Positions 1 through 45,013 are shown, numbered from the stretch's first letter. The stretch is 45,013 bases of DNA from Ignavibacteria bacterium (GCA_026417495.1 JAOADD010000021.1:1-45013), one strand, 5' to 3'. A program made the numbers and translations. The notes: generated by a model from the letters alone, not told the origin.

Positions 1-78
1 ATTAATGAATCTTATAAGTTTTTAACACTTAACCAAAACCAAACCACACAGCAAATATATATCATAATTAAAAACTTG

Positions 79-146
79 TTGATTTAGAAAATAGTTAATT
101 TCTTAAATAAATTTAACAATAGAAATTAACTATTTTTCTAAATTAA
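79..146. repeat. Long inverted repeat (about 24 bp per arm) upstream of the cysteine-rich protein gene
   Basis: The arm at 79-102 is the reverse complement of 122-146 with one bulged base and one G-T mismatch, and the two are separated by a 19-base AT-rich loop. The structure ends about 12 bases before the start codon at 159. It could be a 5' UTR stem-loop controlling translation or an operator palindrome; the sequence does not decide which. It lacks a GC-rich core and a directly attached T-run, so it does not look like an ordinary terminator. Confidence 0.6.
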
Positions 147-158
147 AATTAAAATAAA

Positions 159-944
159 ATGAAAGCAAATAAAATTTTAATAATAAGTATAATAATATCA
201 GCATTTCTTTTCATCAATTATAATATTTACAGTCAATCTACAACAAATCTAAACTGTAAATGTGAAAATTGCTCTTGTGAGAAGTGTATATGTTCAAGCG
301 AAAATTGTAAATGTTCGATGTGCAATAAATCAGATAATATTAAAATAGAATCTAAATGCAAATGTGAGTCATGCAATTGCAACAACTGTAAATGTGAAGG
401 TGCAAGTTGTAAATGTACTTTTTGCACAAAAGAAACCACTAAAACCGAAAAGAAGTGCGAATGCGAAAATTGTAATTGTGAAGTTTGTAAATGTGGAAGC
501 AATAATGCAGGTAGCTCTTCCGATAACAATGCTCAGAATATGGTAAAAAGTCTTTTATCGTCCTTATCAAACAATTATGAAAATATAAGCGGAAATATAA
601 GAGAAAGATGTTGTCATAAATCCGAAATCGATGGAATGAATAGTATAAGTGATTCAAATTTAGTATGTATTGTTTCAAAAGAAACAATAAAAAGTAATCC
701 TGAGAGATTTACTTACCTCGGTAAGGAGTATACATTCTGCAGTAAAAGCTGTATAGAGAAATTTAAATCAGAACCATTAAATTACATAAAAGAAGGACTA
801 GTATGCCCAGTTATGGGAGATGAAATAAATCCTGAATTTTATACTATTCACAATGGTATAAAATATTATTTTTGCTGTAAAGGCTGTATAAAAAAATTCA
901 AAGAAGCTCCAGAAAAATATATAAATGGTTATCAAGAGAATTAA
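159..944 (+). CDS. Secreted metallothionein-like Cys-repeat protein with two YHS-like domains
   Basis: This protein of 261 residues has an N-terminal hydrophobic signal segment (about residues 5-26). Three cysteine-rich blocks follow, at C33-C55, C67-C89 and C100-C112. The first two share identical spacing, C-x-C-x2-C-x-C-x2-C-x-C-x4-C-x-C-x2-C, and the third is a shorter six-Cys version, giving 24 Cys in all. A Ser/Asn-rich linker leads to two tandem YHS-like domains. The first has C170 and the FCSKSC pair (C194, C198). The second has CPVMG (C216) and FCCKGC (C239, C240, C243). CxCxxC arrays resemble metallothioneins, and YHS/TRASH domains are known metal-binding modules, so a role in binding Cu(I), Zn or Cd outside the cytoplasm is inferred. 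The gene stands alone between an inverted repeat and a terminator, just upstream of cydAB. I do not recognise a named family with this architecture. Confidence 0.8.
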   Translation: MKANKILIISIIISAFLFINYNIYSQSTTNLNCKCENCSCEKCICSSENCKCSMCNKSDNIKIESKCKCESCNCNNCKCEGASCKCTFCTKETTKTEKKCECENCNCEVCKCGSNNAGSSSDNNAQNMVKSLLSSLSNNYENISGNIRERCCHKSEIDGMNSISDSNLVCIVSKETIKSNPERFTYLGKEYTFCSKSCIEKFKSEPLNYIKEGLVCPVMGDEINPEFYTIHNGIKYYFCCKGCIKKFKEAPEKYINGYQEN

Positions 945-981
945 GACTACGCAACATACTAACCTCGTTAACATTAAAATA

Positions 982-1017
982 AAAGGCAGGTATTAAAATA
1001 CCTGCCTTTATTTTTTT
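982..1017 (+). terminator. Rho-independent terminator after the Cys-rich protein gene
   Basis: A stem built from AAAGGCAGGTA and its complement TACCTGCCTTT (982-992 with 999-1009) encloses a short AT loop and runs directly into a T-rich tract. It lies 38 bases after the stop codon and separates this gene from cydA. Confidence 0.85.
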
Positions 1018-1090
1018 ATTTTAACAAAAATTTTATTGAAATAAACTGAAAATATAACTATTTTAATTTAACCAAAAATAAACAATATAT

Positions 1091-2527
1091 ATGGATGTAG
1101 AATTTTTATCCCGTTTACAATTTGCAATAACTGTAGGGTTTCATTTTATTTTTCCCCCTATTACAATAGGATTAGCACTAATGTTGGTAATAATTGAATG
1201 GATAGGGTGGAAAAAGAATGACATTCAATATGTAAAACTTGGAAAATTCTTCGGAAAAATATTAGCAATAACTTTTGCAGTTGGGGTTGCATCAGGTTTA
1301 GTAATGGTTTTACAATTTGGGACCAATTGGGCAAGATACTCAGTGTTTGTTGGAGATGTTTTTGGAGCACCACTTGCAGCGGAAGCAGTATTTGCATTCT
1401 TTTTAGAATCAACATTTCTTGGATTGTATCTTTTTGGTAGGAATAGGGTATCAAAAGGTGTACATTGGTTTTCAATTCTAATGGTCACTATTGGTTCAAT
1501 GATATCTGCATTTTGGATTTTAGTCGCAAATTCCTGGCAACAAACACCCGCAGGATTTGCAATTCAAAACATCACAACAGGAGAAATAATTAATAATCCA
1601 ATTTTAGGTAAAGGATATGACCCTACCCAGTATAGAGCGGTCTTAACGGATTTTTGGGCGGCTGTTTTCAATCCAACAACTTTAACACGATTCCTACACG
1701 TAATTCTTGCATCCTTTATTGCTGGTACTTTTATGCTTGCAGGTACCTGTGCTTATATAATATTAAAGATTAAAAAGAACTATAAAGATAAGGAAGAGGA
1801 AATTCCTGAAGAAGATAAACAAACAATAAATATTGCAGAAAAAGGATTAAAAAAAGGCTTAGTTTTTGGATTAATTTTCTCACTTTTACAACTTTTCCCA
1901 TCAGGTCACGAACATGCTAGAGATGTATATAAATACCAGGAATCAAAATTTGCAGCAACTCAAGGATTATATAAATCTACCGAGTCAGCAAGATTACTAT
2001 TGTTCGGCTATTTAACAGGAGATTCTATTCCAGAAATGAAAGCAGAAATTTCTATTCCTGGTTTGCTAAGCTGGCTTGTATCAGGTAACTTTAATACAAG
2101 AATAAAGGGAATGGAAGAAATTCCTGCTGAAAATAGACCACCAATGTGGTTACCTTTTGTTTCATATCATAATATGATAATACTTGGAATGTTATTTATC
2201 GCATTAACTGCTTTTGGTGTTCTACAAATTATAAGAAAGAAATTACTCAATAGTAAGAAATTCCTGAGAATATTATTTTTATCAATACCTTTACCTGTTG
2301 CTGCTTCCCAATTTGGATGGGTCGCTGCTGAGGTAGGAAGACAACCCTGGACTGTATTTAATATTTTAAGAACAAAAGATTCATTCTCAAATGTTGTCCC
2401 CTTAGAACAAGTATGGATTACAATAATCCTCTTTACTTTAATATACTTGGTAATGACATTTATATATATATTTATTCTAATGCGTGAACTTAAACATGCA
2501 CCCGTTATATTAAAAGAAAAATTATAA
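1091..2527 (+). CDS. cydA: Cytochrome bd-type quinol oxidase subunit I
   Basis: This is the catalytic haem-bearing subunit of cytochrome bd oxidase, which oxidises quinol and reduces O2 to water in the inner membrane. The 478-residue protein has about nine hydrophobic segments. Ligand positions match the family: H18 in GFHFIFPP, H203 in TRFLHV and M362 in SYHNMII. Acidic residues E98 and E106 lie in the AEAVFAFFLES stretch, and the GRQPW signature is at 416-420. The Q-loop region is short, so it belongs to the short Q-loop type rather than the E. coli long-loop form. cydB follows after 21 bases. Since menA is also in this window, menaquinol is the likely donor (inference). No cydX or cydDC was seen nearby. 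Confidence 0.97.
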   Translation: MDVEFLSRLQFAITVGFHFIFPPITIGLALMLVIIEWIGWKKNDIQYVKLGKFFGKILAITFAVGVASGLVMVLQFGTNWARYSVFVGDVFGAPLAAEAVFAFFLESTFLGLYLFGRNRVSKGVHWFSILMVTIGSMISAFWILVANSWQQTPAGFAIQNITTGEIINNPILGKGYDPTQYRAVLTDFWAAVFNPTTLTRFLHVILASFIAGTFMLAGTCAYIILKIKKNYKDKEEEIPEEDKQTINIAEKGLKKGLVFGLIFSLLQLFPSGHEHARDVYKYQESKFAATQGLYKSTESARLLLFGYLTGDSIPEMKAEISIPGLLSWLVSGNFNTRIKGMEEIPAENRPPMWLPFVSYHNMIILGMLFIALTAFGVLQIIRKKLLNSKKFLRILFLSIPLPVAASQFGWVAAEVGRQPWTVFNILRTKDSFSNVVPLEQVWITIILFTLIYLVMTFIYIFILMRELKHAPVILKEKL

Positions 2528-2548
2528 AATAACTAAAAATTTTATAAT

Positions 2549-3565
2549 ATGGATTTAAACATAATCTGGTTTATCTTAATTACAATTCTATTATCTGTAT
2601 ATGCAATCTTAGATGGATTTGATTTTGGAGTTGGTATTTTACACATAGGGGCAAAATCAGAAGAAGAAAAGAGATTGCTTATGAATTCAATTGGTCCCGT
2701 ATGGGACGGAAACGAAGTGTGGTTACTAGCAGGTGGTGGATCTATATTTGCTGCTTTTCCTTTTGTATATGGAACAGTATTCAGTGCATTTTATCTCGCG
2801 GTTTATTTGCTTCTCCTTGCTTTGTTTTTTAGAGCAATTTCCTTTGAGTTTAGAAGTAAAGTTGAATCAAATGGTTGGCGAAAATTCTGGGATTTTTCTT
2901 TTGAATTTGGTAGTCTATTACCTCCAATATTATTGGGGGTTGCTTTCGGTAATATTTTGAGAGGATTACCATTAGATGAAAATAAGGTTTTTGTTGGTTC
3001 TTTTATCGAATTGCTAAATCCTTACGCAATACTAATTGGAATAACAACTCTTATTATGTTTCTAATGCAAGCATCAATTTACTTGACACACAAGACTGAT
3101 GGAGAGTTAAAAGAAAAATATGAAAAACTTGCTGTAAATTTCTGGGTTGCGTTTATTATTCTTTATGTAATTGCAACTATAGCAACTCTCTTTGTTTCTA
3201 AATTTCTTTTTGTCGGAATAACAAAAAGCATTTTATTCTGGATTCTCTTTCTTGTATTCTTAGTTTCCATTGTAATGATACCTATAAATCTTAAATCAAA
3301 AAATAATAAGAGGGCATTTATTTTTTCTTCCTTAACTATATTTACTTTGATAGGAATTTCAGCTGTCAGTTTATTTCCGAGGTTTGTACCATCACTAATA
3401 GATTTAAATTATAGCTGGACAATATATAATGGGGCATCAACCCCAAAAACTTTAACAACAATGCTCATTATAGCATTGATTGGTATGCCTTTAGTTGTTA
3501 TTTATACAATTTTCATTTATAGGGTATTCAAAGGTAAAACTGTTATAACAAAAGATAGTTATTAA
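2549..3565 (+). CDS. cydB: Cytochrome bd-type quinol oxidase subunit II
   Basis: This is the structural partner of CydA. The 338-residue protein opens with the family hallmark YAILDGFDFGVGIL and carries GPVWDGNEVWLL, both typical of CydB. About eight to nine transmembrane segments span the protein. Its length matches usual CydB proteins. It lies 21 bases after cydA and 13 bases before the sirtuin gene, all on the same strand, so the three are probably cotranscribed. There is no clear Shine-Dalgarno, as is usual in this group. Confidence 0.97.
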   Translation: MDLNIIWFILITILLSVYAILDGFDFGVGILHIGAKSEEEKRLLMNSIGPVWDGNEVWLLAGGGSIFAAFPFVYGTVFSAFYLAVYLLLLALFFRAISFEFRSKVESNGWRKFWDFSFEFGSLLPPILLGVAFGNILRGLPLDENKVFVGSFIELLNPYAILIGITTLIMFLMQASIYLTHKTDGELKEKYEKLAVNFWVAFIILYVIATIATLFVSKFLFVGITKSILFWILFLVFLVSIVMIPINLKSKNNKRAFIFSSLTIFTLIGISAVSLFPRFVPSLIDLNYSWTIYNGASTPKTLTTMLIIALIGMPLVVIYTIFIYRVFKGKTVITKDSY

Positions 3566-3578
3566 TTAAGTTAAATAA

Positions 3579-4280
3579 ATGAGGAAAAAAGTAGTTGTAC
3601 TTACAGGCGCAGGTATAAGTGCCGAAAGTGGTATAAAAACTTTTCGTGATAGTGGAGGACTATGGGAAGAATATGATATCAACGAGGTTGCAACTCCATC
3701 AGGGTGGGCAAAAAATATGGAACTTGTCTTGGAGTTTTATAACAAAAGAAGAAAACAATTAAAAGAAGTTGAACCAAATTTAGCTCACAAAGCTCTTGTA
3801 AAGCTGGAATCAAAATATGATGTTCAGATAATAACACAAAATGTTGACAACTTACACGAACGAGCTGGTTCAAAAAACATTTTACATCTGCATGGAGAAT
3901 TAACAAAAGCTAGAAGCACAGCAGATCCAAATTTAATATATGAAATTGGGTATGAAGAAATTAAGAAAGGTGATTTATGCGAAAAAGGTTCACAATTGAG
4001 ACCACACATTGTCTGGTTTGGTGAACCTGTCCCTTTAATTTCTGAAGCAGCGGAAATTTGCTCAACAGCAGATATATTTATTGTTATTGGTACATCTCTT
4101 CTTGTATATCCTGCAGCTGGTTTAATAGAATATGTACCTGAGAAAGCACCCAAATATATAATAGACCCTGTAAGGCCAACACTATCAAGATTTTACCCAA
4201 ATCTATATTTCTATGAGGAAAAAGCATCTTCAGGGACACAAAAAGTGGTTGATTTGCTTTTATCTGAAAAAGAAGGGTAG
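3579..4280 (+). CDS. cobB: NAD-dependent protein deacylase, sirtuin class III (CobB-like)
   Basis: This enzyme removes acyl groups from lysines using NAD+. The 233-residue protein has the NAD-binding GAGIS motif (10-14), FRDSGG, the TQNVDNLHERAG motif, catalytic His105 in LHLHGEL, RPHIVWFGE and the GTSLLVYPA motif. Y54 and R57 in FYNKRRKQL match the pair that gives SIRT5/CobB its preference for succinyl and malonyl lysine, so desuccinylase activity is likely. The usual four zinc-binding cysteines are missing: only one Cys remains, in GDLCEKG. This resembles what I recall of CobB-like proteins in Bacteroidota. It starts 13 bases after cydB, which suggests cotranscription with the oxidase. Confidence 0.92.
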   Translation: MRKKVVVLTGAGISAESGIKTFRDSGGLWEEYDINEVATPSGWAKNMELVLEFYNKRRKQLKEVEPNLAHKALVKLESKYDVQIITQNVDNLHERAGSKNILHLHGELTKARSTADPNLIYEIGYEEIKKGDLCEKGSQLRPHIVWFGEPVPLISEAAEICSTADIFIVIGTSLLVYPAAGLIEYVPEKAPKYIIDPVRPTLSRFYPNLYFYEEKASSGTQKVVDLLLSEKEG

Positions 4281-4300
4281 AAAACAGGGGGAGATATAAG

Positions 4301-4621
4301 TTATTTATCTTCTAATTGATTTATTTTTGTATTGTCCCAAAACTTTACTTTCATTTTTATAGCGGCTCTTGCAAGCACTTGAGAACCTATGGGTATAGTA
4401 AGAAATAGTAAAAAGAGAATCGCTAATAATTTAATTGCAATAATTAAATTGAGATTAATAAGAATGACAGAAAGAGCAATTAAACTAACTCCAAATGTAG
4501 ATGCTTTCGCAGATGCAGATTTTCTCATATAAATGTCAGGGAATCTAATAATACCAATCGCCGCAATTAGCGTAAAAATACTACCCGCAATTAACAATAT
4601 TGCAGAAAATGTTTCAATCAT
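4301..4621 (-). CDS. mrpG: Mrp-type Na+/H+ antiporter subunit G
   Basis: This small membrane subunit of the multisubunit cation/proton antiporter has 106 residues and three hydrophobic helices. The stretch AAIGIIRFPDIYMRKSASAKA matches the conserved MrpG/MnhG signature (RFPD, then R...A.K). It is the last gene of the operon and overlaps the end of mrpF by eight bases, which supports translational coupling. It faces the sirtuin gene tail to tail across only 20 bases. Confidence 0.92.
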   Translation of the reverse strand: MIETFSAILLIAGSIFTLIAAIGIIRFPDIYMRKSASAKASTFGVSLIALSVILINLNLIIAIKLLAILFLLFLTIPIGSQVLARAAIKMKVKFWDNTKINQLEDK

Positions 4622-4895
4622 TTTCTTCTCTTTTTATAAAATAATATGAAAATGCAACCGTTCCAAGAAATCCTAAAAGTGCTATAACCATAGCTACATC
4701 AATAAAAAAACTTTGCAGTTCTGGATTTACTAGTATTGAATAACTAAAAATAATTCCTATAATGATAACTGCCAACATATCCATAGCTACCACTCTATCT
4801 GGAAGCGAAGGACCACGAATCAGTCTTATAAAGACAAGTAAAAATGAAATCGATAAAATCGGTAAAACAATATTTTGAGTAATATTAAATATCAT
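4614..4895 (-). CDS. mrpF: Mrp-type Na+/H+ antiporter subunit F
   Basis: The 93-residue membrane protein has three predicted helices. The motif RLIRGPSLPDRVVAMD is the family signature of MrpF/MnhF. It belongs to the hydrophobic small-subunit module that assembles with MrpE and MrpG in the antiporter. It sits one base after mrpE and overlaps mrpG. Confidence 0.93.
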   Translation of the reverse strand: MIFNITQNIVLPILSISFLLVFIRLIRGPSLPDRVVAMDMLAVIIIGIIFSYSILVNPELQSFFIDVAMVIALLGFLGTVAFSYYFIKREEND

Positions 4896-4896
4896 T

Positions 4897-5472
4897 TCAG
4901 ATGTATATATCTAAAATTCTTTTTTCCAAACCATTTTTTAAATGAGAAATAAATTTATCCACATCTTTAACATACATAGAATGAATATACATAAATTTCT
5001 TATCAGGGGAAACATCAATTGTCAGACTTCCTGGGGTTAAAGTAAGGAAATTTGCAAGAATTGAAATTTGAAAATCAGTTTTTAAATCAAGTGGATATGC
5101 AATAACAGCTGGTTTCATATAGAAATTGGGTGTTAGAATTTCAAAAGTAACAATAAAGTTTGCTTTGATAAGTTCAAATAGAAAATAAAAGAACAAGACG
5201 ATAGCCTTCCAAACGCGGGAAATTAATATAAATAATATAGTGGTATACTTCTTCAAAAAAGATTTATCTTTATGTTTATCAACCAAAGGGAATGCAATAC
5301 TACCAACATAAAGCAAAATAAAGTAAGAAATAATATATCCCAAGATATAATTGTAGAAAGTTAATTCAGAACTTAAAATAACCCATATAGAAGCAAAAAT
5401 TAATGAATATAATGCATTAAAGAAGAGTTTCCTTTTAAAATAAGAAAGTTTATTATTTATTGTTGATTGCAT
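4897..5472 (-). CDS. mrpE: Mrp-type Na+/H+ antiporter subunit E
   Basis: The 191-residue membrane protein belongs to the MrpE/MnhE family. Hydrophobic helices fill residues 15-60 and about 75-110. The later stretch LANFLTLTPGSLTIDVSPDK is the strongly conserved MrpE signature, and the C-terminal part is cytoplasmic. The N-terminal tail is somewhat longer and more basic than in Bacillus MrpE. It lies 12 bases after mrpD and directly before mrpF. Confidence 0.92.
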   Translation of the reverse strand: MQSTINNKLSYFKRKLFFNALYSLIFASIWVILSSELTFYNYILGYIISYFILLYVGSIAFPLVDKHKDKSFLKKYTTILFILISRVWKAIVLFFYFLFELIKANFIVTFEILTPNFYMKPAVIAYPLDLKTDFQISILANFLTLTPGSLTIDVSPDKKFMYIHSMYVKDVDKFISHLKNGLEKRILDIYI

Positions 5473-5484
5473 GAAAATATCCTG

Positions 5485-7041
5485 TTAATTACGAAGAATT
5501 ATCTGTATATAAGTTTCAAAATTCATTAAATAAGAACCTGCTTTTAAAGAGTAATAGTACATAAACTCTGGGTATATACTAACAATCAGCATAACAATAA
5601 CAATAACCAATATTGAAAAAACCATAGAAGGTTTTATGTTATAAAACTGACCTTTTTTTTGCAGTTCTGGGTGTGCGTCAGTTTCTTTCCAGAAACAATT
5701 ATTCCAAATTTTAAGCATAGAAAAAAGAGTAAGCAAGCTAACAAAAATTGCAATAATAGAAATTACATAGTTTTGACTTTCAAAACCTGCCTTAATTATA
5801 ATAAATTTAGCCCAGAAACCAGGCAACGGTGGAATACCAGCAAGCGAACCAGCCGAAATCAAAAATAGTATACTAACAAATGGCATAGTTTTGAAAATAT
5901 CAGAAATGTTATCTATACAATAAGTTTTAAACTTAATATAAATCCAACCAGCAATCATAAATAATACAGTCTTTGTTAAAATAATGTGAAGCATAAAGAA
6001 CACAGCAGCAGCAAGAGAATATTCTGTATAAATTCCAAGTCCCATCAGTATATAACCAATTTGACTGATTATATGAAATGATAGAATTCTTCTAATATCA
6101 CTTTGGGCAAAAGCACCCAATACACCTGTAACCATAGTAAATCCTGCTAATATAATCATTACAGTGCTAGTAAAATTCAAATCAAAATGAAAAACAACAG
6201 TAAAAACTCTCATCATAGAATACACACCTGCCTTAGTTAGCAGGGCTGAAAAAATTGCAGTTACAGCAATTGGCGGAGTATGATAAGAGGCAGGCAACCA
6301 GAAAAACAGAGGAAATATTGCTGCTTTTATTCCAAAGGATACAAAGAATAACATTGAAATTGCATTGATAAGCGCCCTATTATCTAATCCTGGAATTGCG
6401 CTTCTTTCTGTTTGATTAATGAAATAGTAAATTTTTTGGCTTAGATCAGCAAAGTTCAAAGTACCTGTAATACTATACAAAAATCCAATTCCAAATAGAA
6501 ATATAAAAGAAGCAAGTAGGTTTAAAGTAACATATTTAACAGCTCCTTCCAGCTGACACTTTTCATTTCCAAGCACAATTAAAACAAAAGAAGAAATAAG
6601 CATTAGTTCAAACCAAACGAATAGATTAAATATATCACCCGTAAGGAAAACCCCACAAACTCCTGCAATCATAATCTGGAAGAAAATATAAAATCCGTAT
6701 TTTTCCCTTTCTGAATCTATAGTTGAAAGAAAATAAATTGATATACATAATGCCATAAATCCAGTCATCAAAACCATTATTGCACTGAACATATCCATAG
6801 CAAATATAATACCAAATGGCGCAATCCAATTACCAAATGAAAAATAAATAATTTTTTCAGAATCTATGTTTATGAATAATATTATTGAAACAAAAAATAT
6901 AAGAATGGAGCTAGTAATGTTTATAATTCTTGATATTATTAACGAATTTCGAAAAAGAATTAAAAATAACACTGCAATTAGGGGTATAATTACAGGCAAA
7001 ACAATTATAAAATCAATATTTGTATTAAATGGTATAATCAT
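5485..7041 (-). CDS. mrpD: Mrp-type Na+/H+ antiporter subunit D
   Basis: This 518-residue polytopic membrane protein belongs to the proton-translocating NuoM/NuoN-like antiporter family. It carries conserved features such as the FNLFVWFELMLISSF stretch with the key Glu, the lysine-bearing FGIKAAIFPLFFWLP segment and the SYHTPP motif. About fourteen helices are expected. In Mrp complexes MrpD works with MrpA as the proton pathway. It could be confused with NuoN, but its position between mrpC and mrpE settles the assignment. It overlaps the end of mrpC by four bases. Confidence 0.95.
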   Translation of the reverse strand: MIIPFNTNIDFIIVLPVIIPLIAVLFLILFRNSLIISRIINITSSILIFFVSIILFINIDSEKIIYFSFGNWIAPFGIIFAMDMFSAIMVLMTGFMALCISIYFLSTIDSEREKYGFYIFFQIMIAGVCGVFLTGDIFNLFVWFELMLISSFVLIVLGNEKCQLEGAVKYVTLNLLASFIFLFGIGFLYSITGTLNFADLSQKIYYFINQTERSAIPGLDNRALINAISMLFFVSFGIKAAIFPLFFWLPASYHTPPIAVTAIFSALLTKAGVYSMMRVFTVVFHFDLNFTSTVMIILAGFTMVTGVLGAFAQSDIRRILSFHIISQIGYILMGLGIYTEYSLAAAVFFMLHIILTKTVLFMIAGWIYIKFKTYCIDNISDIFKTMPFVSILFLISAGSLAGIPPLPGFWAKFIIIKAGFESQNYVISIIAIFVSLLTLFSMLKIWNNCFWKETDAHPELQKKGQFYNIKPSMVFSILVIVIVMLIVSIYPEFMYYYSLKAGSYLMNFETYIQIILRN

Positions 7042-7412
7042 TTTTCTTTACTACTTTTGACAATAATTTTATCTGTAGTATTTAAATCATCAAGGTCTTC
7101 TGTTTTATTAATAATATATGCTCGTTTTATCAAAATGGTTGAAAATGCAATTAAACCAAACCCAATTACAATAGCAGTTAAAATCAGAGCTTGGGGAATA
7201 GGATCTGAATGAATTTCAGAAAGAGAGTTCAAATTTTCAGGAATAATTGGTGGTCTGCCCTTAACAAGCTTTCCAGAAATGAAAAGCAAAAGATTAACTG
7301 CATTAGAAATTAAAGCAAATCCTAAAATTAATCTAACTATACTTCTTCGCAATATCATATATATACCAACTGCGAAAATAACACCAGATAATATTGTAAT
7401 AAAAATAAGCAT
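7038..7412 (-). CDS. mrpC: Mrp-type Na+/H+ antiporter subunit C (NuoK-like)
   Basis: The 124-residue protein has three helices and is homologous to complex I subunit NuoK. The stretch GFALISNAVNLLLFISG matches the MrpC/NuoK signature, and DPIPQALILTAIVIGF is the typical MrpC segment. It starts at the last base of mrpA and overlaps mrpD, so the three are tightly coupled. Confidence 0.95.
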   Translation of the reverse strand: MLIFITILSGVIFAVGIYMILRRSIVRLILGFALISNAVNLLLFISGKLVKGRPPIIPENLNSLSEIHSDPIPQALILTAIVIGFGLIAFSTILIKRAYIINKTEDLDDLNTTDKIIVKSSKEK

Positions 7413-10192
7413 CAGTTTTCCATAATTGAAAATACAGATTTTAAAATTACACCTGTAACAAGGAAATAAATACCAACATCAAATAAAAATGGAGTACCAA
7501 TTTTTTGAACTACTGGTATATATAAATCGAACCAAACTCCTTGCATAAACGAATATCCAAATAAAAGAGGTATAAAGGTAGAAATCAGTATTATCGCAAA
7601 TCCAAATCCTATTATAGTTTCAGGAGAGAATTTAAGAGTAGTTCTTGCTTTTTCCGAATTCTCTGCAAGAGCTAAAATAGCAAATACTGATGAAGCTACT
7701 AAACCACCAACAAATCCTCCCCCTGGTTGATTATGCCCTCTGAATAAAAGAAATATTGAAAAAATCAAAAGTAATGGTATAATTAATTTAGTTGCTGTTA
7801 CCAATAAAACAGAATAATAGGAATGAAGATTTGAGTTACTATTTACAGAATGATTATATGTTGTCTTCAGTTCTGATTTACTTGAAATTGAATCAATGTG
7901 TTTATTACCCCCTAATTTCATTAAAGCATAAATACCAAAGCATGCAGTTAACAAAACCGTAACTTCAACAAGAGTATCAAGTGCCCTGAAATCAACTAAA
8001 ATAACATTAACAATATTTCTTCCCTGAGCCAGTAGCAAACTATTTTCAGAATAGAATTTAGAAGTAAATTTTGATGGTTCTATGTAACTTATAAGAAAAA
8101 TAAACATTACAAATACTGCACCACAAATTGCACTTACGAAAATATCCCTTAAAATTGTTTTCTTTTGAGAATAAGCAGAAAATTTAGGCAATCTAAAAAT
8201 TACAAGAACAAAAATAATCACGGTAAGGGTTTCAATTGCAAATTGTGTCATAGCAAGATCAGGAGCTCCATATATGAAGAAAATAGCAGATATACCATAT
8301 CCAACTACACCAAGAAGAATAATAGCAAATATTCTCGACTTTAAAATCGGAATAGTTAAAGCAGCAATCACTATGATAAAATAAAGAATAAATTCGTAAA
8401 AAATGAAATCAAAATTATAGAACCATTCAGAAATATTATCGAAAACGCGAACTATATCAGATTGAAAGAATATTGGAAAGGAAATAATAAATAAAGTAAA
8501 TAAAATAATTATTAGAATATAATTTCTCAAATAACCACTTTGTAAAAAGCGAGTTTGAAGAACAGCAATATTTTTTAAAAAATCAATAGTATAATTATAA
8601 AGCAATGAAGGCTTTAAATATTTAACAAATTCTTCTGTTTGCAATCTGAAATACTGGCGGTATCTATATGCATAATACCCCCCAATAAATGTGAATATGC
8701 TAAGTAAAAGTGGCCAGCTAAATCCAGGCCAGAAACTTATATCAAGATTAACTTTAACACCCATTACTCCACTTATAGCGGGATTGATAATTGAATCATT
8801 AATTGAGGAAGGGAATAAAGAACTAATAAAACCTAATGTTGAAAGAATAAACGGAGAAACAAGAAAAAGTGGTTTTATAACAATTTTTTTCTTTTCATAG
8901 CTACCCGCAAAAGGTTTGAATCCAACCAGAAAAGCAGAGCATATAAGAAATATATTTGTTATAAGGAATACTATACTTAGTACCCATACAATAAAATCAG
9001 ATTGTACAACAGCCTTATAGGAAATTTCTTTCGCAAAATAACCAAAGAACGGTGGAATACCACTTTGGGATAATGCTGCAGTTAATGCTATAATTGCAAA
9101 TATTGGTGCCGTTTTATATAATCCTTTTAGTGTTTCAATATTCCTTGTATGTGTATAGTGTTCAATAACTCCTGCTGAAAGGAATAAACTTGCTTTATAT
9201 AATGCATGAGCTAAAAAATATATTACTGCCGCCTGTATAGCATATTTGGAGCCTATACCAATTAAAACTACCATTGCTCCAAGAGAAGAAATAGTGGAAA
9301 ACGCTAAAATTTGTTTTAAGTCCGTTCTTTTAGCACTAATAAATGCTGCGAAAAGCATAGTAGTCATACCAACAAAAATGAGTGTATACTTCCATAGATC
9401 AGTATCACCAAGTATAGGAAAAAGTCTCATCAGAAGAAAGATTCCCGCTTTAACCATAGTTGCAGAGTGAAGATATGCACTAACGGGAGCAGGGGCTATC
9501 ATAGCATTAGGTAACCAAAAGTGAAAAGGCATTTGAGCTGACTTTGTAAATGCCCCAACAAGTATTAGAAAAAGTAACGGTAAGTAAAAATTACTAAAAA
9601 TTATAGTTTCTCTATGAGCGCTTAATTCCTTCAAACTAAAAGTACCTGTAAGTAAATAAATAATAACAAATCCAGCAAGTAAAGCTAATCCACCGAATGC
9701 TGTAACAATAAGTGCCTGCTGTGCCGCAATAATTGAAGCTTCTTTTTTGTTATAATATCCAATTAGAAAAAAAGAACTTACACTTGTTAACTCCCAAAAG
9801 ATAAATATCATTATCAAATTTCCTGAAACCACAATTCCCAACATAGAACCAGCAAACATAAGTATATATGTATAGAACCTACTTAAGTTATCTTTATCTT
9901 TTAGATATACACCAGAGTAAATTATTATTAAGCTTCCTATGAAAAGGATAAGAATAGCAAAAATAAAGCTAAGGCCGTCAATGTAAATTTCAAGAAAGAT
10001 ATTAAGGGAAGGAAACCATTCATATTTTAAATAAATAGGACCATTTTTCAGTTGATTTTCAAAAGGAATTACATATACCAAACAGAATAAAAGAAAGAAA
10101 GATAAAAACCAATGAGTTATTTCCTTTGCAAAGTGATAAATTATAGGTACAGCAAAAGCTATTGCAAATATAAGTAATAAAATCAAAAGCAT
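7412..10192 (-). CDS. mrpA: Mrp-type Na+/H+ antiporter, fused subunits A and B
   Basis: This 926-residue polytopic protein is the first gene of the antiporter operon. The N-terminal two thirds are NuoL-like, with [15 protein letters not shown], the lysine-bearing [19 protein letters not shown] and [10 protein letters not shown] following MrpA-specific segment contains [17 protein letters not shown]. Residues about 787-926 form a complete MrpB/MnhB domain with the [14 protein letters not shown] signature at 818. No separate mrpB exists in the operon, so the A-B fusion supplies it. The complex exchanges Na+ (or K+) for protons and supports pH or salt homeostasis. A 195-base AT-rich gap separates it from the divergent gene at 10388 and should hold both promoters. 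Confidence 0.95.
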
Positions 10193-10387
10193 TTATTAAT
10201 TTAAAGTAATTAAAAACAATAAAAAATTAAAAAAATTTATTTAATAAACAAAACTTAAAACGGATAAAGAATACATATAATGGTAATTGCTTATTTGAAT
10301 TAAGTGCTTATACATATCTCAACATTGTTATAATCATTGAATATTAACATATAATTTTTAATTTTATTCTTTAGTCTTTTCGTTTTA

Positions 10388-13210
10388 ATGAAGTATTTAT
10401 TAACATATATTCTTATTTACAGTGCTGCTTTTGCACAATTTCTTGATTTTGGCAGGAACAAAGTTATTTATAATGAATTTGATTGGTATATACTTCCCAC
10501 TCCGCATTTCAAAATTTACTATTATAAGGAAGCAGAAGAATTAGCGAAAATTGGAGCACACTTTTTAGAAGAGGGTTATAATAAATTACAACAAAAGTTG
10601 AATCACTCTTTTAGTGATACAAATCCAATAATATTCTACGCTTCACCATTACATTTTAAACAAACTAATATAACCCCTGGTTTTATTCCTGAAGGTGTTG
10701 GAGGTTTTTTTGAATTTATTAAAAATAGGGTTGTACTACCATTTGATGGATCTTTACATCAATTCAGGCACGTCTCGAGACATGAACTTGTACATGTATT
10801 TACAGTAAGCAAAGCAATAGCAACACTTAGAAGTCATGGATATATTTCTGATAGACTACCACCACTATGGTTTGTTGAGGGTTTAGCAGAGTATTGGTCA
10901 ACAGAATGGGATACAGAAGCAGAAATGGTCTTAAAAGATGCTGTAATAAATAACAGGCTTCCAGGGATATCGGATTATGAAAGTATATATGGAACATATT
11001 TAATGTATAAACTTGGTCAGAAAGCATGCGAATATATAGCAGAAAAGTACGGGGAAGAAAGTTTATGTAGACTAATAGAAAACTTTTGGATGGATGAAAA
11101 TTTTTCAAATATTATGAAAACAACCATAGGTAAGAATTATGAAGAGTTTGATGAAGAATTTTTATTATACTTAAAGAAAAGATATTATTCACAAATCCAT
11201 CTACTTGAAAACACAACTAAACAAAGTAGAATAGTACATGATGAGTTTTTTTCCCACAAACCATCATATCATAGCAAAAATAATTTAGATGAAATTTATT
11301 TCATTGGGAACAATACAGGATACACAAGTATTTATAAAATAGATATAAATTCATTTAGGAAATCTGCCGATTTAGTTATCAGGGGAGAAAAGGAAGAAGA
11401 TTATGAATCTTTTCATTACTTTAGAACAGGAATAGATATATCAAATAATGGGATTCTTGCTTTTATTACTCAAAAAGGAGAATCTGATGTACTTAACTTA
11501 TATGATTTAAATAGAAGTAAAAAATTAGTTGACTACTCATTTGATAAATTAGTAAAAATAGGAGCCCCTTCATTTAGTGCAGATGGAAAAAAAATTGTTT
11601 TCTCTGCAAACGATATTTCAGGAAGAACAGATTTATTTATTCTTGATCTTGATAAAGAAAAACTTACAAGATTAACAGATGATTTTTATGATGACATTGA
11701 TGCTGATTTTTCTCCCGATGGAAATTTAATAATCTTTTCTTCTGATAGAGGAAACGAAACATTAAATTCTTCATATAATTTATTCTTATATGATTTAAAA
11801 CATAAAAGAATTACACAATTAACCAAAACAATCAAATTAAAAAATACAAACCCAAAATTTTCAGATGATGGAAAAGAGATAATTTTTGAGTCTGATAGTG
11901 GAGGGATTAATAATATCTGGTTGTTAACATTTTTAAATGATAACTTAGAAAAATTTGAGTTACAACAAATTACAAATTTTATGACAGGATGCTTCGATCC
12001 TGTATGGTGTGGAAAGAATAGAATTGCATTTTCTTATTATTACAATGGTACATTTTCAATAAGAGTGATTGATAATATAAGAAAAAATTTATCAAACGAA
12101 CAAAACATATTCGCAAAAGAACCAAACAACGAAATAACTGGCTACCCTTTAGAAGAATATAAATATAAATCGGAGATAGAAGATATATATACCGGAAAGC
12201 TAAAATACAAAAAAGAATTTTCCCTTGACATTGCTGTAACAGGGATAACCGCTGACCCAATATTTGGTACAGCAACAGGAGGTATAATTTCTTTAAGCGA
12301 TATGTTAGGAGATGAAAAATACAATTTTTTAATCCTGAACACCTCAAATACAGAATCTGACTTTTGGAAAAGTTTCAACATAGCAGTATCTAAAATATCT
12401 TTAGCTCAAAGACTAAACTATGCATTCGGAATATACCATTTAAATGGAAAAAGGTATGACCTGCAAAGTTCCGATTATGCTTATTATGAAAGACAATTTG
12501 GTGGTTATGTTAGTTTTTCATATCCTCTTTCTTTTTTTAGAAGAATAGATGCAACAGTGAGTATATCACAATCACATAAGGATATAGACATTTTTGATGT
12601 AAGAAGGGGAATGTTATTAACAAATTCCCTTAGTTATGTTTTTGATAATTCCCTATGGAGTTATACAGGACCTGTCGATGGAGAAAGATACAATGTATCT
12701 CTTGGATATACAACAGACTTAACAGGAACAACAGAGAATTTCTTTACTTTAATGTTAGATTATAGAAAATATTTTAGAATTTCGAAACCAATTACATTAG
12801 CATTAAGAAGCCAATTTTTTATAAATGAAGGAAAAAATCCAAGGAGATTTTTCATTGGCGGTTCATGGTCTTTGAGAGGATGGCCTTTTATATCAATACG
12901 CGGTACTAAAATGCTTCAAGCAAATGCAGAATTAAGATTTCCGGTGATAAATATTATGAAAATGTATTTCCCTGAAGATATTTCTCTCAGTTTCTATGGA
13001 ATTAGAGGAGCTTTATTTTTTGATGTAGGAAATTGTTGGGATACCTCAAAAGAATTTGAAAATATAAAAGGTAGTTTAGGAGCAGGATTAAGAATGAATT
13101 TATTTGGATTTTTAGTTTTAAGATACGATTTAGGAAAAAGAATAGAAGAAAAATTTAAAAAATTCCAAGATGGGCTTTTTCATCAATTTTTTATAGGATG
13201 GGATTTTTAA
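10388..13210 (+). CDS. Secreted/outer-membrane fusion: HExxH peptidase domain, TolB-like propeller and BamA-like barrel
   Basis: The 940-residue protein starts with a signal peptide (residues 1-16, ending AFAQ). An N-terminal metallopeptidase-like domain carries HELVH (H132, E133, H136) and the third zinc ligand E164 in WFVEGLAEYW, as in gluzincin/peptidase MA-like proteins. Residues about 270-590 hold repeated PD40/TolB-like blades, for example FSADGKKIVFSANDISG and FSPDGNLIIFSSDRG. Residues about 620-940 resemble a surface-antigen/Omp85 barrel, with GGSWSLRGWPF and a final Phe. The protein is therefore predicted to sit in the outer membrane with a periplasmic or surface peptidase. Its substrate is unknown. 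It is followed at once by holA. All catalytic ligands are present, so activity is plausible. Confidence 0.85.
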   Translation: MKYLLTYILIYSAAFAQFLDFGRNKVIYNEFDWYILPTPHFKIYYYKEAEELAKIGAHFLEEGYNKLQQKLNHSFSDTNPIIFYASPLHFKQTNITPGFIPEGVGGFFEFIKNRVVLPFDGSLHQFRHVSRHELVHVFTVSKAIATLRSHGYISDRLPPLWFVEGLAEYWSTEWDTEAEMVLKDAVINNRLPGISDYESIYGTYLMYKLGQKACEYIAEKYGEESLCRLIENFWMDENFSNIMKTTIGKNYEEFDEEFLLYLKKRYYSQIHLLENTTKQSRIVHDEFFSHKPSYHSKNNLDEIYFIGNNTGYTSIYKIDINSFRKSADLVIRGEKEEDYESFHYFRTGIDISNNGILAFITQKGESDVLNLYDLNRSKKLVDYSFDKLVKIGAPSFSADGKKIVFSANDISGRTDLFILDLDKEKLTRLTDDFYDDIDADFSPDGNLIIFSSDRGNETLNSSYNLFLYDLKHKRITQLTKTIKLKNTNPKFSDDGKEIIFESDSGGINNIWLLTFLNDNLEKFELQQITNFMTGCFDPVWCGKNRIAFSYYYNGTFSIRVIDNIRKNLSNEQNIFAKEPNNEITGYPLEEYKYKSEIEDIYTGKLKYKKEFSLDIAVTGITADPIFGTATGGIISLSDMLGDEKYNFLILNTSNTESDFWKSFNIAVSKISLAQRLNYAFGIYHLNGKRYDLQSSDYAYYERQFGGYVSFSYPLSFFRRIDATVSISQSHKDIDIFDVRRGMLLTNSLSYVFDNSLWSYTGPVDGERYNVSLGYTTDLTGTTENFFTLMLDYRKYFRISKPITLALRSQFFINEGKNPRRFFIGGSWSLRGWPFISIRGTKMLQANAELRFPVINIMKMYFPEDISLSFYGIRGALFFDVGNCWDTSKEFENIKGSLGAGLRMNLFGFLVLRYDLGKRIEEKFKKFQDGLFHQFFIGWDF

Positions 13211-13212
13211 TT

Positions 13213-14271
13213 ATGGCAAAGTACAAATCAAATAAATACGCAATCTCTTACAACGATTTCAAAAAGAAAGTTTTAGAGAAAAGTTATTCCACTAAAGAAG
13301 AGAAGGCACATAATTTTTTACTTTTCCTCTTTGAAAATTGCTTATTAGAAGAAATACTAGATAAACTTGGGACAAGTTTTATTGGTAAAGATTACAATCC
13401 TCAAGAACATTTAAAAAAATATTATTCTGATGAAAAGGATTTAAACGATTTTCTCTCTGAAACAGGAAATCTTGACTTCTTTACAGAAAAAAGTATAAGC
13501 CTTTATATATTTACAAAAACTCAAAACTTTAGAGGGTTTAAAAAAGATGATAAAGAATCTATAAAAAAGTATTTTGTTTCACCCAACCCTGACAGAATGA
13601 TAATTTTTCTGGTAAATAATAGTGAAATAAATTTTTCATATTTTGAAGAACTTATTAATCCAAATTTGAGTGCATACTATATACTGCCCCCGACCATAAC
13701 AGAACTTAAAGAATGGATTATTCGTTATTTAAATGGATATAAAGTAGAAGAAGAAGCAATAGAAAGAATTCTTGAATACGTAAATCTCTCTTATGATGAA
13801 GCAAAAGAAGAATTAGATAAATTAAAAAATTACACATATAATACAAAAATAATAAATGTAGATAGTGTTAATCTTTGTGTTGGTTTTTCAAAAGAATTTG
13901 ATGAAAAAGATTTTATTAAGTCAATTTTAAAAAGGGATTTAGATAAATCTTTAACGATTTATAAAAGTCTTTCCCTGAAACCAAACTTTGATTTATATGT
14001 AATTGGAATATTAAACAGAATATTTGTAAATATTTCAAAAATTATGGACAAAAATTTCCAAAAATCTGCAAATAAGCAAAGAGAACTGCAAATATATTCA
14101 GATTATGATGAGATAATTAAATTATACTATAATTATATGAGCAATTTAAATGAACTTAAAATTAAATCCGCTTTTGATTATATTTACAAGTGTGATAAAA
14201 TGCTCAAAACTTCCGCTGGTGAGAAATACTCAATCATGACATCTTTAATTCATAAAGTAGCAACTTTGTAA
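13213..14271 (+). CDS. holA: DNA polymerase III delta subunit (clamp loader), divergent
   Basis: The likely 352-residue protein is the delta subunit of the sliding-clamp loader, which opens the beta clamp. The C-terminal two thirds follow the HolA pattern: LPPTITELKEWIIRYLNGYKV, then YDEAKEELDKLKNY, a collar region with DKSLTIYKSL, and a final helical part. The N-terminal part is weakly conserved, as usual for delta. I chose the ATG at 13213, two bases after the previous stop, rather than the in-frame ATG at 13198 inside the upstream gene, because GGATGGG precedes it at suitable spacing. Identity rests on overall pattern, not on a catalytic motif. Confidence 0.75.
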   Translation: MAKYKSNKYAISYNDFKKKVLEKSYSTKEEKAHNFLLFLFENCLLEEILDKLGTSFIGKDYNPQEHLKKYYSDEKDLNDFLSETGNLDFFTEKSISLYIFTKTQNFRGFKKDDKESIKKYFVSPNPDRMIIFLVNNSEINFSYFEELINPNLSAYYILPPTITELKEWIIRYLNGYKVEEEAIERILEYVNLSYDEAKEELDKLKNYTYNTKIINVDSVNLCVGFSKEFDEKDFIKSILKRDLDKSLTIYKSLSLKPNFDLYVIGILNRIFVNISKIMDKNFQKSANKQRELQIYSDYDEIIKLYYNYMSNLNELKIKSAFDYIYKCDKMLKTSAGEKYSIMTSLIHKVATL

Positions 14272-14333
14272 TTGCATTTTTAATAAATAAGGAACATTTT
14301 TAATAAAAAAAAGTTAATAAAATATAGAAAAAG

Positions 14334-14930
14334 GTGTCTGAAATAATTGATTATCATAATTTAAGTGATGAAGAATTAATATTCAGGTTTCAAAGAGACG
14401 ATACAGAAGCATTTAATGAAATTGTAATTAGGTATAAAGATAAACTTGTAAACTTTCTTTACAGATATACAGGCAACAGAGATGATGCGGAGGATTTCGC
14501 TCAGGATACTTTTTTAAAACTGTATAAATCCAAACATTTATACAGGGAAATCGCTAAGTTTTCAACATGGTTTTACACTATTGCTTTAAACACAGTAAAA
14601 ACAGAAATTAAGAAAAAAAGTAAGTATCAATCTATTTCAATAAGCGACTATGACCCTGAAAATGATAAAGATTTTGATTTACCCGATGAAAGTTATAATC
14701 CTGATGATATAGCAAATAGCAATATAGAAATGGAAATAATTCAAGAAGCTATTAACTCATTAAACGAAATTTTTAAAGAAGTGATAATACTTAGAGATAT
14801 AGAAGATTTGGAGTATGACGAAATCGCAAAAATAACAGGATTACCACTTGGAACAGTAAAATCAAGGATTAACAGAGGTCGAGAAAAATTAAAAAATATT
14901 TTAATAAAAAAACTAAAATCTATTGAGTAA
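14334..14930 (+). CDS. RNA polymerase sigma factor, ECF subfamily (RpoE-like)
   Basis: The 198-residue protein has the two ECF sigma domains. Region 2 spans about residues 10-85, with RYTGNRDDAEDFAQDTFLKLYK and the FSTWFYTIALN stretch. Region 4 spans about 130-195, with a helix-turn-helix in YDEIAKITGLPLGTVKSRINRGREKL. An acidic linker joins them. It directs transcription of a regulon, often envelope stress genes. The start is a GTG, preceded by a purine run GAAAAAGG. The next gene begins two bases after its stop and looks like its anti-sigma factor. Confidence 0.93.
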   Translation: MSEIIDYHNLSDEELIFRFQRDDTEAFNEIVIRYKDKLVNFLYRYTGNRDDAEDFAQDTFLKLYKSKHLYREIAKFSTWFYTIALNTVKTEIKKKSKYQSISISDYDPENDKDFDLPDESYNPDDIANSNIEMEIIQEAINSLNEIFKEVIILRDIEDLEYDEIAKITGLPLGTVKSRINRGREKLKNILIKKLKSIE

Positions 14931-14932
14931 AA

Positions 14933-15751
14933 TTGAATACTGAAGAAAAATATCCAGAAATAAGGGAAAAATTAAGAAAACTTCCCCGAATAAAAGCGAG
15001 GGATGATTTTCTAAACAGATTGTTAAACAAAATTAACCTTTTAGAAAACCAACCTGCAGCATTTTACCACTCTCAAAAGGAGGATTATGATAAAGAATTA
15101 CAATCTGAAAAGTCATTATCACAAAAAGTTTTAGAAAAATTTTCAAGACGCAAACCCGCTTGGAACTGGCTTGTTCCTACAGTAAGTTTTGCGGTAATAT
15201 TACTTGTAATCTTTTCTTATCTATTAGTTCTAAGAAATGTTGAAACTCCGCAAGAAACTATTAGTAGCCCTGAAGTAAAACAAGAGTCAGAAGTAAAACC
15301 CAACACAATTGTAGAAGAGCCAAAAATAGACAAGATATATCCAGATTTTAATAATGAGAATTCGCAATATTCAGAAGCAAGAGAAGAATTTCCCTCTAAG
15401 AAAGAAAATTTAACAAAAGAATTACCAAAACCGACTAATGAAGCAGGAATGGTTGCACCAATTGAAAGAAAAGAATTAGATGTAAAGAAAACCAATGAAC
15501 CCCCAATAAATGGCAAAAATAATGATGGAAATGAAGTAAGAGGAATTGAAGAAAAAACCAAAAAAGATGAAACTGATAAAAAATTAGAGGAGAAAAAGGA
15601 AATAGATACAAAAGGGAAAGTAGAGGGTGGTAGAACACGAAGTGCAATTGTACCCCCACAAAAGAAAAAATCAGAAATTGAAAAAGAAGGTTTAATAGAA
15701 GACAATAAAAAACCAAAAATAGAAATTAAACCAGATTCTATAAAGAAATAG
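14933..15751 (+). CDS. Putative single-pass anti-sigma factor
   Basis: The 272-residue protein has a charged cytoplasmic N-terminus (1-76) with the helical stretch LPRIKARDDFLNRLLNKI. One membrane segment follows at about 78-100. A long extracytoplasmic tail rich in Lys, Glu and Pro continues to the end and looks disordered. Its position directly after an ECF sigma gene and this topology make it the likely partner that holds the sigma factor at the membrane. It lacks a zinc-finger HxxxCxxC motif, so it is not a ZAS-type anti-sigma. The start is a TTG two bases after the sigma stop. A terminator follows. Function is inferred from context, not from a named domain. Confidence 0.7.
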   Translation: MNTEEKYPEIREKLRKLPRIKARDDFLNRLLNKINLLENQPAAFYHSQKEDYDKELQSEKSLSQKVLEKFSRRKPAWNWLVPTVSFAVILLVIFSYLLVLRNVETPQETISSPEVKQESEVKPNTIVEEPKIDKIYPDFNNENSQYSEAREEFPSKKENLTKELPKPTNEAGMVAPIERKELDVKKTNEPPINGKNNDGNEVRGIEEKTKKDETDKKLEEKKEIDTKGKVEGGRTRSAIVPPQKKKSEIEKEGLIEDNKKPKIEIKPDSIKK

Positions 15752-15780
15752 ATTTACTGATTTTGTTATTTTACTCTAAA

Positions 15781-15812
15781 AAATTCACAAGAAAAACTTG
15801 TGAATTTTTTTT
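15781..15812 (+). terminator. Rho-independent terminator after the sigma/anti-sigma operon
   Basis: An 11-bp stem (AAATTCACAAG at 15781-15791 with CTTGTGAATTT at 15797-15807) closes on an A5 loop and continues into an eight-T run. It lies 30 bases after the anti-sigma stop. Confidence 0.85.
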
Positions 15813-15920
15813 ATAAATAAATTTATGCCTGATTAATAAAAGTTTTTAAAGTTAGTTCTTTTCTTGTTAAAAACGGAATAGTTTCTTCAATACAATAGTA
15901 ATAACAATTTTTATATATAC

Positions 15921-15950
15921 TTGCTAACAATTTACTGAATATTATCTTTA
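15921..15950 (+). promoter_or_regulatory. Possible Bacteroidota-type promoter for purS
   Basis: TTG at 15921 and TATCTTTA at 15943-15950 are spaced 19 bases apart and approximate the Bacteroidota primary sigma consensus (-33 TTTG, -7 TAnnTTTG), with one mismatch in the -7 element. It would give a leader of about 60 bases before purS. In such AT-rich DNA a chance match is possible. Confidence 0.3.
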
Positions 15951-16015
15951 TGCTTTTTACATTGAACATTCTTTAATTTATTTTTATTCTTAATTGTTAA
16001 ATTAAAAGCAAAATC

Positions 16016-16267
16016 TTGTACAAAGCAAAAATTATAATAACATACAGAAAATCTATTCTTGACCCGCAAGGTAAGACGATTGAGAATTCTTTGCATTCAC
16101 TAGGTTTTACAAAAATAAATAATACACGAATGGGAAAATACATTGAATATGAAATTGATACCAATGATACAGAAACAGCAGAACAAATTGTTGAAGAAAC
16201 TTGTAAGAAATTGCTTGCAAATCCTGTAATGGAAGAATACTCTTATAAACTTGAAAAATTGGAGTAG
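16016..16267 (+). CDS. purS: Phosphoribosylformylglycinamidine synthase subunit PurS
   Basis: This small subunit of the three-part FGAM synthase (PurS-PurQ-PurL) acts in step four of purine synthesis. The 83-residue protein has the typical opening YKAKIIITYRKSILDPQGKTI and the pattern LGF..INNTRMGKYIE. The start is a TTG, since the family N-terminus begins exactly there and no ATG is in a suitable place. purQ follows seven bases after the stop. PurL is not in this window. Confidence 0.93.
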   Translation: MYKAKIIITYRKSILDPQGKTIENSLHSLGFTKINNTRMGKYIEYEIDTNDTETAEQIVEETCKKLLANPVMEEYSYKLEKLE

Positions 16268-16274
16268 GATAAAG

Positions 16275-16946
16275 ATGTCTAAAGCAAAAGTGGGTATAGT
16301 AGTTTTTCCAGGTTCTAACTGTGACCATGATGTATTTCATGTATGCAAAAATCTTTTAAATTTGGATACGAAATTCCTATGGCACAAGCAAGGTAGCATT
16401 GAAGATAGAAATATTGTTATACTACCAGGCGGTTTTTCCTATGGCGATTATTTAAGATGTGGTGCAATTTCCAGATTCTCTAATATTATGCAAGATGTAG
16501 TTCGTTTTGCTAATAATGGTGGTATTGTACTTGGTATTTGCAATGGCTTTCAAATACTTTGTGAAACAGGGCTTCTACCAGGTGCATTAATTAAAAATGT
16601 CAACCTAAAATTCATCTGCAGAAGTGTTCCTCTTACAGTAGAAAATAATAAAAGTATATTCACTTGTCTATATGACATAAAAGAAAAAATAGAACTCCCA
16701 ATAGCACATGGAGAAGGAAACTACTATTGTGATGAAGATACTCTTACAGAATTGATAGCAGGAAATCAAATAATATTTCGGTATGATGAAAACCCAAATG
16801 GCTCCATATATAACATAGCTGGAATACAAAATAAAACACGCAATGTACTTGGAATGATGCCACATCCCGAGAGAGCATCTGAATCATTATTGGGAAATGA
16901 TGCTGGTTTAAGATTATTTAAAGGGATGGCAGAAAGTATAGAATAA
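16275..16946 (+). CDS. purQ: Phosphoribosylformylglycinamidine synthase subunit PurQ
   Basis: This glutamine amidotransferase subunit supplies ammonia to PurL. The likely 223-residue protein opens KVGIVVFPGSNCD and has the catalytic nucleophile C89 in VLGICNGFQILCE. The His-Glu pair of the triad is in MMPHPERASE near the C-terminus. I chose the ATG at 16275 because AGGAT lies a few bases upstream and the family N-terminus fits. An upstream in-frame TTG at 16251 inside purS would add eight unneeded residues. Confidence 0.95.
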   Translation: MSKAKVGIVVFPGSNCDHDVFHVCKNLLNLDTKFLWHKQGSIEDRNIVILPGGFSYGDYLRCGAISRFSNIMQDVVRFANNGGIVLGICNGFQILCETGLLPGALIKNVNLKFICRSVPLTVENNKSIFTCLYDIKEKIELPIAHGEGNYYCDEDTLTELIAGNQIIFRYDENPNGSIYNIAGIQNKTRNVLGMMPHPERASESLLGNDAGLRLFKGMAESIE

Positions 16947-16979
16947 AAAAATGAATTTTTTTAAAAAAATAAAAATAAA

Positions 16980-17156
16980 ATGAATTTAAGTGCTTGGGAA
17001 ATAATATTGATAGTTGCAGTAATAATTCTATTATTTGGGGCAAAGAAAATACCAGACCTAATGCACGGTATTGGAAAAGGTATTAGAGAATTTAAGAAAG
17101 CAACATCGGAAGAAGAGCCTAAAGAAGAAGAGACCACAAAAAAAGAAGAAAAATAA
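16980..17156 (+). CDS. tatA: Sec-independent protein translocase subunit TatA
   Basis: The 58-residue protein has the TatA/E layout: a short N-terminal part (MNLSAWEI), one membrane helix (about 6-20), then the hinge [20 protein letters not shown] forming the amphipathic helix, and a short acidic, lysine-rich tail. The FG hinge and the pattern of the amphipathic helix are the family hallmarks. TatA forms the pore for folded proteins carrying twin-arginine signals. It starts 33 bases after purQ and may be cotranscribed with it. It meets the histidine kinase gene tail to tail with two bases between. tatC is not in this window. Confidence 0.9.
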
Positions 17157-17158
17157 AA

Positions 17159-18121
17159 TTAAGTAGGCAAGCTAAAACGGAATGTTGTTCCTTTCCCCAC
17201 TTCACTCATAACTGTAATTTTACTATTATGTAATTCAAGTATGTGTTTAACAATTGAAAGCCCTAATCCGCTTCCCCCCATTTCTCTTGAGCGATTTTTA
17301 TCAACTCTATAAAATCTTTCAAATATTCTCGGTAAGCATTCTTCAGGTATTCCTATTCCAGTGTCTGACACGGAAATATAAACTTCATCACTTTGCTTCA
17401 TAATTCTTATATCAATTTTACCACCTTCATTTGTATACTTAATAGCGTTATCAATTAAATTCACCATTACTTGCTTAATTGCTTCAGCATCACAAAAAAC
17501 CTGTAAGGAATCTTTGACTCCAGAGAAAAAATTCATTTGCAAAGATTTCTGCTGTGCTACAATGCATAAGGAATTCACAACTTCAGAAATAAGTTCATTC
17601 ACTTTAACATATCTTTGGCTTAACCTCATCCCTGTTTCAAGCTTTGATATACTCACAAGATCATTAGACAGTTCTATTAATCTTTTTGTATGATTCATTG
17701 CTTTGTTTAAAAAATCAATATTAACTGAATTATCATTTATTGCTCCACCTAAAAGAGTTTCCAGCGAAAGCTGAATAGCAAAAATTGGTGTCCTCAATTC
17801 ATGTGCAACATTTCCAAGGAATTCATTTCTATTAATTTTAAATCTTTTTGCGTTTTGTAATTCTTTTTTAATATTCTCTTTAAGTGTTAAAATATTATTA
17901 TAAATATCATCATTTTTTAAATTCGAATTTGCCAGCTCTTCTTCAATCTCTTCCAATAACCTAATTTTACCCTCAAAATCATCATCCTTCAATGTACTTA
18001 TACTATTAATTCGTTGAATTAAATAATTTATTTTTTTCTTCTTCTTAAAATATAAAAATAATAGTCCCCCAATAATAACAATATCAAGAAAAATAATAAT
18101 AATTATAAATGTTAAATCCAT
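17159..18121 (-). CDS. Sensor histidine kinase, PhoR-like, without a sensory domain
   Basis: The 320-residue protein has one membrane helix (about 4-25), a coiled-coil-like linker (about 30-98), a HisKA domain with phospho-acceptor H107 in NVAHELRTPI, and a HATPase_c domain with NLIDNAIKYTNEGG (N box), DTGIGIP (G1) and GGSGLGLSIVKHI (G2). It should phosphorylate the regulator encoded just upstream. There is no periplasmic loop, HAMP or PAS domain, so the signal must enter through the membrane helix or a partner. It lies 89 bases after the regulator gene on the same strand. The target genes cannot be told from the sequence. Confidence 0.93.
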   Translation of the reverse strand: MDLTFIIIIIFLDIVIIGGLLFLYFKKKKKINYLIQRINSISTLKDDDFEGKIRLLEEIEEELANSNLKNDDIYNNILTLKENIKKELQNAKRFKINRNEFLGNVAHELRTPIFAIQLSLETLLGGAINDNSVNIDFLNKAMNHTKRLIELSNDLVSISKLETGMRLSQRYVKVNELISEVVNSLCIVAQQKSLQMNFFSGVKDSLQVFCDAEAIKQVMVNLIDNAIKYTNEGGKIDIRIMKQSDEVYISVSDTGIGIPEECLPRIFERFYRVDKNRSREMGGSGLGLSIVKHILELHNSKITVMSEVGKGTTFRFSLPT

Positions 18122-18210
18122 TTAATAAACTAATTTATGATAACAAGAAATAAATTTAAATTCAGAAGTGTAATTCAAAGGTAATTTCAAAATAAATAGA
18201 AGGTTTTATG

Positions 18211-18924
18211 TTATTCATCATTAAATCTATATCCAAGCCCCTTAATTGTCTCTATATAATCAGCATATTCTCCAAGCTTTTCTCTAATCTTTGCAATATG
18301 AACATCAATTGTTCTATCAACCACATAAATATTTTCACCCCAAATTTCATTTAGTATAACTTCTCGTGAAAAAACTTTCCCTCGGTTTGATATTAAGAAA
18401 TGTAATAATTTAAATTCCTTTTTAGGAAAGAAAACTTCTTCTCCATTTATTTTCACAGTGTGCGATGCAACATCAACCTCAATTCCTTTAAACTTAACAT
18501 GGTCAGGAACCTTCACGGTTTTTTCAGGTTCATTATAAACTCGTCTCAAAACAGATTTTACTCTTGCAATAATTTTTCTTGGAGAAAGAGGTTTTTGTAT
18601 ATAATCATCAGCTCCAAGTTCTAACCCAATGATTTCATCAATCTCATTTTCTTTTGCAGTTAAGAATATAACGGGGATATCTGCTGTTACGGGTGAGGAT
18701 TTAAGTTTCTTACAAACATCAAAACCATTAAGCTCTGGCATCATTATATCAAGAAGAATTAAGTCAGGTTTTTCCTCCTGCGCTATTTTAATTGCATCCC
18801 TCCCATTATATGCAGTAAGAACTTCAAATTCTTTTTGCTGTAATAAGTTATATTTTAAAATATCGACGATGTCTTTTTCATCGTCTACAACAAGAATTTT
18901 ATTCACTTGCTTTCTTTTTTCCAC
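18211..18924 (-). CDS. Response regulator, OmpR/PhoB family
   Basis: The 237-residue protein has a receiver domain (about 8-125) with acidic pair D14-D15, phospho-acceptor D59 in LILLDIMMPE, the T...K switch in FLTAK and the QKPLSP segment. A winged-helix DNA-binding domain (about 145-235) ends with VDVHIAKIREKLG-like and TIKGLGYRF elements. It acts with the downstream histidine kinase. It resembles PhoB, but no Pho genes are nearby, so I do not assign a specific regulon. Confidence 0.94.
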   Translation of the reverse strand: MEKRKQVNKILVVDDEKDIVDILKYNLLQQKEFEVLTAYNGRDAIKIAQEEKPDLILLDIMMPELNGFDVCKKLKSSPVTADIPVIFLTAKENEIDEIIGLELGADDYIQKPLSPRKIIARVKSVLRRVYNEPEKTVKVPDHVKFKGIEVDVASHTVKINGEEVFFPKKEFKLLHFLISNRGKVFSREVILNEIWGENIYVVDRTIDVHIAKIREKLGEYADYIETIKGLGYRFNDE

Positions 18925-18991
18925 TAACTTATTAACTTTAAGTTAACACATCTTTAATTAAATATTAATAAATTGTAAATAAATTTACTTT

Positions 18992-19996
18992 TTATTTAAG
19001 AATTATTTCCTTTCCAATTTTAGCTGACTTATATACAGCATCAACAACCTGCATTACTTTTAATGCATCTTTTCCCGACGATAATAACTTGTGATGACCC
19101 TTTACTGCACCAACAAAATGTTTTAATTGATACTCAAAACTACTTTTAATTGCACCAGTATCTTTCTTAGTTTTAGGAGTAATTTCGTAGAGTTCAGTAT
19201 CCATTTTTTTAAATACACGAAGAGGATTTATCGATGAACTTCCTTTATCCCCATAAATATTACAATAATAAAATTCAGCACCCCTTAAAAAACTCCAACT
19301 CACTTCTATCGTTAGGCAAGCATTATTTTTAAACCTAACAAGTGTGAAATTAGAATCTTCCACAGATTTTGTATTATGAAAATAATTTATTCCTGTAACG
19401 CTATGTACTTGTGGAAATCCGAACATCCACATTCCAAGGTCAAGCATAACAACACCATTATCCAGAAAAACACCTCCGCCTGATTTATCTTTTTCTGTAA
19501 ACCATCTTGTATTAGAACTTTGTGTTTTTAGCCATCCTGTTTTAATATAAAATAAATTCCCCATTTCACCAGCAAGTATAAAACTTCTTTGCAACATAAC
19601 ATCACCTCTAAACCTATGATTCATTCCCACCATTAAAATCTTATTTTCTTTTTCTGCAATTTCAACAATTTTCTGTGCTTCTTTAAAGTTTCTTGCAAGC
19701 GGTTTTTCAACCAGTACATTTTTTCCCGCACTCAAACATTTAATGGCATGTTCTTCATGATATTCGGTTGGTGTACAAATTATCACTGAATTTACCTCTT
19801 CACATTCTTTTAACATCAAATCAAGGTCTTTATAAATTTTTTTTACACCGTATTTATTTCCAATCACTTTTGCTTTCTGAAAATCTCGATCACATACAGC
19901 AGTAATTTCAACAGTATCTACTTTTGTAAGAGCTGGTAAATGCATTACCTGTGCCACTCCCCCCAGTCCTAGAATTCCAATTTTCAGTTTATCCAT
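18992..19996 (-). CDS. Gfo/Idh/MocA-family NAD(P)-dependent oxidoreductase
   Basis: The likely 334-residue protein has an N-terminal Rossmann fold (KIGILGLGGVAQVMHLPAL), the EKPLARN motif with the conserved lysine, and a C-terminal alpha/beta domain. Members act on sugars, inositols or related polyols; the substrate cannot be read here. I chose the ATG at 19996. The longer frame from a TTG at 20020 would run into the end of the SRP RNA gene and adds eight residues with no family support. It lies directly downstream of the SRP RNA gene, which probably has its own promoter. Confidence 0.88.
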   Translation of the reverse strand: MDKLKIGILGLGGVAQVMHLPALTKVDTVEITAVCDRDFQKAKVIGNKYGVKKIYKDLDLMLKECEEVNSVIICTPTEYHEEHAIKCLSAGKNVLVEKPLARNFKEAQKIVEIAEKENKILMVGMNHRFRGDVMLQRSFILAGEMGNLFYIKTGWLKTQSSNTRWFTEKDKSGGGVFLDNGVVMLDLGMWMFGFPQVHSVTGINYFHNTKSVEDSNFTLVRFKNNACLTIEVSWSFLRGAEFYYCNIYGDKGSSSINPLRVFKKMDTELYEITPKTKKDTGAIKSSFEYQLKHFVGAVKGHHKLLSSGKDALKVMQVVDAVYKSAKIGKEIILK

Positions 19997-20014
19997 CTCA
20001 GTACTTTTTATTGA

Positions 20015-20110
20015 TGTCAAGACACCCGGAACACATACAAGAATTACTTACCGTTGCTTCCTTCCGGACCTGGCGGGGTTGGGTAACCTCGTATTGCCCG
20101 GGGCTTGACA
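20015..20110 (-). ncRNA. ffs: Signal recognition particle RNA, small bacterial type (4.5S)
   Basis: The minus strand carries the near-universal SRP helix 8 motif CCAGGTCCGGAAGGAAGCA (about 20054-20072), with the GGAA tetraloop and the symmetric internal loop. Flanking arms TGTCAAG (20104-20110) and CTTGACA (20015-20021) pair to close the ends, giving an RNA of about 96 nt. The RNA binds Ffh and targets nascent membrane proteins. The exact ends are estimated from the base-paired termini. Confidence 0.93.
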
Positions 20111-20149
20111 AAAATCTATTAATTAAAGAATTATTAATAACAAATATAC

Positions 20150-21451
20150 TCAAGCGGATTTAAACATTAAATATAAACCGAATATTCCAAGTACTATATT
20201 TACTAGCCACATTCCAAGAAATGGTGTTATAAAACCTCTATCAGCAAGTTTTTCCCCTCCAATCAAAGCAGCCCAATAAATCAGGAAAAAGAGCAGCGAT
20301 AAACCTGCCGCAATTCCAAAATTTCCCTTTTTTACTCTATATCCAAGTGGAGCACCAATTAAAATAAAAACTATACATGCAAATGGTATCGAATATTTCT
20401 TGTAAATCTCTACAAGATACATATCAATTTGGTCCTCTACAGTTTTTTCATATTGTTGAGCATTTTTTATGTTCTTTTTAACATTCATAAATTGCCTATA
20501 AACCATAACTATGGTATCTTTTGCGGAAATTGGTGCCTTTAAATTAATAACTGTATCTCTAAACTCAAGTGATGATAGTCGGTTAATAGATAGTTTTAAT
20601 TCATTCGATAAATTTCTGTAATAATTTGCTATATTCAGTTTAAGACTATCAATTATCACACGCATTTGCTTGGTTGAGAGCTCTCTATCGCCTCTCATAA
20701 AAGCATTATCTCCTGTTCTTTGAAAAGTAAAACCTTCAGCAGGGAAAATCAATCTATGTTTTGTAAATTTTACTTTTCTATAATCACCCGAGTAATCCCT
20801 ATTATCAAGTTGATGGATTTCTCCATTTGTAAGATTCATCACAATATTTTTGAAATCACTTGTAAAACCAATATCTCCAAATTCTGCAGTAACTAAATTT
20901 TTATGAGTAGGATCTGAATAATCAAAAATATATATCCCTTCAAGGTTATTACTATGTTCAAAAGTCTTTTTTGCAAGAATTTTTATTCCATTTATATCTT
21001 CAGAAAATTTACCAGACTCAAGAATGAATGTAGGTTTGGTTCTTGAAATATCACCGAGTAATAATCTTGCTTGATGATTTGCCTCCGGTAGGACGTCATT
21101 ATTAAATCTAATTAATAAATACGTGATTATAGTTGCAACAATCAGTACAGGAATAATAAGTCTATTTAGTCCAATCCCATTTGCTTTCATAATCATAATT
21201 TCATTATTAGCAGAGAGAGACCCAAACGCCATAATAGTTGAAACAAGAACTGCCATTGGCACTGCAAGTGTAACAATCCAGGCAAGATTTAATGTAATCA
21301 GTTGCGTAATCACCCATAAACTCAATCCTTTTCCAACAAGCTGGTCAATAGTCCTAATTAGAAATTGTAAAACAAATAAAAGCGTAACAGTAAAGAAAGA
21401 AAAAAGAAATGGTCCTATATGTGCTTTCAATATGTGTTTATAAATCAGCAT
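20150..21451 (-). CDS. LptF/LptG (YjgP/YjgQ) family permease
   Basis: The 433-residue inner-membrane protein belongs to the family that extracts lipopolysaccharide from the inner membrane with LptB. It has paired membrane helices at the N-terminus (about 12-115), a large periplasmic jellyroll region (about 120-330) and helices at the C-terminus with GAPLGYRVKKGNFGIAAGLS and FFLIYWAALIGGEKLADRG. These are typical of the family. I cannot decide between LptF and LptG. Its start overlaps the end of the first kbl-like gene by one base, so it may be transcribed with it. Confidence 0.92.
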   Translation of the reverse strand: MLIYKHILKAHIGPFLFSFFTVTLLFVLQFLIRTIDQLVGKGLSLWVITQLITLNLAWIVTLAVPMAVLVSTIMAFGSLSANNEIMIMKANGIGLNRLIIPVLIVATIITYLLIRFNNDVLPEANHQARLLLGDISRTKPTFILESGKFSEDINGIKILAKKTFEHSNNLEGIYIFDYSDPTHKNLVTAEFGDIGFTSDFKNIVMNLTNGEIHQLDNRDYSGDYRKVKFTKHRLIFPAEGFTFQRTGDNAFMRGDRELSTKQMRVIIDSLKLNIANYYRNLSNELKLSINRLSSLEFRDTVINLKAPISAKDTIVMVYRQFMNVKKNIKNAQQYEKTVEDQIDMYLVEIYKKYSIPFACIVFILIGAPLGYRVKKGNFGIAAGLSLLFFLIYWAALIGGEKLADRGFITPFLGMWLVNIVLGIFGLYLMFKSA

Positions 21452-22713
21452 TAAATAACATTAAACTTTTTCCCAACTTTTTCAAAAGCAGATATACATT
21501 TATCCAAATGTTCTTTCTCGTGAGCTGCTGATATTTGCACCCTAATTCTTGCTTGACCTTTAGGAACAACAGGATAAGAAAATCCCACCACATAAATTCC
21601 CTCATCATATAATTCCTTTGCAAAAAGTTGAGCTAGTTGAGCATCATTTTCATATTTCCTGAAAAGTATCGGTACAATTGGATGTATACTTTCAATAATA
21701 TCAAATCCAAGTGAAGTCATTTTTTCACGAAAATATTTAGTATTTGCCATTAATTTATCTCTAAGGTCATTGCTTTTTTCAAGTAGTTCAAATGCTGCAA
21801 TGGCAGTACCCACAATTACTGGTGCAATAGTATTTGAAAAAAGATATGGTCTTGAACGTTGTCTAAGAATCTCAATAATTTCTTTTCTACCTGTTGTAAA
21901 TCCACCTGATGCACCTCCCATTGCTTTTCCAAGAGTTGATGTAATAATATCTACTTCCCCAAGAACACCACAATATTCTAAACTTCCTCTACCAGTAGCA
22001 CCAAAAAAACCCGTAGCATGAGAGTCATCCACCATAACCATAGCGTCATATTTATTAGCAAGATTTATTATCTCACGCAAGTTTGCTATATCACCGTCCA
22101 TAGAAAAGACACCATCAGTAGCTATTATAACATTTTTTGCTGGTACAGGTTCGTGTGCAAGCCCTGTATGTTCCCAAATATCCCTACCTTCGCGAGCAAG
22201 TTGCAATTTGTGTTCAAGCGATCTCATATCCGAATGTTCATAAATCAACCTCCTTGCTTTACACAATCTAATACCATCAATAATACTAGCATGATTAAGT
22301 GAATCAGTAATAATCACATCATCCTTACCAAGAATACTTTCAAAAAGTCCTGTGTTTGCATCAAAACAAGAAGAATACAAAATAGTATCTTCAGTTTGGT
22401 AGAAGCAAGAAATTTTCTCTTCCAACTTTTTATGTATATCTTGAGTACCACAAATAAACCTAACAGATGCTAGACCAAAACCATATTTTTGAATGGTTCT
22501 AATAGCAGATTCTATAATATATGGATGATTAGCTAATCCAAGATAATTATTAGAGCAAAAGTTTAGTACCTCTTTAGGTTCCGAACCCGCAGGATATGAA
22601 ACTAATATATTCGCCTTTTGGTCGGAGAGAATAATCCTCTCATCTTTTAACAATCCTGATTCTTTAATTAAATTTAACTCTGCCCTTAAATCAAATTTAG
22701 TTCTTAAAAACAT
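21451..22713 (-). CDS. Alpha-oxoamine synthase, glycine C-acetyltransferase-like (Kbl-like), copy 1
   Basis: The 420-residue PLP enzyme condenses glycine or another amino acid with an acyl-CoA. It has NNYLGLANHP, SVRFICGTQDIHKKLE, the DDSHATGFFGATGRG segment, PLP lysine K253 in STLGKAMGGASGG and the PVVPKGQARIRVQISAAH ending. These match 2-amino-3-ketobutyrate CoA ligase closely. An insert of about 15-20 residues near 165-185 separates it from E. coli Kbl and from copy 2. No threonine dehydrogenase lies nearby. The substrate is not certain, and sphingoid-base or other acyl condensation cannot be excluded. The stop overlaps the start of the Lpt permease by one base. Confidence 0.88.
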   Translation of the reverse strand: MFLRTKFDLRAELNLIKESGLLKDERIILSDQKANILVSYPAGSEPKEVLNFCSNNYLGLANHPYIIESAIRTIQKYGFGLASVRFICGTQDIHKKLEEKISCFYQTEDTILYSSCFDANTGLFESILGKDDVIITDSLNHASIIDGIRLCKARRLIYEHSDMRSLEHKLQLAREGRDIWEHTGLAHEPVPAKNVIIATDGVFSMDGDIANLREIINLANKYDAMVMVDDSHATGFFGATGRGSLEYCGVLGEVDIITSTLGKAMGGASGGFTTGRKEIIEILRQRSRPYLFSNTIAPVIVGTAIAAFELLEKSNDLRDKLMANTKYFREKMTSLGFDIIESIHPIVPILFRKYENDAQLAQLFAKELYDEGIYVVGFSYPVVPKGQARIRVQISAAHEKEHLDKCISAFEKVGKKFNVI

Positions 22714-22801
22714 ACTTCTATATTTTAGTTATTTATCAAAAATAACAAATAATATTCTTATTTGAAAATTAAACAAAAAAAGAAAAACTTACATATTATA
22801 C

Positions 22802-22825
22802 AATCTGACGCTTAACCGTCAGGTT
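22802..22825 (-). other. Stem-loop between the two kbl-like genes
   Basis: Nine base pairs (22802-22810 with 22817-22825, one of them G-U) enclose a six-base loop. Its core is CTGACG and CGTCAG. On the minus strand a T-rich run follows about 20 bases later rather than at once. It is either a weak terminator of the upstream kbl-like gene or a leader structure of the downstream one. Confidence 0.45.
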
Positions 22826-22919
22826 GATACTTCCCACAGTATATTTTCTATGTATATAATTAAATAATATTATTACAGAAATAAGTAAATATTCTTAATC
22901 AAGTATATGCAAAACATTT

Positions 22920-24167
22920 TTACTGTCCGTACATCTCTATTATTTCTTGTTTAGTCTTATGCAGTATGTTGTATTTCTTTCCAACTTTCACAAATGCATC
23001 AAGTGCCTTTTCAAGATGATGCATTTCATGCGCAGCAGAAAGTTGAGTTCTTATTCTAGCTTGCCCTTTTGGAACCACAGGGAAGAAAAATCCAACTGCA
23101 TATATACCCTCTTCGTATAAATCTCTGGCAAAATCCTGAGAAAGTTTAGCATTAAATAGCATTACAGGTACAATTGCAGTTTCACCTTCTTTTATGATAA
23201 ATCCTGCTTCAGTCAAACTTTTACGCCAGAAATTAGTATTTCTTTCAAGTTTATCTCTTCTCTCTGTTGTTTTGGAAATAATATCCAGCACTCGCAAAGC
23301 ACCCTCAACAATAACAGGAGCAACCGTGTTTGAGAATAGATAAGGTCGTGCTTTTTGCCTACATAATTCTACAAGTTCCTTTCTCCCTGACACACATCCT
23401 CCAGAAGCTCCACCGAGTGCTTTTCCAAGTGTAGTTGTAATTATATCTATTTTCCCAACAACTCCAAAGTGTTCGTGTGTACCGCGTCCTGTTTTACCAA
23501 TATAACCAGAAGCATGCGAGTCATCGACAAAGACCATTGCATTATATTTTTCACAAAGTTCAACTATTTTATCAAGTTTAGCAAGATCACCATCCATAGA
23601 AAAAGCCCCATCTGTGATAACCATTCGGATTCTTTTATCTTGATGCATTTGTAGTTTTTGCTCAAGATGTGCCATATCTGAGTGTTTAAAAGAATCATTT
23701 TGTGCTTTACAAAGTCTCATACCATCAATAATAGATGCATGGACAAGACGATCAGCGATCATAACATCTTCTTCCGATAAGATTGCTTCAAATACACCAG
23801 CATTTGCATCCATACAGGATGGAAAAAGAATCGTATCTTCCGTACCAAGAAATTCAGTTAGTTTCTTTTCCAATTCCTTGTGAATATCTTGAGTCCCACA
23901 TATAAACCTAACAGATGACATACCATATCCTCGATGATCCAAACCTTCGTGTGCCGCTTTAACAACCTCTGGATGTGAAGAAAGCCCCAGATAGTTATTA
24001 GCACACATATTAATAACTTTTTTCTTTTGTGAACCAATAGGAAACTCAACTTCAATCTCTGAATCTTGTGGAGCACAGATTGCCCTTTCTTCTTTAAAGA
24101 GTCCTGCAGCTTTTAATTCTTCAAGTTGTGATTGAAATAATTGGCGCACTTGATCACTATATGCCAT
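22920..24167 (-). CDS. Alpha-oxoamine synthase, glycine C-acetyltransferase-like (Kbl-like), copy 2
   Basis: This 415-residue PLP enzyme is a paralogue of copy 1. It has NNYLGLSSHP, SVRFICGTQDIHKELE, FVDDSHASGYIGKTGRG, PLP lysine K249 in TTLGKALGGASGG and PVVPKGQARIRTQLSAAH. It differs in many positions, so the two are an old duplication or separate acquisitions. It lies 65 bases after an acyl carrier protein gene on the same strand, which raises the chance that it uses an acyl-ACP donor. The ribosome binding site is a full AAGGAGGT seven bases before the ATG, rare in this window. It may be glycine C-acetyltransferase (kbl) or an acyl-specific synthase. Confidence 0.88.
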   Translation of the reverse strand: MAYSDQVRQLFQSQLEELKAAGLFKEERAICAPQDSEIEVEFPIGSQKKKVINMCANNYLGLSSHPEVVKAAHEGLDHRGYGMSSVRFICGTQDIHKELEKKLTEFLGTEDTILFPSCMDANAGVFEAILSEEDVMIADRLVHASIIDGMRLCKAQNDSFKHSDMAHLEQKLQMHQDKRIRMVITDGAFSMDGDLAKLDKIVELCEKYNAMVFVDDSHASGYIGKTGRGTHEHFGVVGKIDIITTTLGKALGGASGGCVSGRKELVELCRQKARPYLFSNTVAPVIVEGALRVLDIISKTTERRDKLERNTNFWRKSLTEAGFIIKEGETAIVPVMLFNAKLSQDFARDLYEEGIYAVGFFFPVVPKGQARIRTQLSAAHEMHHLEKALDAFVKVGKKYNILHKTKQEIIEMYGQ

Positions 24168-24174
24168 TTATAAT

Positions 24175-24182
24175 ACCTCCTT
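24175..24182 (-). promoter_or_regulatory. Perfect Shine-Dalgarno of kbl-like copy 2
   Basis: On the minus strand AAGGAGGT lies seven bases upstream of the ATG. This is the complete anti-SD complement. Most genes here, including cydA, cydB, sdhA and the acyl carrier protein, have no recognisable SD, so high translation is suggested. Confidence 0.8.
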
Positions 24183-24232
24183 AAAATAATTCTATTTATT
24201 TTGAAAAAAATTTTTACTTAATAAAAAATTTC

Positions 24233-24487
24233 TTAATCAGTTACTCCAAATTCTTTGAGTAAATTAACAATGTTATTTACACTATCAAACGCTTCGGGGG
24301 TTGCCTTTGCATCAGGAATTTGAATGTTATATTTGTTTTCAAGAAACACTTTCAATGAAACCATAGAAAATGAATCAACGATACCACCAGATATTAATGG
24401 TGTATCATATGTGACTTCTCTGTCGTCACCTTCTTCAAGGTATTCATTTTTTACATAGTCTAAAATAATGTCTTTTAGTGCTGCCAT
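24233..24487 (-). CDS. Acyl carrier protein
   Basis: The 84-residue acidic protein has the phosphopantetheine attachment serine S39 in SGGIVDSFSM. It has the four-helix ACP pattern, but VDSFS replaces the usual DSL of fatty-acid AcpP, so it looks like a specialised carrier rather than the housekeeping one. It lies between sdhB (49 bases upstream) and the kbl-like copy 2 gene (65 bases downstream), all on the minus strand. In some sphingolipid-making bacteria an ACP is encoded next to serine palmitoyltransferase, an alpha-oxoamine synthase, so a functional link with its neighbour is plausible but unproven. Confidence 0.88.
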   Translation of the reverse strand: MAALKDIILDYVKNEYLEEGDDREVTYDTPLISGGIVDSFSMVSLKVFLENKYNIQIPDAKATPEAFDSVNNIVNLLKEFGVTD

Positions 24488-24536
24488 AGTTATTTGATTT
24501 ATTTTTTGAAATTAGTTTATTTATATATATTTCAAA

Positions 24537-25238
24537 TTAGAACTCTCTTTCAACACATTTCATTTTTAACTGCGAAAGATGCCATGTAATGTTAATTTCC
24601 TTTGGGCATACTTCTACGCAGTTAAAAATTGTGTGGCAACGCCAGAGCCCATCTGGAGTGTCAATTATATCAAGTCTTTCATTTGCTGCCTCATCACGAC
24701 TGTCAAATATAAATCTATATGCTTTAAGAAGTGCAGCTGGTCCAAGATAATTTTCATTAGTCCATTGTGATGGGCAAGAAGTAGAACAAGCACCGCAAAG
24801 TATACAGTTGACAGATTCGTCTATTAAAGCGCGGTCTTCTGGGCTCTGAAGTCTTTCTTTCTGAGGAGGTTGTTGTTTATTTATTAAGTACGGCTTTACT
24901 ATCTCATACTTAGCAAAAAATAAATCCATATCTACTATAAGATCTTTAATAATTGGTAAAGCTGGTAAAGGATCAATTTTGATGTATTTCTTTTTAAAAT
25001 CCTTAACAAGGACTTGACAGGCAAGCCGATTTTTACCATTAATCATCATAGCATCAGATCCACATATTCCATGGGAACAAGAACGTCTATACGACAAACT
25101 ACCATCCTGTTCCCACTTTACTTTATCAAGGCAATCCAGTATTCTATCAGTTGGTTCAGCATCTATTGTGTATTCTTTCCTGTAAGGTCTTTCATCCTTT
25201 TCAGGGTCAAATCTTAATATTGATAAAGTTACTTTCAT
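24537..25238 (-). CDS. sdhB: Succinate dehydrogenase/fumarate reductase iron-sulfur subunit
   Basis: The 233-residue protein carries electrons from SdhA to quinone through three iron-sulfur clusters. The [2Fe-2S] ligands are C54, C59, D62 and C74 in RRSCSHGICGSD and RLAC. The [4Fe-4S] and [3Fe-4S] sites are in CILCGACSTSCPS and CHTIFNCVEVCPK. The Asp at the fourth 2Fe ligand position is the same as in E. coli SdhB. The gene starts at the last base of sdhA. Confidence 0.96.
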   Translation of the reverse strand: MKVTLSILRFDPEKDERPYRKEYTIDAEPTDRILDCLDKVKWEQDGSLSYRRSCSHGICGSDAMMINGKNRLACQVLVKDFKKKYIKIDPLPALPIIKDLIVDMDLFFAKYEIVKPYLINKQQPPQKERLQSPEDRALIDESVNCILCGACSTSCPSQWTNENYLGPAALLKAYRFIFDSRDEAANERLDIIDTPDGLWRCHTIFNCVEVCPKEINITWHLSQLKMKCVEREF

Positions 25239-26983
25239 TAGTACTTCCTCTCCTGTGGTTGATAATTTAAAATTGTAACTGGTTTATATTTTAATTTTAT
25301 TCCTTTATCAGTTTTAAAAGCAAATGTATGTTTTAGCCAGTTTACATCATCACGTTTTTCATAATCTGTTCGCCAGTGTGCACCACGACATTCTTTTCTT
25401 TCAAGAGCACCAAGTATAATTACTTCAGAAAACTCAAGTAAATTGCCAGTTTCAATTATTTCCATTAGCTCTGTATTGAAAACTTTTCCTTTAAATGAGA
25501 GGTTTACATTTTTAAATCTCTCCTTTAAAGAGCGAACAGTTTCAAGTGCAGATTTTAAATCAGTTTCATTACGAAAAACACCACATTTATTTGTCATCTC
25601 TGTTTTTAGGGTTTTTCTTATAACATCTGCATTTTCACTGCCATTACCAGAAAATAGTTGATTTATATATTCTTCATCAGATTTTCCAGCATCAATTGGT
25701 AAAGGGGAAAGCTCAGCTTCTTTTAAAAACTTCAGAATTGTTTTTCCTGCCCTTCTCCCATGAACAACAGCATCCAGAAGTGAATTTGTTCCAAGTCTAT
25801 TTGCTCCATGTACTGAAATGCAAGCACACTCACCAGCGGCAAAAAAACCAGTAATTAGTTTTCCTTTCTCATTCGCACATACATTCCCATATAAATCAGT
25901 TGGAATTCCTCCCATAGAGTAATGAGCAGTAGGAAGAATCGGGATAGGATGCACGGCGGGATCAATACCAGCATAGGTTTTCGCAAAACCGGTAATTTCA
26001 GGTAATCGCTCTTTAAGTTTTTCCCTTCCCAAATGCGTTAAGTCAAGATAAACATAATCTTTTCCATTTATACCACGTCCCTCATTAATTTCTGTTTGAA
26101 TACTACGAGTAACCATATCGCGTGGTGCAAGTTCCATAACAGTTGGTGCATAGTTTTTCATAAATCTTTCACCATTATTATTCAATAGATAACCACCTTC
26201 TCCTCTTGCACCTTCAGTAACAAGAATTCCTAAGGGATACAAACCAGTTGGATGAAACTGAACGAATTCCATATCTTCAAGGGGTATACCTGCTCTAAAA
26301 GCAATAGCAACACCATCACCAGAGTTTGCATAAGCATTAGAAGTGACTCTATAAGCCCTACCGTATCCACCTGTTGCAAATAACACTGCTTTTGAGTGAA
26401 AGATATGCAATGATGTATCTAATAGGTTAATAGCAACAACCCCACGGCATATATTATCCTCAAGAATTAAAGAAGTAATAAAATATTCAGAAAAGAACTT
26501 TACATTATTCTTTACACATTGTTCATATAAAGTGTGTAAGATAACATGACCTGTTCTATCCGCAGAATAGCAAGCACGGAGTACGGGTACTCGTTTTTTA
26601 TTACCTTGGTCATCAACTACTTCCTTTGTATGACCGCCAAATTGCCGTTGCGCAATTTTCCCTTCTTTAGTTCGACTGAAAGGTACTCCCATATGCTCAA
26701 GTTCATAAATAACTTCTGGAGCTTCTTTCACCATTAACTCTATAGCATCTTGATCCCCAAGGTAATCACTCCCTTTTACAGTATCAAAAATGTGCCATTC
26801 AATGCAATCGGGCTCTTCATTACCAAGAGCAGCAGCAATTCCACCTTGTGCAGCTCCTGAGTGAGAGCGGGTGGGAAATACTTTTGAAATTACGGCAACT
26901 TTTGCATGATTTGAAGTTTCAACAGCAGCACGTAAACCTGCTAAGCCCGCACCCACAATAACTAAATCATATTGATGTATCAT
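25238..26983 (-). CDS. sdhA: Succinate dehydrogenase/fumarate reductase flavoprotein subunit
   Basis: The 581-residue protein interconverts succinate and fumarate with a covalently bound FAD. It has the dinucleotide site [13 protein letters not shown], the flavinylation site [15 protein letters not shown], active-site stretches [20 protein letters not shown] and [20 protein letters not shown], and the C-terminal [14 protein letters not shown]. Length and order match SdhA. It is the first gene of sdhA-sdhB-acp-kbl2 on the minus strand. No sdhC or sdhD lies next to it: the 230 bases upstream hold no coding region that I can see. Direction in the cell (succinate oxidation or fumarate reduction) cannot be told from these motifs. 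Confidence 0.97.
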
Positions 26984-27213
26984 AAAATATTTATTAAATA
27001 AATAAGAATTGAATTTCCTTAAAAATAATCAAAATATATAAAAAGTTAAGTTAACAAAATTGGGATATAATTTTACCTCAGGCATAAGTGAAATTTAATA
27101 ATGGTAATTTATTAAATATTTATGAGAGTTAAGTTAATTTTTAAAGATTTAGGATTACTACCTTATTTTAAATTCCAATAACTTAATTTATTATAAAAAA
27201 GTTTTGAAAGTCG

Positions 27214-28155
27214 TTACTTGTTAATATAAATCAATTTATAAGTATAGCTATCTATGTTTTCGTTACTTGATTTTCTAATAATATTCATATACTGCCCACA
27301 ATTACTTCCTATTTTGTTTTCTTCTAATTCACCTATGCTTAAAATAACATTATATTCCGAATCTAAAATTTTTTTAATGCTATCAGAATATACATTCTCA
27401 TTTTTAAGTGCTGAAGATAATTTGTTTTTTATAGCATTAACAGTTGGATTAATTGGTGTAATTTTTATACAAAATATTTCAGGTGGAAAAAATTTAACTA
27501 AAACATCTTTTTCAAAAGGATAATTTTCTTCAAGAGCAAAATTAAGTGTAATTTTTCTCTCCCCTTGCCTGTAATATTTATAACCAAATTTACTAATTTC
27601 TGTAAATGACAATTTTCTTATGGGAATAATTTTATCTCTTAACTCTTCAGATGTTGTGTGTATAGAAAACTGTAATTGAAAATTACCTTTGTAAATTTGA
27701 TTTTTTATTTCTATTAATCGGTTTAAAAATTCCCTTGAACTTTGAGGAGCTACTGTTGAAATGGAAGGTAATAGACCTTTTGCAAAATAAATATCAGGTA
27801 ACTTTTCCAAAACAGATAAAATGTTCTTATTAAAAGTTGGTTCTCCAACCCTCGCAAATTGTATTTTAAATTTTTCAATTGGTATATTCCTTTCATATCC
27901 TTTCTGTTTAACAAGAAAATCAATTTGCCAAAGGAGTTCTTTTTCTGAAAGAATACCATCATAACCACCCGCTGCATCGCAAAAATGACATTTTACGGGG
28001 CACCCATATAAAGAAGATACAATAATAACCCATTTCTTTTCCAATGGTAGTGGGGGTTGAACCGATTCTACAAACTCGATTAGCTTTCCATTATCAGAAG
28101 AAGCAATGTATACTCTTGCAATATCACTGTATTCCGTATAAGCAATTAGTTTCAA
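27214..28155 (-). CDS. Radical SAM protein, RlmN/Cfr-like, lacking one catalytic Cys and the N-terminal domain
   Basis: The 313-residue protein has a CxxxCxxC cluster (C52, C56, C59 in GCPVKCHFCD) and RlmN-like elements: VGEPTFNKN, the FSIHTTSEELRDKIIPI stretch, LNFALEENYP and the C-terminal NCGQY, whose C286 corresponds to methyl-carrying C355 of RlmN. The second catalytic Cys of RlmN (C118), seven residues before the first cluster Cys, is Ile here (I45). The RlmN N-terminal helical domain is also missing. Standard A2503 methylation is therefore unlikely. It overlaps the flavoprotein gene by four bases, so it is translationally coupled to it. It may use the C286-methyl chemistry on another substrate; this is inference. 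Confidence 0.82.
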   Translation of the reverse strand: MKLIAYTEYSDIARVYIASSDNGKLIEFVESVQPPLPLEKKWVIIVSSLYGCPVKCHFCDAAGGYDGILSEKELLWQIDFLVKQKGYERNIPIEKFKIQFARVGEPTFNKNILSVLEKLPDIYFAKGLLPSISTVAPQSSREFLNRLIEIKNQIYKGNFQLQFSIHTTSEELRDKIIPIRKLSFTEISKFGYKYYRQGERKITLNFALEENYPFEKDVLVKFFPPEIFCIKITPINPTVNAIKNKLSSALKNENVYSDSIKKILDSEYNVILSIGELEENKIGSNCGQYMNIIRKSSNENIDSYTYKLIYINK

Positions 28156-29000
28156 GCTGTGTTTTTTAATTCTTTAAAAATTTTCATTGCTACTTTTATC
28201 CCATCACCAGAAGCAATTGCGATTTGTCTAAATTTAGGATTTCTCACATCACCTGCAAGATAGAGTCCTTTGTATTTTTTAATTTTCTCTATCAATAAAT
28301 TATTTGGTTTTCTACCTATCGCAGGAACAAGATAATCTGAAGTAATTTCAAGTATATTATTATTTAATTTATGCTTAAAATGTAAAATAATTTTTTTATT
28401 GTAATCTAAAACATTTATCAATTTGTAATTATAAAGGTATCTGATATTAGTGTTTTGAAAGACCTTATCGGATAGAGAATTAATGCACTTACAATTATGA
28501 CTTCTATTAATAAGTATAACATTATTTTCCATAGACAATGAAAGAGCATAATCAAAAGCAACATCTCCTGAACCAATAACTGTAATTGTTTTATTCTTTA
28601 CTTTTTTTAACTTAATAATATCATAAAAAATTCTATCAGACTCAAAAGGAATCTTTACAGGAATAGAACCAGTTGCAAGAACAAGAAACTTTGATGAATA
28701 TTTTTCTGAATCCGAATAAACCACAAATTCATTATTTAAAAAACCAATTTTATACACTTCTCTTTGTAAAATTGGAATATGAAATTTCTTTAGCTGTGAA
28801 ATAAAAAGTTTAGCTAACTCTTCCCCATATATAAAATCAGGAAAACCAAGGTAATTTTCAATAAGGTAGGCATTTCGCAAATGTGAGCAGGGTTTATTTT
28901 TATCTAATAATAAGAAACTTACTCCAAACCTTTTTAGTTGAATTGCAGTTGATATTCCAGCAACTCCTGCACCAATTATGATTACATCAAATTTTTTCAT
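28152..29000 (-). CDS. Thioredoxin reductase-like FAD/NAD(P)H oxidoreductase without CxxC
   Basis: The 282-residue flavoprotein has two dinucleotide-binding sites: VIIIGAGVAGISTA (residues 6-19) for FAD and VIGSGDVAFDYALSL for NAD(P)H. It has ATGSIP and the C-terminal YLAGDVRNP, as in thioredoxin reductase and ferredoxin-NADP reductase of the same fold. The redox-active CxxC that thioredoxin reductases carry in the NADPH domain is absent. It may therefore pass electrons to a protein or small carrier, as TrxR-like ferredoxin-NADP reductases do. It is the middle gene of an overlapping trio, so it could supply electrons to the radical SAM enzyme (inference). Confidence 0.85.
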   Translation of the reverse strand: MKKFDVIIIGAGVAGISTAIQLKRFGVSFLLLDKNKPCSHLRNAYLIENYLGFPDFIYGEELAKLFISQLKKFHIPILQREVYKIGFLNNEFVVYSDSEKYSSKFLVLATGSIPVKIPFESDRIFYDIIKLKKVKNKTITVIGSGDVAFDYALSLSMENNVILINRSHNCKCINSLSDKVFQNTNIRYLYNYKLINVLDYNKKIILHFKHKLNNNILEITSDYLVPAIGRKPNNLLIEKIKKYKGLYLAGDVRNPKFRQIAIASGDGIKVAMKIFKELKNTA

Positions 29001-29625
29001 TTATTATTTTAGCGGTTTTAGTGATTATAGAGCAACAATGAGATAAATTCATTAGAGATGCAATATGAAAGTTAAGATTATAATCTGCAGTAGCGTCAAG
29101 TGGTATAACAGGTAAAAACCCTCTAATAAATGCTGAGCGAGCTGTGGTTTCACAACATATATGTGTAATCACACCTGTAATTATAAGTTGAAAAACTGAA
29201 AACTCTTTTAATAATTTTTCTAGCTTTGTTTTATAAAATGCATCATAATAATTTTTTCTCAATAAAATGCAATTATCCTTTTCAATTTTAGGATATATAT
29301 CTAAAAAGCTACCTTTGAAATTTCTATTATTTTTCCACCAGTAATTCATAAGAGAATTTTCTTTGTTAAAATGTTGTGTCAAAATCACTGGTCGATTGTG
29401 ATCTTTAAAATACGCAATAAGTTTATTAATATTGTTAATAATCTCCAATGAAGTTGGAATGAATGCATTGGATTGAGAATTAAGAAAATAATTTTGCATA
29501 TCAAGCACAAGTAAAGCAGATTTTGAATAGTTAGATTTTAAATTCTTCACTTCAATAATTTTCGAATAAATTTTCTTAATATTTATGTTTCTAATTTTCT
29601 TATCAAAATAATTTTCTTTTAGCAT
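28987..29625 (-). CDS. Isochorismatase-like cysteine hydrolase
   Basis: The 212-residue protein belongs to the isochorismatase/nicotinamidase fold. Its catalytic triad is visible: D42 in LLVLDMQNYF, K124 in LLRKNYYDAF and C157 in GVITHICCETTARSAF. The family includes nicotinamidases, ureidoacrylate hydrolases and isochorismatases. Substrate cannot be told, and the zinc ligands of nicotinamidases are not obvious. An N-terminal lysine-rich extension of about 33 residues precedes the fold. The stop overlaps the next gene by 14 bases, so it is the first gene of the trio. Confidence 0.88.
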   Translation of the reverse strand: MLKENYFDKKIRNINIKKIYSKIIEVKNLKSNYSKSALLVLDMQNYFLNSQSNAFIPTSLEIINNINKLIAYFKDHNRPVILTQHFNKENSLMNYWWKNNRNFKGSFLDIYPKIEKDNCILLRKNYYDAFYKTKLEKLLKEFSVFQLIITGVITHICCETTARSAFIRGFLPVIPLDATADYNLNFHIASLMNLSHCCSIITKTAKIINEKI

Positions 29626-29794
29626 ACATTAAAATTATATAAGACTGAATTTGTAAATAAAGGAATCGGTGTAAAGTGTACGGAATATTATCTTTTTGTG
29701 AATAATAAATATGGTATCTTCAAATAAAATAAATTAAAGCACAAGTAATTTAAGCAATATAAAAATTATTGTAGATTGATTTTCAAAAATTGTT

Positions 29795-30943
29795 TTATGG
29801 ATTTATAGTTTCTTTATACTTAAATTCACCATTTTTTATCTCAACAATAATACAAGGTTTAATTGGGTTTCTATCATGATCCATTGTAATATTACCTGTA
29901 ACCCCATTAAAATTTTTTGTCTGAGCTAATGCTTCTTTAATTTTTATTCCATTTATAGAGTTAGCTCTTTTAATAGCATCAAATAGAAGCATAGCAGCAT
30001 CATACCCAAGAAATGCATAACCGTTGGGCTCTTGACCGTATTTATTCCTAAATTTGTTCAAAAAATCCTGAACTTGTGGAGATTGATCTTCTTTCGATAC
30101 ATGAGTAGAAAAATAACATCCTTCAAGACTTTGTTTTGCTTGTCCTTCCAACAGCTTTTCTGAATCCCACCCATCTCCACCAAATAAGGGAACTTTTATT
30201 CCGTTATTCCTTGCTTGAATAGAAATAAGATTGATATCAGAATAATATCCTGGAATGAAAATGGCATCAGGATTCTTATTCTTAATTCTTAATAGTTGAA
30301 TTGTAAAATCTTTATCACCAGCAGAATATTTTTCTTCCGCCACAATTTCACCCCCTAATGAAGTAAACAATAATTTAAACCCTTCTGCTAAACCCGTAGA
30401 ATATGTATTCTTTTCATCAATAAATAAAGCAACTCTCCTAACTTTAAGAGAGTTGAAGGCAAATCTTGCATTTACTGCTGCTTGAAAAGAGTCCGTGAAA
30501 CAAACTCTAAAAATATAATCTCCAAGTTTTGTTACCTCAGGATTTGTAGAACCAGGTGTTATCATTGGAATTTTTGCACTTTGACAAAGAGGAGCTGCTG
30601 CTTTACTGCGAGAGGAGGCAACTTCACCAATAAGTGCTGTGATTTTATTTTTATTTATCAGTTTACTTACAACGGTAACAGTTTCGTTATTATCTCCTTT
30701 GTTATCTTCTGTAATCAGTTCTATTTTTTTACCTAGTAAACCACCTGAATTGTTAATTTCATCTACTGCCATTCTCACACCCTTATCTTGAGATTGTCCA
30801 AACTCTGCTTCACTACCTGTTAAACAAGCAAATTGCCCAATGATGATATAACTTTCTTTTTTGTCTCTATCACACCCTATAAATACAAGTAGAAAAATTA
30901 TTAAAATTAAAATTGTTAAATGGTTGCTGGATATAATTTTCAT
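29795..30943 (-). CDS. ABC transporter substrate-binding lipoprotein, branched-chain amino acid (Leu/Ile/Val) type
   Basis: The likely 382-residue lipoprotein is a periplasmic-binding protein type I (LivJ-like). It has a lipobox, LVFIGC with C24, directly followed by DRD. Sequence features such as IGQFACLTGSEAEFGQSQDKG, GGLLGKKIELITEDNKGD, IPMITPGSTNPEVT and YDAAMLLFDAI are typical of the family. I chose the ATG at 30943, because the longer frame from 31018 adds 25 residues before a good signal peptide. No permease or ATPase genes lie in this window, so it is an orphan here. Its ligand may be an amino acid, amide or other small molecule. Confidence 0.88.
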   Translation of the reverse strand: MKIISSNHLTILILIIFLLVFIGCDRDKKESYIIIGQFACLTGSEAEFGQSQDKGVRMAVDEINNSGGLLGKKIELITEDNKGDNNETVTVVSKLINKNKITALIGEVASSRSKAAAPLCQSAKIPMITPGSTNPEVTKLGDYIFRVCFTDSFQAAVNARFAFNSLKVRRVALFIDEKNTYSTGLAEGFKLLFTSLGGEIVAEEKYSAGDKDFTIQLLRIKNKNPDAIFIPGYYSDINLISIQARNNGIKVPLFGGDGWDSEKLLEGQAKQSLEGCYFSTHVSKEDQSPQVQDFLNKFRNKYGQEPNGYAFLGYDAAMLLFDAIKRANSINGIKIKEALAQTKNFNGVTGNITMDHDRNPIKPCIIVEIKNGEFKYKETINP

Positions 30944-31189
30944 AAAAATTTTTGAAATATCTTTAAAAGCTCTCGTAATTATAATACAATTTAATTCAAG
31001 TTTAAATGAAAAAATCACATAATCAGCAAAACAAATTCAGAATTTTTTGCAATATAAATAGATTATTTATTTAAAAAATAATTGTATGGTTTTACAATAG
31101 TAAAAATACAAAAAAATTTATTTAACAATTTCTTAACTAATGCTTAATATTAGTTATTCTTTCTTTATGCTAACATAATATAGTAGGGA

Positions 31190-31197
31190 TATTTTTG
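31190..31197 (+). promoter_or_regulatory. Possible -7 promoter element for the TonB receptor gene
   Basis: TATTTTTG matches the Bacteroidota -7 consensus TAnnTTTG exactly and lies 20 bases before the start codon, in the 199-base divergent gap between the lipoprotein gene and the receptor gene. A convincing -33 TTTG is not present, so this is a weak call. Confidence 0.3.
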
Positions 31198-31217
31198 AAT
31201 ATAAAAAAACCTATTTT

Positions 31218-34004
31218 ATGAAAAATTTTATTTATTTTTTAATTACTTCCCTACTACTAACAACAGTAGCAAGTTTTTCCCAAACAATTACAGGAAAAGT
31301 AATTGACGGAGCCACCTCCGATATTTTAATTGGAGCAACAATTAAAGTTGAAGGTACAAAATTAGGTGCTGTAACTGATATGGACGGAAAATATGAAATT
31401 GAGTTATCTCCCGGTAAGTACAATTTAATTGTATCTTATATTGGTTTTAATGATGTCCATATCAAAGACGTTGTAGTAACAAAAGATAAACCTACATATT
31501 TAGACATAACACTTACACCAACAAACCTTACAACAGAAGAAATTCTAATTGAAGCAAGTGTTACATTATCAAATGAACAAGCGTTGCTTGTAGAAAAGAA
31601 AAATTCAGACAAAATTACAGATGGAATAACTTCCCAACAGATTAAGAAAGTACCTGATGCAGCAGCATCAGATGTTTTAAAAAGGGTTACAGGACTTTCA
31701 ATAGTTAAGGATAAATTTGTTTTTGTTAGAGGAACTTCAGAAAGATATAATAACACTACACTGAATGGAGCACTAGTACCAAGTACTGAATCAGATAAGA
31801 AATCATTCTCCTTTGATTTATTCCCTTCAAGTTTGCTCGAAAATATCGTTGTTGCTAAAACATTTACACCAGACCAACCAGGTAATTTTTCAGGTGGATT
31901 AGTTCAAATTAGGACAAAGGATTTTCCTGAAACATTTACTTTTAATTTTTCAATAAACACATCATATAACAGTTTTACAACGGGAAAAGAATTTCTTAGC
32001 TACAATGCAGGTGAAAAGAAGCTTCTTTTCTTAAACCTTGGTATTGATAACGGTAGTCGAGAATTACCTTCAATTATTCCTGATAAACCAATAAAAAATT
32101 CAAGGTTTACAAATAATGAAATAAATGAGTTTAGTCGAGCATTTCCCAATAATTGGTTACAAACAAAAAGTACTGCCCCAATCAATAGTGGTTTTCAAAC
32201 ATCTGTGGGTGGTGTTATTAAAGCTGGAAAAATACCATTTGGATTTTTAGCTGCTTATTCATACAGAAGTTCCTTTACAAACAGAGATGTCGAAAGAAAT
32301 TTATACAATACCGATAATACTCAATTAAGTGGTTATACAGGCAAAAATTCTGAGTTTGCTGTTTTGTGGGGAGGTTTAATAAATTTAAATACTAAACTTG
32401 GAGATAACAATAAAATCAGTTTAAAATCAACCTTTACATTATCATCGGAAGATGAAACGGAGCAATATCATGGATTCTTCGCTCCTGAACAGGTAGAACG
32501 TAATTTATATTTAACAAGGTTTGTTCAAAGGAGTTTATCTTCTTACCAATTAATTGGTGAACACTATTTATTTAATAAATTATCAATTGACTGGAATGCT
32601 TCATATTCTGAATCAAGAAGAAAAGAGCCTGATATTAAAACTATGACATATCAAAGAGAAGTAGGTAGTAATGATCCATATTTTGCTGCCCTAAACTATA
32701 ATGTTGGTAATGACTTTACAGGAGGAAGGTTTTATTCACATTTAACTGATATAACGAGAGGGTTTAATTTGAATTTTGAACTCCCGATTAAGGTTGGAAT
32801 ATTTTCTTCCGATAATCCTATCAATGCCAAAATAAAGTTCGGGACTTCCTTAAATGGAACCAATAGAGACTTCTATGCAAGAAATTTTGGTCCTGCTCTA
32901 TATATGAATGCTCCAATCAACATTATATATCAACCAATTGATAAAATATTCAATCCAGAAAACTTCGGAGACGGGAAGTTATTTTATGATGAATTAACCA
33001 AAGAATCCGATAGATATAAAGCTTTTGATAACGTATATGCAGGTTATATTATGATGGATTTACCAATAAATGACTTTAGGTTTATCGTAGGTGGAAGGTA
33101 TGAATATTCAGAACAAGATGTTAGCACTGCTGGTTTCATTTCAGAAAGGATATATAATAATTTGCTGAATAAAGATATATTACCATCAATAAATATAATC
33201 TATAAGCTAAATGATAAAACTAATATAAGGGCAGCATATTCTCAAACGGTTTCAAGACCTGAATTAAGAGAAATTGCACCGTTTTCTTATGTTGAATTTG
33301 TTTCTGGAATAACTGTATTTGGAAATTCAACAGACTTAAGGCGAACGTTAATCAGAAATTATGATTTAAGATATGAGTTTTTCCCAGCCGCTGGTGAGTT
33401 GATTTCATTAAGTTTATTTTACAAAAAAATTGATGCACCAATCGAAGATGTATTTTTATCCACAAGTACAAATAAATTAAAAACATTCAAAAATGCAGAT
33501 AAAGGTGCAAATAATTACGGCCTTGAAATAGAAATACGAAAGAAGTTGGATTTTGTAACTGATTACCTAAAAGACTTTGCTTTAATCGGAAACCTTACAC
33601 TGGTTTATTCAAAGGTAAATCTTGAGGGAACTGGCACTGTTTCAACTTCGCAATCAAGAAGAATGCAAGGGCAATCTCCTTATATGGTCAATTTAGGTTT
33701 ATTCTATGATAATTATGATTTAGGATTAAGTGGAAATATTGTCTATAATAGATTTGGAGATAGAATATCAGAAGTTGGTTTAAGCGGTTATTCAGATATA
33801 TACGAGATAGGAAATGATGTAATCGACTTTACGATTTCCAAACAGCTTAAATTGCTCTCAAACACTTTAGAATTGAAGTTGAGTGCAAAGGATATTTTAA
33901 ATCAAGATAAGATTTTCACACAAAAAATAAACAATGAAGACAAAATTGTAAGAAAGTTTAAAACAGGTTCTAATTATAGCTTTACTATATCATACAAGTT
34001 TTGA
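31218..34004 (+). CDS. TonB-dependent receptor with carboxypeptidase-regulatory-like domain
   Basis: The 928-residue outer-membrane protein takes up a large or scarce ligand by TonB energy. It has a signal peptide (1-21), a carboxypeptidase regulatory-like beta-sandwich (about 22-105, with GKVIDGATSDILIGATIKVEG), a plug domain (about 135-235, with PDAAASDVLKRVTGLSI and VRGTSERYNNTTLNG) and a beta-barrel ending in ...FTISYKF. The next gene, 34 bases downstream, encodes a T9SS cargo protein, suggesting a receptor-surface protein pair. The ligand is unknown. Confidence 0.93.
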   Translation: MKNFIYFLITSLLLTTVASFSQTITGKVIDGATSDILIGATIKVEGTKLGAVTDMDGKYEIELSPGKYNLIVSYIGFNDVHIKDVVVTKDKPTYLDITLTPTNLTTEEILIEASVTLSNEQALLVEKKNSDKITDGITSQQIKKVPDAAASDVLKRVTGLSIVKDKFVFVRGTSERYNNTTLNGALVPSTESDKKSFSFDLFPSSLLENIVVAKTFTPDQPGNFSGGLVQIRTKDFPETFTFNFSINTSYNSFTTGKEFLSYNAGEKKLLFLNLGIDNGSRELPSIIPDKPIKNSRFTNNEINEFSRAFPNNWLQTKSTAPINSGFQTSVGGVIKAGKIPFGFLAAYSYRSSFTNRDVERNLYNTDNTQLSGYTGKNSEFAVLWGGLINLNTKLGDNNKISLKSTFTLSSEDETEQYHGFFAPEQVERNLYLTRFVQRSLSSYQLIGEHYLFNKLSIDWNASYSESRRKEPDIKTMTYQREVGSNDPYFAALNYNVGNDFTGGRFYSHLTDITRGFNLNFELPIKVGIFSSDNPINAKIKFGTSLNGTNRDFYARNFGPALYMNAPINIIYQPIDKIFNPENFGDGKLFYDELTKESDRYKAFDNVYAGYIMMDLPINDFRFIVGGRYEYSEQDVSTAGFISERIYNNLLNKDILPSINIIYKLNDKTNIRAAYSQTVSRPELREIAPFSYVEFVSGITVFGNSTDLRRTLIRNYDLRYEFFPAAGELISLSLFYKKIDAPIEDVFLSTSTNKLKTFKNADKGANNYGLEIEIRKKLDFVTDYLKDFALIGNLTLVYSKVNLEGTGTVSTSQSRRMQGQSPYMVNLGLFYDNYDLGLSGNIVYNRFGDRISEVGLSGYSDIYEIGNDVIDFTISKQLKLLSNTLELKLSAKDILNQDKIFTQKINNEDKIVRKFKTGSNYSFTISYKF

Positions 34005-34024
34005 TTACTATAACTAAAAACAAA

Positions 34025-34031
34025 AAAGGAG
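34025..34031 (+). promoter_or_regulatory. Strong Shine-Dalgarno before the T9SS cargo gene
   Basis: AAAGGAG lies seven bases before the ATG at 34039. It is one of the few clear SD sites in the window and suggests high expression of the secreted protein relative to the receptor. Confidence 0.75.
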
Positions 34032-34038
34032 AAACAAA

Positions 34039-35694
34039 ATGAAAAAATCTTTCCTGTTAATGTTAATGTTAATTCTGTTATCTATAACAGAATTCTCAAA
34101 GGCACAGTTTACTTGGGACTCGACAACTCTGAACAACAACAATATCACGAGTAATGTGACACTTTACAGCAATGTAAGATATATATTGAAAGGATTTGTT
34201 TATGTGAAAGAACCTGCTATTTTGACTATTCAACCTGGTACCGTAATTTTTGGTGATAAAACAACCACGGGAACATTAATTATTGAAAGAGGAGCAAAAA
34301 TTATTGCCGATGGAACAGCCCAAAACCCAATTGTGTTTACAAGCAGGCTACCAGCAGGACAAAGAGGACCTGGTGATTGGGGAGGAATTATTGTTTTGGG
34401 TAGAGCTAAAATCAATACTGTAAGTGGCGCTGATACAATGGCAATCGAAGGGTTACCACCATATGTACAACCTGCATATTTTGGTGGTAATAATGATAAC
34501 GATAACTCAGGAATAATAAGATATGTTAGAATAGAATTTCCAGGAATAAATCTCACTGGTACAAGTGGAAATGAAATCAACGGTCTAACTCTCGGAGGAG
34601 TTGGAAAAGGAACTATCATAGAGTATGTACAAGTAAGTTATAGTGGTGATGATGCTTATGAATGGTTCGGTGGAACAGTTAACGGAAGATATTTAATCGC
34701 ATATAAAACTGTTGATGATGATTTTGATCAAGACAATGGTTTTAGAGGGAAATTGCAATTCTTACTTGGTGTAAGAGATTCAAATATAGCAGATGTTAGT
34801 GGTTCTAACGGATATGAAGTTGATAATAATGCTAATAATCCATTTAATTATAACACTCCTCGAACTCAATCATTTACTTCAAATGCAACCATTATAGGTC
34901 CGAAAAGAGATACTGGAACAGTTGTTAATCCAAATTATAGAAGGGCAATGCATTTAAGAAGGAATATGCTTTCAAGTTTTTATAATTCCATTTACATGGG
35001 ATACCCTGACGCAATACTTTTCGATGGTATCGGGGTTAGCAATGCTTGCTTAGGTGATACAATTCAAATAAGAAACTGTGTATTTGCTGGTTGCCCTGGT
35101 GGATTTAAAAAGACAACTGATGCAAGTCCAAACTTCAATCCTACAAATTGGATAAATACTTCTAGTTTCCAAAATACGGTATACACACTCAATTCACAGG
35201 TTCAATTAACTAATCCATATGGATACGAAAACAATGCTAATTTCTTACCATTATCAGGAAGTCCTGTATTAACTGGAGCAAGTTTTTCAAATCCGAATTT
35301 AAGTGACCCATTTTTTACAGTAGTAGCATATAGAGGTGCTTTTGGTAATGTTAATTGGACTGCTGGTTGGGCAAATTTCAATCCTGTAAATTATAATATT
35401 TCAGTCAAAAAAATCTCAAGCTCAGTTCCTGATGCATATTCGCTAAATCAAAACTATCCAAATCCATTTAACCCTACCACAAAAATCAGTTTCGCAATTC
35501 CTAAAACATCGCGCATCACACTTAAGGTTTATGATATAACTGGTAAAGAAATAGCTACTTTAGTAGAAGAGAATTTACAAGCGGGAACTTATGAATACGA
35601 ATTCAACGCATCAAAACTATCTTCAGGAATTTATTTCTATAGTTTAATTACTGACGAATTCACCCAAACAAAGAAAATGTTGCTTGTTAAATAA
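34039..35694 (+). CDS. Secreted protein with T9SS C-terminal sorting domain
   Basis: The 551-residue protein has a signal peptide (1-22, ending SKAQ), a repetitive region rich in Gly, Asn and Asp that looks like a right-handed beta-helix or similar solenoid (about 45-420, with ILTIQPGTVIFGD, GDWGGIIVLGRAKI and YVQVSYSGDDAYEWFGG), and a T9SS type A domain (468-551) opening SLNQNYPNPFNPTTKISF and ending KKMLLVK. The sorting domain directs it to the surface or outside. The paired TonB receptor lies 34 bases upstream. Acidic clusters such as DDDFDQDNG could bind calcium. Its ligand is unknown. Confidence 0.9.
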   Translation: MKKSFLLMLMLILLSITEFSKAQFTWDSTTLNNNNITSNVTLYSNVRYILKGFVYVKEPAILTIQPGTVIFGDKTTTGTLIIERGAKIIADGTAQNPIVFTSRLPAGQRGPGDWGGIIVLGRAKINTVSGADTMAIEGLPPYVQPAYFGGNNDNDNSGIIRYVRIEFPGINLTGTSGNEINGLTLGGVGKGTIIEYVQVSYSGDDAYEWFGGTVNGRYLIAYKTVDDDFDQDNGFRGKLQFLLGVRDSNIADVSGSNGYEVDNNANNPFNYNTPRTQSFTSNATIIGPKRDTGTVVNPNYRRAMHLRRNMLSSFYNSIYMGYPDAILFDGIGVSNACLGDTIQIRNCVFAGCPGGFKKTTDASPNFNPTNWINTSSFQNTVYTLNSQVQLTNPYGYENNANFLPLSGSPVLTGASFSNPNLSDPFFTVVAYRGAFGNVNWTAGWANFNPVNYNISVKKISSSVPDAYSLNQNYPNPFNPTTKISFAIPKTSRITLKVYDITGKEIATLVEENLQAGTYEYEFNASKLSSGIYFYSLITDEFTQTKKMLLVK

Positions 35695-35723
35695 TTGTTC
35701 ATAAAATAGGTTACAAAACCCCA

Positions 35724-35763
35724 GAGGCAGGTTTACTAAAATAGTAAACCTGCTTCTTTTTTT
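35724..35763 (+). terminator. Rho-independent terminator after the T9SS cargo gene
   Basis: A 14-bp stem with one wobble (35724-35737 with 35743-35756), core GGCAGGTTTACT, closes on a five-base AAAAT loop and continues into a run of seven or more T. It ends the receptor/T9SS operon and lies before the convergent menA gene. Confidence 0.9.
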
Positions 35764-35777
35764 ACGGGATATATTGA

Positions 35778-36734
35778 TTATAAAAAGAAAAGGTAAGCAA
35801 CAAGTAATCCACTTGCAAGTGTTAACCCAAATTGCATATTGAATTGTGCGGTCAATAGATTATATTTTGTCCCATACTCAAATCTTTCAATACCATTAGC
35901 AGGGATATTTTTTGCCATTTTAATTAACTTAATAGCAGTTGGTAATGTAATAAAATTCAGCAACGCAGGCCATGGTAATAACCCAAGAATAACAAAAATT
36001 ACAATTGAAAGATATGCACCAATAATTAAGAAATAGTAAAAATATTTAGAAAGTTTTTCTCCAACTAAAATCGGAATAGTTTTAATACCAAAAGAATTAT
36101 CAAATTTTACATCTCTCATATTGTTAGAGTGCAATATTGCATCAATTAAAAATCCTAATGGTATAGATAACACAATAGGTAACCATGAGAACTCCTTCGT
36201 TTGAACATAATATGCGCCAAAGGTCATACCTGTTCCAAATGCTAAAAATACCATAATATCACCAAGAGCTTTGTACTTAAGTTGTAGCGGTGTTGCTGTA
36301 TAAAATATAGAAGCAAACAACCCAAAAATCATTAAATACAGTACCCATATACCCGTCATCAACCATAGAATAATTCCGATAATTAGAGAAATAACAAAAG
36401 ACACAATAGAAATAATTTTCATTTTTTCAATTGAAACCAGTCCCATAGAAAGCACCATAGAACCACCGTGTGGAATTCCAAGTTCTTTATTTTCTTTATC
36501 TATACCTTTTTTGTAATCGAAAATATCATTTACAATATTAGCACCAACATGAACACACATTGAGCCAATTAGAGTTAGAAAGAAAATAAGGAAATCAAAT
36601 TTGATTCCCCTGTTAAGTATTACAGCAAGCAAGGAACCATAAATTACAGGGATGATGGATGCAGGAAATGCATAAGCGCGAATGGTCATCATCCATAACT
36701 TGAATCCTTTGGGAGGGGTTTGTTCTAAGTTCAT
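35778..36734 (-). CDS. menA: 1,4-dihydroxy-2-naphthoate polyprenyltransferase
   Basis: This integral membrane enzyme attaches a polyprenyl chain to dihydroxynaphthoate in menaquinone synthesis. The 318-residue protein of the UbiA family has the first prenyl-diphosphate motif NIVNDIFDYKKGID and the second, ILHSNNMRDVKFDN. The latter carries NNxRD, typical of MenA rather than UbiA. About eight to nine helices are predicted. Menaquinone would serve as the quinone pool for SdhAB and cytochrome bd. A weak alternative is another UbiA-family prenyltransferase. Confidence 0.9.
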   Translation of the reverse strand: MNLEQTPPKGFKLWMMTIRAYAFPASIIPVIYGSLLAVILNRGIKFDFLIFFLTLIGSMCVHVGANIVNDIFDYKKGIDKENKELGIPHGGSMVLSMGLVSIEKMKIISIVSFVISLIIGIILWLMTGIWVLYLMIFGLFASIFYTATPLQLKYKALGDIMVFLAFGTGMTFGAYYVQTKEFSWLPIVLSIPLGFLIDAILHSNNMRDVKFDNSFGIKTIPILVGEKLSKYFYYFLIIGAYLSIVIFVILGLLPWPALLNFITLPTAIKLIKMAKNIPANGIERFEYGTKYNLLTAQFNMQFGLTLASGLLVAYLFFL

Positions 36735-36858
36735 AGTTTTATGTGGTTTATTTCAAAAATAAGAATTAATGTTCTTTAAATAAAGAGATTATTACAACAT
36801 TGTTTTATTATTTTTATATCTTGAAACAAATATATTACTGAATTAGTTTTAAAATAGA

Positions 36859-39800
36859 ATGACATTTAGCACCCTTACAGCAAACGAAGCTCTAGCTTCA
36901 TTAGAAGATAAATTAACTGCTACCTATCAAAGGGAACAGGTTTATTATTTTTTGAAGCGAACCCTAATATTAAATCTATCTATCATTATAATATCTTTTT
37001 TAATAATTGTTTCAGGAGTATTTGTTAACTATGACAGTTTTCTTAGAACTATTGCATTCTGGGGTATTATAACCAGTTATATTATTCTTTCTTTAATCAT
37101 TTCCGTAATATATATTATTAAAAAAGGTGCTTTAAAAATTTTCAAAAACGATTTTTGTACAGAAAAGTATTCAGAAAAACTTGAAAAATTACATTCAGAA
37201 ATTGGTGATGATCTTACTTTTTCTTTATCAATTTACAAATCATTAATTAGAAATCAACCAGAAAACCCTCAAAATAAAAAAATTTACTACTTCTCTCCCT
37301 TAATTGCTGAATATAACTTAAAAAAAACAGCAGAAAAATATAAAGATAAAGATTTTTCGTCATTTATTCCTTTTAGTTTTGTTAAGAAACTTTCTATTGG
37401 GTTGATATTAGTAGTTTTAGTAATATCATTGAGTTTTATTGTCTTTTCAAAACCATTATTTTCTTCAATAAACAAATTTGTAAATTACAATTATGAATTT
37501 ACTTTCGATAATGAGAGTATAAATTTTGATGTAACTCCAGGGAATGCAAAAGCTTTAAAAGGTAGCAATTTAATTATTACCGCAAGGCTCAATTCTCTCG
37601 ATCCCAATTTAATAATAGAAGAAATCGAATTTACAACAGAATTATTATCACCCGAAAATCAATGGATAACTAATAAAAAAGTTATACTTAAGAATAATAG
37701 TAATGAAAAAAATACTTTCACCACAGTTTTAGAGAACATCAATACAGAAATTAAATATTATTTTTCATACAAAAATGTAAAATCACAAACTTTTAAAATA
37801 TCATTATTGGATTTTCCTTCTGTAACATCTTTAAATATAGTTGTAACACCTCCAGAATACACGCGAATACAAAAATTTACACTTGAAAACACAGATGGAA
37901 ACATTATATGCCCCGAAGGAAGCCAGGTTGAGTTTTTTATCGTTTCAAATAAGCCATTATTATCAGCAGGAATAGAATTTTTACAAAGAGAGAATAATCA
38001 AACAAATACCGAAAAATTAAATAACTTTATTTCATTTAATACCGACAAGAACACAGCTAACGGCAAAATAGTAGTTAAGCAAACTACAAATTATAGGTTT
38101 GTCCTAAATGATTATGATGGATCTGTAAATAAGGAAAATAACATTCTAGAAATAAAAGTGATCTATGACTTACCTCCTCAAATAAGAATTATAGAACCAG
38201 CCGAAACAGAGTACTCATTAAAGGGTGAAAAGTCAATTATCTTAAGAACAAGAATTTCAGATGATTATGGATTTAATTCATTACATTTATATTATAGTAT
38301 ACTAAGCAATAATTCTTCCGCGAGCCAAATTTTCAACACTATTCCGATAGCAATACAAAATAAAGAAGCATCAATAGTTGAAGTTCCCTTCTTGTGGTAT
38401 TTACCGAAATTAAAAAGTGGTCAAAAAATAGAATACTACTTTGAAGTAACTGATAATTCAGGAAAAATCACAAAATCAGAAAGAAGATACTTGAAATATA
38501 TTTCCCCCATTGAACTGTTAAAAAATACAGAAAAATATACAGGAGAAATAAAACAGAAGTTGAACTCAATTTTAGAAGATATAAAAAATATAGAAAATGA
38601 CATTGCTGAGTTAAATAAGAACATAGAAAAAAGTGAAGAACTTGGTGTAAACGAAGCATTAAAGAAAAAAGAGTTAGAAGAAAAAGTAGAAAGGATACAG
38701 CAAAACCTTGATGCATTAGAAAAAAATCTAAATCAAACTCTAAATGAACTTAAACAAAATAATGTTTTAAGTGAAAAAACTCTAAAGCAATTCTTAGAAC
38801 TTCAAGAACAGTTCAATAAAATTAATACAGAAGAATTTCGCGAGATGCTAAAGAAACTTCAGAAAGCATTGAAAAACGATAATCCAAAAGAGTTTAGAGA
38901 CGAGTTACGAAATATTAACTTTGATGAAGAAGCTTTTAGAAAGCAGCTTGAAGAAATTCTTAAATTAATGTATAAGATAGAAAATTTGCAAAAGTTTGGT
39001 GACTTAACAAAACAACTTAATGAAATAACAAAAAAGCAACAAGAACTAAAAGAGCAGACAAAATTAGCTGATAAAAACAACCAAGAAGAATCAAACAAAC
39101 TTTCAGAGAAACAAACCGAATTAAAGAATGATTTAAATAACTTTAAAAACAATCTTAATAATTTATTAGATAATATCAAAAAAACAAAAGATGACTTAAA
39201 CACAAGCGATTTAGAAAGGATAAAAGAAAAGCTTGAATCTAAAAAGACCTCTGATAAAATGAATAAATCCTCTCAGCAATTAAAAGAGGGAAATCTGAAA
39301 GAATCTGAGGAAACACAGGAAGATATAATGGAAGACCTAAATGAATTAAATGAAGAAATGATGGATGCTCTTGAAAATGCACTTGATACAGAAAATTTTT
39401 TAATGAAAATGATGAATAAGTTAAAAGGTATTAAAAATGATATTGCAGAACTAAGTAGAGAGCAAGGAGAATTAAAAGACAAAACACAAGCAGGTAATAA
39501 CTTTGGGGAATTATCCAATGAACAAAAGACTCTAAAATCAAAATTATCAAAAAATATTGATGAACTCTTTGAATTAACAAAAGATGGACTCCAAATTCCA
39601 CCAGAACTTGGAAAGGAGCTTGGTGAAGCATATAGGCGAATGGAGCTTGCGGAAAAAAACTTAACTCAGTCAGACAGAAAGCAAGCAATTCCAAATCAGG
39701 AAAAAGCAAAAGAGTCTCTTGATAAAACCCTTGAAATGCTTGATAATCTACTCTCTCAGTTGGAGCAACAATCAAAGACAGGTAATAAAAAGGGTAGTAG

Positions 39801-40380
39801 TTCCCGTTTGTCTCAGTTAATGGAGAGGCTTGCACAACTTATTTCACTACAACAAGGAATAAATGGGCAACTTCAAAAATTAGCTCTGGATGGAAATAAA
39901 GGAACTGATGGAAGAGGAAGATTTGATAACGACATTCAAAAGAAAGACCAAATAGAGAAACTAAAACTTCAACAAGAGCAAGTAAAAAAATCCCTTGAAG
40001 AACTAAATGCAGAGTTTGAAAAAGAAAGAAAAAAAACAGGAGAGAAATTACTTGGTGACTTAAAAGAGGTTGAAAAAGATATGGAGCAAATAATAAAAGA
40101 TTTAAGTGAATATAAAATTGATCAGAAAACGATTGAACGACAAAATAAAATTCTTTCTAGAATGTTAGAATTTCAACTATCTCAAAGAGAAAAAGATTTT
40201 GAACAAAAAAGAGAATCCAGACCAGGAGAAAATGTAATAAGAAATTCACCACCAGAAATTGTAATATCTGGTCCAAACTCTTTAAATACATTACAAGAGG
40301 ATTTTCTTAGAATAAAAAGCGAAGGATACACAGAAGAATTCGAAAAAATAATATTAAGATATTTAGAATTAATTAAATGA
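36859..40380 (+). CDS. Giant membrane-anchored coiled-coil protein (DUF4175-like)
   Basis: The 1173-residue protein has three membrane helices (about 32-55, 65-88 and 175-198). A beta-rich extracytoplasmic part follows (about 210-540, with TSLNIVVTPPEYTR and LRTRISDDYGFNSLHLYY, which resemble DUF4175-type repeats). A long coiled coil (about 555-1130) is very rich in Lys, Glu, Gln and Asn. The last 45 residues include a Pro/Gly stretch. Such proteins are common in Bacteroidota, but their role is unknown to me. A periplasmic or envelope scaffold is one guess. The metallophosphatase gene follows after 20 bases. Confidence 0.75.
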   Translation: MTFSTLTANEALASLEDKLTATYQREQVYYFLKRTLILNLSIIIISFLIIVSGVFVNYDSFLRTIAFWGIITSYIILSLIISVIYIIKKGALKIFKNDFCTEKYSEKLEKLHSEIGDDLTFSLSIYKSLIRNQPENPQNKKIYYFSPLIAEYNLKKTAEKYKDKDFSSFIPFSFVKKLSIGLILVVLVISLSFIVFSKPLFSSINKFVNYNYEFTFDNESINFDVTPGNAKALKGSNLIITARLNSLDPNLIIEEIEFTTELLSPENQWITNKKVILKNNSNEKNTFTTVLENINTEIKYYFSYKNVKSQTFKISLLDFPSVTSLNIVVTPPEYTRIQKFTLENTDGNIICPEGSQVEFFIVSNKPLLSAGIEFLQRENNQTNTEKLNNFISFNTDKNTANGKIVVKQTTNYRFVLNDYDGSVNKENNILEIKVIYDLPPQIRIIEPAETEYSLKGEKSIILRTRISDDYGFNSLHLYYSILSNNSSASQIFNTIPIAIQNKEASIVEVPFLWYLPKLKSGQKIEYYFEVTDNSGKITKSERRYLKYISPIELLKNTEKYTGEIKQKLNSILEDIKNIENDIAELNKNIEKSEELGVNEALKKKELEEKVERIQQNLDALEKNLNQTLNELKQNNVLSEKTLKQFLELQEQFNKINTEEFREMLKKLQKALKNDNPKEFRDELRNINFDEEAFRKQLEEILKLMYKIENLQKFGDLTKQLNEITKKQQELKEQTKLADKNNQEESNKLSEKQTELKNDLNNFKNNLNNLLDNIKKTKDDLNTSDLERIKEKLESKKTSDKMNKSSQQLKEGNLKESEETQEDIMEDLNELNEEMMDALENALDTENFLMKMMNKLKGIKNDIAELSREQGELKDKTQAGNNFGELSNEQKTLKSKLSKNIDELFELTKDGLQIPPELGKELGEAYRRMELAEKNLTQSDRKQAIPNQEKAKESLDKTLEMLDNLLSQLEQQSKTGNKKGSSSRLSQLMERLAQLISLQQGINGQLQKLALDGNKGTDGRGRFDNDIQKKDQIEKLKLQQEQVKKSLEELNAEFEKERKKTGEKLLGDLKEVEKDMEQIIKDLSEYKIDQKTIERQNKILSRMLEFQLSQREKDFEQKRESRPGENVIRNSPPEIVISGPNSLNTLQEDFLRIKSEGYTEEFEKIILRYLELIK

Positions 40381-40400
40381 TTTTTGAGGGCAGAATATAA

Positions 40401-41117
40401 ATGAATGAAAATATAATTGCTGTAATTGGTGATATTCATGGTTGTATAAATACTCTAAAAAAACTACACAAACTTATTTCGGAATACAAATGCACGATAT
40501 ATAGTGTAGGGGACTTAATTGATAGGGGAAATTTTTCAAAAGAGGTAGTAGAGTTTTGCATAACCGAGAAAATACAACCAGTTAGGGGAAATCACGAACA
40601 AATGTTACTTGATGCAATTGATGGGTATAAACACTACATTAAAGAAGGAGTGAATGGATATTCACAACTTGATTTATGTAGCGAGTTAGATATTTTCTAT
40701 GTTAACGGTGGTCAAATTACCCAAAAGAGCTACACTGAAACTATTGACAGAAAAAATTTTCCACTATTGGAAAATAAACTATCAGAGTTAGGACACTTAG
40801 AATTTTTCCGAAATCTACCTATAAAAATAGAATTTGAAAATATTGTAATTACTCACGCAGGGATTATTGAGGGTATGCCAGAAATCAATATGCTCTGGAA
40901 TAGAAAAACTCCTAATAAAATTGGTAAATTACAGGTATTCGGACATACTCCAAATTCAGAAGTGAAGATAGATGAAAAAAATTACATTAATGTAGATACA
41001 GGATGTGTATATGGTGAAAAATTGACAGCCGCTATAATAGATGTAAAAACTTCAGAAGTTAAAGATATAATTTCAGTGCAAGCAGAAATTGAAGATTATG
41101 AAAAAATATTTTTATAA
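40401..41117 (+). CDS. Calcineurin-like metallophosphatase (PrpA/ApaH-like)
   Basis: The 238-residue enzyme of the PPP/metallophosphoesterase family has the motifs GDIHG (10-14), GDLIDRG (37-43), GNHE (63-66), ITHAGI and FGHTP with DTGCVYG near the end. These give the two-metal site. Members dephosphorylate Ser/Thr-proteins, diadenosine tetraphosphate or small phosphate esters. The substrate cannot be told. It starts 20 bases after the giant coiled-coil gene and overlaps the oxidase gene downstream by about 20 bases, so all may be one operon. Confidence 0.9.
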   Translation: MNENIIAVIGDIHGCINTLKKLHKLISEYKCTIYSVGDLIDRGNFSKEVVEFCITEKIQPVRGNHEQMLLDAIDGYKHYIKEGVNGYSQLDLCSELDIFYVNGGQITQKSYTETIDRKNFPLLENKLSELGHLEFFRNLPIKIEFENIVITHAGIIEGMPEINMLWNRKTPNKIGKLQVFGHTPNSEVKIDEKNYINVDTGCVYGEKLTAAIIDVKTSEVKDIISVQAEIEDYEKIFL

Positions 41118-42318
41118 TTTTAAAAATTATGATGTCATTATTGTTGGTGCAGGAATAATAGGGTTAAGCACCTGTTATACTTTGTTAAAAAAATATAATG
41201 GTTTAAAAATAGCAATTATTGAAAAAGAAAAAGATATATCCCTACATCAAACAGGTAATAATAGCGGTGTAATTCATTCAGGAATATATTATAAACCAGG
41301 TAGTCTTAAAGCAAAAAATTGCCGAAAAGGTTATCAGATGTTAATTAATTTCTGTAATGAAAATGAAATAAAATACGAAATATGTGGAAAGATAATTGTT
41401 GCAACTGACGAAAGTGAATTAGAATCATTAAATAAAATTTATGAAAGGGGTACTCAAAACGGGTTAGATAATTTAAAAATACTAAGTAACAACGAAATTA
41501 AATCAATTGAACCTTTTGCGACAGGTGTAAGAGGTATTTTTGTACCACAAACAGGAATAATTGATTTCAAAGAAGTATCAAGAAAAATTTCTGAATTGAT
41601 AAATGACATTGGAGGCGAGATTATTTTAAATGAAAAAGTTATTGATATAAAAAGAATTCAAGCAGGCAAAGAAATTTCTGTATTCACTAATAAAAATTCA
41701 TATAAAACAAAATTCTTGATTACCTGTGCAGGACTCTATTCCGATAAAATCGCAAAAATCACCAATCCTGAATTAACAATTAAAATAATTCCGTTTCGTG
41801 GTGAATACTATTTGATAAAAAAAGAAAATCACCATTTTGTTAGAAACTTGATTTATCCCGTTCCTGACACTAGATTTCCTTTTCTTGGAGTACACTTTAC
41901 ACGAACACTAAAAGGAGATAGAGAAGCTGGTCCGAATGCTGTTTTTTCATTCAAAAGAGAGGGATATAATAAATTCGATTTTGACTTAAAAGACATGTTT
42001 GATAGCATATTCTGGAGTGGTTTCTACAATATGTCCAAAAAATACTGGAAAATAGGATTTATGGAATTTTATCGCTCATTTTCCAAAAATGCATTTGTAA
42101 AATCTTTAAAAAAATTAATTCCTGCAATAGAAATCAATAATCTAATTCCTGGACCAGCTGGAGTAAGAGCTCAAGCAGTAGATTCTGAGGGAAACTTAAT
42201 AGATGACTTTTTATTTGTTGAAAATGAAAACATACTTCATGTATGCAATGCTCCCTCTCCTGCTGCAACCTCATGCTTGGCAATAGCAGAAACGATATCA
42301 GAAAAAGTTTTGTTATAA
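41098..42318 (+). CDS. lhgO: L-2-hydroxyglutarate oxidase-like FAD-dependent oxidoreductase
   Basis: The likely 406-residue enzyme oxidises L-2-hydroxyglutarate to 2-oxoglutarate. It has the FAD site DVIIVGAGIIGLSTCYTLL, the QTGNNSGVIHSGIYY motif, and PFRGEYYLIKKE and GPAGVRAQAVD stretches typical of LhgO. I chose the ATG at 41098 rather than an in-frame TTG at 41089. It overlaps the phosphatase gene by 20 bases. The next gene starts directly after its stop. L-2-hydroxyglutarate is a by-product of malate dehydrogenase and other enzymes, so this is a metabolite-repair enzyme. A related glycerol-3-phosphate-type dehydrogenase is a weaker alternative. Confidence 0.87.
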   Translation: MKKYFYNFKNYDVIIVGAGIIGLSTCYTLLKKYNGLKIAIIEKEKDISLHQTGNNSGVIHSGIYYKPGSLKAKNCRKGYQMLINFCNENEIKYEICGKIIVATDESELESLNKIYERGTQNGLDNLKILSNNEIKSIEPFATGVRGIFVPQTGIIDFKEVSRKISELINDIGGEIILNEKVIDIKRIQAGKEISVFTNKNSYKTKFLITCAGLYSDKIAKITNPELTIKIIPFRGEYYLIKKENHHFVRNLIYPVPDTRFPFLGVHFTRTLKGDREAGPNAVFSFKREGYNKFDFDLKDMFDSIFWSGFYNMSKKYWKIGFMEFYRSFSKNAFVKSLKKLIPAIEINNLIPGPAGVRAQAVDSEGNLIDDFLFVENENILHVCNAPSPAATSCLAIAETISEKVLL

Positions 42319-44751
42319 ATGATGTATAAATCAATCATGAGAAAATATATTTTATTTTCACTTCTAATATTTATACCAATTCTTAAATCTTACTCGCAAA
42401 ATATAAGTGACATAAAAGGAAAGGTAATAGATATAGAAACAGGTGAGCCAATTAGTAGCGTTTCTGTTTTACTTTATAACAATAAAGAAAATTTTCAGTC
42501 TTCCACAGATGTGGATGGCATTTTTTATATAAAAAAAGTACCAGAGGGAAGTTATATTTTAAAAGTTTCAAGAATTGGATATAAATCAAAAGAAATTGAA
42601 GTAAAAGTATTTAGATACACAGAACAAAATATCATAATAAAACTTGCAACGAATCCAATAGAAACTGAAGAAATAAATGTAACCAGTTATTTATATACAA
42701 AATCAATTAGAAGCATACCATCGCCAATAGAAATAGTAGACAAAGAACAAATATTAAAAACAACATCAAAAACACTCTCAGAAATTATATCAACCAAATC
42801 AGGAATATTCCTCACAAGAGATGGAATTTGGGGAACAGATGTAAATATTAGAGGATTAAGCAAAAACAATATTGTAACAATTATTGACGGAAATAGAATT
42901 GAAACGGCAACAGATTTATCAGCAAGACTTTCAATGTTAGATGTTTCTGATATTGAAAGGGTTGAAATAATTAAAGGTGGCGCATCTACACTTTATGGAA
43001 CAGGAGCAACGGGTGGGGTTGTAAACATTTATACAAAAACACCAGGTTATAACAAGAAAATTTTAGGAGGTTCATTTCAAATTGGATATAATACCGTAAA
43101 TAATAATCCCTCAACAAGGTTATCTATACAAACAAGTAGTAATCGCTATTATTTAAAACTAAGCGGCACTTATTCAAATGCTGGAAATACAAGAACCCCT
43201 TCTGGAATATTGGCAAATAGTCAATACACAGATTATTATCTTACAGCAGTTTTGGGGTTAATTCCCTACTCAAACAATGAATTAAAAATCCAATATCAAA
43301 ACTATTATGCAAAAGATGTTGGAATACCAGGAGGTAGTTCTTTATTTCCACAAAATGCAATTGTTAAATACCCACAGGAAAGAAGGCAATTATATAGTGC
43401 GGAATATAAAATCAATAATGTCACAAGAATATTAAGTTCAATTTCTCTAAAATATTATTATCATTACATTCTACGCGATGTAGAAAACTCTTTGAATCAA
43501 GTAACAATAAAACCCCCAAGTGGAACCACTCCCAAGCAAAGAATAACAGTAACAACAATAACTCCAAGCGGAAGACATTACATAAATGGAATCCAATTGC
43601 AGGGATTATTAAAACCATTTGATAATAACATCTTAATTACTGGCATAGATATATGGAAAAGAACTCTTGACAGCAGAAGAGAGCGTAATCAAAAAATTGA
43701 GGTGTTAAGTTCTGTAGGTGATACTGTATTATCTACTACACTAAAAACTATTGGAGAACGCCCCGTTCCAGAGTCTGATTATTTAAGTGCAGGTACTTAT
43801 TTACAAGATGAAATCATACTTCTAAAAGAGAAATTAAAATTAACTATTGGGGGTAGAATAGATAAAATTAACATAAGCAACAAAAGTTTACTACAACCAT
43901 TGTATGAAATCGTAAATGGAAACTACAACCCCACTCCAACGGGACAGAAATTAATATGGAATGATAAAAATATTTCTACTACTTCATGGAGTGGAAATGT
44001 GAACATTATTTACAGTATTTATAAAGATTTGGACTTAACTTTAAATATTGCACGATCTTTCCGTTCGCCTAATTTAGAAGAAAGATATCAATACATTGAT
44101 CTTGGAAATATTGTAAAATTAGGAAATCCAGAATTAGAATCTGAAAGAGGTTGGTTCTTTGATTTAGGAATAAGAATATGGAGAGGATTTCTAAAATCAA
44201 AAAATCAATCCATTACTTTTACAGGAAATGTTTTTCTAAACCTGTTTAACAATCTTGTTTCAGAGGTACCAACGACATATGAGGGCAGGCAAGCATATAT
44301 AAAAACCAATATTGGAACTGCAAGATTATATGGTTTTGATTTTAACTTCAACTTCAATTTTTATAAATACCTTAACTTTTATCTAATAGCAGCTTATGTC
44401 AGGGGAGAAGATACAGGTAATAATACAAATCTTCCTGCTATTCCACCATTTAATACAAAAGTTGGTTTCCAGGGTTGGATAACTGATTGGTTGAATTTTG
44501 ATTTGAACTCTGTAATATTTTCAAAACAAGATTTAATTGCTCAAGGAGAAATTACCACTCCAGGATATGCAATATTTAACTTATCTTTAAATACAAGTAA
44601 TTTCGATTTACAATATTTTAAGTTAAGAATATTTTCGGGAATAGAAAACATTTTCAATAAAGAATACAGAAACCATCTCTCTACTTTTAGAGGTATAATA
44701 AAGTCAGAGCCAGGTTTTAACTTCTATGCAAAAACCTGTATTGAGTGGTAA
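42319..44751 (+). CDS. TonB-dependent receptor (siderophore/vitamin type) with carboxypeptidase-regulatory-like domain
   Basis: The 810-residue outer-membrane protein has a signal peptide ending near residue 26 (LKSYSQ). A carboxypeptidase regulatory-like domain (about 30-115, with GKVIDIETGEPISSVSVLLY) precedes the plug (about 130-245, with STLYGTGATGGVVNIYTKTP, a common siderophore-receptor stretch). A beta-barrel ends in ...FYAKTCIEW. It starts immediately after the oxidase stop. An alternative start is the ATG at 42337, which leaves a more typical signal peptide beginning MRKYILFS. The ligand may be a siderophore or a vitamin. Confidence 0.93.
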   Translation: MMYKSIMRKYILFSLLIFIPILKSYSQNISDIKGKVIDIETGEPISSVSVLLYNNKENFQSSTDVDGIFYIKKVPEGSYILKVSRIGYKSKEIEVKVFRYTEQNIIIKLATNPIETEEINVTSYLYTKSIRSIPSPIEIVDKEQILKTTSKTLSEIISTKSGIFLTRDGIWGTDVNIRGLSKNNIVTIIDGNRIETATDLSARLSMLDVSDIERVEIIKGGASTLYGTGATGGVVNIYTKTPGYNKKILGGSFQIGYNTVNNNPSTRLSIQTSSNRYYLKLSGTYSNAGNTRTPSGILANSQYTDYYLTAVLGLIPYSNNELKIQYQNYYAKDVGIPGGSSLFPQNAIVKYPQERRQLYSAEYKINNVTRILSSISLKYYYHYILRDVENSLNQVTIKPPSGTTPKQRITVTTITPSGRHYINGIQLQGLLKPFDNNILITGIDIWKRTLDSRRERNQKIEVLSSVGDTVLSTTLKTIGERPVPESDYLSAGTYLQDEIILLKEKLKLTIGGRIDKINISNKSLLQPLYEIVNGNYNPTPTGQKLIWNDKNISTTSWSGNVNIIYSIYKDLDLTLNIARSFRSPNLEERYQYIDLGNIVKLGNPELESERGWFFDLGIRIWRGFLKSKNQSITFTGNVFLNLFNNLVSEVPTTYEGRQAYIKTNIGTARLYGFDFNFNFNFYKYLNFYLIAAYVRGEDTGNNTNLPAIPPFNTKVGFQGWITDWLNFDLNSVIFSKQDLIAQGEITTPGYAIFNLSLNTSNFDLQYFKLRIFSGIENIFNKEYRNHLSTFRGIIKSEPGFNFYAKTCIEW

Positions 44752-44770
44752 TTAGTTTTTATGTAAAAAG

Positions 44771-45013
44771 TTATAGTTTATTTATAAACTTAACAACTTC
44801 TTTATACATATTTTCACCATCAAGTCCAGCTTCCTTAAGAACGCTTTCAGCACTACCACTTCCTAGATAATGCCCTCTCATAAATGGATGTAAAATATGT
44901 TCTCTACCATAATCACTTGTAATCCATCTATACATTGTTGGCTTTGTAAATCCTGTTATACCCATTGCAGATTCAGCAATAGAATGTGGATATATCTTTT
45001 CGCGTTCATCTTT
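44771..45013 (-). CDS. Probable transketolase, C-terminal fragment (gene continues past the window end)
   Basis: The open frame runs to the right edge without a start, so only the last 80 residues are visible. They include ITGFTKPTMYRWITSDYGRE, HPFMRGHYLGSGSAE and EAGLDGENMY near the end. The GSG..E/EAGL pattern resembles the C-terminal domain of transketolase-like enzymes in some bacteria, but the visible part lacks thiamine-diphosphate-binding motifs. The call is therefore tentative. It faces the TonB receptor gene tail to tail across 19 bases. Confidence 0.4.
   Translation of the reverse strand, partial: KDEREKIYPHSIAESAMGITGFTKPTMYRWITSDYGREHILHPFMRGHYLGSGSAESVLKEAGLDGENMYKEVVKFINKL

Follow-up and report, generated by a model that had tools for sequence, protein, structure and literature searches.

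A recurrent three-gene operon of an isochorismatase-family hydrolase, a CxxC-less flavoprotein and an RlmN-like radical SAM protein that lacks the resolving cysteine

The closest described relatives of the three proteins analysed here are the class A radical SAM methylases RlmN and Cfr, the isochorismatase-fold cysteine hydrolases (nicotinamidase, N-carbamoylsarcosine amidase, RutB and biuret hydrolase), and thioredoxin reductase (TrxR) together with the ferredoxin-NADP reductases (FNR) of the same fold. The resolving cysteine (C118 in RlmN, C105 in Cfr) is considered indispensable in those class A methylases that have been studied well. RlmN uses E105 to activate the carrier cysteine, C355, which bears the methyl group; C118, which probably acts as a base, is indispensable for adduct release (PMC9692996).

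We analysed a window of 45,013 nucleotides from an Ignavibacteria bacterium (GCA_026417495.1, JAOADD010000021.1:1-45013) in which three genes, designated HYD, FAD and rSAM, follow one another on the minus strand:

28987-29625, minus strand: HYD, the cysteine hydrolase (212 codons)
28152-29000, minus strand: FAD, the flavoprotein (282 codons)
27214-28155, minus strand: rSAM, the radical SAM protein (313 codons, TTG start)

HYD and FAD overlap by 14 bases and FAD and rSAM by 4 bases, in agreement with the overlapping minus-strand trio described in an earlier note on this DNA. The TTG start of rSAM is plausible because rSAM homologues from other genomes start at the equivalent residue. The gene for a periplasmic-binding protein (29795-31018) lies 169 bp upstream of the trio, and the other flank (25238-26983) holds a gene named from its sequence as a succinate-dehydrogenase/fumarate-reductase-like flavoprotein; neither of these flanking genes recurs beside the trio in other genomes, and promoter- and terminator-like sites at the window trio did not exceed chance level. 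Farther off in the window are genes for a cytochrome bd oxidase (1091-3565), an Mrp/MBH-type antiporter operon (5485-10192) and a UbiA prenyltransferase (35781-36734).

A scan of GTDB genomes yielded at least 510 relatives (at least 585 matching stretches), of which the best 80 contigs, ~48-57% identical, span at least 24 phyla as judged by record names, 3 of them archaeal. In these 80 contigs, profiles built for each of the three proteins place HYD-FAD-rSAM, in this order, in 50, whereas 15 contain FAD-rSAM and 15 contain rSAM only, with a contig end cutting ~13 of the incomplete loci. The HYD to FAD junction overlaps or spans at most 10 nt in 45 of the 48 adjacent pairs, and the FAD to rSAM junction does so in 56 of 61, being exactly −4 nt in 36 of them. 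Genomes with a split operon nearly always encode HYD at another place, often with FAD adjoining; in two split-operon genomes (G060 and G070), HYD was not found. Recurrence across at least 24 phyla, co-occurrence and tight junctions rule out a chance neighbourhood, and on these genomic grounds the trio is almost certainly a real functional unit. The coupling of the three genes proposed in the earlier note is thus borne out by their recurrence and overlaps, by the joint loss of HYD and FAD described below and by co-occurrence when the operon is split; the search for orthologous neighbourhoods that it had suggested found the same gene order in 50 of 80 contigs, contrary to an absence of recurrence, but the range that it had named (Ignavibacteria, Chlorobi and other anaerobes) proved too narrow, given a patchy distribution over at least 24 phyla that include archaea.

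Among 296 sampled genomes of the window's phylum, rSAM is present in 5, HYD in 5 and both in 4, and FAD, at a strict threshold, is present in 3, each of which also contains rSAM and HYD. Trio-type rSAM was found in 7/149 genomes of an archaeal class, in 18/98 of the phylum to which a Zixibacteria genome belongs and in 2/150 of the class that includes an Anaerolineales genome, and no strong rSAM match came from two sister species within the genus of the window. Such patchy occurrence of rSAM, together with a mixed tree, suggests that horizontal exchange underlies the distribution of the trio. Two apparent gene fusions were found among the loci. A 516-aa HYD-FAD ORF (L289) is an artefact of reading through a run of N. 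In another locus (L024:7425-9170), FAD and rSAM form a single 581-aa ORF whose junction falls in an A-homopolymer; a 1-nt slip in the A-run restores the usual ATGA overlap, so that this fusion, which may be a sequencing error, was downgraded as proof of a complex.

HYD (212 aa) belongs to the isochorismatase family (Pfam Isochorismatase, E = 1.1 × 10−36) and is single-copy at the family level in the host genome. Its catalytic residues are as follows:

29500..29502, minus strand: catalytic Asp42 (100% of 47 homologues)
29254..29256, minus strand: catalytic Lys124 (100% of 47 homologues)
29155..29157, minus strand: nucleophile Cys157 (100% of 47 homologues; adjoining Cys158, 91%)

The D-K-C triad that had been read from the sequence earlier is therefore present (D42/K124/C157) and invariant in the 47 homologues. 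HYD has this triad and its family in common with the described isochorismatase-fold hydrolases but forms a subfamily of its own, marked by the conserved signature CCETTARSAF / YDAFYxT. It does not reach the NCBIfam equivalog cut-offs for nicotinamidase, RutB, biuret hydrolase or YcaC, scoring 50.5 vs. 195 bits for the best model (hydrolase PRK11440), 44.5 vs. 378 bits for RutB and 41.1 vs. 370 bits for BiuH. The closest solved structures are EntB-type isochorismatases and cysteine hydrolases; EntB itself, the nearest chain by sequence, has Gly at the site of the HYD cysteine. At four loci of the Gastranaerophilales/Melainabacteria type (L241, L242, L244 and L247), ORFs of 111-118 aa for a small conserved protein adjoin HYD; the one copy scanned had no Pfam match.

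FAD (282 aa; Pyr_redox_2, E = 1.6 × 10−21) has a TrxR fold in its AlphaFold2 model (pLDDT 94), scores 145 bits on the thioredoxin reductase model TIGR01292, under the cut-off of 343, and falls below the curated cut-offs of both TrxR and AhpF. Two nucleotide-binding motifs are conserved:

28956..28973, minus strand: GxGxxG FAD-binding motif, G10-G15 (G10, G12 and G15 100% of 64)
28563..28574, minus strand: second nucleotide-binding motif GxGD, G143-D146 (G143 and D146 100%, G145 98% of 64)

FAD shares the fold and both motifs with thioredoxin reductase and the TrxR-fold ferredoxin-NADP reductases. It differs from thioredoxin reductase in its length of only 282 aa, its linkage to a radical SAM gene, the replacement of the TrxR-type 'HRR' NADPH motif by (L/I)NR, and the missing CxxC, which FNR-type members of the fold also lack. 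The window protein and all 64 homologues examined are without a CxxC at the TrxR site, which extends to the family what had been observed earlier for the single protein.

rSAM scores 42.5 bits on the RlmN model TIGR00048 (equivalog cut-off 290), and a bona fide RlmN encoded elsewhere in the host genome (G000:C18:15558-16625) scores 293 bits, which rules out rSAM as the RlmN of this host. Comparison of the AlphaFold2 model of rSAM (pLDDT 88) to solved structures (Foldseek/VIA) places RlmN at the top (5hr6, Z 24.9 over 267 residues), well ahead of viperin (Z 14.3), which ranks highest among families other than RlmN/Cfr, and hhalign of rSAM with the host's own RlmN gives a probability of 98.6. 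The whole 313-aa protein aligns with RlmN residues 80-362 only, leaving residues 1-79 unmatched, so that rSAM is without the RlmN N-terminal domain. The positions that correspond to catalytic residues of RlmN are:

28066..28068, minus strand: Glu30 of 'VES', the proposed counterpart of E105 in RlmN (98% of 80; without exception in a 40-row alignment)
28021..28023, minus strand: Ile45 at the RlmN Cys118 site (I/L/M/T in 79/80)
27979..28002, minus strand: radical SAM motif C52xxxC56xxC59 (100% of 80)
27838..27846, minus strand: GEP motif, G104-P106 (G104 and P106 100%, E105 93% of 80)
27298..27300, minus strand: Cys286 in GSNCGQ, corresponding to the methyl-carrying Cys355 of RlmN (100% of 80; aligned with C346, in CGQL, of the host's own RlmN)

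Thus, rSAM has the fold, CxxxCxxC, GEP and the cysteine of the methyl-carrier site in common with RlmN and Cfr and probably also the activating glutamate, E30 being equated with E105 of 'VET' on a motif match made by eye; the GEP motif would contact SAM by analogy with RlmN. It differs from RlmN and Cfr in lacking the N-terminal domain and the resolving cysteine, the latter a defining feature of class A methylases that rSAM fails by sequence, and in being set in an amidase-flavoprotein operon. With C52/C56/C59, C286 and apparently the activating glutamate (E30) kept and C118 not, rSAM appears to retain the methyl-loading and radical parts of the machinery and to have the release part replaced, a refinement of the earlier note's view that the methyl-carrier chemistry is RlmN-like but altered, which the kept C52/C56/C59 and C286 and the Ile45 at the C118 site uphold. 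Methyl-carrier chemistry in rSAM is accordingly likely, as far as conserved residues can tell. Invariant or near-invariant basic residues (K41, K97, R102, K201 and K231) suggest an anionic substrate.

Phage relatives of rSAM (phrog_24834, 111 bits) form a separate clade of RlmN-like proteins that share the KWV, FARMGEP and K-TLNFA motifs with rSAM but are only ~28-37% identical to it. They keep the carrier cysteine in 76/78 cases and have Thr in place of the resolving cysteine in 78/78. Neither HYD nor FAD was found nearby on the viral contigs, and some of the phage copies (viral contigs L120-L199) are near apparent NAMPT, SAM synthetase or GroEL genes.

In g17, a sister genus, FAD was absent from 8/8 genomes tested and HYD from 7/7; the g17 genomes G031 and G038 keep the trio. 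Genomes of g17 mostly keep an rSAM paralogue, which in the usual arrangement shares 4 nt with an acyl-CoA ligase gene and has genes for 4-hydroxyphenylpyruvate dioxygenase (HPPD) and an HgmA-like dioxygenase in its vicinity. This lone-rSAM context was seen in genomes of the same order (L023:2125-10306, L025, L027, L028, L030-L035 and L037), and at the first of these loci the ligase gene set adjoins the full trio; the ligase, HPPD and HgmA-like genes make up a different set of partners for this enzyme fold. The sampled g17 lone rSAMs form a single clade (100% SH-aLRT), and most are altered at positions that are otherwise near-invariant (Q99H, A101T, N205S and N285T), changes that would be consistent with a substrate shared with the partner enzymes. 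The contrast between lone rSAMs and the trio of G031 and G038 indicates that HYD and FAD come and go together, their loss being accompanied by change at conserved rSAM positions, and the persistence of rSAM without FAD implies that FAD is not strictly required for the basic chemistry of rSAM. In-frame TGA codons in two g17 homologues, considered as possible selenocysteine, are ordinary stop codons that end these proteins slightly earlier at the C terminus.

Our main reading is that HYD, FAD and rSAM constitute one horizontally mobile pathway operon that works, overall, by the following mechanism, and we put its probability at about 0.5. The substrate of rSAM would be a soluble small molecule and not rRNA. 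A first SAM would methylate C286, with E30 as base; a second would give rise to a 5'-dA radical, which would convert S-methyl-C286 into a methylene radical; the latter would add to a substrate sp2 carbon, following the course of RlmN and Cfr. Because C118, indispensable in RlmN and Cfr, is missing, methyl transfer would need a new release step, and the covalent adduct would be released differently, by another base, by a group of the substrate or with help from the flavoprotein. FAD would be a dedicated redox partner on the NAD(P)H side, feeding the cluster or reducing an intermediate, and HYD would remove or release an amide-type group before or after the rSAM step. The parts of this scheme differ in strength: the trio probably runs a small-molecule pathway, and FAD is a plausible electron donor to rSAM; that FAD serves rSAM rather than converting the metabolite has not quite an even chance, and the fuller version, in which an RlmN-type methyl-cysteine radical enzyme without a resolving cysteine transfers or inserts a single carbon, as methylene or methyl, into a small metabolite of common occurrence, FAD taking part in release or reduction and the amidase completing the pathway, is tentative.

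The rival readings of the trio are not mutually exclusive. FAD could instead be an oxidase, reductase or hydroxylase that converts the metabolite within the same pathway unit, rSAM drawing its electrons from housekeeping ferredoxin or flavodoxin; this we consider a real possibility, although we would not expect it. FAD and HYD stay paired where rSAM lies elsewhere, both were lost from g17 while rSAM survives, and the NADPH motif of FAD has changed from HRR to (L/I)NR, all of which would suit a metabolite-converting enzyme, whereas the FAD-rSAM junction, with 36/61 at exactly −4 nt, is the tightest of the trio, and FAD-rSAM pairs without adjoining HYD occupy 15/80 contigs. A methylase of rRNA or tRNA, that is, a paralogue of RlmN and Cfr only loosely linked to its neighbours, would explain why RlmN and Cfr provide the closest folds and profiles of rSAM, but it is very improbable, since C118 is missing and since an amidase and a flavoprotein accompany rSAM almost without fail. 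An RNA substrate is also rendered less likely by the absence of the RlmN N-terminal domain and by the presence of a true RlmN in the host genome.

Alternatively, rSAM might transfer no methyl group at all, with C286 as a radical relay or a thioether-forming residue in a rearrangement or ring cleavage. Such chemistry could be expected of a protein family with intact radical machinery whose resolving cysteine is missing (79/80 members of the rSAM family, and replaced by Thr in all 78 phage proteins); the carrier cysteine, however, is invariant in the trio proteins and kept in nearly all phage proteins, and the RlmN-type activating glutamate is apparently kept, which makes this reading unlikely. 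As to the substrate, the genomic context at some loci points to a methylated-amine or betaine-type amino acid compound, in one-carbon or osmolyte chemistry. At five loci (L061, L078, L086, L097 and L114), components of a corrinoid methyltransfer operon precede the trio; an MttB-type methyltransferase gene is directly upstream in the first four, some corrinoid-context loci also have genes for an MtgC-like corrinoid protein and/or a homocysteine methyltransferase and a Met_synt_B12-like protein, and L114 has the corrinoid gene. In Methanomicrobiaceae, the trio lies between a KamA-like aminomutase and a fusion protein in which a class I methyltransferase is joined to an ATP-grasp domain of the D-Ala-D-Ala-ligase type, and the methyltransferase-ATP-grasp fusion is also found near HYD-FAD in a Cloacimonadota genome. 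Fusions of this kind, 635-668 aa long, occur at L108, L287, L288, L289 and L249:5064-7070. These contexts are a loose hint of chemistry on methylated amines or amino acids, but neighbours of this kind are absent at most loci, the MttB cases come from few and probably related bacterial lineages and the archaeal ones from a single family, so that this substrate class is rather improbable for the trio as a whole.

The trio is apparently an undescribed system, as the earlier note had surmised: no paper linking these three genes was present in the literature searched, the reach of which excludes most subscription journals; a review on selenoproteins and a paper on iron regulation that did surface appeared from their abstracts to be unrelated. 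Judged by sequence, the three proteins all belong to known superfamilies, within which they are divergent, and none reaches a named equivalog. If one-carbon transfer does proceed here without a resolving cysteine, the release chemistry would be new for class A enzymes, and rSAM and the phage family, as natural families without C118, would show both how methyl-cysteine radical chemistry acts on other substrates and how the adduct can be released without that residue. Given that a single flavoprotein and a single amidase accompany rSAM across at least 24 phyla, the pathway would be directly testable through three small genes.

Among 832 neighbours of 144 loci, no constant fourth gene was found. 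ABC ATPases and T9SS proteins near the trio were set aside as generic neighbours, and a search for a defence link with PADLOC gave nothing for rSAM or HYD and one weak generic match for FAD. A gene for quinolinate synthase (NadA) lies near the trio at four loci (L061, L078 and L086, where it is downstream on the opposite strand, and L247:6080-6988), a proximity that may reflect inherited synteny rather than function.
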